The translations under genes and the position numbers were made by a program. DNA of 64,000 nt from Gordius sp. MW1 (Eukaryota > Nematomorpha > Gordioida > Gordea > Gordiidae), in assembly GCA_964036665.1 (NCBI GenBank), contig OZ038530.1, positions 16,576,001-16,640,000 on the forward strand, given 5' to 3'. The notes below the pieces were generated by a model, which saw only the letters and a program-made list of their open reading frames with translations, made no database searches and had not been told where the DNA came from. This document shows positions 1 to 64,000 of this stretch, piece after piece. Positions within the stretch are counted from its first letter, which is position 1; every line of letters starts with the position of its first letter.

Positions 1-3000
1 ATTTTCAATTTGTATGTGATCTTCCTATGGCAAAATTACTATAGAAGTCTTAAAATTTGCTATAAAACTAAAGTAGTTTTTCAAGGTATTTTTCTACATT
101 TCATATATCTAGAAAATTGCGAACAATAATTCGTAATGTTTGTGATGATTAGCAATGCCATAGGCGTAGCCTGAATTTGAATAAGAGGGAAGCAATATAT
201 AATAAGGGGTAAAATGGCAATTTTTTAAAGAACTTTATGGATTGAGAAAAGGGCAGTCGCCCCTCCCTGCCTCCCCCTGGTTACAACAGCAAAGCCATTT
301 AAAAACTGGAGACCTTTCAATATGCCTATAGCTGTCGCTAGAATTGAAAGGATGCCGGGATTTTAGAAGGTCGTTTATCCTAAACAATTGTTTTATATAG
401 CAAAGGATAATAGTCTGTGCATTTAAATTAATAGGCTTAAACCCCTAATATTAATCTCTTTGAAATCTCGTCCTTAATGTTTATTCAGGTAAACAATTGA
501 AAGCAAAGCATTCAAAGTTTACTTCTCTCACAAAGATTTACATTTATAATGTTTATATATTCCTAGATATCGGAAGGCTTGCTACATCCATTAGGAACTC
601 CTATATCATGTTAAATTTTTTAGAGCATTTTATACAACTTAAATACATTCATATTGGAAAAAAATTGAGTGAGAACTTTAGTTTAGTTATTTAAAAATTT
701 TAGAAGCAAGTTATATTTTAATATGTTTCAGGATAAAAAATTTTGATCAGAGAGCACTAAAATTCCCCCACCCCCTTGGCTAAGCCAAAACGTAGAAAGT
801 CACAATCTCTGTAACATCGATATTAAGATGGCACATATGTTAAAAACTACTAAACCCTTTTTAAATTACAATCTTGATAAAGCTTCTTTTTAGCAGTTTC
901 TGCAGCCATGATTATTTTAATGCACTGGTTATTTTATTGAGTGTAAAATTTATATAAAAAACAAGCCTCAGAGAAAACCCTTTTTAATTCTTATCTGGGT
1001 TGAATAACGACACTGTGGTCGCAGCCATATGAAAGACACTTTTTTTACCTGTTTATCATGAAATAATTACAATGAAAATGCCAAGAGCACATGCTAATAT
1101 CAGTTTATTGACCTATTATGATCAAAACTCCCCCACTTACTTTTTGGCTTATCAATTTTCTCTAAATACACTTTTAGTGATTTAGATAAAGAATTTGTTT
1201 TTTAGTAGCCCACATATCATGCTTATCTTTTTAAATATGTTAGAAATATCTTGGAGACCAAAAAAGCATACCTAACATTACTATTTGTGTTGATAAGTAA
1301 CAGAAGATTCAATTCCTAAATCTTTTTATTATTGAGAATAATGTTGCGAGTAAAAAGATTTTATTGAAGGTGACAGAACGTTAGAAATAACGATATTAAT
1401 AGATTAATAACTGTACCAACTAAGTAAGAATTAAAAAATATTAATTTCTGAGCCCCAATCGGGCTCTAAAAGATTCCTGCATCATCTTGGATTATATTTA
1501 AATGTTCGAGCTTCTCAAATTGTATTTTAGATTTTTTAACTGCGAAGCAATGACTTTTAAACTTGAATTGAAAAATATGATGATAAAATCGATGCAAAAT
1601 AATGTAATTTTCAACAAATTATTGATCGCAATTTTTATGGTTTTTCTCAATTTTTTAGGCAATTATATTTATTGTATGCTACGATATAAATTTAGATTCA
1701 GAATTCTTAATTAGTTTAAATATTAAAAGGGCTTTTGGACGGGCATTACCAAAACACCAAGGTTGGATTAAGCTCAGCTCAATGAAAAACAATTCGCAGG
1801 CTCTTAATTCCCCTAAGCAAGTGTTATTAATAAAAAAATTAGAACCTTAAATGTTAATCTCCACCTATCACAGGCATTAAATGCTGTCAAGTTGAAAAGG
1901 GGAATTAACTGAAAAAGAATTTTATAGAGGAAATTCATGTTAGTTTTAAAAGCGGGTATTTATTATCGAGATAATTTGGTTTTTTGAATTAGAACAAATG
2001 TAAGACAATTACAAAGTGAGACTTCACGTCAACATAATAATGTGTTGAGTTACAATTTTTTAATACCAAATTAGCTTTTTATAATCTTTATGGTTGGGCG
2101 AACTAACATGGATGCTACATTATGCATACAAATCTTTAACCAAATTGTATTTGAAATTAAACCTATTCGATTGTTTGAATCTTTCGAACATATCCACCCA
2201 AATGACCAAAAAGGTAAATAATTTTGCACGTAAACTTATGCAAATAAAACTTATAATAAAGTTACAGTTACTTTCTATAAATTTAAAAAGTTTGTGTTTC
2301 TCGCTTATAAATTGAATTTCCAAGGAAGAATAAATGCGAATATTGTTACTCTTTCTCGATTTGATAATCTGATAAAATATTACAAGTATCATATTATACT
2401 TTTTAAAATGTATTTGTATTTAGATAAATCTACTATAGTTGAGACCGTTTAAGTGTTAACGGTTTGAACCAAGTAATTGTAAATTTCGCATAAATTTGAT
2501 AACAATAATTTCACACCATTTGAAAGCATCGATCGAGGCAGGAAATTATTAAGTTAGTTATATTATACGTAAAATAGGTCAACATTATTATAAAATTTTT
2601 CTTATAATTACTACTTAATGTTTTAATGATTACTATAACTAGAGGTTACGTTTAAGCGTCCGTCTTAATATACGAGCAACTTCAAAGCGGCATCTTTTTG
2701 TTTGTCTAAATATGCGATATACATGTCGTGGAATCAACAATTTTAGGTTAGTTACCATATGAATATGCATTAATAAGCGTAATTAAAGGATAAATATTTG
2801 TTTCATGAGGAGCAAAAACACGAAAACAGAACAAAAATGACGTGACGCTCGTATTAAGACGCGGCTATGTTTTAACATGCATTCGCTTTTTAATCTAGAT
2901 TCAAAATCTCGTATTGGCGCACCCCAAGCGTGTTGACTGGGACGTAAAATCTCAATTTGAATGTATGTTGATTTATTAAAGTTAATTTTGGGAAGGGTTT

Positions 3001-3325
3001 AATTAAAATGTCTCGGTAATTTAAATTTGCAATAAAAGTGTTTATCAATGATAGTTATATTTGCATAATTACACAGGTCAATAAAAAACTATCCTGCAAT
3101 CGGACCTATAATCCTGAGAAAGAATTTTGCGCTGAACGATAATATGTTTAGTTTTTTCCCCAAAACTTCCAGTTTTTAAGATGAACGAGGTTGAAGGTGC
3201 AAAAATTCTTATTTGAATCTCCCCTCTCTTTCCTCCACTCCAGCCCCCTTCATGTGTTCTTGGCTAGATATGAAGGCGGGCGTGGAGGAGGAACATTTTG
3301 TCCTGGTTAGAAGCCCGATGATGTG
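1..3325. other. Gene-free AT-rich stretch
   Basis: I see no credible coding exon. The longest open frames are under 95 codons, low in complexity and without recognisable domains. Around 165-300 lies a worn palindromic GGCGTAGCC-type MITE (its right side reads CCCCCTGG). A degraded Harbinger-like element at 2656-2925 is listed separately. Confidence 0.6.
2656..2925. mobile_element. Degraded Tourist-like (PIF/Harbinger) MITE
   Basis: This is an inverted relative of the element at 27815-28079. Both contain the motif CCGTCTTAATA near one end, then ACTTCAAAG, and towards the other end TAAGACGCGGCTATG or its complement. Its right end reads GGCGCACCCC. No clear target duplication remains, so it is probably an old copy. 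Confidence 0.55.
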
Positions 3326-3328
3326 TTA

Positions 3329-3593
3329 GGGCTTGTCTTATCGGATTTTGCTGCGCAGCAAAAATCGTTGTACGGGTTATAACATAGTAGTGTCTTAACT
3401 TCGAATTCACAGCAGATTTACATTTCAGATGCATAACATAACAGCGATTAATCTCAAGAGTTGAAATAAACAAAAAAACGTTTTTAACTATCAAAAAACA
3501 TAATATTCATAATAACCGAGTTCGACACATGAAATTCAATCGGATATTTGATAAAGATAAATTCGCGCCATTATCCGATATTAAGACAAGCCC
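3329..3593. mobile_element. Tourist-like (PIF/Harbinger) MITE, 265 bp
   Basis: The ends are inverted repeats: GGGCTTGTCTTA...CGGAT on the left and ATCCGATATTAAGACAAGCCC on the right (shown here as the shared core). It is flanked by a 3-bp TTA duplication at 3326-3328 and 3594-3596. A GGGC-type terminus plus a TWA target duplication is the hallmark of PIF/Harbinger MITEs. A second copy lies at 54347-54620 in the opposite orientation. The element carries no gene; open frames in both copies come from the same repeat. Confidence 0.85.
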
Positions 3594-3889
3594 TTAGTAA
3601 ACATCGCGTGTGTAGTACAATCAAAACCGTTTAATTGCAAAGCCTTGGGCCTGAAAAAAATTCGCGATTAGCCGATATTTCGCGATTAAACGATAGAAAT
3701 AAAAGTATATATTAAATATTCATTTCTTACGCTTCGCAAATATGTTTAATTCTTTAAGTAAAGTAGAAGTAACAAGAAATTTATTCAAAACCCCTGGAGA
3801 ATTTAAACAAAATATAAAGTTGTGAGGCCAGAGTCTATTTAGACCGTGCACGGGTGACCTGAAAAAAATAAATAATCTAAATTATTTTC

Positions 3890-4040
3890 AGATCAGGTCG
3901 GGGGGCGACTGCCCCCTTTAATACCAAAATTTGTTAAAATTTATTAAAATTACGGCTAAAATTTGAAAAATTATTAATTTTCGCCTCCCTAAATCATTAT
4001 TGCCCCTCTCTAATTCCAGTGCTGGCTACACCTATGCTTA
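3890..4040. mobile_element. Worn palindromic GGGCGTAGCC-type MITE
   Basis: It contains the G-run/C-run arrangement of the family (GGGGGGCGACTGCCCCC), an AT core with repeated TAAAATT, and the right-end motif CTGGCTACACCTATG. Better-preserved relatives lie at 35386-35524 and 60141-60317. I could not find a target duplication. Confidence 0.5.
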
Positions 4041-4784
4041 CATGTCTTAACCAGTTGACGTATTCTTTATAAAACAAGCTTGGACACTTATGTTCGACAT
4101 TGCAATCTTAATAATTATAAGATATTATGCTCAAATTCCAAGATTGATTATAAACAAAAATATACTGAAAAATAAAATAAAATAATGTCAGAGTCGATGC
4201 ACGTCATTTTGTTTCTATTATTAGTTGTAAAAATTTTATAAGCCTTATCTCAAGCGTTTATAATCAGGTGAGCAATATAATCAAATACTTAATAAAAATT
4301 TGGAGCAAAATATGCCTTAAAAACCTTCATTCATAGAAACAAGGCTTCTTTAAGCCCCATTGAAGTTATTTAATGATTAAATAAATTTTTTTCAAATATA
4401 AGAGTTACAGCAGTATATATAAATTTGAAATCCAATATTAAAATTTTTATCTATGATGATGTGTAGTGTTCATTTGTGACGTTATTTGATAGATAAATCA
4501 TTTATTAGCATTAAATATTAATAAAAAAAATTGTTTTCTATAGACAACGGCGATTTTTAAATGTTATAAATAGTTTTTTGGTGCGATACGAAGCTGCCTT
4601 TTTTCATGGTTTTCACCATGACGGTTTCATCGGTTAGAATTTATCAAAACCATTCCCAGGTGCGGTCCGAAATTTAGGCCAATCACGAACAAAGATCTAT
4701 AACATGTTTGGTTCGTGCTCGGTTCGGCTCTAATTATGTTTATATCAATATTTTACTAATTTTTTTTTTAATTCATTGATTGCT

Positions 4785-4860
4785 TTTAATTGCTATGCAA
4801 TTTATGGGCACACTTTCGACTAAAATGTCCTGTACTGTCTTGTCCTGTCCAACTGGCTAA
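4785..4860 (+). mobile_element. 5'-end fragment of the Helentron-like family
   Basis: It begins with the family's terminal motif TAATTGCTATGCAATTTATG, as in the long copies at 10230 and 35862. A few tens of bases of GTCCTGT-rich sequence follow and then the match ends. No 3' hairpin end is present nearby, so this is a truncated copy. Confidence 0.5.
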
Positions 4861-5588
4861 TTTATAATGAAAATCTACAAAACTCCGTTACCAGATTGCC
4901 TGAAAACAAATATTGCTTGGCAATCCCTTTTTCTAAACATTTATTACAAAATTCTGGCATATATAAATACTAAATTTTGAAAAAGGTAATTATATTTTAA
5001 ACTTCGATTTACAATTTTAAATGAACCATAACTCGTTATTATAATACCTCTTATTTAACACTTTTATCATAGACCTGTTAATCAAGCTTTTAATATATTG
5101 GACGCATATTAATATCAAAATGCCAACATATACTTAACGTTGGTCGACTCCTAAAATCGTATGAATTCAATTAATTATTTATCATCTTTTAGGTGACGCG
5201 ATGGGGTTATATTCTTTGTCCGAGTGTATGGGTAAAGCTTTTAATATAATTAATTGTGAACAAATGTTCATACGCTGTCTGTGTTGCCCTTACGCAATAC
5301 TCTAAGGCGACGAATATAGCCATTCCTCAATGTTAATTTTGCATTCCAGTTTCCTTGATTTAGCATATTCTAAAATTTGAAGTAATTTAATCACTTAATA
5401 ATCGTTAAAGTTGTAAGGCATTTGTTATTTTGATATAAATAAATTTATATTTTTTATTAAAATATATTTCTCTAATCAATATAGATGGTATATATATAAG
5501 CAACTTGAACACTAAAATTAATAAAGCTTACTATAATAGGTTAATGTAATTATATTCATTTTTGCTCTATAAGTATTTTAGTTGGAAT

Positions 5589-6965
5589 ATGAATAATTTG
5601 TTTCGCAGTGACACCTATGAAACCACTATTCCACTGTGTCCAGCCAATAATTCATCTAGAATATCCTTGATATATGCCAAAAGTGGATCTATAAGCATAG
5701 AATTTATAGCCTATTTCATAATTACACCGGTTCAGGCAATACTAGGTACCGTAGGAAATTCAATTAGCTTATTCGTAACGCTAAATCTGCATGATAGGGT
5801 TAGTGCCATATATTTGAGTTATTTGGCGGCCATCAATGCCATCGTATGTGGCCTAGATCTCTTATATCCATTCATGAATAAAGTCGGGAGGGAACTAGCA
5901 TTTATCAAGACTTGTCAATGGATATATTTCACGCGCAAAATTATCTTAGTCACATCTAAAGCCTTTAAGAAAGCCTCCATTTTGATTATGACTCTCTTCT
6001 TCTTGGATCGATACGTGTTAGTAACACAACCAAATAAAACTCAGAGTTGGAGAAATTCTCCTCTACATTTATATGTAGGACCGGTATCTTTGTTAGTAGC
6101 CGTCGGAGTATGCGCTCCGATATACAATTGGTACCAAATACTAAAATGTCAGCAGCCTCAATACCTGTACAAAACGGTAGATTCAAGTCATAGCCAAATA
6201 TCGTCGTCTTGCTTTAAGACGTTGGTTAATGGGAGGCAAGGTTGGTTCCTAAATTATGAAATCATCCGCGAAACTCTATTTGTTTATGTGCCCAGTATAG
6301 TGATGCTCTTTTTAGTGGTAAGAATCGTAGCTTCTATTTTGAAGTTTAAACGGAGAGAAAGTCTACGCAAACGTCACGTGGGAAATGCAAGACTTAGTGC
6401 TCCTTTTATAAATATATTTCTTGAACCATGGCACCGTTCACTTAGACAGATGCTCGACAAAAAGATAGGGAAAATAAAAGAATCAAATGTCATCCCGGTA
6501 GTAGCAAATTACGATACATCAGCCAGAAAACAGGCAACCATTAATTCAACTAAAGTCGATTTTTTTGAATTGGAGGTTGGAGCTTTGTCCAAGCAACAAC
6601 CACAGCAGGATGGTATGGATACAATTGCAAAAACGGTTACCTCGAATGGTACTAGTAAAAGCTCCCACAGAGGTGGACATAAAAGGCGCCAAAGTGTCTT
6701 AATTTTTATGTGCGTTTTTGTGGCATTTTATTGTATGAGCAATTTGCCAGCCTCAGTGTTGTCCTTACTCTATTCAATTTCCTTAGCAGAAGAAAAACTT
6801 TCTCAAGCCCACAACTTAAAAGATGACTACGGCCTTATTATTATATTAAGTACCGTCCTCGATCAAGCTAATTATTGTTGGTGTTTTTATCTATACACCA
6901 TCCTCGATTCCACCTTTCGTATGGGATTAAAAAAATTATTGCGCTTGAATAGAAAACATTTGTAA
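5589..6965 (+). CDS. Rhodopsin-class (class A) peptide-type GPCR, single exon
   Basis: The predicted protein has 458 residues starting at the ATG at 5589, the first in-frame ATG. The open frame extends upstream without another ATG. Seven hydrophobic segments are visible. TM1 holds GTVGN (N57). TM2 has LAAIN, with N83 where most class A receptors have Asp2.50. C109 precedes TM3, which ends in DRY (140-142). TM4 and TM5 carry prolines, and TM6 has NLP. TM7 ends CFYLY in place of NPxxY, then the helix-8-like DSTFR. The N-terminus has N-glycosylation sequons near residues 20-23. The third intracellular loop is long, about 115 residues, and rich in Lys/Arg/Ser. The overall plan resembles invertebrate peptide receptors of the FMRFamide-receptor type, but the ligand is unknown. 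Its paralogue is at 14486-15742. Codon use is AT-rich like its surroundings. An AATAAA lies about 80 bp downstream. Confidence 0.85.
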   Translation: MNNLFRSDTYETTIPLCPANNSSRISLIYAKSGSISIEFIAYFIITPVQAILGTVGNSISLFVTLNLHDRVSAIYLSYLAAINAIVCGLDLLYPFMNKVGRELAFIKTCQWIYFTRKIILVTSKAFKKASILIMTLFFLDRYVLVTQPNKTQSWRNSPLHLYVGPVSLLVAVGVCAPIYNWYQILKCQQPQYLYKTVDSSHSQISSSCFKTLVNGRQGWFLNYEIIRETLFVYVPSIVMLFLVVRIVASILKFKRRESLRKRHVGNARLSAPFINIFLEPWHRSLRQMLDKKIGKIKESNVIPVVANYDTSARKQATINSTKVDFFELEVGALSKQQPQQDGMDTIAKTVTSNGTSKSSHRGGHKRRQSVLIFMCVFVAFYCMSNLPASVLSLLYSISLAEEKLSQAHNLKDDYGLIIILSTVLDQANYCWCFYLYTILDSTFRMGLKKLLRLNRKHL

Positions 6966-7044
6966 TTTAAGCATTTGTACGCTGATCTTCAAAGATTTTG
7001 TATGTAGAACACAAAAATGGAGTTTACTTTGTATTTTTCTTCTA

Positions 7045-7050
7045 AATAAA
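7045..7050 (+). promoter_or_regulatory. Probable polyadenylation signal of the first GPCR
   Basis: An AATAAA hexamer lies 80 bp after the stop codon of the receptor gene ending at 6965, on the same strand. No experimental support. Confidence 0.45.
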
Positions 7051-8157
7051 TTGCTACCTATAAATTGATTGTACATATTAAACGCAAAAATTGCTTATAA
7101 CAATTTCAAATTCATTGTGTTTCTATTCATGTCATTATTTAGGTATGACTAGCACTACAGAATATTGTAAATTGCACTCACCCTTATAGAATAGCTGTTT
7201 ACCAGTATAAATATTCGAATTATATCGTTCAGTCAATCAAGTTAAAACATTATTTTTAGTTGTGATATTTGCATCCTATAAGAAATGTATATAAGTTAGC
7301 TTAAAATAACATTTAAATGAAAAAGTCAGAGAATTTGGCAATTCAAAATTAAAAAATCGAAAGATTTATACGTTCTTAGGACATTACACTGGTCAACAAA
7401 TAATTGATTAATAAAATCAGGTGGCAAATTGTTTGAAGATTCTGGTATACTTTTTCAGATTTCCTCCGATACGACAACTTTTTGAATTATTTGCTATATT
7501 TCGGCGTTTTTCAAACGTCAATAACTTGCAAATTAATCGGTAAAATTTTTAATTTAATAAATTTGGTTTATTAATTAAGGGGAGAGGAATCCATTACAAT
7601 ATTTTATTAACCTAAAACAATAATTTTTGAGTTGTATACAATTTTTCTACAATGACAAATTGCTCCAGGCTTGAGGTTGCCGTCCCTTTCCTTTAAATAT
7701 GTTAATTAAATGGGTGATTTTAATTATCTACTACTACAACCACAATTACTACTACTCCACAACTGGCAGAGGTTGTTTGTGAGCTAGTCGTGTACAATCT
7801 TTCACCCTCAATCTTTTTTTATTATTCAAATCATAAGCTAAAGGTTAAATTCAAATTTTTAGAAAAACAATTTGTGCTCATCTGTTATTTTCTAGGTCCG
7901 TTTTTTTCGTTGCAGTACCTATTTTTTGCTTCCCCCCCCCTCCAAAAAAAAATTTAATGTATAGGGAAAAAATTAATATTATATTCGTGTTCAACAGTTT
8001 GCCGGTTGATTTTTCTTGTTGAACCGTGATATCAATCCTAATTTGATCAATCTTATTTAATTCGCAGATGAAGTCTAACGTAAAATTTATGAGAAAACCT
8101 TTTTCAACACAATGGGATGAAGATTCTAAAATGTAATCTTAGCTAAAATATTACACG
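7051..8157. other. Gene-free AT-rich spacer
   Basis: Contains only simple A/T-rich sequence with a C-run near 7930. I see no exon, RNA gene or well-bounded repeat. Confidence 0.5.
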
Positions 8158-9272
8158 TAAGCTTTCCTAAAATTATGTAATACCAATCCTTTGAAATTTA
8201 TTGAATTTGTTTCCAATAATGGTAATTTTGGATGATAAAATGAGAGGGTGGAAATGGGTTTAGATATTTCGATTGTCCAGCAATCGTCAATAAAAAAAAT
8301 GAAATAAAATAAAAAAAATTACAAGAGAGGTGAATTACAAGTAAGGAGGTAAATTATAAATGAACGAATGACGAGGTAAAATTAAAAAGAGGAAGGAAAT
8401 TACAAATGAAGGTATATATAAGGTGTCAACAAGATTTAATTTTATAAACAAAAGGTAATAAAAACCAGTTGAAACAGGAGGGTGAATAATAGCGAGCACT
8501 TGGAACAAGAAAGTTAACACTTATTGAAATAGTGGGGTAAACAACTTTACGATAAAGGATAAGGTAAAATACAAAAGGGGATTATAAAAATGAAGCAATA
8601 GCAATTGTAAGAATAGTATTAACAATGAAATAAGGCATAAGTAGTAAACAAGGTGGTTAATAAACAATAGAGGAAAGAAAAAAGGAAATAGGGTGTGTAT
8701 AACCAGAACAATTCAGAAAAGCACATACACCCACACCTACCTCTATAATTACCTGTTACCATTATAAACACCCTATTGCCTTTTTCTTTCCTCTATTGTT
8801 TCTTTTTACTACTTATGCCTTATTTTGTAATTACCATTGTTAATACTATTCTTATAATTGCTATTGCTTCATTTTTATAATCCCCTTTTGTATTTTACCT
8901 TATCCTTTATCTTAAAGTTGTTTACCCCACTATTTCAATAAGTTTTAACTCTCTTGTTCCATGTGCTCGCTATTATTCACCCTCCTGTTTCAACTGGTTT
9001 TTATTACCTTTTGTTTATAAAATTAAATTTTGTTGACACCTTATATATACCTTCATTTGTAATTTACCTCCTCTTTTTAATTTTACCTCGTCATTCGTTC
9101 ATTTATAATTTACCTCCTTATTTGTAATTCTCGTCACTTGTAATTTTATTTTATTTTTTTTTATTGACAATGATTGCTGGACAATCAAAATATCTAAACC
9201 CATTTCCACCCTCTTGGTTTTATTAATCCAAAATTACCATTAGGAAAGAAATTTTATAAATAAGCTTTCCTA
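8158..9272. repeat. Long palindrome / foldback element, arms about 480 bp
   Basis: Two nearly complementary arms, about 8217-8700 and 8762-9242, face each other across a loop of about 60 bp. Matching landmarks include GGGTTTAGATATTT against AAATATCTAAACCC-like sequence and GGAGGGTGAATAATAGCGAG against CTCGCTATTATTCACCCTCC. Outside the arms lies a 12-bp direct repeat, TAAGCTTTCCTA, at 8158-8169 and 9261-9272, which could be a target duplication or chance. Apparent open frames inside are repeat-derived. No transposase is visible, so this is a non-autonomous foldback element or an inverted duplication. Confidence 0.85.
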
Positions 9273-10229
9273 TTTCGTCATTTGTATCATATATCCACGA
9301 TTTTAAATCTCATCAATATAAAGTGTATTAATGGTGTTACCAAGGGCGCAGTCAGGAGGATGCAAGGACCACTCTAGATAAATGTCATTTAATTAAAAAT
9401 TTATCATTTTGCTCCTTCATAATTTATATGACATTCTTTCTATTACACCCATACGTGTTAGTCACAAGATATATATGCACATTTTCCTACATTATCACAA
9501 AATTGTTCATTAGCTGTATAACTATGTATAACAAATAATTGACTAACTATGATTGAGTTTCATACTTGGACGTAAGCTTAAGTGCTTAAAACCGTCGCTT
9601 ATTTTGTAATATCATTCACTTGCTGTCGTTTAAAAATCGGAATGCTTTTATATTATGGTAATAAATCTGGTTAGAAGAAAGCAATCATATTTATATTTTT
9701 ATCGCCATGCGATATCTTTTCAATAAATAGGTTATCCATCATTTATCTTTAATAGAAATGTGATCAAAAACTTAAATTTTATGTTTACGTCTTATGATTT
9801 GCCAAATTTACTTCAATATAACAAACATATCAAAAATAACATTTAAACGACGCATGAACAAGCCTAAAGAATGTATCAAAAATAGCTTTAGTACTTTTAA
9901 GCTCAGTGGGTAATTATAAATACCCCTAATAAACTCACTGATAGCACTCTAATTCAAAACACAAGTTAATATTTTGCAATGGTTAGCAAAACGTTTAAAA
10001 TGTGCACGTAAAATTTTGTGCCATTAGTAGATGTGATTGCTTTCGAAATGGATTTATAGATGCATTTTTGCAACTTGCAGGTACCATTTTTAATGGTACA
10101 TTACTAGTAATTCTATTATATTGCAACTTTTATCTAAAATATAACATTAAAAATAATTAGAGGCACTATTTTACGAGAAGTTTGAATTAAATGCTATACT
10201 CTAAAGTCTAAATCAATAAACACGAAATA
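9273..10229. other. Gene-free spacer
   Basis: AT-rich sequence without recognised exons or bounded repeats. Confidence 0.45.
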
Positions 10230-12697
10230 TTAATTGCTATGCAATTTATGGGCTCGTTTTTGGTTGTCCGTTGATGTCCGTTGATGTCCTCCCTATCTAT
10301 TTGCATTGGGTATATTAGGTTATCGATTTTTTAAATTAATGCATGAGAAAGAGGTGCCCCACCCCTCATCTCTATCTCCCTCGCTGTGTTATTTTTTAAA
10401 TTAAGAGGTGTCCCACCCCTCATCTCTATCTCCCTCGCTTTCGGGCGTGGTCGGGTTTTAATTGCTACGTTAAATTAATGCATAAGTATATCTATTCGTT
10501 TTTGAATTGGGTAACATTGATATTAATTGCTATAATTACCCCACTACAAGGGTTTGGGTTAGAATCTCGGAGTTTTTTTAGACTCTTATGATTGTTCTTG
10601 TTACTACCATTGATAATAAGACTTTTTGGCCGTCTGCTGGCTGCTGACCAATGAAATAATGACCATTGGCCAAAATGCGAATCCAAGTTTCTTTTTTTTG
10701 ACTATTAAGATTGTTCCTGTTACTACCATTGCTAATACGACTTTTCGGCCGTCCATTGGCTGCTGACCGATGGAAAAAATGACCATTGGCCAAAATGTGA
10801 ATCCAAGTTAATTTTTCGTTTTTTTTGATTATTATGATTGTTCCTGTTACTACCATTGCTATTATGACTTTTTGGCCGTCTGCTGGCTGCTGACCGATGG
10901 AAAAAATGACCATTGGCCAAAATGTGATTCCAAGTTTTTTTTTCGTTTTTTTTTGATGATTGTTCCTGTTACTACCATTGCTATTATGACTTTTTGGCCG
11001 TCCGCTGGCTGCTGACCGATGGAAAAAATGACCATTGGCCAAAATGTGAATCCAAGTTTATTTTTTCGTTTTAGTTTTGACTATTATGATTGTTCCTGTT
11101 ACTACCATTGCTATTATGACTTTTTGGCCGTCTGCTGGCTGCTGACCAATGAAAAAAATGACCATTGGCCAAAATGTGAATCCAAGTTTATTTTTTCGTT
11201 TTTTTTTGATTATTATGATTGTTCCTGTTACTACCATTGCTATTATGACTTTTTGGCCGTCCGCTGGCTGCTGACCGATGGAAAAAATGACCATTGGCCA
11301 AAATGTGATTCCAAGTTTTTTTTTCGTTTTAGTTTTGACTATTACGATTGTTCTTGTTACTATCATTGATGATAAGACTTTTTGGCCGTCCGCTGGCTGC
11401 TGACCAATGAAAAAAATGACCATTGGCTAAAATGTGAATCCGAGTTTATTTTTTCGTTTTTTTTGATTATTATGATTGTTCCTGTTACTACCATTGCTAT
11501 TATGACTTTTTGGCCGTCCGCTGGCTGCTGACCGATGGAAAAAATGACCATTGGCCAAAATGTGATTCCAAGTTTTTTTTTCGTTTTAGTTTTGACTATT
11601 ACGATTGTTCTTGTTACTATCATTGATAATAAGACTTTTTGGCCGTCCGCTGGCTGCTGACCAATGAAAAAAATGACCATTGGCCAAAATGTGAATCCGA
11701 GTTTATTTTTTCGTTTTTTTGACTATTATGATTATTCCTGTTACTACCATTGCTATTATGACTTTTTGGCCGTCCGCTGGCTCCTGACCGATAAATGACC
11801 ATTGGCCAAAATGTGAATCGAAATTATTTTTTTCGTTTTTTTTTTGACTATTATGATTGTTCCTGTTCCTACCATTGCTATTATGACTTTTTGGCCGTCC
11901 GCTGGCTGCTGACCAATGGAATAAAATGACCATTGGCCAAAATGTGATTCAAAAATTTTTTTTTTGTTTTTTTTGACTATTAAGAATTTATATCTACTTT
12001 ACCGTGTCCTGGCTGCTGACCAATGGAATAAAATGACCATTGGCCAAAATGTGATTCGAAATTTTTTTTTTCGTTTTTTGTACTCTTATGAATTTATATC
12101 CATTTTTACCGTGTGCTGGCTGCTGACCGATGGAAAAAAATGACCATTGGCCAAAGTGAGCATTAAATTTTTTTTTCCGTTTTTTTGGCTATCATTGACT
12201 TATAGAGTATCTGTTGGTACTGACCAATGGAGAAAAAATGACCATTCGCCAAATTTTTGATTTTTTTAATTAAAAATTGTTCAAATTCAACAAAAATTTC
12301 TCCCAACAATTCTGCAAATTCTTAACATTGTGATGTTTTATAATATAATGTTTGTTAGACCCATAATCACTAAAGGCCGTAAAAACTAATGTAATACGCA
12401 ACTAGATGCAAACACTAAATCTAACCCTAACCCTTGCCTATATTACATTTTGCCTATATTACATTTTGCCTATAAATGGAAAATTTGTATAAATAATTAA
12501 TTAATCATTAGGCATTTAATACCCCCCTATAGGCATTCTCGCCCCTTCCCACCTTTCTCGCCCATAAATTGCATAGCAAATATGATACATTTATACGAAG
12601 TAAAGATGAGTCGTCCCCCCTTCCCTTCCCCCCTTCCTTTCTCCCCTCCCCTTCTCCCCTCCCCCTTCCCACGAGGGCCGAAGGCCCGAGTTTTTTA
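10230..12697 (+). mobile_element. Helentron-like non-autonomous element, copy A
   Basis: The 5' end is TAATTGCTATGCAATTTATG. Near the 3' end its inverse, CCCATAAATTGCATAGCAAA, occurs as a subterminal inverted repeat. Then follow a pyrimidine-rich simple stretch (CCCTTCCC repeats) and a terminal hairpin, GGGCC-GAA-GGCCC at 12675-12687, ending in a T-run. The centre is a ~127-bp minisatellite. A conserved 5' core, central tandem repeats, a microsatellite and a 3' hairpin core are the known architecture of Helentron-associated elements in invertebrates. No Rep/helicase is present. Copy B at 35862-38702 shares all parts, so the boundaries are supported by comparison. The family assignment is inference. 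Confidence 0.65.
10560..12255. repeat. Minisatellite with ~127-bp unit inside copy A
   Basis: About fourteen units follow one another. Landmarks recur in each: ATTGTTCCTGTTACTACCAT, then TTTTTGGCCGTCCGCTGGCT, then GACCATTGGCCAAAATGTGA. The GGCCG landmark occurs near 10628, 10747, 10874, 10996, 11126, 11255, 11384, 11513, 11641, 11768 and 11890. The last three or four units, after about 11940, are shorter and diverged. Because units vary little, all frames show repetitive open stretches (for example GQQPADGQKV) that are not genes. Confidence 0.9.
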
Positions 12698-14485
12698 CTT
12701 TAAAGCGATTGGTATTAAGACATTGCAAGCTAAAAAACGCTTTTTATAATTGATAATTTATGAGGGGATAAGAAGATCCTTGGAATCTTTCGTATTTAAC
12801 ATCAATTAATCTTTTTGTTTTATCCAGCACATAGATTTCGTGGGCGCGACATAATATCTTATAAATCGACTTATTTCAACCTAAAACTTATCAAATAAGT
12901 CGTGCACAAACATATTATATTAAGTCAAACCATACCTTCATAGACCGCTCAACTACTAGGTTTTAATTTTTTTTTATAAATTTAAGCGATTAGTTCTATA
13001 AAATTTCATGTGATCTTACTTGCCGCTTACCTCATCTAAATCCAACGACTTCATATTTAGGATCAAACATTATATAAGATTAGGGTTGATGCGAAAATAG
13101 GGTATATATGTACAAAGGCATTACCTTAAAAAATGTCAATTATTAATATTTGTTATTCGTTTAATAAATCAATAAATTAATTAAATAAAAAAGATTGTCA
13201 ACAATTATTTTGCACACAGAATTAAGGAGCATTTGCCAATTAATTTCCGCGTTATATATTGAGTTATAAACATAGGCTATAAATAACCCATAGCTCTCTA
13301 CAGCCCAGGTCGTTTTTTAATTATTAAATTTTATGGAACCAGTATAACAAAAGAAGATACATTTATCATATATCAATACCAAATATAAAGGGGTAATACT
13401 TAGAATTAATATAAGACTTAAATGAATTGCTTAATTCAATCTATCCTAAAAGATTAATTTGTTGCATCGAAAATGTATCTCCTTAACAAAATAAGGGTAA
13501 ATAATAATTTTACTTTGTCTACTTTAAATCATTTATGTGAAAAAATCTCTTTGTTATAATTGTTTAAAATACATCACTAAATTTGTTTTGCCTGAACTAA
13601 AGCGGCTATATTTAACCAATTTCGATAAACTTAGGGATGAAATATTTCTCAACCATAACGAAATTTAAAATGGAAGACTTAGGGCCTCAAACATTTTTTG
13701 CTTTACATAAATTTATTTGCATGGAATATTATATTTATATATTAAAAGGAGGAGTCGTGTGACTGTGTTTTGTTTAAAAAATTATAACTTTGAAATTATA
13801 ATTTGAATAATTTTGGACAGTTTTAAAAACTATTAGTATCATTTTATGTTTCAAGTTATAGCTACTTAATATCCATTTAAATTTTAAATAATTAAATTTT
13901 TTAATGGATACAATCTTATTATAAGACGCTACACTAATTAAAAGAGACAATATACATTAGCTACAGAGCAAGGCCATATCACAAATATCAATCATACAAA
14001 AATTAAACACGTAAATTCATTTTTTGCTTAATACAGACTAAATAATTAATGGATTTATATCATTTGCAGTCCTAATTAATTTAGGCGATAACGGTAAAAT
14101 TTAATAACAAATGTATATTATTGATAATCCTCAGGTTTTACAGAGCATAACAAATCTCACTGTTTCTAAACATATATTTTATAAACATATACCTTATTAA
14201 ATATATGTTTAAACGACATTATTCAATAAAACAAGCAAAACTTCAAATTGAAAATATTGATTATAAATAACTATTAACGTATGGATGGTTAGGAAAATTA
14301 TCTCTCCATTTTTAAATTGATTCCTAAGGATGCCCATATATTAATTATATTAGTAAGGATTCCTATCGTGCAGTGACACACACACCTAGCAAATTAATTA
14401 AAAGGAGAAGCTAATTTAAGATATATTTAATTACGCAGCATTATATTTGATAACCCGACAATTCAATCTTTTAATTGTTATAAAT
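12698..14485. other. Gene-free AT-rich spacer upstream of the second GPCR
   Basis: No exon, RNA gene or bounded repeat recognised. A short CACACACAC tract occurs near 14377. Promoter elements for the downstream receptor could not be identified. Confidence 0.45.
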
Positions 14486-15742
14486 ATGTTTCTCAACACA
14501 AATGAAACCGTTACATTCAACTTACCGACTTGCCCTAAAAGTATCCTTAAGTCGAAACAAAATTGGGAAGATGTATCTACAAGTTTCGATTCCATCGTTT
14601 ACCTCATTATAACTCCGTTTCAAGGTAGCTTGGGGATCATAGGCAATGGTATCAGCTATTTCGTAGCACGCAAAGTTCCTGACAGGGTTACTAACATTTA
14701 CCTAAGTCAATTGGCAGTATACAACTTGATCGTATGTTTGTTGGAGCTATTTTACCCGTTCGCTGAAAAACTAGGAGGCTTGATGGGAGCTTCATTCGTA
14801 TCCACTTGCCCTTGGACTTATTTTATAGGTAAAATAGTTATCCCAACTTCTAAAACCATTAAAAGAGCTTCAATTCTTTTGCTCACGCTTTTTTTCATTG
14901 ATCGCTTTATTCTAGTGACAAAACCAACAGCTACCTTAACTTGGCGTACTTCAAAATGGCATACATACGTTCCAATCTTATCGCTCCTACTCGCCTTCAC
15001 ATTTTGCGCTCCAATAATAAATTGGTATCAAATTGAACAATGTAGCTATATCAAGAGTCACGAGTCGTTTGCCTTTACTAACCTCACAAGTTTAGACGGT
15101 GTTAACCTTATTTCACACGCTAGGCTATGTTCCAAAAGTTACAATAAACAGCGCAAACTTTGGTTCAAGGTTTATGAAATGATTAGGGAAACGGTTCTGG
15201 TCTACATGCCTAGTTTCATCATGATCACGCTTGTCATTTGTATTGCCATATCTATTGATAAATTTAAACGGCGTAACAAAGTCATCCCTAGCAGCTTAGT
15301 CAAGTACAATTGTAACAAATGTGTGATTACACTCAAGACTCGTTTAAGGGCTAGCAATCAAAAACTCCCACCTATCGATTACTTCCCTAATTCCAGATCT
15401 TTGAAAACTATTTCAACTGGCAGGAGTTTGTTGACTTTAGGGATCTCCGTAATGAATACTGATTTAGACAAACGCAAAAACTTAAAAATAAATATAATCG
15501 TTCTTTTATGCGCTTTTGTAGCATTATATTGCGTTAGCGTTTTGCCAGCTAGCATATTGACACTTCTCTATTCAATCGTTTTATCGTCGAATAAGTATTC
15601 AAATCCTAAAACGAATTATGGTCATTTGATAGCGCTAGGAACACTATTGGACCAAGCGAACTATTGTTGGTGTTTTTATTTGTACATACTTCTAGATTCG
15701 ACTTTCAGAAGCAACCTCAGAAGAATTTTTAACAAAAGTTAA
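14486..15742 (+). CDS. Rhodopsin-class peptide-type GPCR, single exon (paralogue)
   Basis: The predicted protein has 418 residues from the ATG at 14486, the first in-frame ATG. It aligns along its length with the receptor at 5589-6965; the TM1-TM2 block is close to 60% identical by eye. Shared features: N1.50 in GIIGN (N54), N80 in place of Asp2.50, Cys108 before TM3, the NWY end of TM4, MPSF/VPS in TM5, the LPAS block in TM6, and TM7 ending DQANYCWCFYLY then DSTFR. Here the TM3 motif is DRF (139-141) instead of DRY. N-linked sites are likely at N6 and later in extracellular loop 2. The third loop is shorter than in the paralogue. Being on the same strand and 7.5 kb apart, the pair probably arose by tandem duplication. 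The ligand is unknown. Confidence 0.85.
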   Translation: MFLNTNETVTFNLPTCPKSILKSKQNWEDVSTSFDSIVYLIITPFQGSLGIIGNGISYFVARKVPDRVTNIYLSQLAVYNLIVCLLELFYPFAEKLGGLMGASFVSTCPWTYFIGKIVIPTSKTIKRASILLLTLFFIDRFILVTKPTATLTWRTSKWHTYVPILSLLLAFTFCAPIINWYQIEQCSYIKSHESFAFTNLTSLDGVNLISHARLCSKSYNKQRKLWFKVYEMIRETVLVYMPSFIMITLVICIAISIDKFKRRNKVIPSSLVKYNCNKCVITLKTRLRASNQKLPPIDYFPNSRSLKTISTGRSLLTLGISVMNTDLDKRKNLKINIIVLLCAFVALYCVSVLPASILTLLYSIVLSSNKYSNPKTNYGHLIALGTLLDQANYCWCFYLYILLDSTFRSNLRRIFNKS

Positions 15743-15827
15743 TTCGTTAACACTAATTACACCTTGGCGTGAAGATTGTCTTCATAAATTTAATGTTTGA
15801 TTAATTGATCAATCTTATATATAGAAA

Positions 15828-15856
15828 CTATGTGTGTGTGGTGTGTGTATATATTC
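15828..15856. repeat. (GT)n microsatellite
   Basis: Nearly pure TGTGTGTG tract. It is followed at about 15862-15950 by a dispersed motif, AACTACCAGACCGATTTGGC, which also occurs inverted near 37955-38000, so it belongs to an unidentified repeat. Confidence 0.6.
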
Positions 15857-16265
15857 CGCCACCAATTTCGGAAAACTACCAGACCGATTTGGCTCAAAAC
15901 TTCACAGTTTATTCCTGACACTCCGGAGCATGGATTTGTTCGAGCCAAATCAGTCCAGTAGTTTTCGTGTTCGTACGCGTTGCACTGTATACGGAATCAG
16001 AACAATAGAAGTAGAACATATAGACATGAAACTTTATTTTTACTTCAATAACCGCTTTATCATCATATATGCCCTAAAATTCCAACATAATTTAATACAA
16101 CCGGGTAAAGGGCAAAACAACGTTTGCCGGGTTCATATAGTATATAAATAAGAGCGAAAACAAATTTCGATAGAAAATTATTCATGTAAAAAAGTAAAGC
16201 CAATCAAATTTCGTAATTAATAATGCAATTGTGAATCAAAGAAAAATTATGTGTATATATAATAT

Positions 16266-16992
16266 TAGAGAACTGCAAAGTCACTTATTTTCAACCCGAA
16301 CCTGACCTAAAAGTATTATAAAATTTTCAACCTGAGCTAGACCCAGAAGCATTTTAAAATTTTACACCCGTACACGACCCGGCCCAAAAGTGTTTAATTT
16401 TTTTTACCGAATCCTACCCGAGGATTAATTTTGATATCCGACGCGAGAGTAAAAAAAATTGCGGTGTGGAAATTAATCGACAAATTAAAGTGCGATTTAT
16501 GAAACTAATTGATACCACCGATTTTAATAATTTATTTCAGTAATGTATTTATGATAGCATCTACGATATCGGGTCGCACTTAATTTGAAATATATAGTTT
16601 TGCAAATGTACCATTTAATAAGTTTAAACTTACTATTTTGGTTTATGAATATATATTTATGTAGTTTAAATAATTAATGAACTCCAACTTCACACTATTG
16701 TCAAATAATGTTTAGTTGATATATTTACCTTTCACGGGTCAAATTTAGATTTGTCATAATTAAAACAATCAGATTTTAATAAACAAAAGGAAATTGACTG
16801 AATGAATTATCTTTAATTATACATTTCGATATTAATTATAAATATACATAATTGCATTAATTTAAAAGATAAGTATTTTGCAATAAATCTAGGATTTATA
16901 ACTTTTGACACGACAATTTAAATTTAACCCGACCCGAAATTTTCAATCCGAACCCGATTCGTCGGGTTTCGGGTCACTCGGGTAGGTTTCTA
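16266..16992. mobile_element. hAT-like non-autonomous element, 727 bp
   Basis: The ends read TAGAGAACTGC on the left and GGTTTCTA on the right. Subterminal CCGACCCGAA-type repeats lie in opposite orientation inside both ends. Flanks TATAATAT (16258-16265) and TTTAATAT (16993-17000) match at 7 of 8 bases, fitting a hAT-type 8-bp target duplication. No transposase remains. A longer relative lies at about 40930-41834. Confidence 0.6.
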
Positions 16993-17206
16993 TTTAATAT
17001 ATCTAAATAATTACCTTATTCTATGACATTAAAAATATTTTCTAAGTTATTGAAGATAAAGATAAACTATTTGGTAAAAACATTTTTGCGTTGTTAATGT
17101 TCATTCCTTGCAAGAATAAATAACTGCTTTAAGGAAAGTAAATCTGATTATAAGAGTATGCAATCATATATTTTTTTGAGAGCCTTTCATTTGTACAGAT
17201 AGAATA

Positions 17207-19369
17207 GGGGAGACCGGGGCTATCTCGATTATAAAAATTAAAATGGTCTAGACAAAAATTTTTAACCGATTTTAATATACTTATCTCATACAAATGTCCT
17301 CGTCTACAATGTTTATTAGAAAAAAAGAATATAGCAACACAGTTAACATCTTTTCAAAAGGAGGTTTTTTTTAAAAAAGATAGCTTTTATAACTTTGAAA
17401 AATGACCGGGGTCAAAGTGTCCTTCAAAGTAGGCTAAGGTGCGATAGCTCCGCTCTCGATAGCCCCAGGGTGATAATATCTCTTTAAGATGGGTTCAAAG
17501 ACCATTAAATTCTTAAAAATTATAAATTTACATGTTAATCATATAAAAAAGTCGATTTTTTACTACAAAATTTGTAAAAGGTTGAATGAACACGTCATTT
17601 TTGAAAAATTTACAAAATTAAAAAAAAATTTAAAAAAGGATGTTCTAGTCAAATCTTATTTTCTGCATAATTTTCCTGTAATTAGAGTTAATTAGTGCTG
17701 TAAACATTTGTAAAAAAATCGAACGCGTTCGCGTTTAACGTTCATTGACAAAAATCGAACGCGTTCACGTTCACGTTCGTTAAAAAAAAGGAACGCGTTC
17801 ACGTCCATGAACACGTTCACGTTCGTTCAAAATTTTATGATAAATTTTTTTAAAATTTAATATAAATAGATGTCTTATATTTTTTAATACAATAAATAGC
17901 CATGATAAAAAATAATAGTTTTATTTAGACAATATAATTATAAATCAATATAATCTATTTTCTTATTGATTTTTAATAATAATTCTTTTTAAAAATTGTC
18001 GTGTGATAAGCAGGAACGCTTGGCAAATACAGCATTAGCTATACTAAAAACCCGCTCCACAGGGGCAGATGAGGAGATTGGAGTATTATACTTAATAAAC
18101 AAATTTTTTGAAGGAGGAAATTTATTAAAAACATTTAATGTTTTGTCCCTCGCTTCAAAAAATTGCGACAAGATTTCATCTCATCCTCCAATCCGCCCTC
18201 TACTTCCTCGTCAAAAAAAAGATATCTCGGAATTGACAGCTCTTTCATTATCAATTCTAGGGGTTTCAATCCCTTTTTTCAATAACACTAAAAATTTATT
18301 CTTTAAAGGTCCATTTTCTCGAAGTTTAATCCAAGGCCATTGAGGCTTGAACATTGATGTATAATGGCCGAAAGAAGATTGATCTTCATATATATGTTAA
18401 AATCTTTTAAAAAAAGAAAATATATGCAATTAATTTTATAGTAATAGGTTTATTACCTTTTATTAATCCCATTTAATACAGCGTCAATCAATGGTTGACC
18501 ATATTTTAGGCTAGTAATTTTGTTTAATTTCAAAATAACTATTGTATTGTTGGGGTCAAATAGCCAAAATACATATTTTCCTCAGTTTCTAAAATAGTGA
18601 GAGCGGTAGCAACAGGTTCCATGATCTATTTTAATATTTAAAATTTATTATAATATTTACCCTAAAAAATTTTATTAGGACTTACAGTACAGTATTCTTC
18701 CAAAAATGTTTTATCATTGGTTGTAAGCCTAGCTAATCCTCCCATGCCAAATATATAAGGTTTATCTTTTATTAATGAGTCTATTAATTTTAAGGAATTA
18801 TAATATGAATTCCATCTTGTAACAACAGGTCTTATAAGCATCCTTGATAAATGACGACGATATAATTTTATGATTGTTTATATTAACCTATAAATTAAAC
18901 TATAATTAATAATATCAAATTAATTAACTTTAATCTTATCTTCTTTTGCACGTTATAGTATGTTAAAAGTATTTCGGAATTAGTATTAGGAAACAGCAAA
19001 AACAGCTGATTGAAAAATATAAGACTTTTGTTAAAAATTCGGATTAACATTAATTTTCAAATAAACAAAAATAAAAAAGGATTTTTAAAATTGAACGAAC
19101 GTTAAATTTGAACGCGTTTATCAAAAAAAAAAGGAACGCGTTTACGTTCAAAGTTCACCAAAAAATAAAAGAACGCCGTTCATGAGCGCATTCATAAAAT
19201 TTGAACGCGTTCATTTACAGCACTAGAGTTAATCCAAATAATTTTCATGCCTAATATGTGTTTTAATAAAGTACTTTAAGATTTAAATTTGATGACAAAA
19301 TAAAAATAAATGACAAAATTATTTAAGGGATGTATAGGACCGCGTTAAACATATAGCCCCGGTCTCTCC
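17207..19369. mobile_element. TIR element beginning GGGGAGACCGGGGCTA, interrupted by a hAT
   Basis: The left end GGGGAGACCGGGGCTAT and right end ATAGCCCCGGTCTCTCC are inverted repeats flanked by TA on both sides (17205-17206, 19370-19371). Without the inserted hAT at 17693-19225 the element would be about 620 bp. A solitary end of the same family is at 35312-35331. A TA duplication fits Tc1/mariner-like families, but no transposase is visible and the superfamily is uncertain. Confidence 0.6.
17693..19225 (-). mobile_element. Internally deleted hAT transposon, 1,533 bp
   Basis: The TIRs are TAGTGCTGTAAA and its complement TTTACAGCACTA. The target duplication GAGTTAAT is perfect (17685-17692, 19226-19233). 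Many GAACGCGTTC palindromes lie just inside both ends. On the - strand, around 17989-18171, a remnant contains SSAPVERVFSIAN, matching the hAT C-terminal dimerisation region. Around 18180-18300 it shares sequence with the copy at 29536-30601. The remaining coding sequence is broken and incomplete. The perfect duplication suggests fairly recent insertion. Confidence 0.85.
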
Positions 19370-19371
19370 TA

Positions 19372-21170
19372 CTAATAAAAGAACTTTCTGTAATGAAAAT
19401 GATCTATCCATGAACTGAATATGTTTTTAAAATTAATTTCATTTGTATATTTAATATAACTTTTTAAATGAATAAAAAAAACAAAATAAAAATCTTTAAA
19501 ATCGATCGAAAATTGATACACTTTTAAAGAAAAAATTGAATTTACATATCCTGTTCAAAGGTAAACACCATAGGTAAACACACAAAGACTCAATGGCTGG
19601 GAATGGCTTGTAGATTTCTTATAGAATAAAGATAAATATAACCTCTCCTTAAAAATTTATGAATATACTTATATGGAATTATTATGTTTAAGTTTAGTAT
19701 CATTTAGAATAATAACATCCAAAAATAATTACTACTTAAAGCTTAAAAATGAACTTATTTTAACCATACCCTTTCACATATTTTTAAAGGTTTTATAAAA
19801 GCAATTTTATTTATAGATACTTGTTTCTCTACAAATAATAAATTTTTTGGGAGAATAATTACTTTGTGAGGGTGCCTATTATCGTAGAAACAATTTAAAA
19901 AAATATGATAGAAGCTTCAACCAAACTGCACATATACTTCATATGCACCATGAAAAATATACAAATCATGATTTATTATTAAAATAATAAACATTTATAC
20001 AAAACAAATCTTTATATAAAAACAAATTATAAAAACACATGTAAGATTTTCTAAATGAGACTATTAAGGTTTCAATATTATGTTACAAGTTAATAACAAA
20101 GTAACATTGCAACAGGACAAAGAATTAGCATTTTATCAGAGATAATACACAAAATCTAAGGCTTTACTTTATTTACCGAGTGCAACATTAAAAGCAGTAT
20201 ATCCAACTGGAAGTTTTGTAACAAATTTTGATTAAAATACTGCCTTACTTTACTGCCAGAAGAATTGTAGTAGAAAAAACAATTCTCTAGCAAATTCATT
20301 AATAAACAATAAAATATCAAAAGAGCTAATAAATATGTCAGTGACAACTTATTCATAGGTAAAACATTTTTATTATTGATTAATTTAAACCTTATTAGAT
20401 TACAATTTTCAAGGGGGACACTTCAACACAAGCAAATTCTGAAGAACCATGACATCATTAATTTTTTTTGCCAATATTGTCAAAACTTAACAATTTTAAT
20501 TAATATTAAATTATGTGAGTAATTTATATCCTTGAATTGATTAACACATAATAAATGGGGACAGTATACTCAATATTGTTAAGGTCTACAAATTAAGGAT
20601 TTAGTATTTATGCTTTTTCAAGCTTGACTCTCTTCATTTTAAAGTTCATTGGGTAATCTACTGTGTTTGAAAAAGCTAAATTTCAATAAATGTGCATGAA
20701 CTGAGATAATAGTATACCTCACTCCTATGTAAACTTAGATTTTTTAACTATTCTTGAAAATTTATTAGCATCACGGAATAAAGGCATCAAAACGTTAATA
20801 TAAAATATATTTAATCAAATCACGTAGGTTGAACAAAATGTTTAATGTACGCTATTATTAAAAAATAAACAATCGAATTTAAAATACATCAATGGTGTTT
20901 TAATTAAATAATATGCATGTTTTTAATATAAACGGGCTGGTCAATTCTACCAAATTGGCATAAAACCTAAAAACATGCAAGAATATAGGTAGATTATGTT
21001 AGATAAAACATAATATTAAGATATTATATTTCTATAGCACAACGAAAAATAGATCTAATTTAAAGAAATTAGCTCAGAGTGAATTGTGCAATACAATATA
21101 TTCAGAAACTTACAATTTGGGAGGAGGAAGTTAAACTAAATGAATGAAACACGACTACCAAATGAGCGAC
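19372..21170. other. Mostly gene-free AT-rich spacer
   Basis: Apart from the weak small open frame at 20156-20356 on the - strand, nothing recognisable is present. Confidence 0.4.
20156..20356 (-). CDS. Possible small secreted or membrane peptide ORF
   Basis: The open frame of 66 codons begins with an ATG and has a strongly hydrophobic N-terminus (LTYLLALLIFYCLLMNLL), followed by a polar segment with ENCFFYYNSSGSK and an N-glycosylation sequon. This looks like a signal peptide or membrane anchor plus a short mature part. A GT donor-like site (TCG|GTAAAT) near the end leaves open whether it is a first exon. I recognise no family. In DNA this AT-rich, hydrophobic frames also arise by chance. 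Confidence 0.2.
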   Translation of the reverse strand: MNKLSLTYLLALLIFYCLLMNLLENCFFYYNSSGSKVRQYFNQNLLQNFQLDILLLMLHSVNKVKP

Positions 21171-21174
21171 AAAC

Positions 21175-21414
21175 GCCCTATCAACTCGCCGAAAACAATC
21201 TTGCAATTCACACTGGGACATTAACGAACATCTCCCCATTAAAGAAGGCCCTAAATTGAGTACCTTTTATAATGTTTATCAATTTATTATAAAAAATACC
21301 TAAATTATAACTTAATCCGAAATTGATTGTTGGGGGAGATTTTCTAATTGGGGGACATTTGTTAACATTGGGACATTCTATTCGGCAAGATGGTTTTCGG
21401 CAAGTTGACGGGCC
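21175..21414. mobile_element. Short TIR MITE, about 240 bp
   Basis: The left end contains TCAACTCGCCGAAAAC then ATCTTGC. The right end contains the inverse, GCAAGATGGTTTTCGGC then AAGTTGA. GGGACATT and GGGGGAGA motifs are mirrored inside. No gene and no certain target duplication were found. Confidence 0.6.
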
Positions 21415-21565
21415 ACCAATTTAAACTTAAATCCGGGAACCGGTCAAAGGAGCACAGAAATAGGAGCGAAACTCGTCATGATTGCTCAGGATGAATTTAA
21501 CATATTGTCTTAGCACAAAATATTTTATATTAACATGTCCTAGTGAAATCATAACACGTAAATAT

Positions 21566-21608
21566 ATGGGTTAGGGTAAGTGTTAGGGCTAGGGTAAGGG
21601 TTTGGGTT
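21566..21608. repeat. Degenerate TTAGGG-like tract
   Basis: Several imperfect GGTTAGGG/GGGTAAGG units occur in about 40 bp. It resembles the animal telomere repeat but is short and irregular. A shorter CTAACCCTAACCC occurs near 12421. Confidence 0.35.
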
Positions 21609-21811
21609 ATAATAACAAAGTGTGCTCCTTTCCTGATGAGCTCTGATGAGCTCCTTTGACCCCCACTCCTTAAATCCTATCAAATTTTGCTAACCGGACA
21701 TTATAAACTCTGGCATAAGGTTTAATTTTGTTTTAAAATTAGGTTTGTAAACAATAATTTCAAGTCAATATATAAGGTAAAAGAGGTAATGCTCTTTACG
21801 AATATTGTTTT

Positions 21812-21834
21812 AATCGAATAAATTGCATAGCAAT
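21812..21834. mobile_element. Short Helentron-like end fragment
   Basis: AAATTGCATAGCAATTAA matches the inverted terminal motif of the family at 10230 and 35862. Only this piece is present. Confidence 0.35.
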
Positions 21835-22845
21835 TAATATTAAATGTTGTAAATATTATGAAGACATATGTGGAATACATATTTAACTAACTATCATCAG
21901 GTTACAAATTTGGTTGACAATGATCTGAAGGAGGCGTTACCTAAATGTCTATATCCTAATTAAGGTCAAAGTTTGATTTTGGGGAGAGATTCATACGATT
22001 TGTTTTGCTTAGATAAACGCTATTGCATACCATAAGCTCTTGACCCTAATCAAACTAGAAACAAAGTAACTTTAAGTTTAATATATAAAATTATAATTTA
22101 TAATTGTTATTTACTGAAATAAACATTGTTTAATTAATAGGATAAGGAACGTTGAATGATGAATCTAGAGTGGCTGCGAATCTAGGATTCGACTTAAAAG
22201 GACCGTAATCAATAATAGTTTAGGGACGGGTAAAATGATGTTTTTGAAATTTAAATCATAATTTAACTAAATATCCAAAAATTATTGAATTTGGGGTGGG
22301 AAGGGGGCGAAGGTGGGGCATCCACCCATTACCGCCTCCCTCTTTTCATGCTAAAATATTACTTTCGAGTTTGTATAAGTAGACTCATCAAAGTATGCAT
22401 TATAAAAGAGTGAGAGAAATATAGCATGCTTAAAAATTGTAAATTAATCTTAAGCAAAGAAGAGAAATGGCATGTTTTTGATGGGAAAAATGTAAGGCCT
22501 TGCATTTGAAACAAGATATTTAGATGACAAGGTTCAATGACGGTTTGGATGTTTAAATAATGGAGATAAGGTTGTATTCGAATTTAGTAATTCAAAACTG
22601 TTCGGAATTATGTCGTACAAAATTTTTCAACGCAAACAGCCTTTTAACCTAGCTTTAATTTATTAGATATTACTAAACAAAATGTTGGTTTGATTTAATA
22701 CTCCATTTGTTAAGTTTGGTGATGAGTAAATATGAGATTGTAATCGATCTAGCTTCTGTCGGAGATTAGTCCAGATGGAGTCGAGAATTTTGGCCTCAAG
22801 AGCAGATATGAGATTATGACAGCGAGATCTCGGCTATGGTTGAAA

Positions 22846-24142
22846 CATAGACTACATAGACTGCCCATATCATATGTTCCATATGGCAAATTGTGTGTGA
22901 AATTTGCCTCCATTTTGAATAACACTACCGTCCTATATCATATAATGTGGTTTTGCGCTATGTCGTTTTCTTCGAACAGGAGAGTTAAAGAAAAAAGGAT
23001 TTGATACCATAAATAAGTAAGATATTACAAGATATACGATATTTTTAAAAAAAATTAGGTGTTAATTCATAATTGACCTTATTTGAGAGGGTACATTATA
23101 TACTTCTTTACTTTATCATTAATTCCCAAGTAACAAATTGAGTATTAATACAATTTTTATGTATTCTGATATATAATTTATTAGATTAATTTTAATATCA
23201 TTACAGCTTTAACATTTTTCATTTTTATGAAATGTGTCAATATAATGTTGTTGATATCTAACAAGTTCAATATATTTCATTCACCTTTTTAAAATATATA
23301 TTTCTTTACTTTATCATTAATTCCCAACTTACAAATTGAGCATTAATACAATATTTATGTATTCTGAAATATAATTTATTAGATTAATTTTACATGACAG
23401 TTTTAACATTTTTAATTTTTATGAAATGTGTCAATATAATGTTGTTGATATCTAACAAGTTTAATATGTTTCATTCACCTTTTTAAATTTATACTTCTTT
23501 ACTTTATCATTAATTCCCAACTAACAAATTGAGCATTAATACAATATTTATGTATTCTGATATATAATTTATTAGATTAATTTTAATATTATTACAGTTT
23601 TTACATTTTTAATTTTTATGAAATGTGTCAATATAATGTTGTTGATATCTAACAAGTTCAATATGTTTCATTCACCCTTTTAAAATATATACTTCTTTAC
23701 TTTATCATTAATTCCCAACTAAAAAATTGAGCATTAATACAATATTTATGTATTCTGATATATAATTTATTAGATTAATTTTAATATTATTACAGTTTTT
23801 ACATTTTTAATTTTTATGAAATGTGTCAATATAATTGTTGATATCTAACAAGTTCAATATGTTTCATTCACCTTTTTAAAATATATACTTCTTTACTTTA
23901 TCATTAATTCCCAACTAACAAATTGAGCATTAATACAATATTTATGTATTCTGATATATAATTTATTAGATTAATTTTAATATCATTACAGTTTTTACAT
24001 TTTTAATTATTATTGTATTTTTATAATTCATAATTGACCTTGTTTGTGAGGGTATTGAGGTATGGTATATTATGTGTAATTCAAAATGGCGGAAAAAAAC
24101 ACACACATTTTATACCGTGATGAGCAGTCTATGTAGTCTATG
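22846..24142. mobile_element. CATAGAC-family TIR element with internal satellite, 1,297 bp
   Basis: The TIRs are CATAGACTACATAGACTGC on the left and GCAGTCTATGTAGTCTATG on the right. The 8-bp target duplication GGTTGAAA is perfect (22838-22845, 24143-24150). The outer ~170 bp on the left and ~60 bp on the right match the compact copy at 53803-54263. The middle is occupied by a ~195-bp tandem repeat. No transposase is present. An 8-bp duplication fits hAT or P superfamilies; the TIR alone does not decide. Confidence 0.85.
23095..24015. repeat. Tandem repeat, ~195-bp unit, about 4.7 copies
   Basis: Each unit contains TTCTTTACTTTATCATTAAT, TGTATTCTGATATATAATTT and GAAATGTGTCAATATAATGT. Units start near 23101, 23300, 23494, 23690 and 23886 and differ by only a few changes. 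The sequence TGACACATTTCATAAAAATT, single-copy inside the sibling element at 53803-54263, is part of the unit. Confidence 0.9.
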
Positions 24143-24399
24143 GGTTGAAATATTTAAATAATTTAAAAACTCACCAAAATTAGTTATGCCATAACCCCGA
24201 CGATACTCATGCAAGTGAAACGAAACTTAGATTCTCAATCGCAACTGAGACGAAATTTTATTTTCAGAACGGTAACATGCAAGTTTGAAACACTAATCAG
24301 TATAAAAGAATTTTAAAGACCTTGAAATAATGGCCATTATGTGTGCATTAAGTTAATTATTAGGTATGTAATGTCTACTTTTGGATACTTTGGTAATTT

Positions 24400-26640
24400 A
24401 GCGATGGAGTGATCTCCATGTATACATTTTTTCGATCTTCGACCTTTAAACATCCAGCTAAGAGCTTTGACCACTTTTTGGCTTTTTCTAATACTTTCTC
24501 CTTTCTCTCTTCTCATAGTGCTATATCACTGGCATGTAGCATGCACCAAGGAGAGGACTTTTAAATGTCTCTTGTTATCTCAACCATATTAATGTTAAAG
24601 AGGACTTAGGGCAGATCCTTGATGTAATCCAATTTTAACAATCCAGTTTCAATCGAAAATGTTTATAGTCTCCAACTCTTGTCTTAATGCACGAATATGA
24701 GGTTTTAAAAATATTTTCTTAGGGCTATTTTGTTTTCTCAAGCACCACCATTTTAAATCGCGGGCACCGTGTCATAAACTTTCCCCAAGTCGATAAAGAC
24801 AATTTGTCGGTTTCCTCTGTTCCCCATGGGTCGATTGTGGATTTGCTGGCCACAAATCAGAATTAGTTAGCCGATATTTCCACCTCGTTTTTGAGCCTTA
24901 TACTAAGATCCCTTCCATAAGTTTCAAGGCGTAAGCAAGGAGCTTGATACCTCTGTAATTGCCACAGTCCTGAGGGAATTGTTTTTCATTTGATAAGGGT
25001 ATAATAGGACATGCTCGCCATTAATTGGAATTCGCTTTTCCACGAAATTCTTGTTAAAAAGGTTCTTCATGGTCGTGACTTCTTCTTCTCGGGATCAGAC
25101 CCACGCTCCTATAGGGATCCTATCTAGGCCATTCGCTTTTCCTTTTTGTATCTTGTTTATTTGTGTCCTAACTTCATCCTCCCAAAGAGTTCGGCCAAAC
25201 TTATGTTTGGCTCAATATCAAAAAGCAGATGCAATATTCATAATTTCTTTGAAATATCCTTTCCACCTTTCATGACCTCCTCCGGCGACCCTTCTCGTTT
25301 TTGACTATTCAGACATCGCGACCTTTCTTCATGAGCCTGTCGGCTTTATGATCCAGTTTGTTTGCCATCTTATAGTTACGCCCATCTTCGCGGCTCTATT
25401 TCCCTATATTCTTACGAATCATCCAACATTTTTAAATTATGCCACCATCTATATAGATTTTTCTTTCATTCGATGAAATCCCTAATCGATTCATCCCACC
25501 AACATAGCTTTATATTCATAGCTTTGCCTCCTTTAGTCTGCTCTAGAAACCAAATCGTCGTTTCCTTTATGTACAGTTACCGCCTCTCAATCGTCGTCTA
25601 TGTTCAGTTCCAACTTTTTGGCACAAAAGAGTGTGGAGACTTTCTGATGGTATTTTTGGTTAGTCTATGTCTCCTTTAGCCTTACATTTGAGGTTCATAA
25701 ACCTTTCTTCATTTGGGAAATATTTTTATCTTAAGATCCATAACATGTAAACCATATTACCTGGCGATTCTCCCGGTAATACTTTGCAATCTTTATTGCT
25801 TCATAAATCCTTTCGCCTAATGAGCAAATAGTCAATCTGACTTAAATACTTCCCATAAGTCACGATATGATCTTCGCGTTATTGAAAATAAGCGATCGCC
25901 ATCCCGTATGCTGGAATACTTGGAGAAGTCTTTCCCCTCCTTTGTTCTTCAGACCATGCCCATAGCCTCCATGATCACGTTCATACACGAGGCGTTCTTT
26001 TCCTACACGGGCGTTTACCGCCCTAAAAGAGCTTTAATCCTATCCTATTCCTTGTATTTCCTTTTCCAATGAATCGAAAAATATGTCTTTCTCTGATTGC
26101 CATTCACCCAATTTGGGGAGCATACACATAACGGTTAGGAGGCCCCCTTGATCTGCAATCTTCACCCACATTAACCTGTAGGAACATCGCTTGACTTCCA
26201 CCACCTTGTCACGATTTGCTTACAACGATATTGACGTTTCTACGATTTGATGACCCACCGTAGAATAAGTTGTATCCTTCTCCTAATTCCCGAACTTTGG
26301 TTCCGTTCCACCTCAATCTCTTGTTGGCAGGCGATGTGTGCTTTTTTTCATTTTAGCATTTGTGCGACCTCGATGCTCTTTCCCGTCAACGTTCCCACAT
26401 CCCAGCACGTTATTCTCATTCTTTCCACAACTAATTTCCTTAAACGTCTTCGTTTTGAGTCGGGCAGTACCTCTAATGAGCGGGGTATATAGTGCGCGTC
26501 GTTTGTGGAGGACGCTTTAGTGTTCTGTTCTAAAATTTTATTTGAAACAATGATATTTTTGGAGAGAAATTTCAGCTGATTTCCGACCTGACGCCAATCC
26601 TCAACTTTTTGCACACTGACTTGGGGCCATCGTAGGTGGT
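24400..26640 (-). mobile_element. Decayed RTE-type LINE, - strand
   Basis: Near 26350-26410 the - strand encodes RITCWDVGTLTGKSIEVAQM, the N-terminal endonuclease start typical of RTE-type LINEs (usual form WNVGTLTGKS). Around 24730-24810 it encodes VFIDLGKVYDTVP, corresponding to reverse transcriptase motif A (VFIDLEKAYDRVP). Frames are interrupted many times, so it is inactive. The segment 25370-26280 is also found, diverged, at 58600-59650, and its RT part is related to 50950-52260. Confidence 0.8.
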
Positions 26641-27204
26641 GTTACTGCTCGTCCAAAGGCTTAGTTTAAATTAGCAAGTGGGAAATGGATTCCCAAATAG
26701 AATAAATTAAATGTGTTTATGTAAGTCCCACGGGCCACCCAAAAATCATTCCTAAGCTGGTTTTATGTTTAAGTATAGATTTGTAATTTTATGAAGAGTG
26801 AATTACCACATCTAAATTTAAACAATACGTACAAAAATATAGGAACCTTATAAAAAATAGGCCCAAAAATATAATACCAAATTATGTACATTTATTAAAT
26901 GTATGGTAAGTGATTAGAAACTTAAATGCAATAAATTCTGTAAAAATTGAGCAACAATTAAAAACGTTGTAAAATAAATAATCGAATTGCACGGCGACAT
27001 TGCACTCAAATAATATAAACCATCATTGGTAACATAAAAACGAGATGCAAAGGTGTTTTAAATGATGCAAAACTTATTCAAGCTCGTCGAATCCCGTTTT
27101 ATCAGGCATTAAAGTTACAAATGACGAGAGTTGAGATTTCTCAAAGCATGTTAACTAGTGTAGGGATAATTTCGAAGAATTATTATTTTTTGGGTAAACG
27201 CACA

Positions 27205-30200
27205 TCATTTTGGATAGCCATATTGAGCAAATACATCGGCGCATCGTTTCCCAATATGCTCTAGCTCGAGCGGCGTCAGCTGGGAACGCCAAGCGTCAAC
27301 GAGTCGAGCGGGAGAGTGGCGCATCGTGTTAAAAGCTTCTTCTACTTCGGGTGAAGATGACGATTCAACATCCCGACTCCACAAGTAATTGACGCGAAGC
27401 TCGACGCTCGAGGTAGAGCGTCGACCTAAAAAGGCGAAGAGGCGTCGCGAGCTAGAGTTAAAATCGTTGATCATATCTTCGTATCGCACTCGGAGGAGGT
27501 AAGTTGCGGGATGGGTAGAATGCCAGCGTCGAGCGTCGGAATAGTCACGTGACATGTTGGCGCACAAGTCATAGGATATTTGCATAGACTAATAACACGA
27601 TAGACTGGTGAACAGGTGATAATTCTTTAGTAAGGGTGTGGGTCGCCATGTTTGAGGCATATATTAACGAAGAAAACGCTATTGATTTTGTTGGATAATA
27701 AAATGTCAAACTTACGTATGGAGAGTTAATCCTTTAACGTTCTCTCATTGCCTTCTTTCATCAATTTTGCAATTCATAACTGCACAATGGCGCACATTTT
27801 AAAAATTAAACTAAGGGTGTGCCTTAATAAGCGATATTGAATCTAGACTACAAAAGCAAATGGTTAAAACATAGCCGCGTCTAAATAGGAGCGTCATGTC
27901 ATTTTTAAATTTTTGCTGTGTTTTGGTTCATAGAACAACTATTTATCCTTTGAGTAAGCTTATTAATGCATATTCACATAGTAACTAAACTAAAAATGTT
28001 GTATCCGCGACAAGTGAATCACATATTTGAACAAAAAATATGGCGCCTTTGAAGTTGAATCGTGTATTAAGACGGTGCCTAAAATGGGGGCCTAAGTTGC
28101 TCAATAAATTTCGATGCACAAAACGGCTGTTCGCCAGTCTATAGTATTATTAGTCTATGAATATTACGTTAGGGTCCCAATGCAGTTGCAGGCGACTGGC
28201 GACAACGGCCCGAGGATCGCGAACTAAGTGGATAACCTTGAAGCGCACCGGCGTCTGATTTAAAGCTTTGACGCTAACGCCCTGCGCGTCGTCTAGAGCG
28301 CTTAAGTGGGTGCCTAGGTCGTGGTGGCTTACTAGCTTTATTAGCCGAAGGGTTCGATTGCGACAAATTTCGTCGAGTTGCGATACGGTCAAGTCAGCTA
28401 TTGTAGCCGGACGACATTTTAATCCTGGCAAACTTGTTTCGTCTATGGCAAATGAATAAGCTCTGTATATTTTATTTGATATTGAATGATTTTTATAAAT
28501 TATATTCATCTTCTTTAGAAGGTAGAATGCGTCCCAACGGAGCTATCCCCTGGGAGGATAGTAAGTTCCTAGCTTGGGACTTTATCTGAATTGATATCTT
28601 CGCGCCAACTAATAATAATAACCCAATTTCTTGTGCGGAAGATCGTAAAAGACTCAAATACCGAGCCTATGTTAACTATTAACGAATCTGATGAATAGTT
28701 TTTTATTTATATTATTTTATGCTCGTTTATTGTATGTCTTATGTGTCAATAAAACATTTTAACATTAAATTTTTTTTACTAATCTTGTATAAGTGCAATC
28801 ATGAGTTATTAAATATTTCAAGTGCTAATAAAAGAGGATGGGATTGAAACAAATTAAAGAACCATTTGAGATGGTTGGTCAATTTAAAAAGACTCGTGGG
28901 CAAAAAGGAGGCAGAACCATAATTTTATTAGATATAAACAATTTTTTAGATTTAAAAAGTTAACCTGCCTTATCATGCCCCAGCCTGGCTAGGTTAACCT
29001 AGAATCTTCGTAAACTATTATTACGTCTTAATTCTTTTAGAATTTGTCACAACTTCCAGTTAACCAATGAAAAGGATCGGACGCGGTCTGAGCAAACAGT
29101 TAATAGATAAAACACATCATGGGCGTAGCCAGGTTTTGAATTGGGGGGGGGGGCCAAACATTTTTTTTCGTCATTTAGGGGGGCAGGGGTGGCGGGGTGG
29201 CGGGGCTAGGCCCATGATGATGATACACTACACATTATACTAAACAAAATTTTGACACTTCTCTCTTCTCTCAGATATTAAACTGTATAACAAGCATGCA
29301 ATAATGTTGGCTGGGTTTTGTTTGGTCGACCTTTGGTTTTAGCCGACTAAACATATACAGACCAAAGGTTTTTTGGTTTATTTTTCTTAGTGGCACTTTT
29401 GGTCTGTTTATGTTTAGTCTACTAAAACCAAAGGTCGACCAAGCGAAACCCAGCCGTTTTTACAACACTAATGCAGAATGAAAATCGCTGTTCGTGCTTA
29501 AATCAAAAGGTTAAATCAATAACATTATTTAAAAGTAGTGTAGTGAAGGAACGCGTTCAATTCTTTGAAAAAATTGATGAATGGCGTTCCTTTTTTTGGT
29601 GAACTTTGAACGTGAACGCGTTCTTTTCTTTTGATGAACGCGTCCGAATTTAACGTTCGTTCAATTTTAAAAACCCTTTTTCATTTTTATTTTTATGAAA
29701 AATAATGTTAATCCGAATTTTGTAACAAAAAAGTCTTATATTTTTCAGCTGTTTTTCCTTTCTCCTATTACCTTTTCCGAAATACTTTTAACATCCATAA
29801 CGTGCAAAAGAAGATAATATTAAAGTTTATTAATTTTATATTATTAATTATATTTGGATTAATAAGTTAATATGGACAATCATAATATTATATCGTCGTC
29901 ATCTTCAGATTTTGAATATTGAAAACTAGCAGATGAATTGACATTGCCATGGCCAAAATATGATAAATATTTTTCACTCATTTCATATAAAGGACGGAAT
30001 TCAATAGCTACTAAATGTAAAAAGAATAAACTTTTAGTTTTATTGAAAAAAGGGATTGAAACCCTTAGAATTGGTAATGAAAGAACTGTCGATTCCGAAA
30101 TATCGTTTTTTTTGACGAGGAAGTAGAGGGCGGATTGGAGGATAATATTTTATCGCAATTTTTTGAAGCGAGGGACAAAACATTAAATGTTTTTAATAAT

Positions 30201-33200
30201 TTCCTGCTTTAAAAGATTTGTTTATTAAGTACAATACTCTAATCCCCTCATTTGCCCCTGTTGAGAGGGTTTAGTATAGCTTATGCTGTATTAACTGCCA
30301 AGCATTCCTGTTTACCCAACGAAAATTTTGGAAAACAATTATTATTAAAAATTGATAAGAAACATTTTTTATGAATAAAAATCTTTATATTCGCTCTATT
30401 ATATTATATTGTATTTTTAATTATATTATCGAAGTAAAACTATTATTTTTTATCATGGCTAATATATTGTGTTAAAAAATATAAGACATATATTAAATTA
30501 AAAAAAAATTTATCATAAAATTTTGAACGAACGTGTCCTTTTTTTGAAAACGAACGTGAACGTGAACGCGTTCGATTTTTTTAAAAATGTTTACAGCACT
30601 ATTTAAAAGTCATTTATAGCAAAAACGTTCATAATATACAGAGCTGTTAAGAACTAGTTCATTTTGAACTAGTTCATAGAACTAGTTCATTTTTTTCTGA
30701 ACTTAGAACTGAACTAGTTACCTTCCCAAAAATTTGAACTGTGAACTTGAACTAGTTCATTTTTTTAAGATTGAACTTGAACTTGAACTAGTTATTTTTT
30801 TTCTAATTCTGAACTTGAACTTGAACTATACAATGTAATTGAACTAGTTCATCACAAATATATTATTTAAAATAAATTTATAAGCCGAGTGTATATGCGT
30901 CAACAATTTGACGTGCATGGTCTTGTCGGTAATCATACAGACACACAGTAACCGCAAATTTTTGATTTTAAAAACACAAAATTTTTTAGAAAAGATGGAT
31001 ACCATTTCTGAAGTAGATAATAGGAACGAGGCAGCTCAATCTACCTTTTTACCTTGGCTTTCAATGGAAGAATACTTCAAATATGTATCTTCAGATAAAG
31101 ATTCATTCAAAGTTAAGTGCAAACTATGCACTAAAGTTGTGGCGGCTTCAAGAACCTCAACAGCCAATTTATGGAGACATATAAAGGTAATAAGAATAAC
31201 GTATTATAATTTATAATATAAAATCTAGGTGTCTCACTATCAAAAACATGATGAGATTAAGAAGGCTGTCAAGAATAAGGCTGGAAAAAGTTGTGAAGCT
31301 AACAAAAAGTTAACACAGACCTTAATTGACAAGCCTTTAAACCAAAATTCCCCAATGGCCATTATCAAATATATAATCAATGGTAATCAACCATTTTCGC
31401 TATGTGATGATGAGCACTTCAATGAATTGTTGAGGGCTTTTAATCCAAAAGCAAAAACAATTTGTAGGCAAACACTCACAGGGAAGGTGATGAAATTTGC
31501 TGCAAAGATGAAAGATACAGTTAGAACAAAGTTAATGGCACCCAAGTATGTATGTACAACTGCAGACTGTTGGACAGCATTTAATAAGTACTTATTAATT
31601 TCTCTAAAATTGTCAATTTATTTTTTTTGTTAGGTCATTTATTGGGGTAACAGCTCATTGGATAGACGATGAGAGTCTTAAAAGAGTTGATGCAGTTCTA
31701 GCCTGCAAATGTTTAGAGGGGAGGCACTCTTTTGATGTTATATGCAAATTCCTTACTCAAATTTACAAAGAGTACCATATTCAAAACAAAAATATCTGTA
31801 CAATTACTGACAACGGATCTAATTTCGTTAAAGCATTCAGGTACTATTTATATAATTCTTCTTTCCTAACTTTTATATAGGATTTTTAATGAAAATGATG
31901 AGATGCAGGAGGAAGTAGTATCTCTTAAGGATATACTTGATCGGGCTGGTTTAGAGGGACATAATCAAAATGATTATGATTATCTACCCAAACATAAGAG
32001 ATGTGCTTGTCACACCCTAAATCTGATTGCTACAAGTGATGTTAACAAGCTTTTGAAAAACAATAATGCGTTTACTAAATTATATAATTCTTCATTCTGT
32101 AAGTGCCAGGCACTTTGGAACCTCAATAGCAGATCCACATTATCGGCACAAACCATACGTAACCGTTTTGGGCGTAATATACCCTACCCTGTAGTAACTA
32201 GATGGAATTCAACATTTGATTCCATCTCTGTTATAATAAAAATGATTCAAAATAAGCCTAGTGATTTTCATACTCTCTGTGATGAATTGAGGCTTGAAAG
32301 GCTTTCTTTGGAAGAATCAAATTTTTTACAGGAATATCACTTAGTGAGTCATTATTTTAAATTTATTTAATTTTTTTAAGGTAATGGAGCCACTTGCTAA
32401 GGCCCTTGAAATTTTGCAGGGGCAAACATACATGGATATGGCTTATTATACACCTACCATAAGCCAGATTCAGTTATGTCTGCAGAATATGGTAAACTTA
32501 AAATGGGCTCAACCATTAAAAGATGCTATTTTGAAAGGAATAAACATCAGGTATCAAATATAAATGGATTCTAATATATAAATCATATGGTTTTAAGATT
32601 TCCTGATCTCTATGATGAGGAAAATATTATTGCAGCTGTCCTGCATCCAATTTTTAAGACAGACTGGGCTTGGATCCGGTCACCAGAAAATGTGGAGGAA
32701 AGGTCCAGAATCATAAAAGCAATAAATTTACTAGTGCCTCAAACAACTGAAAATATGGAGGTGCATGATACACAGAATGGTTTAGATTTTTTTGATATAA
32801 TACGTGAGAATTCTAATAAAGACAATTGAAGACTATATTAAATTAAATAATACCTCATTCGATGTATTCGATGAATTTCCCAATCTAAAGCAAATTTTTA
32901 TAAAATTTAATGTTTGCCTCCCATCTAGTGCTCCAGTTGAAAGGCTTTTCAGTCTGGGAAAGCTTATATTTGGAGATAAACGTACTTGTTTATTAAACGA
33001 TAATTTTGAGAACAATATTTTATTAAAGTCCAATGGACATCTACTTTCACATGATTTTTATTGTAAATTATAATTGTATATTGTTTGTAATAAAGATTTT
33101 AAACATTGTATGGTTGATGATTTTGCTATATATAAATATTTCCTTAAATTAGATTTTCAAATATATAATAAACTATGAAATTTATTTAAAATTTTGGATA

Positions 33201-35664
33201 GCTCTCAAAAAAACTGATTTTAATTTAGGAATCATTGCCTAAATTAAAACTTTATCATATTTAAAAAAATGAACTGAACTTTGAACTGAACTTTAACTAG
33301 TTATTTTTGTAAAATTGAACTATTAACTTGAACTAGTTACATTTTTTCCTACATGAACTTGAACTTGAACTAGTTACTTTTGAAAAAAAAATGAACTTTA
33401 ACTTGAACTAATGATTTTCTCAAATTGAACTATGAACTTGAACTAGTTCGTAACATAGATGAACTTTAACAGCTCTGATAATATAGATAGATCATCTTAA
33501 TATAGCTAAGGGGATGCAGTGTCTTTCCCCCCATCCTTTAACATATCCTACATTTTTGTGTATGACGCCAGGTGGGGGTCGTAGATAGCTCAAATCCGAA
33601 TTAATACAACTGTGAAGGTGTACAATTGTAGTAATTATCTAATTTTCCCCAAAAATAGGATATAGGAGTCTAAAGAGGAAACGCTAGGGGGTCAGATTAT
33701 AAAAAGTGACTCGGATGTGTTTTTTAAAAGATTCAAAACTTTAAACAGTTACAGCTTAGTGTTAAAGGTAAATCGCAGCATAATGATCTTTTTATTCAAC
33801 TAAGTAGCCATAATTTAATATCAAAAGCAATCAAAAATACATCCCCCAATCATTATCCCTCACATTTTTAAAAGGTTCTGGACCAGAGATGATAAAAGAC
33901 CGAATCTTCCGCTACGCGACCATACCCGCCAAGCCCACGCGGGTCGGGCAACTAACGTTCATTCAAATTTTCGGCGTGCAATTCAAGCTTAATGAGATTT
34001 TTCATATAATGCAAAATTTTGTTTTCGTGTTTTATATTGTCACTTTTAAAATTGATGTGTAATATTTCGTGGATTTATCCAAAAGCAAAGCTTTCAATAA
34101 ATTTTTTTTAAAAATTCAACAAAATTATCACTAAAAATTAAATAATCATCTTTTCAAGCCGGGCAGTTTTGACAGCTCTAATGATTTGGGCATGTGGCCG
34201 GGCGGACACTTAGAAGGGTTGTAGCGGGACCGTGCGGTCAACTTGGTAATAAAATTGGATCAGGCCGAGTTCGAACAGAAAAAATTCGAAAAGATCTGAC
34301 CTCTACCTTGAACCAAAATAGGGATCTAACCCGCCCAAAGCAGTATGGAGTGTGTTAATTAAGTTTACCTAGCGGAGCGACGTACGGCGAGTCAGCTGTA
34401 CAAATGGCGGGTTGCGTAGTCACGTGATCCATGACCGCGGACGATCGAGTTAGCATGTGAAGTCGGGGGTCGGTCATGTACGCGAACCAGCGGTTACCGA
34501 GTCGGGCGAAATCGCAGTCAGCTGCGGCGGTCAGGAGGGTACGGAGGACGGAACGATACGAATTTGAATTGGACGTCCAAGATGACGCCCGGAGAAATAG
34601 GTGAGGGTTGGTCGCCTCGTGCAGGTATAGGGTATCGGGGTGGTGATCTAGCACGTCGGCGAGAAAGGTGGAACCCGAACGCGCGTGTGCGAACAAAATG
34701 GCCACCGTCACGTCACGTGATGGGTCGCGTTGGGGAAGGAGGGGCGGCAAAATGGCTAAAACAATTGGAAGCGGTTGATTTATACTAACAAGCTAGGGGT
34801 AAATGCCCCCATAGACTAATACAATAAACTGCAAACAGCTAAACATGTTTAAGGCATTTATTAACAAAATAAACGCTTTTCACTTTGTTCAAATGTCAAA
34901 CTTACTTATGGTCAGTTGGCCAGCCCGTTATAAAAATTTACAAGTCAGGGCGTGGCCCGGGCCGGTCAAAATATTGAGTTATAGGCCCGGGTGCGGTCGC
35001 TAATTTTATTAAAAAGATTTTATTTTTTTACAATTTAGATTGTTAGTTTTTAACGATTCGAACAATATATTTATGCGTTACAAATGTTAATAATAATTAT
35101 GTGGAAAAAATAAATTATCCATTATTTCCGGTCAGACGAGTTCTTACTACAGGTTGTCTTTTTCTTAAAACCTTCCTATAAAAAATCTATTAACTGTATC
35201 GCCTTATTATTTTCCTCTATAATAAACATTGTGGACAAGATTTATTTTTAAAAACATATAAAAACCGCTAAAATATTTAGTCAACTAGACCTATTTGATT
35301 TTTCATGGTCGTGATAGCCCCGGTCTCCCCTATATATTAAAATTGTAACCAAGTGTTTAGAAAAAAAGATAATAATCAATTAAAACATGGGCGTAGCCAG
35401 GGGATCCAAAAATTTGTTGAAATATATTAAAAATATGGCTAAAATTTCAAAAAATGATCCTTTTGCCCCTTCCTAAATCATTATTTTCCCCCCCCCCCCA
35501 ATCCCAATGCTGGCTACGCTCATGAATTAAACTATCAATTAAAGCTCACCCAATTTGTGGTAAAATAAGTACAAGTTGAGAATGACGATCGCGGCAATAA
35601 CACCGGTGATAACTTTGTGGCTTGTACTAGCTTTGGATCGCCGAATCAGATCTTTGAAACGCAT
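27205..35664 (-). CDS. Carbohydrate 6-O-sulfotransferase (CHST family), four exons
   Basis: Exons: 35550-35664, 34369-34755, 28168-28442 and 27205-27588. All have GT/AG borders and matching phases, giving 386 residues, the usual family length. The enzyme should transfer sulfate from PAPS to the 6-O position of a sugar in Golgi glycans. Exon 1 encodes a type II anchor: a short basic tail, then TM about residues 18-35. The 5'-phosphosulfate loop is RSGSTFL (64-70). The 3'-phosphate motif is VIHLVRDPRAVVASR (237-251). LLRVRYEDM and a C-terminal QYGYPK also fit Gal/GlcNAc/GalNAc 6-O-sulfotransferases. The exact sugar cannot be told. Exons 2-4 are markedly GC- and CpG-rich in an AT-rich region. 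Introns are 794, 5,926 and 579 bp, all loaded with mobile elements. Acceptor choice at exons 2 and 3 rests on phase. Confidence 0.85.
27583..28159. mobile_element. CATAGAC-type TIR element forming the last sulfotransferase intron
   Basis: The left TIR starts CATAGACTAATAACACGATA and the right TIR is its inverse. Over 33 bp there are three mismatches. TIRs share CATAGACTA and AGACTG with the family at 22846 and 53803. On the gene strand the intron (28167 to 27589) starts in the 8-bp flank GTAATATT and ends at TTAG inside the far TIR, so the element supplies the acceptor. The opposite flank, CAAATATC, matches the donor-side flank at 5 of 8 bases in the same codon register. A Harbinger-like MITE (27815-28079) is nested inside. 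Confidence 0.75.
27815..28079. mobile_element. Tourist-like (PIF/Harbinger) MITE nested in the intron element
   Basis: The ends are GGGTGTGCCTTAATA and TATTAAGACGGTGCC, imperfect inverted repeats, flanked by TAA on both sides (27812-27814, 28080-28082). The interior matches 2656-2925 in inverse orientation. It must have inserted after, or together with, the surrounding TIR element. Confidence 0.7.
29118..29216. mobile_element. Palindromic CATGGGCGTAGCCAGG MITE
   Basis: The left end is CATGGGCGTAGCCAGG and the right end GGCCCATG. The interior is G-runs and T-runs. No target duplication was found, unlike the copies at 35386 and 60141. It lies in the large sulfotransferase intron. Confidence 0.5.
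29309..29455. mobile_element. 147-bp hairpin MITE, GGCTGGGTTT ends
   Basis: Nearly its whole length folds on itself. GGCTGGGTTTTGTTTGGTCG on the left mirrors CGACCAAGCGAAACCCAGCC on the right, and ACCTTTGGTTTTAG mirrors CTAAAACCAAAGGT. It has no coding capacity. It lies in the large sulfotransferase intron. Confidence 0.75.
29536..30601 (+). mobile_element. Internally deleted hAT transposon, 1,066 bp (GAACGCGTTC family)
   Basis: The right end TTTACAGCACTA matches the element at 17693-19225; the left TIR is altered (TAGTGTAGTG). The target duplication TTTAAAAG is perfect (29528-29535, 30602-30609). GAACGCGTTC-type palindromes lie inside both ends. On the + strand, about 29938-30330, remnants resemble a BED-type zinc-finger start (KGRNSIATKCKK) joined to a C-terminal hAT piece (APVERV). 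The middle of the transposase is missing, so it is non-autonomous. Confidence 0.85.
30639..33477 (+). mobile_element. Nearly complete hAT transposon, 2,839 bp
   Basis: The TIRs begin CAGAGCTGTTAA and end TTAACAGCTCTG. The 8-bp target duplication ATAATATA is perfect (30631-30638, 33478-33485). GAACTAGTTC-type palindromic repeats crowd about 200 bp at each end, as is usual for hAT transposase-binding regions. One multi-exon transposase gene lies between them. It sits in the 5.9-kb sulfotransferase intron, on the strand opposite to the host gene. Confidence 0.92.
30995..33073 (+). CDS. hAT transposase, six exons
   Basis: Exons by splice sites and reading phase: 30995-31186, 31229-31587, 31634-31840, 31881-32343, 32381-32550 and 32598-33073, about 620 residues. 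Introns are 37-47 nt. Exon 1 carries a BED zinc finger (CKLCTK, later NLWRHIK). Exon 2 ends with TTADCWTAF, holding the first catalytic Asp. Exon 3 has TDNGSNFVKAF, the second Asp. Exon 4 has CACHTLNL and VTRWNSTFDS. Exon 6 has the dimerisation motif SSAPVERLFSLG. The reading frame changes once within exon 6, at about 32800-32830, where one frame ends and the next continues the family pattern. This copy is therefore probably inactive unless that is a sequencing error. An AATAAA-like site follows near 33088. Confidence 0.88.
33880..34345. repeat. GC-rich dispersed repeat fragment in a sulfotransferase intron
   Basis: CGGGTCGGGCA, CCGGGCAG and GACCGTGCGGTCAA-type motifs are scattered through AT-rich DNA, and CAGCTCTAATGA resembles hAT-like ends seen elsewhere here. 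I could not set its borders. Confidence 0.35.
34810..34925. mobile_element. Truncated CATAGACTAAT element in the first sulfotransferase intron
   Basis: It starts with CATAGACTAATA. It then shares with 27583-27735 the blocks ATGTTT-AGGCAT-TATTAAC and AAATGTCAAACTTAC-TATGG. The opposite end was not found. Its end lies 54 bp from the exon 2 acceptor at 34755. Confidence 0.55.
35312..35331. mobile_element. Solitary end of the GGGGAGACCGGGGCTA family
   Basis: GATAGCCCCGGTCTCCCC followed by TA matches the right end of the element at 17207-19369. No left end is nearby. Confidence 0.4.
35386..35524. mobile_element. Palindromic CATGGGCGTAGCCAGG MITE, 139 bp
   Basis: CATGGGCGTAGCCAGG is mirrored by CTGGCTACGCTCATG. 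The flanks AATTAAAA (35378-35385) and AATTAAAC (35525-35532) match at 7 of 8 bases, fitting a hAT-like 8-bp duplication. It lies just inside the first sulfotransferase intron, 25 bp from the donor at 35549. Confidence 0.7.
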
Positions 35665-36369
35665 TATGCTATAATTTCACAAATATTTACTTTCACAACT
35701 TCGTAAAAAAATATACACGATGGAATATGTAATGCTATTTTGAAGGTCATAGTCTAATTAATTAATTAATTAATGGGTTTTATAAAATTATAGTAAAAAA
35801 AGGCCAAAAATAAATTTATAAGGTTGTAAGCAAGCGTTTGTGTATTGATTAAGAAACATAATTAATTGCTATGCAATTTATGGGATCGTTTTTTGGTGTC
35901 CGTCGTCCGTCGTCCGTCGTCCGTCGTCCGTTACCCTCCCTATCTATTTGCATTGGGTATATTAGGTTATCGCTTTTTTAAATTAATGCATGAGAAAGAG
36001 GTGCCCCACCCCTCATCTCTATCTCCCTCGCTGTGTTATTTTTTAAATTAATGCATAAGAGGTGCCCCACCCCTCATCTCTATCTCCCTCGGTGTGTTAT
36101 ATATAAGATTTGTTAAATTATCTATTATATAATAAACATAGATAAAAGTTGTTTACTTTTAATGCTATGCAATTTAACTAGTTATACAATAAACATAAAT
36201 AAAAGTTGTTTACTTTTAATTGCTATGCAATTTAATTAGTTTTGGTTATATAATAAATATAGATAAAAGTTGTTTACTTTTAATGCTATGCAATTTAACT
36301 AGTTATAAATAAACATAAATAAAAGTTGTTTACTTTTTAATTGCTATGCAATTTAACTAGTTTTGGGGT

Positions 36370-37490
36370 TGGAATCCCGGAGTTTTTTTTGACTCTTATG
36401 ATTGTTCTTGTTACTATCATTGATAATAAGAATTTTTGGCCGTCCGCTGGCTGCTGACCAATGAAAAAAATGACCATTGGCCAAAATGTGAATCGAAATT
36501 ATTTTTTTCGTTTTTTTGACTATTATGATTGTTCCTGTTTCTACCATTGCTATTATGACTTTTTGGCCGTCCGCTGGCTGCTGACCAATGTTATATAATA
36601 AACATAAATAAAAGTTGTTTACTTTTAATTGCTATGCAATTTAACTAGTTTTTGGGTTAGAATCCCGGAGTTTTTTTTGACTTTTATGATTGTTCTTGTT
36701 ACTATCATTGATAATAAGACTTTTTGGCCGTCCGTTGGCTGCTGACCAATGAAAAAAATGACCATTGGCCAAAATGTGAATCCGAGTTTATTTTTTCGTT
36801 TTTTTTGACTATTATGATTGTTCCTGTTACTACCATTGCTATTATGACTTTTTGGCCGTCCGCTGGCTCCTGACCGATGGAAAAAAATGACCATTGGCCA
36901 AAATGTGAATCGAAATTATTTTTTTCATTTTTTTTACCTATTATGATTGTTCCTGTTCCTACCATTGCTATTATGACTTTTTGGCCGTCCGCTGGCTGCT
37001 GACCAATGGAATAAAATGACCATTGGCCAAAATGTGATTCGAAAACTTTTATTTCGTTTTTTTTTGACTATTATGAATTTATATCCACTTTTATTGTGTC
37101 CTGGCTGCTGACCAATGGAAAAAAATGACCATTGGCCAAAATGTGATTCGAAAATTTTTTTTTCGTTTTTTTTACTCTTGTGAATTTATATCCACTTTTA
37201 CCGTGTGCTGGCTGCTGACCAATGGAAAAAAATGACCATTGGCCAAAATGTGAATCCGAGTTTATTTTTTCGTTTTTTTTGACTATTATGATTGTTCCTG
37301 TTACTACCATTGCTATTATGACTTTTTGGCCGTCCGCTGGCTCCTGACCGATGGAAAAAATGACCATTGGCCAAAATGTGATTCGAAAATTTTTTTTTTC
37401 GTTTTTTTTTGACTTATGAATTTATATCCACTTTTACCGTGTCCTGGCTGCTTACCAATGAAAAAAAATGACCATTGGCCAAATTTTATA
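36370..37490. repeat. Minisatellite with ~127-bp unit inside copy B
   Basis: About eight units carry the same landmarks as in copy A: CTGTTACTACCATTGCTATT, TTTTTGGCCGTCCGCTGGCT and GACCATTGGCCAAAATGTGA. The array is interrupted at about 36590-36660 by a 60-bp-type unit. Isolated degenerate units recur near 38050-38130 and 38320-38410. Open frames here are repeat artefacts. Confidence 0.85.
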
Positions 37491-38211
37491 TATAACCTAA
37501 AAATTTATTATAGATGGTCTAACAGACAGCCAACTATGTAATATATATTTTTAACCTTATAAATGCATATATATTTTTTTATTGGGTTAATATATTTCAT
37601 TTAATTAGATTGTGATTTCATAGAAAACCTAAAAAGTAATATTTAAAAAAATAATATAGGTATTAGATTCTAATTTACGATAAAATATATCGATAGAAAC
37701 TAACACAAAATTCGAAACCTCCTTCAAAGGTATAAGCATAGCCCGTTATTTCTAATTAAATTGAATCTACTATTAAACTCAAACACGAATTGTACTTTAT
37801 TAGATGGCGCGCGTAAGTTTATATAATTAGTAAAATTTTTCTACGTGTCATAGATATTACACCGCACGTGTGGCAGGGAAATGTCCGATATTTTTAAAAT
37901 GAAAAGGTATTTTAGGAATCTGAAAAGGTTATTTTACCCCCGGCCGCCCTGGGCACCTACGGGTAAAGTTTCGAGCGAATCGGGCTGGTAGTTTAAGAAT
38001 TTAGCCCTTTTTTAAAACTAAAAAAAACTTTTTTTTTAATTTTTTTTTACATTAAATTAATATTTTGTTTTTGTTAATACCATTGATAATATGACTTTTT
38101 GACCGTCCGCTGGCTACTGACCGACGAAATATATTGATTTTCTAAACATAAAACACAACTTTATTATTTCATCATCTATATAAATAACATAATAACTTCT
38201 ACTATTTTAAA

Positions 38212-38283
38212 GCCAGCATGGTATAGTGGTTATAGCGCCGGCTTGTGAACTGGAGGTGTGGGGTTCAAGTCAGGGAGGGGACA
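38212..38283 (+). ncRNA. tRNA-like sequence, probably a SINE head or tRNA pseudogene
   Basis: An A-box-like TGGTATAGTGG and a B-box-like GGTTCAAGTC lie at tRNA spacing, with a possible anticodon loop CTTGTGAA between CCGG and CTGG, and a T-run follows. These are the parts of a type 2 Pol III promoter. The T-stem and acceptor stem do not pair well, so a functional tRNA is unlikely. tRNA-derived SINE heads in animals look like this. It is embedded in Helentron-like copy B. Confidence 0.45.
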
Positions 38284-38702
38284 AATTTTTTTTTTAATTT
38301 TTTTAAATTAAATTAATATTTGTTCATGTTAATACCAATGATAATATGAATTTTTGACCGTCCGCTGGCTACTGACCAATAAAAAAATGACCATTGGCCA
38401 AATAAATCGAAATTTTTTTTCGTTTTTGAATTGGTTAACATTGATAATTACCCTATGTCCTCCCCTACAAGGGCCTATAACTAATTAACTAATTATTTTG
38501 CATCTAATACCCCCTATAGGCATTCTCGCCCCTTCCCACCTTTCTCGCCCATAAATTGCATAGCAAATATGCTACGTTTATACGGAGTATAGAAGAGTTC
38601 CCCCTTCCCCTCTTCCCTTCCCCTCTTCCCTTCCCCTCTTCCCTTCCCCTACTCCCCTTCCCTTCTCCCCCTTCCCACGAGGGCCGAAGGCCCGAGTTTT
38701 TT

Positions 38703-40780
38703 ATTTAAATATCGAGTTCTATGACTGCCCAAAAATCACTAACGAGAACATAATTTGCTTAAAAAACAATTGAAAAGGTTCTCTTTTATATATCGCTACC
38801 TGATAATTGGAGTATTTGGTAGATTTTTATATATTCTATCATAAACTTTTTAAAAAATGTGGAAATTTTTTTTTGGCTTCGTTATTAAGGCTCTTATTTC
38901 GCTTAAATCGCGAATGTCAATATTTTTTAGAATTGGTTTACGCCATCTGCAATTACCCAATCGCAATCGCTCATTTAATCACGTGAATAAATCGTCTGCT
39001 TTTAAATTTTGATTCGAATTTAGTCGCTACAATTACTTTTCACATTGTGGTATGTCAAACATTGGTAAAATAAGAACTATTTCGGACGAAGATAAGTAAA
39101 ATTATTTAAAAAAATATAACCATAACCTTTACAATGGGTTTAAAGGTCTAAATTAAAAAATTGATAATGATCGTTGCAAGACAGTCAATGAATGAAACTA
39201 TGGCTCGAAAAGAAAATATTCAAGGGAAAAATGAAGAGTATGTCAACATTAAAGGAAAGTTTATGAAAAAAGAAGTGTTCAGAAAGAAAATATTAAGGAT
39301 TTAAAAAATTGCAGATTTAGATGCTCACAAAAAAGAAATAATCAAGAACAAATGGAAATTCCTGAAAGCTTCTGGGGGATGCCTGATTCAAATTGTCTGC
39401 CGAGTCAAAGAAAGCAATTATTATAGTTTTCCGGAATACAAATGCATTCCAATATTATTGTGAACTAAAAATGTCAGAATAAGAGTTTGCAAATCTTATT
39501 TTTTACAAACCCTGGATATAAGCAACAAAAAATCTCGCATTTTTAAACATAATTACCAAAATACTGGAATATGTTTGTCACCGAAAAGAGGAAAAAATTT
39601 AAGAAATTCCTAACTTTCAATGATCGAAATTGTGCCAAGGAACACATTAATTCTATTCTCAGAGTCGAAACTCATAATAGAAGCAATACAGATAAAAAAT
39701 ACTTTGAAGCCACATTAAATCAAATAATACTATACGAGTTGTATACTAGTAATTGTGTTGAATATAATAATTAATAAATTGTCTAACACTAACACGAATT
39801 TAGCTTGGTATAATAATGCCTTTTAAAGGGTTAGCATTTATATGAAAGAAAAAGAATATTAAACCCTGTACAAATTGACCCTGGTTAGGGTTTTATTTAG
39901 AGCTTAATTAAGGATATTTCGTGATTGTATTAGAAATGTGATTATATAGATTATCACCTCATAAGTTTTTATTTTGATAAATTTTGCCGCGTACATAGCC
40001 CCAAATTACCTTAACTAGCAAAAAATTAAAGTTATTGGAGTAATATTGTCATAATAATAAATAACTAGTTTTATAATCTCATATTTATTTTAATATTTAA
40101 AGTTTGTAAGTCCTTATTTTATTTTTAATGTCTACAAAATCGTAAAACTTGCTGTTAAAAATGTAGATAAAGCAAAGTAGCTAAATAAAATCGCAAAAAA
40201 ATTAGATCTTTGCTCTATCTGAAATTAAAAAAATCCATTTTTTTATTGGAAAAAACAATAAAATCCAAATTTTGGGTTAAAATATTACAAATGATAATTG
40301 TCTACACTATCAAACTTAATTTCAAGTCATAAGAATAATAAGTTTAGATTTTATAGTATCTCTATCTCAAACTTTGAACTCAATTATCTCAGTTTGAAGT
40401 TTTGTGCAGATAGAACACTCCAATTCTCAGGTAGCGATATGATTTCGATTTTGTTAAGGTTTTAAATTAATCGAAGTTTTGGCATACAATTAAACGATAT
40501 CAATAAAATAATATTTGTTAATAAAAGCTTTTTTCTCTATATTTAAACCAATTAAAAGGGATACATATTGGAGGGAGGGGGGGGGGGCAAAACGGGTTTA
40601 ATTAATTTAGAGGGGGCTAAATGGTACTTTTTTCATTTTAACATAAATTTTGTTTGATATAGAAAAAATGGATAAAGGAAATCCCTGCCTGCCCTAAATA
40701 TTTCTATTTAATTATTATAAAAGAGTGTCTCACCAATTTTTTAAAATGGTCTTCGAAATTCATAAAGTTACGTAAAAATT
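38703..40780. other. AT-rich stretch with possible decayed coding sequence at 39060-39780
   Basis: From 39206 to 39780 the + strand has several lysine-rich open segments, including a 67-codon frame at 39571-39774 (RKKFKKFLTFNDRNCAKEHI). They do not join by clear splice sites and match no family I know. The rest shows no exon or bounded repeat. A G-run occurs near 40575. Confidence 0.25.
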
Positions 40781-40786
40781 GGCACG

Positions 40787-40925
40787 TGCGTTGCCGGGGG
40801 GCCTAGAGAAGGGGTTGCCTCCCCCCACATATATAAATCCAAAAATTAAATAATATTTAATAAAATTATGGCTAAAATTTGAAAAATCATCACTTTTGCC
40901 CTCCCTGAATCATAATTGTTCCCTT
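40787..40925. mobile_element. Worn palindromic G-run/C-run MITE
   Basis: The core ATTATGGCTAAAATTTGAAA with flanking GGGGGGCC and TTGCCCTCCC matches the family at 35386-35524. Ends are degraded. Confidence 0.45.
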
Positions 40926-40930
40926 CTAAC

Positions 40931-41834
40931 TAAAACCCCGCAAAGTCACTTTTTTTCAACCCGACCCGAAAGCCTTTAAAAATTTTCAATCCGAACCCAA
41001 CCCTAAAGTAAAAAAATGTTTAGTGTAAAATTAATATTGATGGTTTTAAATGGCAACAAAATGTTATCTCCCAAAAAACAGATTTCACAACATTTTAAAA
41101 CATGTTTGTCAGAAGTGAAAGCATTAGAAAAAAATCAGATACTAATTTAGAAAAGTTTTGTAGTATATTTCACCCAAAGTATCTCTCTTAACAAGCCATT
41201 CTTTATCATAAGTTGGCACCATAAAAAAATAAATGCAGATATTCTAAACTTTTGCTAAATTAAAATGAGTCTGTCTGTATTATCAAGCAATTTTGATTTT
41301 TAGGGTAATAATGGTTTTGGCAATATTGTGCTGCGAAAATGAAAGGAAAATTTGATCATTTTTTTGAAAAAACTTTAATTGTTTAAATCGTGTTTGTAAT
41401 ATAATGTTTTTTTTACATTTAAATCATTCGTTTAATAATCATGATAATTTTATTTTATTCTAGTTTTTATGTTAGGCGGTAAAACGATTGTATGCTTATC
41501 ATAATTTTCAGCATGAATCAAGATATTTAAACTTTTTGAGTTAAAAAGTGCGCAAATTCAAAAATCAGATGTAAATTAAAAGGAAATAATATAAATGAGA
41601 TTAATATTACATTTTGATGTTGACTATAATATATAATATATAATGGCATTTATTTTAAAGATATGTCTATTATGCAATGAAAGATTCATAACCTTTAACC
41701 CGACCCGAAAGCGTTTATAATTTTTCAACCCGAGCTCGACCTAAAAGCATTTTAAAATTTTCAACCCAAACCCGACTCGTAGGCATTTTAAAATTTTGGT
41801 TGGGTTTCGGGTCACCCGTGCAGGGCTCTATCTA
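40931..41834. mobile_element. hAT-like non-autonomous element, about 0.9 kb
   Basis: The left end CCCCGCAAAGTCACTTTTTT with CAACCCGACCCGAAAG faces a right end GGTTGGGTTTCGGGTCACCC then GTGCAGGGCTCTA. Repeated CCCGACCCGAAAGC motifs sit inside both ends. It is related to 16266-16992. A clean 8-bp duplication was not found. Confidence 0.55.
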
Positions 41835-42370
41835 AAGGTTACACACCTACCTGTCGGGTAAGTTAAAGAATAAAACTGTTTTACGAAAAAATTTGAATTA
41901 AATTAAACTTAAATTTGATCAAAAAATTATTTTGCGAAAAATAATATTTTTAACTCTATTTTTACCAATTATTTAAGAAAAGCGCTTCTTAATTTAGCAA
42001 TTCGAAAAGGGGAAAATAATTAGTATATATTTCCATACATAATTATTATTAAAGTAATTTTAAAAATAGTCGCCGAATTTGCTTTTTTGGGGTTAATTTG
42101 TTTAAAAATATGAGCATAAAGCAAATAAATACTTCAATAGTAAACAATAAAAGTACTATATAAAAACAAGTAAATATTATAAACTTTCTACTCAAAATAT
42201 ATAAATAGATCTTTTATAAAAAATTTCAGATTTAATATCACAAAACCCCGCAAAAATTACTCTAAACCATGTTTAAAAATGTTATAACATAAAACATATT
42301 GTTGCGCAAAGGGCACATGCATACATACATCCCCGCGCCCCCTTTTCCCACATATCTTTACCGCGCTTAC
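41835..42370. other. AT-rich spacer upstream of cyclin E
   Basis: No exon seen. A short GC-richer patch at about 42325-42420 probably belongs to the cyclin E promoter region. Confidence 0.4.
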
Positions 42371-42372
42371 AT

Positions 42373-42380
42373 TTTGGCGC
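42373..42380 (+). promoter_or_regulatory. E2F-type site upstream of cyclin E
   Basis: TTTGGCGC, within ATTTTGGCGCG, is an exact match to the E2F consensus TTTSSCGC. It lies about 300 bp before the predicted cyclin E start, in a locally GC-richer patch. Cyclin E genes of other animals are established E2F targets. Binding here is inference. Confidence 0.6.
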
Positions 42381-42680
42381 GTTTCTTATCAACCCCCCTC
42401 ACTGTTCCATCTCTCGCTTATTTCCTATACAAAACCTTACATTTTTAATGCATTTATAACACATTCGCTCGCAATTTTAAGCCTTTTAATATTTATTAAT
42501 TTGCCATTAACAAAAGAAATTAACCTCTTTTTGGTGCTGCACTTTTTGCGATTGATTTTATATAACTTTTAACTTTGTGGTCAAAAAATACATGAGACTT
42601 TTTAAGAGTACCTAGTCAGAATATTGCATGAAAAGGATATTGTTCCAATCACGATACTGAAATAAAAGCTTAAATCTTGT

Positions 42681-44613
42681 ATGGATTATTATGAACCCCT
42701 CAAGTAAATTTAAAAAGCTGAACTTGTTTAGTACATTTACATTTTTTTTGTAGAAAAACTTGGGATAAATTACCTTGTTACCCACCAGCTACAAAACGGC
42801 AAAGAATATTGTCATCCAACGAGAACTGCTATCCAGAAGTACAATCTAAAAAACAAAATAAAAATTATTACATTAAAATTTGAATTAAACAATGTGCAAT
42901 ATAAACTAATCAATTATTTATTTAATCTTCACAAAATAAGTATTTTATAAAAAAAATAAATGATTAGTTTATATTACACAATTATTAATTAAGAATTTGG
43001 GTTAATTTTAAATCTCAAGCCAAAAATCATATTGTTTAAGGCAATCACAAACTATCGAGAAGATCCACAAAATACACACAACCAAAGAAATGCCACACAA
43101 AAAATATTGCCATTCAACCCACTTCCACGATTGAGTTGGGTCGACAGCCACTTTGTAAGAGAAATTAAATTTTGAAATTAATTGCATAACTTTTTTATAT
43201 TAGTTATGGTCTCATTTGAAGGAGAAAGATGAATTGATAAACTTAAATGCAAACATCCTTAAACATCATCCTGATCTAGATCCAAACATGAGATCTATTC
43301 TTTTGGAATGGATCAGTGAAGTATACTCAAATTGAACAAACGATTAATTTTAAAATATTTTAGGTCTGCCAATCTTTAAAACTAAAACGGGTCACCTACT
43401 ATTTGAGCCAATATTATATCGACACTTATTTCGCCAGAGAAATTAACTTATCTCGCAAAATATTACAACTAATCGGAATAACCTCCCTGTTTATTGCCGC
43501 AAAAATGAATGTAAACACAGATATCAGACCCTAACTTTGATTTATGTTCTTTAATTGTTTAAGGGTGTAATACTTTAATGTGGTAAAATGTTTGCATCAG
43601 TTGTCTTGAGTAATTAAATTTTTTTTTTAATTTTAATATCGATGCCAATATAATATTATGCAATGAATTATCAACAATCCATTTTTATATTATTTTCTCC
43701 TTAATGAAGAGCCCCTTGGCTAGTATTCTCATTTATTAAATGTTATTAAACCCTCAATAAACATTTTATAAAAAAGTTTGTTTCATTTTATACTAACAAT
43801 AGGAAATCCATCCACCCTTATTAAAATCCGTGGCATACTTTACAGATGATGCTTGTGCCGAAGAAGAAATTGCTCTGCAGGAATTAATTTGCTACAAAGT
43901 AATTTAACGTAATTATAATATTCAACTTATTTAGGTATTAAATTGGGATTTAAATATAATGACGGTGATTGATTGGTTAGGACTATTTTTTCAAATATGG
44001 GGTTATAAAAAATTGCAATGTTCAAATTTTGGTTCTATACATTTCTCCCACAACACCTTCATTAAAATTGCTCAAGTATTTTTATTCAAATAACATTCTT
44101 ATGTACTTTAGATTATAGATTTATGTATGCTAGATGTTGAATCCTTAAATTTTTATTATTCACAAATAGCAGCAACATCTTTACTGTATTATCTTGATCA
44201 GGATGGAGTTTATGCAATTACAGGTATCTTAACCCCTTCTATATATTAACCATTAAGGCTATGATTATCAATCGCTTAACAAGTGCTATAATTGGATGAA
44301 CTGTTATGCAATCTTAATATTTGATAATCAATCCTTGGATTTACTTCCATTGGTTGAACTCAACCTAAATTCCTACAATGAACTATCACATTTACAAACA
44401 CATACTATTGATTTGTTAATCTATGTAATCTATTTTATTTTGGTTTTTTAAAATTAATATTAGGAACAAGGACAAGAAAGACGTAAAAAATTATTAGAAA
44501 TATATGCAAAAGAAGAGTCAAAAGCTAATACTCCTCAAAAAAGTTATTCCGATCCAACAAAATCGTTATTGACTCCGCCTTTAAGCTCAAAAAAATCAAA
44601 TTGTATTACATAA
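42681..44613 (+). CDS. CCNE: Cyclin E, ten exons
   Basis: Exons: 42681-42703, 42754-42838, 43041-43154, 43204-43320, 43364-43510, 43803-43898, 43935-44075, 44112-44223, 44258-44424 and 44464-44613. All borders are GT/AG and phases agree, giving 383 residues. Cyclin E activates CDK2 at G1/S in the nucleus. The cyclin box is seen in PRLSWVD (before the box), then MRSILLEWISEVC (from residue 103), QLIGITSLFIAAKM and EIHPP. The second fold runs through ALQELICYKVLNWDL and IIDLCMLD. The tail ends LLTPPLSSKK: T371-P-P-L-S375 has the spacing of the human Fbw7 phosphodegron (T380/S384). Introns 50, 202, 49, 43, 292, 36, 36, 34 and 39 nt. The two N-terminal exons are the least certain. Confidence 0.9.
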
Positions 44614-44743
44614 TGCAACGTTATTTAAAAATGCATTTATATTTAATAAGTTTACATATTTATTTTATAACCTGTGATGACAAACTAGTTCTGTGATATG
44701 AATTTACTATGAATGATGCCTAGTCTTATTTATAGTGCGTTTG

Positions 44744-44749
44744 AATAAA
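44744..44749 (+). promoter_or_regulatory. Probable polyadenylation signal of cyclin E
   Basis: AATAAA lies 130 bp after the cyclin E stop codon. Other AT-rich variants lie nearby. Confidence 0.4.
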
Positions 44750-47700
44750 CAAATTCATGATAATTGTGCGTCAGCTGCGACTTATAAAGTTTGACAATTC
44801 GTTTCATTTAATTTACCCACAACGTTTTAAACATATTTTATAGAGATACGTTTCTCCAAGCTGTATAAAAAATCTAAATGATTAATATCCTTATTATAAT
44901 TTTGACCAGAATAATTATATCATCTAGATTAAGCTTTAAGATACTTTTCTACAAACCTTTTAAGATAAGCATTTAAATATTTATTATAATTTTACAAAAA
45001 TGGTTTATAGTATCTTCGTGATCAAATATGTTATATCATTGATATTAGTGAGATCCCCTAAAGGTAGGGTTCTCGGTGAAGCGTAGACTTTAAGGTCATG
45101 CAACAATTAAAGTTCAAGTCCATTTTGTATGTGACCGAAATGTTCCTAAAAGGTGCAAAAGCAAAAAATCGTCAAAGGTGGGCATTTAAGTTAATAAAAA
45201 CTAGTATATTTAGAATTGGATAGTCTGAAAAATATGAATAATAACAGATGTCATTCAAGCCAAGGTGTCACAGTAATGTGTGGGAAATAACAAAAACCTC
45301 CATCGCACTAAATTTCTACATCTAAAGTCTGTCGACAAACTCAAGAAGAAGATAAAGCATGCCGTTAAAATTTTGAAAAGATTTATGATACGTGGAATCT
45401 AAGGAGTGAATATAAGTATCAGTGGATTGCTACGGTCTCCACAATGAGGTAATCAAGGAATACAAATGTATTTAAAGCGAGGTGTAGTGTTAGAGTGAAT
45501 ATATGAATTATATAAAGAAGGAATTGGTTGTGATTAAAAATGCGATTAGTTCCTTGCCTTTATCCCGCTATGATGACCATAATTCGGGGATTATAGATTT
45601 TCATGGCCTCAGCGTTGGAAATAATAATACAAGATAGGTGTTAAAGGTAAGAAAAGGCACAAATAAACGATAAATTGCAAAAAGTCAATAATATATATGC
45701 TAGTATTGTAAAGATATAACGAGAAAATAAATAGAAGATATGACTTATAGGAAATAGATTAAGAATGTAAAAAATTCACAGGAGTATAACACAAGACTAA
45801 TAACTGACACACAAAGATTATTTTATCAGACAAATATTGCTTTATATGATTCAGGTGTGTATAATAACAAAATATACATGATAGTATAACAAATTTGTAA
45901 CAAATACATGGACCACGAACCTCAGACTCGTGTGTATATTCAAACCGATCTCTCGATTCAATTAATTCAAATAAACTTGTATTTAGATAAATTGAGGACA
46001 ACTATAAAACATATGTATAAACTTTTAAGCTATATAAGGAAATGATACGTTTACAAAGCGAAGCACCAGTACAGGTGACAACGTCATAGAAAAAAATCAA
46101 ACTCAACATTATTGACACCTTGCCTTATCATAGCTTTTTACTATTTTAAAATAACCATATTTTCTCGAGTTATAAATATTGGGCAAGATCTCAAAATGAA
46201 AAAGTTAGCACGATATACCAATAGAATTAGCAAATGTATAACGTAATTACCTTAATATGTATTTATTGCTTCTTTCCTGTGATGTTCAAAGACTATTTTT
46301 AGTTTTATGCGGATATTTTAGATCACTTCTCTTTTCCCCACTTTTTAAGTTAGTTGGGTAATTGAAAAAGATAATAATTTGGAGAAGGGCCGAGGAATAA
46401 AGATTACACTTTCGTTTTTTCATTCTACATTAATGATACCCCACTTTAATCACTTCTTGTGAAAACTTTTAAGATCAACATTACTCTTATTTATAAACGA
46501 GATGTTATATCTAAAAATTGTACCAAAACCTATCTAAAGTTATTAGACATATACACAATTTAATAGTAGGAAACAATAAATAGAGAATTACTAAACACAA
46601 GAGGAGATTAAAGACAAACAAAAAATTTCGTATTAAGTATATCTCAACAACGGTTGCGAACTGCATGAAAGGCGCTCGGACCTGGCTCAAACCACAAATT
46701 TTTAAGTTATGGCATGCTAGAAACTTTTACTTAATCAAGCTTGTCCTACAATATTATTATACCTCAATCATATCTAATTTAATAATAATCATTTATTAAG
46801 TAAAGATAAAGATAGAATAATGATATATTATAGATTAGGAGAAGTAATAACTAGGGCCGGGGTGGGGAATCTATATATATGAACAAAAGAAAGATTAATT
46901 AAGTAGATAAAAACATATGGTAATTACCAACTCGAATTTTGGCTTACAATATTAAAATATATAATTATAGCAATAATACAATCTGTAGCACATGATATAC
47001 AAATTACAAATATACGTATTCACACATACAACATCTTTCATCTTAAAGAATGAATTACCAATATACAACAAACATATATTTTCTACCATGAATTATATTG
47101 AATTATATATTTTCTCGTATTTGAGATTTAGTTTATTTTATCTAATGTAACGCGTAAGAATATATTGCTCGATTGTTTAGCGTAATTATAAGAAGCGAAG
47201 GGGAAGAAATATCGGGAAAATGTTCTACGCGAGGGTATCCAACGACGGAGGAAAAATTGGTAGAACTTTCGTGTTTTTCAAGACGAAAATTAACTTATGT
47301 GTTGAACGCCGTCTTCTTCCTTTTTTTATGTTGTAGTAGAGGGAGGGGTTGAGGCGGGAAAGGCAATGTTAAGTGTTCAAAACTGACATATCGCAGCTTC
47401 AAATATTAACTTATTTGTTGAAGCTGTCTTTTTTATGTTGTCGTAGAGGGAAGGGTGTAGGCGGGAAGGGCAAGGTTAAGTGTTGAGATCTGACATATCA
47501 CAACTTCCGATAAATCGCAGACGACTTTGTTTATGAACTGTCAACGTCAATAACTCGTATATAACATATTGTTTAAAATTTTTAAGATAATGCATTGTGT
47601 AAAAAACGTCCTTGTTGCATCCTTGTAATCAAATAATCAAATTTTATCATATGGCATAAATAAATTTTGTTAAAGAGAATGTTTTAAAGTAGAGGTGGTT

Positions 47701-49393
47701 TGTTTTTACCTGCAATATGTTAAAATGACGATGCCAAATGGTGAAATGCTTTAACCTACTTGTGGATCAGGTAAATCCTGCAAATTCCAATTTTGTCAAC
47801 ACAGACCCTAACCTTTTAATATCAACTCAAAAATCACGTTTTTTGCTAAGGATGAGGTAGGAGAAACATAATGTATTTATAAGATAAAAATGGATGATGT
47901 AATGACTTCCTAAAATAAAAAATATTCTTAGATTTAATAATATTATTCGTTGTATAAAAGCGGTGAGGTTGGAATGATAAAATGAGTAAAGGGAAATAGC
48001 ACTCGATATTTGGGGCAAATATAGCCCACTATCAGGAAAAAAAGTGGAGATAAAATCACCTATAAAAATAAAAAGTAAAGTCAGCCAACGGTAAGGTAAC
48101 AAAGACTGCTTAAAATCTTTGGTGAGGGTCATGGGATCATAATCAAGATTTGAGAGGCAGACAAGTCAATGCACGTGAAATTACATTTTAAAAAGACATT
48201 TCCTCTATGACGCATTGGACCTTGAAGGGAATGTACCGACGGTTTGAGCATTACGGGGTTCTAAGTTAATTTAGGAGCTCTGACTGGGTGATGGCGGTGA
48301 CTTTTCAGTGTCTCAAATGCTTAAATTTTGTGAAGTCCTCCTTCATCAACCTTGCTCGGAGACGCCTCTAGTCATACATGTCGAGATTTGTAAAGCCCAG
48401 ATGTGAGGTGTAATGTCATTTAGTATTGTGACTCGAAAGGAAAAAAGCAACAGAGCCGGAAACCCGGCAGCTCTTGATCCTGATTTGTGAAAGCGATAGA
48501 AAGAGAGCTAAGAATAGCTATTATGGGGATGGAAATTAATAAATAAAACAAATACAGATGTATATTGTTTTATCTATAACGTGTGTGTCTTTCTACCCAT
48601 TTGTTCACTTTACTCCTTTTTTTGTGTTTCATCTTTACTTGTATTTTTGTTTCTTAACAATGGGCCCCTGTGGCTAGAGATGTTAAAGCGCTCGAGATGG
48701 TGCTCAACACTGTCAATAGGCACATATTTCTTACCATTCCCCTATAGTATTACGAGCACATGCGGCGTAATAACTCGGTTACAGCACTGACAGATTAAAG
48801 CTGCTTATGGCTGCTGGTTTAGTAAGATATAAACTAACTTGGCATCGAGCAGAGTTTCTTGATATAAACCGTAGAATCGAGCAGGGTTGTTTTAAATTAA
48901 ACATGGTTTTCAGCAAATTTCATTATAGCATACTAGCAGGTAGCTGGCATATAATGCTAATATTCTCATGATTTTATTTTACATATAAGTTACTTAATAT
49001 TAATTGAAACCATAAAGCAATCGATTAAAGTGTAAAATTATTATAAATAAAAAAATTTATTTTTTTGGTTTAACTTTGGTGACATTAGTCATAATTGTCA
49101 TTTTTAGAGCTAAACAAAAAGTTCAAACGAAACCTCGTGGGCTAGGGTGTCATAAAATTAATAAAAATGAAAAAGATGTTTTGCGGTTTTACCATCATGA
49201 CAATTGTCATGATTGCTATTTTTAGAGTTCAACTAGGTTTAAGTGTTTAAAAGACCTCGACTGTTTGCTCTGAACACTTAACTTAGCCTTTGGCTGAGGG
49301 GTTAACACACACCTAAGTTTTTCCTATCACTAATCCCAGTAAAAAAACTAGGGTAGCTTGTGCCATTTTCTGACCAAATATATGTATTCTGAT
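44750..49393. other. Gene-poor stretch with minor repeats
   Basis: No exon is supported. Open frames at 45759-46001 and 47827-48132 (- strand) and 48581-48790 (+) show no domain and no splice context. A ~110-bp tandem duplication at 47300-47515 is listed separately. Confidence 0.45.
47300..47515. repeat. Two-copy tandem duplication, ~110 bp
   Basis: The block TTTTTTATGTTG-CGTAGAGGGA-GGG-GGCGGGAA-GGCAA-GTTAAGTGTT then TGACATATC-CA-CTTC occurs twice in a row, at about 47310-47402 and 47425-47508, with a few differences. Confidence 0.65.
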
Positions 49394-50298
49394 CAGAGCC
49401 GTGCAAAATAAAATTTATTCGGCCCGAGCGCGTGAATTCCTTTTTACTCAGGCCCGAGCCCTAGCCTAGCCCGGCTTTTTTGAAGTGTAAATTTATAAAA
49501 AAAAATTACTTATTCAAAATAAAATGATTGTCTCCTCAAAATGGCCTATTCAACAACGGAATTAGTAAAAATTTTTAACAAACCAAATTTATAAAACCTC
49601 CTCGCAAGAGATCAGCCATAGGACGTCGTACACGAGATGCGGATCGAAAGCGGGATATAGTTGAAGGAAAATCATTTGAAAAAACTGAGATCAGCAATAG
49701 GAACTGGATGCATATGAATGATCTGGCACCATGAAGTCATAATTTAAATCGAGCTCTACATCGATTAAAAAAATAAAAATTTTATCTACATAGTCCTCTG
49801 ACCATAATATTAGTTAATCTTTAATAGCTCCAATTTTTCGCATTTTACTTTATTTGTACTTTTTTAATATTAACAAAAAACAAAAATTTAAATGATAATT
49901 TTAGTAAATACTATAGAAAATCATTTAATTTTAGATAGTAGTCTGAGAAATTATATTAGTTTAAAAATTATATGCAATCTAATAATACCTAAGGATATTA
50001 AAAAAATAGAAATCTTATTATTTATGAAATGTTTTTTTTTATCAAAAGATGGTTTAAAATATATAAATAACCTGCATTGACAATAAAATAAAAATTATTT
50101 TTTTGCAATAGTAATTGTCTGATAGCACTATTATAAATTTCCGAGGGATGCTAGCTTTAAGTTCTTTATGAAAAATTGGATTTGGTAAAATTTTTGCTAG
50201 ATTTTGCCTCGGGGCGAGCTCGGGCCTGATGCCCAGCCCGAGGCCCGATTAAATTTTAATTTTTGGCCCGAGCTTTGGACGGCCCGAGCAGGGCTCTA
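49394..50298. mobile_element. hAT-like element, 905 bp, GGCCCGAGC subterminal repeats
   Basis: The left end CAGAGCCGTGC and right end GCAGGGCTCTA are near-inverse. The flanks ATTCTGAT and ATTATGAT (49386-49393, 50299-50306) match at 7 of 8 bases. GGCCCGAGC repeats sit inside both ends. A 62-codon AT-rich frame inside (49892-50080) shows no recognised domain. Confidence 0.65.
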
Positions 50299-50599
50299 AT
50301 TATGATATTCTCCATTTTCCTATACATAGTGAAATATGAGGGGGAGGGTCTAGGCTAACATGAATAAATTTAATTATAATAGAAGCAGTAAAACCTTGTA
50401 GAATAATCAATGATCTATAAGATTTTATAACTATTGAAAAAAATGGAGATGGATTATAGCCTAAAAACGTTAAAGTGCCATTTAAAACACCTTCAACCTC
50501 ATTTATTTCAAAATCTAAAGGCTTTGAAATAAAAGCCTATAATGGTTTAGCATAAATTCGATCATAATTATTTAGATAATGGGATGTAATTTGTAGACA

Positions 50600-52265
50600 G
50601 ACCGATAAAATTTGTCAAATATTTTATACTACATGTATCTAAACAATCATTAAAATAGCAAAAACGAAAGGGTTGACTTTTCAAGTGCAAGGAGGTCATG
50701 GAAAAGTGTAATTATACAGATGATGGGATGGAATTAAGTCAATATATGTAGATCGGTGATGTCACATATTTTCTACTGTCTGTTATATCATATAAACGAT
50801 GTCGGAACTCTTAAAATAGTCAAAATCAGAAGGGTTGACTATTCAAATGGAAGGAGTTCATGGAAAAGTGGACAGGATATTACAAGAAACTTATGGAAAT
50901 TGCTAATGATAAAGATTTTCCTTCCGAAATTGAAACAAAAATAAGTATGGTCAAACTCTTTCAGGAGGACGAAGTTAGAACACAAAAAAAGAAAACCTAA
51001 TGGCCCAGGCTTAATTCCAATGGAAACATGTCGGATGCCGAGAATAAGAAGTCACGACAATTACAAACCATTTTAACAAGAAGTTGGTAGAAGAGGGAAA
51101 TCCTAATCAATAAAGGAAAACTAGATTATACCCTTTCTCAAAAGTAAAAGAGATCCGCAGGTGTGTGGCAATTATAGAGGCATTAAGCTAACTTGCCACT
51201 TCTTGAACTCATGGAAAGAGGAACTTAATAACACTGAAAACGAGGTGGAAATACCGGTTAACCAATTTAGATTTGAGTGCTACAAATCCACAATCGACCC
51301 GATCTTCGTACTACGACAAATCATGAATGAATAAGGGGAAAAGGTGTTTTTGATTTTAAGAAAATTTATGAGACCGTCCCTGGCAATTTAATACGGTGGT
51401 GCTTGAGAAAACGAAATATTCCTGACGTATATGTATGGCTTATAAAATATTTGTGAAGCCAGAAACTGTGTTAGAGCAACAATTGGGACACTTTTTACCA
51501 TTTCATGCTGAAATTGAATTACATCAAGAATGTGCTCTAAGTCTCTTTTTATTCAACATAATTATGATCACAATAACGAGATACATTTAGAGCCATCTCC
51601 TTGGTCTATGCTCTATGCCAATGATATAGTAATAAGAGACGAATGAGGAAGTATTTGAAGAACCCGTAAACTGGTCAAAGCATATAGCTGGAAATGGCTT
51701 AAAGTTCAATAATTGAAAAAACGGTATACAATGGATAAAATTACAAGCACCCCATCGCTAGATGACTATTTAGAGTAACCAAAATTATACGGGTTTACAT
51801 ACTTGGGCTCGATGCTACATCAAGAGGGAGGGTGCGCAAAATAAGTGAATGCATGAAATAAAATTGATGGCTTAAATGGCGAACTATCTCAGCTTTAATG
51901 TGCGACAAAAAATACATATTTAAATAAAGCTTACAAATTCATGACCGGTGTTTCTCTATGAAAGTGAAACATGGCACTAAACGTCATGGAAGAAAAGTTA
52001 TCATATGTTACAGAGATAGAATGATAAGATCGAGATTCGGGTATACTAAGCTCGCCCATATGGCTAGATTCTCACAAAAATGAGCATTTTACGTATATCG
52101 TACTTGATTAACATAATCGGGTGGTATGGACTTATACTAAATTGATAAAAAAGTAAATCAAATTGTACTGGACCTGGGGGAACTGGGGAAGACATGAAGA
52201 CGACGGCGGCATAGATATATGGAAAGGGCAAGAGTACAAAGTTATGAATATTAAGGAGATAAATT
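50600..52265 (+). mobile_element. Decayed RTE-type LINE, + strand
   Basis: Pieces of reverse transcriptase are readable in order: CGNYRGIKLTCHFL-like near 51160-51200, NQFRFECYKSTIDPIFVLRQ near 51260-51325, motif A remnants near 51345-51380, YANDIV near 51610 (usual form YADDIV), and FTYLGSMLHQEGG near 51790-51830. Frames shift and stop often, so it is dead. At 50640-50880 a ~160-bp segment with GGGTTGACT and GGTCATGGAAAAGTG is duplicated. Confidence 0.8.
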
Positions 52266-53794
52266 AAATGAAAAAGAAAGTCTTATATATATGAATTGCT
52301 TCTAATATAAGTCGATAGCTGAATGGGAACCACTACTTATATAGTAATACAATTTTTAACTCCTTAAATATTTTATCCAATTTAGTTTTTTATTCTAAAA
52401 AGTCACCTAATATTACATATCAGTACAGACCATGTCATGCTTTCAGGAGTGCCGCAATTAAATTAAAAGAACACTCTAATTAGCGCCATTTTTAAGCAAT
52501 TTTAATTAGAGACTGATTTGACTATATATATCCCGATCTTTTTTAGCATGTAACTCGAAAATGATAACAGACATATAACGTTTTGGCTCTTATTAGAGCT
52601 CACTAGTCACACTCTAAGCGAGATAGGTATATATAAGGCTAAAATTAGATTTAACCCATTCTTTTGGTGGTTTAGGAATAACCCTCATAAAATATTTTTT
52701 TTCATTATATTAGAAATTAAGTAATAAATTGCGGGTTTTTGATAATAATCAGAAGAAGACAATAATTTCTTCAACTTTCATTGTTATAAATAAGAAATAT
52801 TTAGTCTATGTAATGACGTAGAATTTGATTGTTATATTCAGTGACGTAAATGCCCGGTAAAAATATGAAATTTTTTTGATTAATAACTAAATTAAATGGG
52901 TTAAAATTAAAGACTTAAGACACTTATAAAAACCTAGAAACATAATATATATACATTTAATTTTCTTGATTTAATTTTTGACAAAATGCATTGTAAAATT
53001 TTCGCATATGATTGTGAAAATTGCTATGGAAAAAAACTTGTTTGAACATTTATTTCTTGTTAAAACACCAGACCGCCCCAGGAAGTAGATAACTAAGGGA
53101 TTATTATAATGTTCCTCGTTCTATATAATTTGAAAAAAATAATATTAATACTTTTATCATATTTGTCTAAAATTTTCTGCTAGAATCATATTAATACTTT
53201 TATCATTTATCATATTTGTCTAAAGTTTCTGCTAGAACCCATCACGGTTTGATAACTAAATTGCCTGCCAAGGCCAGCCAAAACCCTTTCATTGCCCAAT
53301 TCACTAATGCTGTCCGAACAGCCGTGCTCAAAATGACGATTTTAAATTTCAAGAATTAATTTTGTGTTATTTTCCAAAATTTTTGATCTAATTCAAGTTT
53401 TTTTCATAAATAGAAAGGTGACAAAAAAATAGTAAACTATATAAAAAATCTCATTAAGGTGCCCGCCTAAGCCTACTTGAAAATCTCAATTTAGAAAGTT
53501 AGCCTGCCCGACCCCTTAGCCGAGTGGGCCCAGCAGCGAGCCCAACTTTTTAGTTGTTTAATTTTTATTTTTAATTACAATGAAAATGTAAAAAATATTT
53601 TTGCCAGCTTCCACCCTCGAGAAAATCATGGCTACGCGCCTGGTTAATTTTAATTTATTACATCATATTTAAGTGAAAAATGTATAAGAAATATATTGTA
53701 AGATGAGATATTTAAATATTTTAACAAGATTAATGACAAATAGAAGCTCTAAATTACGAAATTCTAAAATTTCTAAGGATGATAATAAAAATAT
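52266..53794. other. Gene-free spacer with GC-rich repeat patches
   Basis: No exon recognised. Around 53260-53540 are short GC-rich motifs (GCCTGCCCGACCCC, GGGCCCAGC) that resemble the hAT-like subterminal repeats elsewhere, without clear borders. Confidence 0.4.
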
Positions 53795-53802
53795 GGTTTT
53801 AC

Positions 53803-54263
53803 CATAGACTACATAGACTGCTCATGTCATATATTCCATATGGCAAATTGTGTGTGAAATTTGCCGCCATTTTGATGAACAATACCGTCCTATATCACAT
53901 AATGGCGTTTTGCGCTCTGCCGTTTTTTTCGAACAGGGGAGGTAAAGAAAAAAGGTTTTGATTCCATAAATAAGTAAGATATTACTTAAGATATGATATT
54001 TTTTAAAAATTTATTATTGACACATTTCATAAAAATTAAAAATGTAAAAACTGTAATGTTATTAAAATTTTTTAAAAATATCATATATTTAGTAATATCT
54101 TACTTATTTATGGAATCAAAACCTTTTTTCTTTACCTCTCCTGTTCGAAAAAAACGGCAGAGCGCAAAACGCCATTATGTGATATAGGACGGTATTGTTC
54201 ATCAAAATGGCGGAAAAAAACACACACATTTTATACCGTGATGAGCAGTCTATGTAGTCTATG
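53803..54263. mobile_element. CATAGAC-family TIR MITE, 461 bp
   Basis: The TIRs CATAGACTACATAGACTGCT and inverse are intact. The 8-bp target duplication GGTTTTAC is perfect (53795-53802, 54264-54271). The two halves are largely complementary, so the element folds into a hairpin. It shares ends with 22846-24142. Apparent frames across it (GKLCVKFAAILMNNTVLYHI) occur in both orientations because of the palindrome and are not genes. Confidence 0.9.
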
Positions 54264-54346
54264 GGTTTTACTACATTATATAAAAATTCAGGATGAAGAT
54301 TTGCAATACGAAGAGGCATTAGAGTGGATTACATTTTTACGACTAA

Positions 54347-54620
54347 GGGCTTGTCTTAATATCGGATTCAGATTCAAATGGCGCGAATATATTTTTATCA
54401 AATATCCGATTCAATTTCATGTGTCAAACTCGGTTGTAATATTAATAATATTTTGTTTTTTGATAGTTAAAAACGTTTTTTTGTTTATTTCAACTCTTGA
54501 GATTAATCGCTGTTATGTTAGCCGTCTGAAATGTAAATCTGCTGTGAATTAGAAGTTAAGACACGGCTATGTTATAACCCGTACAACGATTTTTGCTGCG
54601 CAGCAAAATCCGATATGCCC
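54347..54620. mobile_element. Tourist-like (PIF/Harbinger) MITE, 274 bp
   Basis: Inverse copy of 3329-3593. Ends are GGGCTTGTCTTAATATCGG and CCGATATGCCC. TAA flanks it on both sides (54344-54346, 54621-54623). Shared internal blocks include GATTAATCGCTGTTATGTTA and TTTTTGCTGCGCAGCAAAAT. Confidence 0.85.
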
Positions 54621-54623
54621 TAA

Positions 54624-55630
54624 GGAATACAACTGCTTTAAAAAATTTATTATTTTGTTTGCATTTAAAATCTAGATTCATATCGTGTCTTCAAGATCTC
54701 CTCCCAAAAAGTCAACAAAATTTGTCATATGCTGCCTAAATCTACATCTTCCTCTCCATGCTATAAGTACAATTATTTTTCAAGATTTTTGACGCAGATT
54801 TTAAATTAAGCCGCAATACTGGCTCTCGTATGAAAAGTGTAATCTTACTACATTTTCAGATCAGGCGCAAAGCAGCTCTGTTCCATTTCCACGTAATTTA
54901 CGAGTTGTGATAAATTATAATTTATAAAGTGATATACAAGAATTGCCGCATGATCCTCCTAGTAATGTTTGGAAGGTTTTGTTGAAACGGAATAGGTTAG
55001 GTTAAAATTTTTTAAAAACTTTGATGTCTTTAAACGTTAACTTATGCATTGAGGTTAAATCTTGAAGTCATAATTATATACTAGCCTAAAGCTTAGGCTT
55101 GAGCGTTAAATTATCATAAACGCTATAAGGTTCGATAATTAACTTTTATGTGATCTTGACAACGGCTTAATCATTTAGCATAATCTGGGTGATTAAAAGG
55201 TTAGGCGACCTAAATTAACTATTTATAAACAAAAGAATTTCACCTTAAATATGGTTTATAAAACTTTATCATATACTTTTTTTACATATATAATTTAAAA
55301 ACATATATCAAATAAAATAACTATTTCTTCATGCCAAAACCTTGGTCTCGAGTCAGACCCCAACGTTCGGGTCTAAAATATAAACAAACACAAGATAAAA
55401 TTTGCGCTGCACATAGCCAAACAAACACGACATTTAATTAGCCTCGAAGAACGTATAGCAATTGACGATCAGATATAACCCCTTTGTGAAGTTAAGTTGA
55501 ACGCGAAAATGGATGGGAACGCGAAGGTAATCATGGACTTATAGGGGGCGTCCAAGAACCTCATTTGACACATAAAGCACCTCTCTACCATACAACCACA
55601 GTAAACGCGGCAAAATCGACTCAAAGGCTG
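54624..55630. other. Spacer before the tandem array
   Basis: No supported exon. A CTAGATTCATATCG-like piece near 54673 recalls the Harbinger-like family. Confidence 0.35.
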
Positions 55631-55639
55631 TTTTTTATC

Positions 55640-57860
55640 TTTAACAATCCATCCATCAACAAAAAAGTTCTTGGGCTACAATTGGAAGAGACGTCTCTAC
55701 CACCGCAACGTTTTCCCTAAGAAGCCTCTTTCCCCTTCATTCCTCAAACACTCGTGTGCGACCAAGCAAAGAAAACGATCAATAGGTTCAATACGACTTT
55801 CCTGATGACTTGCTATTATAACGATCACTATAACGACATACAATCGGACATGGAGAACCTAACCACAATGTCGCATACTATTTGCCCTACAGGAGACGGC
55901 GAATTTAGCTGGCGAAAGGCCGCAAAAGACTAATAGGTAACATACCTAAACCATGCTAAACTTACTTAAAAAATCACTATCCCTTGCAGGAAATTAAGAG
56001 CAAAATCAGAAAAGTAATCGCTATGGGTCCTCAAACAATGCCTTTAACGGTGAAAGATTACCAGCTCTCGAGCCTTTGCACACGGTAGAATAAGCCCTAG
56101 CAGACATCAAGCTACATGCCAAAGGCTTGAATACCTCTAACCACCCACGTTAAAATCCCTAAAAGAGGCAAACAGGGTTAAAATTCGAGTACACGTAGCC
56201 ATAATAGTTGCTTTTTCTCCCTTCCACCCTTCAACAAAGTACCTCATGGGTACAATTGGAAGAGACTTCTCTACCATTAAAACGTTTTTCATAAGGGGAC
56301 CTTTTTATTCCCTCTTCAAACAGTCGTGCGCGACCTGGCAAAGAAAGTAGTCATCATATCAAAGTACGTCTTTCTTGATCAGCTTTCACAGCGATGACCC
56401 CAATGACTTACAATCGGACTTGGAGGACCTAACCACGATGTAGCACATATATTGCGCTTCAAGACATCGCTAGTTTAGGTGCAGAAGCAAGAAACTAAAA
56501 GGTAACATACCTAAACCAATTTAAACTTACCAAAAAAATCACGTTTCCTATGATTGAACTTTGCTCTTGATTAATTGCAAGGAAAAATGACTTTTAAGTA
56601 AATTTAATATGTTTAATTTGTTACTTACTAGTTTCTTGCGGTCTTTCGGCACCTAAGCAAGCGGTGTCCTGAAGCGCAACTAGTGTGCGACATCGTGGTT
56701 AGGTCCTCCAAGTCCATAGTACGTCATTGTAGTCGTCGCTGTAAAAGCAATCACTAAGAAAGACGTACGTAGACCTGGTGATCACTTTATTTGCTAGGTC
56801 GCACACGACTGCTTAAGGAACCAAGATAAAAAAAAGGCGTGATAACGTTTAAATGTTAAAGAAGTTTCTTTTAATTGTACCCATGAGGTACTGTGTTGCC
56901 GGATGCGGTAAGGAGAAAAAGCTTATGACAGTTAAGTGCACTGCGAGTTTGCTTTTTGCCTCTTTTATTCTGAAGTAAGGGTTTGATACGAGGTCTACAA
57001 GCCTTTGGCATGCAGCTTGACGTCTGCTAAGGCTCGTTCTACCGGTTAGAGAAGGCTCGGGACTTGTAGTGTTTCAACCGTTTGAGGCATTGTTTCAGGA
57101 ATCATCGCGGTTGCTTTTCTGATTGAACTTTGCTCTTGATATCCGGCAAAGGTAAGTGATTTTTTAAGTTAGTTTAACATGGTTTGGGTCTGTTACCTAC
57201 TAGCTTCTTGCGGTCTTTCGGCAGCTAGAATAGCCGTGTCCTGAAGCGCACTAGTGTGCGAGTCTTTCAAGTCCGACTGTGCGTAATTGGAGTCAGCTGC
57301 AAAAGCTCGTAGAGAAAAAAGTACTTGGACCTCGTGATCACTTTCTTTGCTTGGTAGCACAGGACTGTTTGAGCTACAAAGGGGAATATAGAGGCTTTGT
57401 TAAAAAAAACGTTCTAATGGTAGGGAAGTTTCTTCCAATTGCACCCATGAGGTACTTTGTGTCCGGATGGACGGTACGGAGAACCCATAAATTGCATAGC
57501 AATAAAAAGGCATATCACAGCTACGTGCACTGCAAGTTTTGCCGTTTGCCTCTTTTATTCTGACGTAGGGGTTTAATAGGAGGGTCTCCAAGCCTTTGGC
57601 ATGCAGCTTGATGTCTGCTAGGGCTCTTTCTACCGGTGCGGGGAGGCTCAGGAGCTTCTAGTGCTTCAACCGTAGAAGGCATTGTCTAAGGACCCATCGG
57701 GGTTACTATTCTAATTGAACTCTGCTCTTGATTTCCTGCAAGGGAAAGTGATTTTTTTAGTAAGTTTAACATGGTTTAGTTTAGTTTCTTGTGGTATTTC
57801 TGCACCTTTACTAGCGGTCTCCTAAAGCGCTATTAGTGTGCGACATCGAGTTACCCTTTA
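55640..57860. repeat. Tandem array of ~570-590-bp units with internal inversion
   Basis: Two units run forward (about 55640-56550) and two and a part run in reverse (about 56551-57860). The landmark GGTACAATTGGAAGAGAC, forward, occurs near 55674 and 56245. The landmark GATTGAACTTTGCTCTTGAT, reverse, occurs near 56552, 57119 and 57712. Each unit contains a GTAACATACCT...CAG segment that looks like a short intron. It also has codon-like conservation on both sides (for example ADIKLHAKGLETLLLNPYV in the reverse unit). This suggests a tandemly repeated, formerly coding segment, now with many stops. I recognise no family. A Helentron-like end fragment sits in one reverse unit. Confidence 0.65.
57485..57507. 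mobile_element. Short Helentron-like end fragment
   Basis: CCCATAAATTGCATAGCAAT matches the inverted subterminal motif of the family at 10230 and 35862. It interrupts a unit of the tandem array. Confidence 0.4.
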
Positions 57861-58424
57861 TTGTTTAATATCGCGATTTTATTTCTACTTAATTGTATAT
57901 TGGGTAACATTAACTAAGATATAATTAGGCCATTTTTTATTGTTTTTAATTGGAATTGCGCCAAAGGCCTTAATCCTAATTTAAAAGGTATAGTTATTTA
58001 CAAAAACCTAAAATCCTTTTTTGAAGTGATTCATTAAATCTTAGTATAATAAAAACACTTAACAATTTACCACTGAATCAATTCTAAATTTTGCTAAGAA
58101 CCCTCAATAAAAATAGAAATATCAATCGATATCTTTGATCATTTAAATTCCCAACGGTTGTTAAGTTCACGGAATTTTTCGTTCGATTGTCCCCTTCGTT
58201 TTTGAGTAAGAACATATGATTATTTATAAATAGACTTAAGTAAAAATAACATGTTTGAGAAAAAGGTGGATCTTTTAACAAGTTAATAATTTTGACAAAT
58301 ATAATTTTTTTAGAATTAATATATGGGCATCAAGCTATTGCTAATAAGGAAAAAACGCTGAAAGATAAAGTTGGTTTCACATCATCGAAATTACATAAGC
58401 TTGTCTATATAATCACTACTTTAC
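57861..58424. other. Gene-free spacer
   Basis: AT-rich; nothing recognised. Confidence 0.4.
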
Positions 58425-58493
58425 CATGTTAGCATTAAAATGGTGGAAAAAAGGGTACACATTTTGTGTGATGAGCAGTCTATCTAGTCTATG
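58425..58493. mobile_element. Solitary right end of the CATAGAC family
   Basis: AAAATGGTGGAAAAAAGGG and then GATGAGCAGTCTATCTAGTC match the right ends at 24142 and 54263. The left end is absent, so this copy is truncated. Confidence 0.6.
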
Positions 58494-58599
58494 CATACAT
58501 TAGCAACGCTGTTCATTTGGTTGAATTTTAATATTTATACTCAATGTTTTTACCTATTTAATATCACATACCATTATGATTGAGTTTGTGCCATTTCGG

Positions 58600-59650
58600 T
58601 GTAGTCTGCATTTTATTTCTATTGCAACGTCCTTCTTCGCGGCTCTTTGCCTCCCTATATCTTTGATAATCCTCCGACTTTTTTGATTTAAGCTACCGTC
58701 TATAGAGAATTCATTTCCTTTAGTTAAAATTCCTAACCAATTGATCCCACCACCATAGCTATCATTTAAATGCTTTGCTTCTTTTTGGCTGTCTTAGAAC
58801 CTAAAAGGTCCATATTTAGCATCTCACAATCGGCGTCTATGTTCTGCTAAAAGTTTCTAACACTTATAAGTGTGGAGGTTTCCTGATGGCATTTATTCGT
58901 CGGAGTATCCTTTAACCTTCTCTATCTGATTCAAGGTTCATAAACATTTTTCTCTTCGAAAATATTTTTCTTTCAAGATCCATAACAAGGGAACGATGTT
59001 GCTTGGCGGTTTGTTCTCCTGGTATTACTTTGCAATCCTTGATTCTCCATAAACATAATCGCCGTATGAGCAGATAGTCAATTTGACTAAAATGCTTCCC
59101 ACTTATATAAGCCACAATATGGTTATCACGATTTTGAAAATAAATGTTGAAGATCTTGGAGAAGTTTTTTGCCTTTGTTCTTAAGGCCATGTCCATATAG
59201 CCTCCTTGATTTGGTTCATACTCCTCCCAAAGTGGGTGTTGAAGTCTGCATTTACACCTGTCCTATTCCTTGTATTCCCTTTTACACAGGGGTTTGTCCC
59301 GAACACAAACCCCTGAAACCCGAACCCATTTTTAAAAATACCCTTAAAACCCGAACCCGATGAATACAAATACCTGATTTTATTTTGGGCGGGTTCAAAC
59401 CCCTTTACAATAATTGGAAGAATATTTCTTTCTTTGAATCCATACATTCAATTTGGTGAGCATATGCGGACATATCTATTAGAAGGCCCCCTTGATCTGC
59501 AATTTTCATCCGCATTAACTTGTCGAAACAACGCTTAACTTCTACCCTTGTCCGTATTTCACTTTGCTTTAATCTATATTAACCCCGTTTCTACGATTTG
59601 GCTACCCACTGTAGAGTAATACCCACTGTAGAGTAACTTATATCCTTCTT
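58600..59650 (-). mobile_element. LINE fragment, - strand
   Basis: Matches 25370-26280 in the same orientation: TCTTCGCGGCTCT, GAGGTTTCCTGATGG-like, AAGGCCCCCTTGATCTGCAA and ACCCACTGTAGAGTAA blocks occur in order. Frames are broken. An unrelated CCCGAACCC-rich patch is inserted at about 59285-59405. Confidence 0.7.
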
Positions 59651-60140
59651 CAATTTAGATAGTATAAAAAAATTTAAAAGTCAAGACATGTCGAGATTTC
59701 TCATTATGATGAGCAAGAACGAGATTTTTTAAATCGAGACGAGATTCTCATAATGGCATCCGAGACGAGAATTTTCTTTCGAGATCGAAACATTACCTAA
59801 AGCAATAATTTGCATGTGCAGGTGTATTTTTGTTATTAAACAAATTTAGAGTGTCAAAATGGAAAAAGTGAATATTATGTAAGTCAAAATTAACTTATTA
59901 AAATATTTCCTTTAATAATAAAGCATGGCTTTCAGGTTTCAATTATTTATTTATTGAATTTAAGCCATGATTTTACTAAAATAACCAAATATATTATATC
60001 CAATTAGTTTATCCATAAATAGTAATAATTATTTAGTCTTTCCTAATATGCCTTGTTTTCTATTTGATTATAAAATCATGAGCTGTCCCCTTTACTTTGG
60101 TAAGTCGTCTGGAGTTAATTAAATAAAAGTTATTTTCATA
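59651..60140. other. Gene-free spacer
   Basis: Short GAGAC/GAGATT-rich patch at 59690-59790, otherwise AT-rich without features. Confidence 0.35.
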
Positions 60141-60317
60141 CACGGGCGTAGCCAGGGGGGACAGAGGGGGGGCGGCCGCCTCTCCTTGAATGACGAAAAA
60201 AAAAATTTTTAAATGAAAAAACCCTTAAAAATTAAAAAAAAATTATGTTTTGCCCCTCCCGAATTGAACTTTTAAACCTTCCCCCCCCCCCCAATCTAAA
60301 ACCTGAATACGCCCATG
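60141..60317. mobile_element. Palindromic CACGGGCGTAGCCAGG MITE, 177 bp
   Basis: The left end CACGGGCGTAGCCAGGGGG faces a right end ATACGCCCATG. The flanks TTTTCATA and TTCTCATA (60133-60140, 60318-60325) match at 7 of 8 bases. G-runs and C-runs flank an A-rich core. Confidence 0.7.
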
Positions 60318-60458
60318 TTCTCATATTTTAAATTATGATATTTAACATTGAATAAAATAGTTCTTAGGTTTTAGAGCACTAGGATTTATAAGTTCACTAT
60401 CAAATCTAAAAAACTTTAAAAATAAAGAAGTAGAACACTAGTTTCTTTGATAATATTA

Positions 60459-62114
60459 ATGACAAACGATATTAATAGTGGTGTCAATATTGAAAATTAT
60501 TTATTGAAAACCTTAATTAAGGTCAAAAAAGTAAATGATACATATTTATTATGTAATTTAAACATCCAGACTTTCATTAAACTCCACGAAACAAAATTGG
60601 AGTTGGGTATTATAGCCGGCATAGATTCAGAGGAAAAGGAAATCATCTTTCATTTTGATCAACAACATAAGTATAAAAGGTAAAAGTAATGTAATTTAAT
60701 AAAACTTTTACTTTTAACGCCCTCATGGTCTCCTCTTGACACTGTTTAATTACAGAGATAGTTGTATTTTTATGTTTTTATCTCACTAAAAAATGATGTC
60801 ATTAACAATTTACTCGTATATAACCATTTTATAGGCATTTTACAGTTTAATATATTTTTATAAAAGAGCCAGTATCGCTTATTTGTAGACTAATAAAGTT
60901 CATTTTCCACATTAATTATTATTAATTAGGTTATAATGCCTTTCAAATGAAGTGTAACTAATTACAGTGCAAATTTCATTTTAAAAAAAATTAACTGAAT
61001 AAAAATCACAAGACATTAGATGGTGATTTGAGTTCAAAAAGTCATAATTTTTAAAATTATTTTTTACCAAACTCGTGCATTTTTTTACTATACATAAATT
61101 TACCAATACTGAAGATGGTAGTGGTATATTAAATTTAATTAAAAGTTTATCGGAAAATTAATATAGATTTTTTAACAACCATCATTATCATTGTAAGAAA
61201 AATTCATGCTCGTGGATTCCAGTTCTTTATTTCACTCCTGGAGAGGAATTGATACATTTATATTATTTAAAGTGTTTATATATTTTCTTTTATTTTCGAG
61301 TGGGATCCAAGTCAATTTTTAGAAGATCCGATGAATAATCATATTATGTCAACGGATTTTTAGCAAATTAACTTTTAGTTCTTCCCAGAAAAAAAGTTAA
61401 ATGGAAAAATGTTACGACTTGAACTTATGTTATATTAATAGAAAATCTAATTTTGGTATTTTTTATTACTTCCTTTCACTTTGGCCTCTTATAAAAGTGT
61501 ACACAAAAATAGATTGTTTACATTAATAAGATTTAAGAATTTGTTGGGATTTAAAATTTTAAATACACACACATTACCCTCACCTGATCTTTTGATGAGG
61601 GTTCTAATACTTTTAATAGAAAAATATATTACTTTGCAGATATCCCAATAATATCACAAACAAGCCTAAGAAACCTCCCTAAATCTAAGTGAATAAATTT
61701 TAAGGACTTTTCAGAGATAGTGATCAATTTTTTTTAAATATAACTGAGATATTGGTCACATTTGCACTTAAACGGTTTTAGTAATTAATTTCAGTATAGA
61801 TTTATTTAAAAAATGATATTTATAGGTAATATATTACGTTTTTAGAGAAGTTTGTTGATATATGATTATAAAAATCCGTGCAAATCTTTAGGTACACATC
61901 AAATTTGCTGCTTGTTATGGAGTCTTTATAAATTTTGTTTTATTGCAGCACAGAAATGGTTATGGGTAATATGATGAGAGACATAGAGATTGAATTCAAA
62001 GAAGCTTCTGATAATTGGACTAAACTGCGTGTCCTACTTTATAGGATATTTATGGAACTTAATGATTATAATAATATACTTCTCTATTTTCAACACCAAT
62101 ACGATATCTATTAA
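60459..62114 (+). CDS. Possible two-exon gene for a ~128-residue protein
   Basis: Exon 1, 60459-60679, starts with an ATG and ends AG|GTAAAA in phase 2. An exon at 61949-62114 begins after TTTTATTGCAG, continues in matching phase and ends at TAA. Together they give 128 residues, hydrophilic and helical-looking, with segments KVNDTYLLCNLNIQTFIK and MRDIEIEFKEASDNWTKLRV. Other exons could lie in the 1.27-kb gap. I recognise no domain. Support is the clean splice sites, phase agreement and less repetitive codon use than the surrounding frames; no homology is claimed. Confidence 0.35.
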
Positions 62115-62255
62115 TATGTCCGTGCAAATAACTACATCCATATGGATTTTATTTTTTGTTTTGAATGATTGCATTGAATAAAATTAAAAAAGATTTGAGA
62201 AAACGATACGTTAACTATATAATAGTTTAAATGCTAAATATAATTTATATATAAA

Positions 62256-63299
62256 CATGGGCGTAGCCAGGGGGGAACAGGGAGGGGCGGCTGTAGTGAT
62301 GATCAAAACCTAGGTTTTGATCAGGCAACCTGAGGGTTCAGGTTTTCAAAAACCTGATAAGGTTTTTTGAACACCCGAACCTGAGGTTCATCCCGAAAAT
62401 CAACCTGAAAAACCTTCAGGTCAATTTTACACCCAACCTGAAAACCCAGGTTGACCTCAGGTTAACCTGGAATATTCTTGTTTTTTATATGATATATATA
62501 AGTATAAATGTGGTATTTTATTTTAAATATTTTCCTTTTTCAAGATGCATTAGGCTTCTTAAATATTTACAATTTTAAATGAAAGAAAAATAGTATTTTG
62601 TTATTATTTAAAAAAGAAATTAAGATTTTTTTAATATACAAATGATTTAAATATTTACCATGTATATTTGGTGAATGCGGCATCTATATTTTAACAAATT
62701 TTCATAAAGCGTTATGCAGCATAGCATACCCTACCCAGCCCCATAATTTTATCACACACCATACACTAAAATGCTATACTATGCTGCATAATATATGCAT
62801 GCAATGCTTTCCAACGCTTTATGAAAATTTGTTAAAATATAGATGCCGCATTCACCAAATATACATGGTAAATATTTAAATCATTTGTATATTGAAAAAA
62901 TCTTAATTTTTTTAAATAATAACAAAATACTATTTTTCTTTCATTTAAAATTGTAAATATTTAAAAAGTTTAATGGATCTAAAAGCAAAAACCACATTTA
63001 TACTTATATATATTATATAAAAACAAGAATTTTCCAGGTTAACCTGAGGTCAACCTGGGTTTTCAGGTTGGGTGTAAAATTGACCTGAAGGTTTTTCAGG
63101 TTGATTTTCGGGATGAACCTCAGGTTAAGGTTCGGGTGTTCAAAAAACCTTATGTTTTTGAAAACCTGAACCTAAAACCGACCTCAGGTTGGATCTCGGG
63201 AGAACCTGACCTAAATTTTGATCATCACTAGGCGGCTGCCCCCCTCTAATTCCTAAAAGTTATTGATTATTAAAATTACAAATAATTTTTATTTTGCCC
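62256..63299. mobile_element. CATGGGCGTAGCCAGG MITE split by a later insertion
   Basis: The left end CATGGGCGTAGCCAGGGGGG starts at 62256. The family's C-run and AT core (CCCCCCTCTAATTCC, then TTTTGCCCC) resume at 63239 after the inserted element 62294-63230. The right TIR is not seen before the retroelement fragment begins near 63300, so this copy was probably hit a second time. Confidence 0.6.
62294..63230. mobile_element. Foldback hAT-like element, 937 bp
   Basis: The ends TAGTGATGATCAAAA and TTTTGATCATCACTA are inverted. The target duplication GGCGGCTG is perfect on both sides (62286-62293, 63231-63238). Inside the ends are many AACCTGAGGTT-type motifs. Further in are long complementary arms: GCATCTATATTTTAACAAAT mirrors ATTTGTTAAAATATAGATGC, around 62680 and 62830. 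No transposase. Almost the whole element is one imperfect palindrome. Confidence 0.88.
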
Positions 63300-64000
63300 C
63301 TCTGTCCACGATAAAATAAACCAATATGGGATGAGGAGGCATCTCCAGCTGCGAATTTTTCACAATGTAATAAGCTGTTTTAGAGTCTGTAATTATTTTG
63401 GGGTTGACGTTAGGTGTGTCTATTTGTGCCTTGATGTAAGCAAGCGGTATGGCCACCAGTTCCAGGAGGTTGATAGTGGGAATAAGGTCGTGGCAGTTGA
63501 AGATTGCTAACGCATCCCCTTTGGTAACAGAGAGGACTTGTCCACGATAAAATAAACCAATATGGGATGAGGAGGCATCTCCAGCTGCGAATCCGTTAGT
63601 GTCGTATCGCATTCGGAAGGGGGAGGAGAGGTGTGATTGTAGCATCAGTATTTTGCGAATCAGCCATGGATGATTGAACTTTATGGGGTCAGCTGATAGG
63701 AACGTATTGTAGGCTGGTGATAAGAATTTAGACCAACCTGTTAACATGTAGGTATAGTGCGTCAAAATTTCCAGAAAAGTTTGAGTGACCAACGGGTGCG
63801 GCTTTGTTCCTTCATTGATGAAGTGTGTCATTATTTGCATGGCTGCATCTATTTTTTCCACGAACTTCTTGTTGACTTTAAGGGAGTGGGTTTCTAGGTT
63901 AACGTTGATACCCAGGTAGTCCAGAATTGTTCGAGGTTCCAATGATGTTTTTGTTTTGTTGATCGAAAGGTTCCAGCATTTGGCCAAGTACATAAATCTT
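63289..64000 (-). mobile_element. Fossil retroelement pol fragment (RT/RNase H), cut by window edge
   Basis: The - strand shows the end of a reverse transcriptase followed by an RNase H-like region: ILDYLGINVN, then AAGDASSSHIGLF, then INLLELVA and ITDSKTAYYIV. This order fits DIRS- or LTR-type retroelements more than LINEs; the family is uncertain. Only this end lies in the window. A 54-bp direct repeat (63303-63356 and 63539-63592) marks the end that abuts the MITE. It is treated as an incomplete fossil; age cannot be judged from this piece. Confidence 0.6.

Follow-up and report, generated by a model that had tools for sequence, protein, structure and literature searches.

Probable ancient gain of a sulfotransferase intron from a P-type MITE in Gordius sp. 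MW1

Few introns of animals have a birth that can be followed back to a named source, and a sulfotransferase gene of Gordius sp. MW1 raises the question of whether its third intron is one of them. The gene lies on the minus strand of the window, that is, the whole 64,000-nucleotide stretch of contig OZ038530.1 (assembly GCA_964036665.1) that was analysed. The original prediction held that this intron nearly coincides with an element bearing terminal inverted repeats (TIRs), and its coordinates hold, with an exact 12-mer at both ends and arms of 38 nt. The reading preferred here, which is considered highly probable from the sequence, is a single ancient intron gain by a P-type MITE through a known mechanism.

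The sulfotransferase gene

Four exons, located through acceptor, donor and frame, join into a complete open frame of 380 amino acids, and the three introns (794, 5944 and 579 nt) are all of the GT-AG type (Table 1). The predicted protein matches the Pfam domains Sulfotransfer_3 (PF13469, 2.1e-18, residues 61-309) and Sulfotransfer_1 (2.6e-14), both matches span the join of exons 3 and 4, and by domain the predicted product is an animal type II (CHST-like) sulfotransferase with both exons covered. The open frame extends over 125 codons on the upstream side of this join and over 127 codons on the downstream side.

Two further transposon-like features were noted in the other introns. Intron 1 holds, at 34810-34861, the remains of a P-type MITE similar in kind to that of intron 3, about 55 nt upstream of the exon 2 acceptor and off the splice border; the lone 12-mer at 34810 was considered as the acceptor of exon 2 and rejected, the likely used acceptor being TTTTAG about 50 nt downstream. 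Intron 2 contains hAT-like transposon ORFs (31870-33070), of which the one at 32801-33070 gives a weak Dimer_Tnp_hAT match of 20.3 bits against a cut-off of 21.4.

Table 1. Predicted features of the sulfotransferase gene and of the element in intron 3 (window positions; a slash marks a splice border)
Feature	Position	Strand	Remarks
Exon 1	35550..35664	-	Start codon; hydrophobic N-terminal anchor (by inspection)
Exon 2	34369..34755	-	ARSGSTF motif, presumably 5'-PAPS-binding
Exon 3	28168..28424	-	RDPRA region, presumably 3'-PAPS-binding
Intron 3	27589..28167	-	579 nt, GT-AG; splicing predicted from frame and homology
Exon 4	27205..27588	-	Putatively transposon-derived TCTATG at start; stop codon at end
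P-type MITE	27583..28159		577 bp, or 309 bp once the nested insertion is removed
Left terminal inverted repeat	27583..27620		38 nt; gene-strand end TATTAG/TCTATG; gives acceptor and Ser-Met codons
Right terminal inverted repeat	28122..28159		38 nt; bears TAA at 28152
Target-site copy GTAATATT	28160..28167	-	First two bases are the donor GT
Opposite target-site copy CAAATATC	27575..27582	-	5/8 identical; stays coding, Gln-Ile-Ser
Nested second MITE	27815..28079		TAA duplication at 27812-27814 / 28080-28082

Anatomy of intron 3

The element carries the 12-mer CATAGACTAATA exactly at each end, and inverted arms of 38 nt that are 87% complementary are found at 27578-27615 and 28127-28164. Intron 3 consists of the 8-bp target copy and the transposon minus its final 6 nt, its borders thus lying 8 nt outside one element end and 6 nt inside the other. 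On the gene strand the order is GACCCTAAC, then GTAATATT at the intron start, the transposon, TATTAG at the intron end, and TCTATG and CAAATATC, both coding, followed by CTATGAC. In border notation exon 3 ends in GACCCTAAC/GTAATATT and exon 4 begins at TTATTAG/TCTATGCAAATATCC, and the predicted spliced join (28168/27588) leads from GACCCTAAC to TCTATGCAA. It had been proposed that the donor was borrowed from the 8-bp flank and that the acceptor TTAG lies inside the opposite TIR, with TCTATG becoming the codons for Ser-Met; the donor GT is indeed the first two bases of GTAATATT, and the acceptor and the two codons can be read directly in the border sequence.

The two flank octamers, counted anew, agree at 5 of 8 bases, the same figure as in the original prediction. 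Unrelated octamers (p = 0.28) would agree this well with a probability of 0.044, and a duplication decayed by 21% would show five or fewer matches with a probability of 0.23; taken alone, the match is a weak sign of a target duplication. The nested second MITE, which we take to be PIF/Harbinger-like from the type of its 3-bp TAA duplication, resembles at least 39 other places in the genome at 80-85% identity (best 40 candidates scored).

Splice-site choice

The splice sites of intron 3 appear to be nearly forced by the reading frame. Read onward, the frame of exon 3 stops at the TAA inside the inverted repeat, and read backward, the frame of exon 4 has its nearest in-frame stop at TAG 27591, the AG of which is the acceptor. 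Among 76 frame-restoring GT/AG pairs that bypass these stops, 28167/27589 keeps the most residues of exons 3 and 4 (212, the runner-up keeping 200). The donor AAC/GTAATA is mediocre, agreeing with the consensus at 6 of 9 positions, as do the other two donors of the gene. The GC content shifts at the intron borders, being 60% in the last 60 nt of exon 3, 52% in the 60 nt of exon 4 that follow TCTATG, 35% in the element and 32% in the window. Frame and homology predict splicing at 28167/27589.

The CATAGAC family

The terminal 12-mer occurs in 1430 exact copies in the 211.8-Mb genome, compared with 14 copies of the reversed pattern, and the element ends are therefore not a matter of chance. A sample of 94 loci (L034-L063 and L069-L132), mostly picked for a GT at positions -8/-7 of an end, was examined, and 51 copies were kept in which both ends were found and the flank octamers were alike at 6 or more of 8 bases; the other loci were left out owing to a missing partner end, weaker flanks or duplication. 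Two of the kept copies (L109 and L110) have a common flank and are not independent. A looser table of copies has 72 rows, the window copy included. The proposal of a CATAGAC family with 8-bp duplications proved sound, as the duplication is exact in 41 of the 51 kept copies, all of them preselected at 6 of 8 or better, and an assignment of the family to the P type has become possible.

This assignment is based on longer elements with CATAGAC ends (1.3-4.6 kb). A THAP domain (PF05485) lies above the Pfam cut-off in two of them, L070 (1.1e-10) and L071 (4.7e-11), the latter with an exact 8-bp duplication, and a THAP fragment below the cut-off (0.0069) is present in L072; a Pfam scan of the ORF of L043 gave no THAP match. 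The domain TNP-like_RNaseH_N has 76 matches in the genome, none of which was placed between CATAGAC ends. Membership of the P superfamily is accordingly likely on sequence grounds, short of proof since the catalytic domain is not placed between these ends. Membership of the hAT superfamily was considered and is held less likely than P on account of the THAP domains; inspection of the ORFs listed for five long elements revealed no hAT transposase, and the Pfam scan covered one ORF in each of four of these.

The ends also display a target preference. A GT is found at -8/-7 in 307 of the 1430 ends (about 21%), where about 66 (4.6%) would be expected from the dinucleotide frequencies of the window, and an AC is found at -2/-1 in 309, where again about 66 would be expected. 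The near equality of the two counts points to a palindromic GT....AC target, and hAT elements share a palindromic target preference. With such a preference acting on either strand, a donor GT beside the element would be a by-product of integration, and selection for splicing is not required to explain it.

Further remnants similar to CATAGAC subfamily B were noted in the window at 24103-24142, 53803-53876 and 54224-54263. A peptide-like repeat of the ANGHFFHRSAASGRPK type occurs in a minus-strand ORF of the window (10578-11042) and again inside the 4.6-kb CATAGAC-ended element L070, which suggests a dispersed minisatellite.

Age of the insertion and selection on the gene

The host MITE shrinks to 309 bp when the nested element is taken out together with one copy of its duplication, and the body of the host MITE resembles at least 39 other places at 71-83% identity (best 40 candidates scored). 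It agrees with the majority consensus of eight relatives at 88.3% over 307 columns with 3 gap columns, and the relatives themselves agree with that consensus at 76-87% with 7-67 gap columns. The exact 12-mer is present at both ends of the window copy and at 1 of 16 ends in the eight relatives, a contrast that is biased and was given no weight, as the window element was found through those ends. Simple membership of the window copy in subfamily A, which is young and 308 bp long, was also considered and rejected, its alignment score of 52 standing against a shuffled mean of 42 (sd 5) and a maximum of 55.5 among 200 interior shuffles. By these comparisons the window copy belongs to an older CATAGAC subfamily.

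The terminal inverted repeat arms of the window copy differ at 6 of 38 positions, which corresponds to about 0.09 changes per site per arm, a value that carries a wide error, and the distance to the consensus is about 0.127, which includes divergence preceding the insertion. In a simulation of neutral decay the coding sequence stayed free of stops in 4.3% of cases at K 0.09 and in 1.2% at K 0.127; for exons 3 and 4 alone the figure was 11% at K 0.105, a weak test. At the element's own indel ratio, which is based on three columns, about 8-12 gap columns would be expected in a neutral coding sequence, and the coding sequence shows zero frame breaks. An old insertion together with an intact frame argues for a gene that remained functional once the element had landed, presumably under selection, and continued function would require removal of the element from the mRNA.

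Paralogues and the site of insertion

The same region is read through without an intron in a paralogue at C2:5923592, which has an open frame of 356 amino acids and could be a retrocopy; the full alignment with this distant paralogue gives 23% identity. In it the two proteins share a segment, RDPR..ASR, whose end lies eight residues ahead of the join, and a cysteine shared in the following segment lies eight residues past the join, with Ser-Met counted. A weak match to PDB entry 4gox (E=0.019) has a length difference within about one residue of the join, which makes the insertion site look like a loop of variable length. A TPST-like gene on contig C5 was considered as the bearer of an old homologous intron and rejected, since its intron follows VVSRK, four residues nearer RD.RA (by eye).

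Search for further introns from CATAGAC copies

The original prediction had spoken of an introner-like gain, and a general introner role for the family is not supported: among the 51 other kept copies (from 94 loci; about 1430 ends exist) not one was found at a splice border or interrupting a recognisable host ORF. A GT stands at the place equivalent to the donor in 49 of the 51, most of which were chosen for it, and similarity to other copies reaches near both borders of intron 3 (8 nt and 6 nt), the compared places not being introns as far as is known. The search relied on exons recognisable by Pfam, and short exons or those lacking Pfam domains could escape it.

When splicing or the empty site was modelled for the 72 rows of the looser table, the frame stayed open for at least 40 codons on both sides in three: the window copy, L075 and L100. 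Neither of the latter two was accepted as a second case. The element in L075 is an insertion with an exact duplication that splits a long ORF, retroelement-like by inspection and free of Pfam matches. In L100 both flanks look by eye like further copies of repeats, the donor falls beyond the target copy and the modelled product gives no Pfam match. At L075 the joined empty site reads through, which serves as a check on the 8-bp duplication.

A one-sided test, which allows for short partner exons, found that in 12 of the 51 copies a frame of at least 60 codons runs up to the element; the ORFs concerned were scanned in 11 of the 12 (the flank of L110 being that of L109) and gave zero Pfam matches over the cut-off. 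Within 450 bp of the elements there are 164 ORFs of at least 45 residues, of which 140 were listed and nine picked by eye for Pfam. Matches over the cut-off are Kunitz (two ORFs at L086) and 3-beta-HSD (two ORFs at L101), and those below it are Mob1 (L040), a WD40-like domain (L104) and ATP-citrate lyase (L129, E=0.027); one ORF at L099 has no Pfam match and one at L129 is integrase-like. The Kunitz and 3-beta-HSD ORFs indicate that the sample of 51 is not gene-free and that at least two copies lie near clear host exons, and beside the nine picked ORFs no element end was found at a splice border. The element of L086 sits between two exon-like ORFs, and in L101 and L104 a likely start codon follows shortly after the element. 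L104 (minus strand) was examined as an intron border and rejected. Its duplication is exact, its acceptor end has decayed to TACACG, its frame meets a stop within the target copy and the element ends two bases before the ATG of the WD40-like ORF; it therefore looks to be placed 5' of the start codon.

Proposed origin and alternative explanations

According to the preferred reading, a non-autonomous MITE of the P superfamily would have entered the coding sequence of the sulfotransferase gene in the distant past and become a spliceosomal intron. Its integration would have duplicated an 8-bp target that starts with GT, matching the GT....AC preference of the family, so that the target copy supplied the donor, the inverted repeat supplied the acceptor AG, and six transposon bases came to encode Ser-Met. 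A second MITE would have inserted later inside the intron. The direction of change, a gain as opposed to an insertion into an older intron, is inferred, and it is here that one alternative bears. A MITE could have landed in a pre-existing intron, the rest of which was later lost, making the coincidence of borders only apparent. Other copies do lie between or near exons (that of L086 is flanked by the Kunitz-like ORFs, and exon-like ORFs are close to those of L040, L101 and L104), and intron 1 of the sulfotransferase gene itself holds a remnant of the same kind. Against this, intron 3 outside the element amounts to the 8-nt target copy only and the acceptor lies within the element, such that two precise deletions would be needed, and the paralogue on C2 has no intron at this position; this course of events is regarded as very improbable. 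Only slightly less improbable is that the element breaks the gene, being left unspliced so that the protein ends at the TAA of the inverted repeat, whether as a pseudogene or as a truncated isoform. The in-frame TAA agrees with such a reading, yet 125 codons past the element are still open and match the sulfotransferase domain despite an insertion old enough for the arms to differ at 6 of 38 positions.

What the family as a whole can do is a separate matter. Were CATAGAC a full introner family and the source of many introns in this genome, the acceptor-like TATTAG at each intact end, the GT at the matching place in about one fifth of the ends and the ability to work in either orientation would all be accounted for. 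This too is very unlikely, as the 51 other copies yielded no such intron, the long ORF split at L075 looks retroelement-like, and the symmetric GT and AC counts are what target preference alone predicts. A further reading, held to be improbable, is that P-type MITEs with GT....AC targets are latent introners and that CATAGAC made several introns here, intron 3 among them. If true, integration would by itself place a GT where a donor is needed, whichever strand is read, and a TIR that happens to read TATTAG would complete the intron. Every P or hAT family whose TIR contains an AG would then be pre-adapted in this way.

Observations on COX1-like sequences

In the contig that bears COX1, TGA appears to be read as tryptophan. 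Many COX1-like copies are also present in the large contigs C1, C3, C4, C5 and C8 (for example C8:2829490-2830827), one of them near full length and with the same in-frame TGA count as contig C12; these copies are either nuclear mitochondrial insertions or assembly artefacts.

Comparison with known systems

On the preferred reading of a single gain, the birth of intron 3 can be read base by base, with one site derived from the target, the other from the transposon, and residues added to the protein. It also offers a countable rule, GT from target preference and AG from the TIR, that can be checked across P and hAT families. In its mechanism, intron 3 would be another case among the transposon-made introns already known. 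In maize, the hAT element Ds, a TIR element with 8-bp duplications, is spliced out of exons through sites in the element and its flank, in recent mutant alleles; the window element differs in being of the P type and old. The introners of Aureococcus and Micromonas (Huff et al. 2016) are said to arise at a genomic scale, with the transposon giving one splice site and the target the other, a division like that in intron 3 but differing from it in scale.

Introners surveyed by Gozashti et al. 2022 (PMC9860276) resemble intron 3 in that a TIR element and its target duplication together form the intron. Those of Symbiodinium carry the 3' splice site and co-opt the 5' site from the duplication (legend to Fig. 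2B), which is 4 bp long as opposed to 8 bp for CATAGAC. The elements of Aureococcus carry both splice sites, whereas the window element carries one, and a case shown for that genus adds in-frame codons from 4 bp of the element and the 8-bp duplication (legend to Fig. 2F). According to the same source, among animals and land plants introners were found in two groups only, both of them animals; intron 3 differs in being a lone old intron of an animal gene, for which the 51 sampled copies gave zero sister introns. The main text of that source nowhere uses the terms superfamily, hAT or P element. The original prediction had taken the family and its use as an intron to be undescribed, which stands in part: a literature search on intron gain, P elements and MITEs (titles and abstract openings, among the papers listed) returned no title that deals with a P-type MITE turned intron, but the class of mechanism is already in print (PMC9860276).

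The closest likeness on the side of the transposon is found in the P-element MITEs of Anopheles gambiae (PMC1562414), which are short TIR elements with 8-bp duplications and have THAP domains in related P proteins. CATAGAC shares with them the P relationship, the small element size, the TIRs, the 8-bp duplications and the THAP domain. The passages of PMC1562414 considered here do not mention an intron made by such a MITE, whereas the MITE of the window forms a predicted intron.
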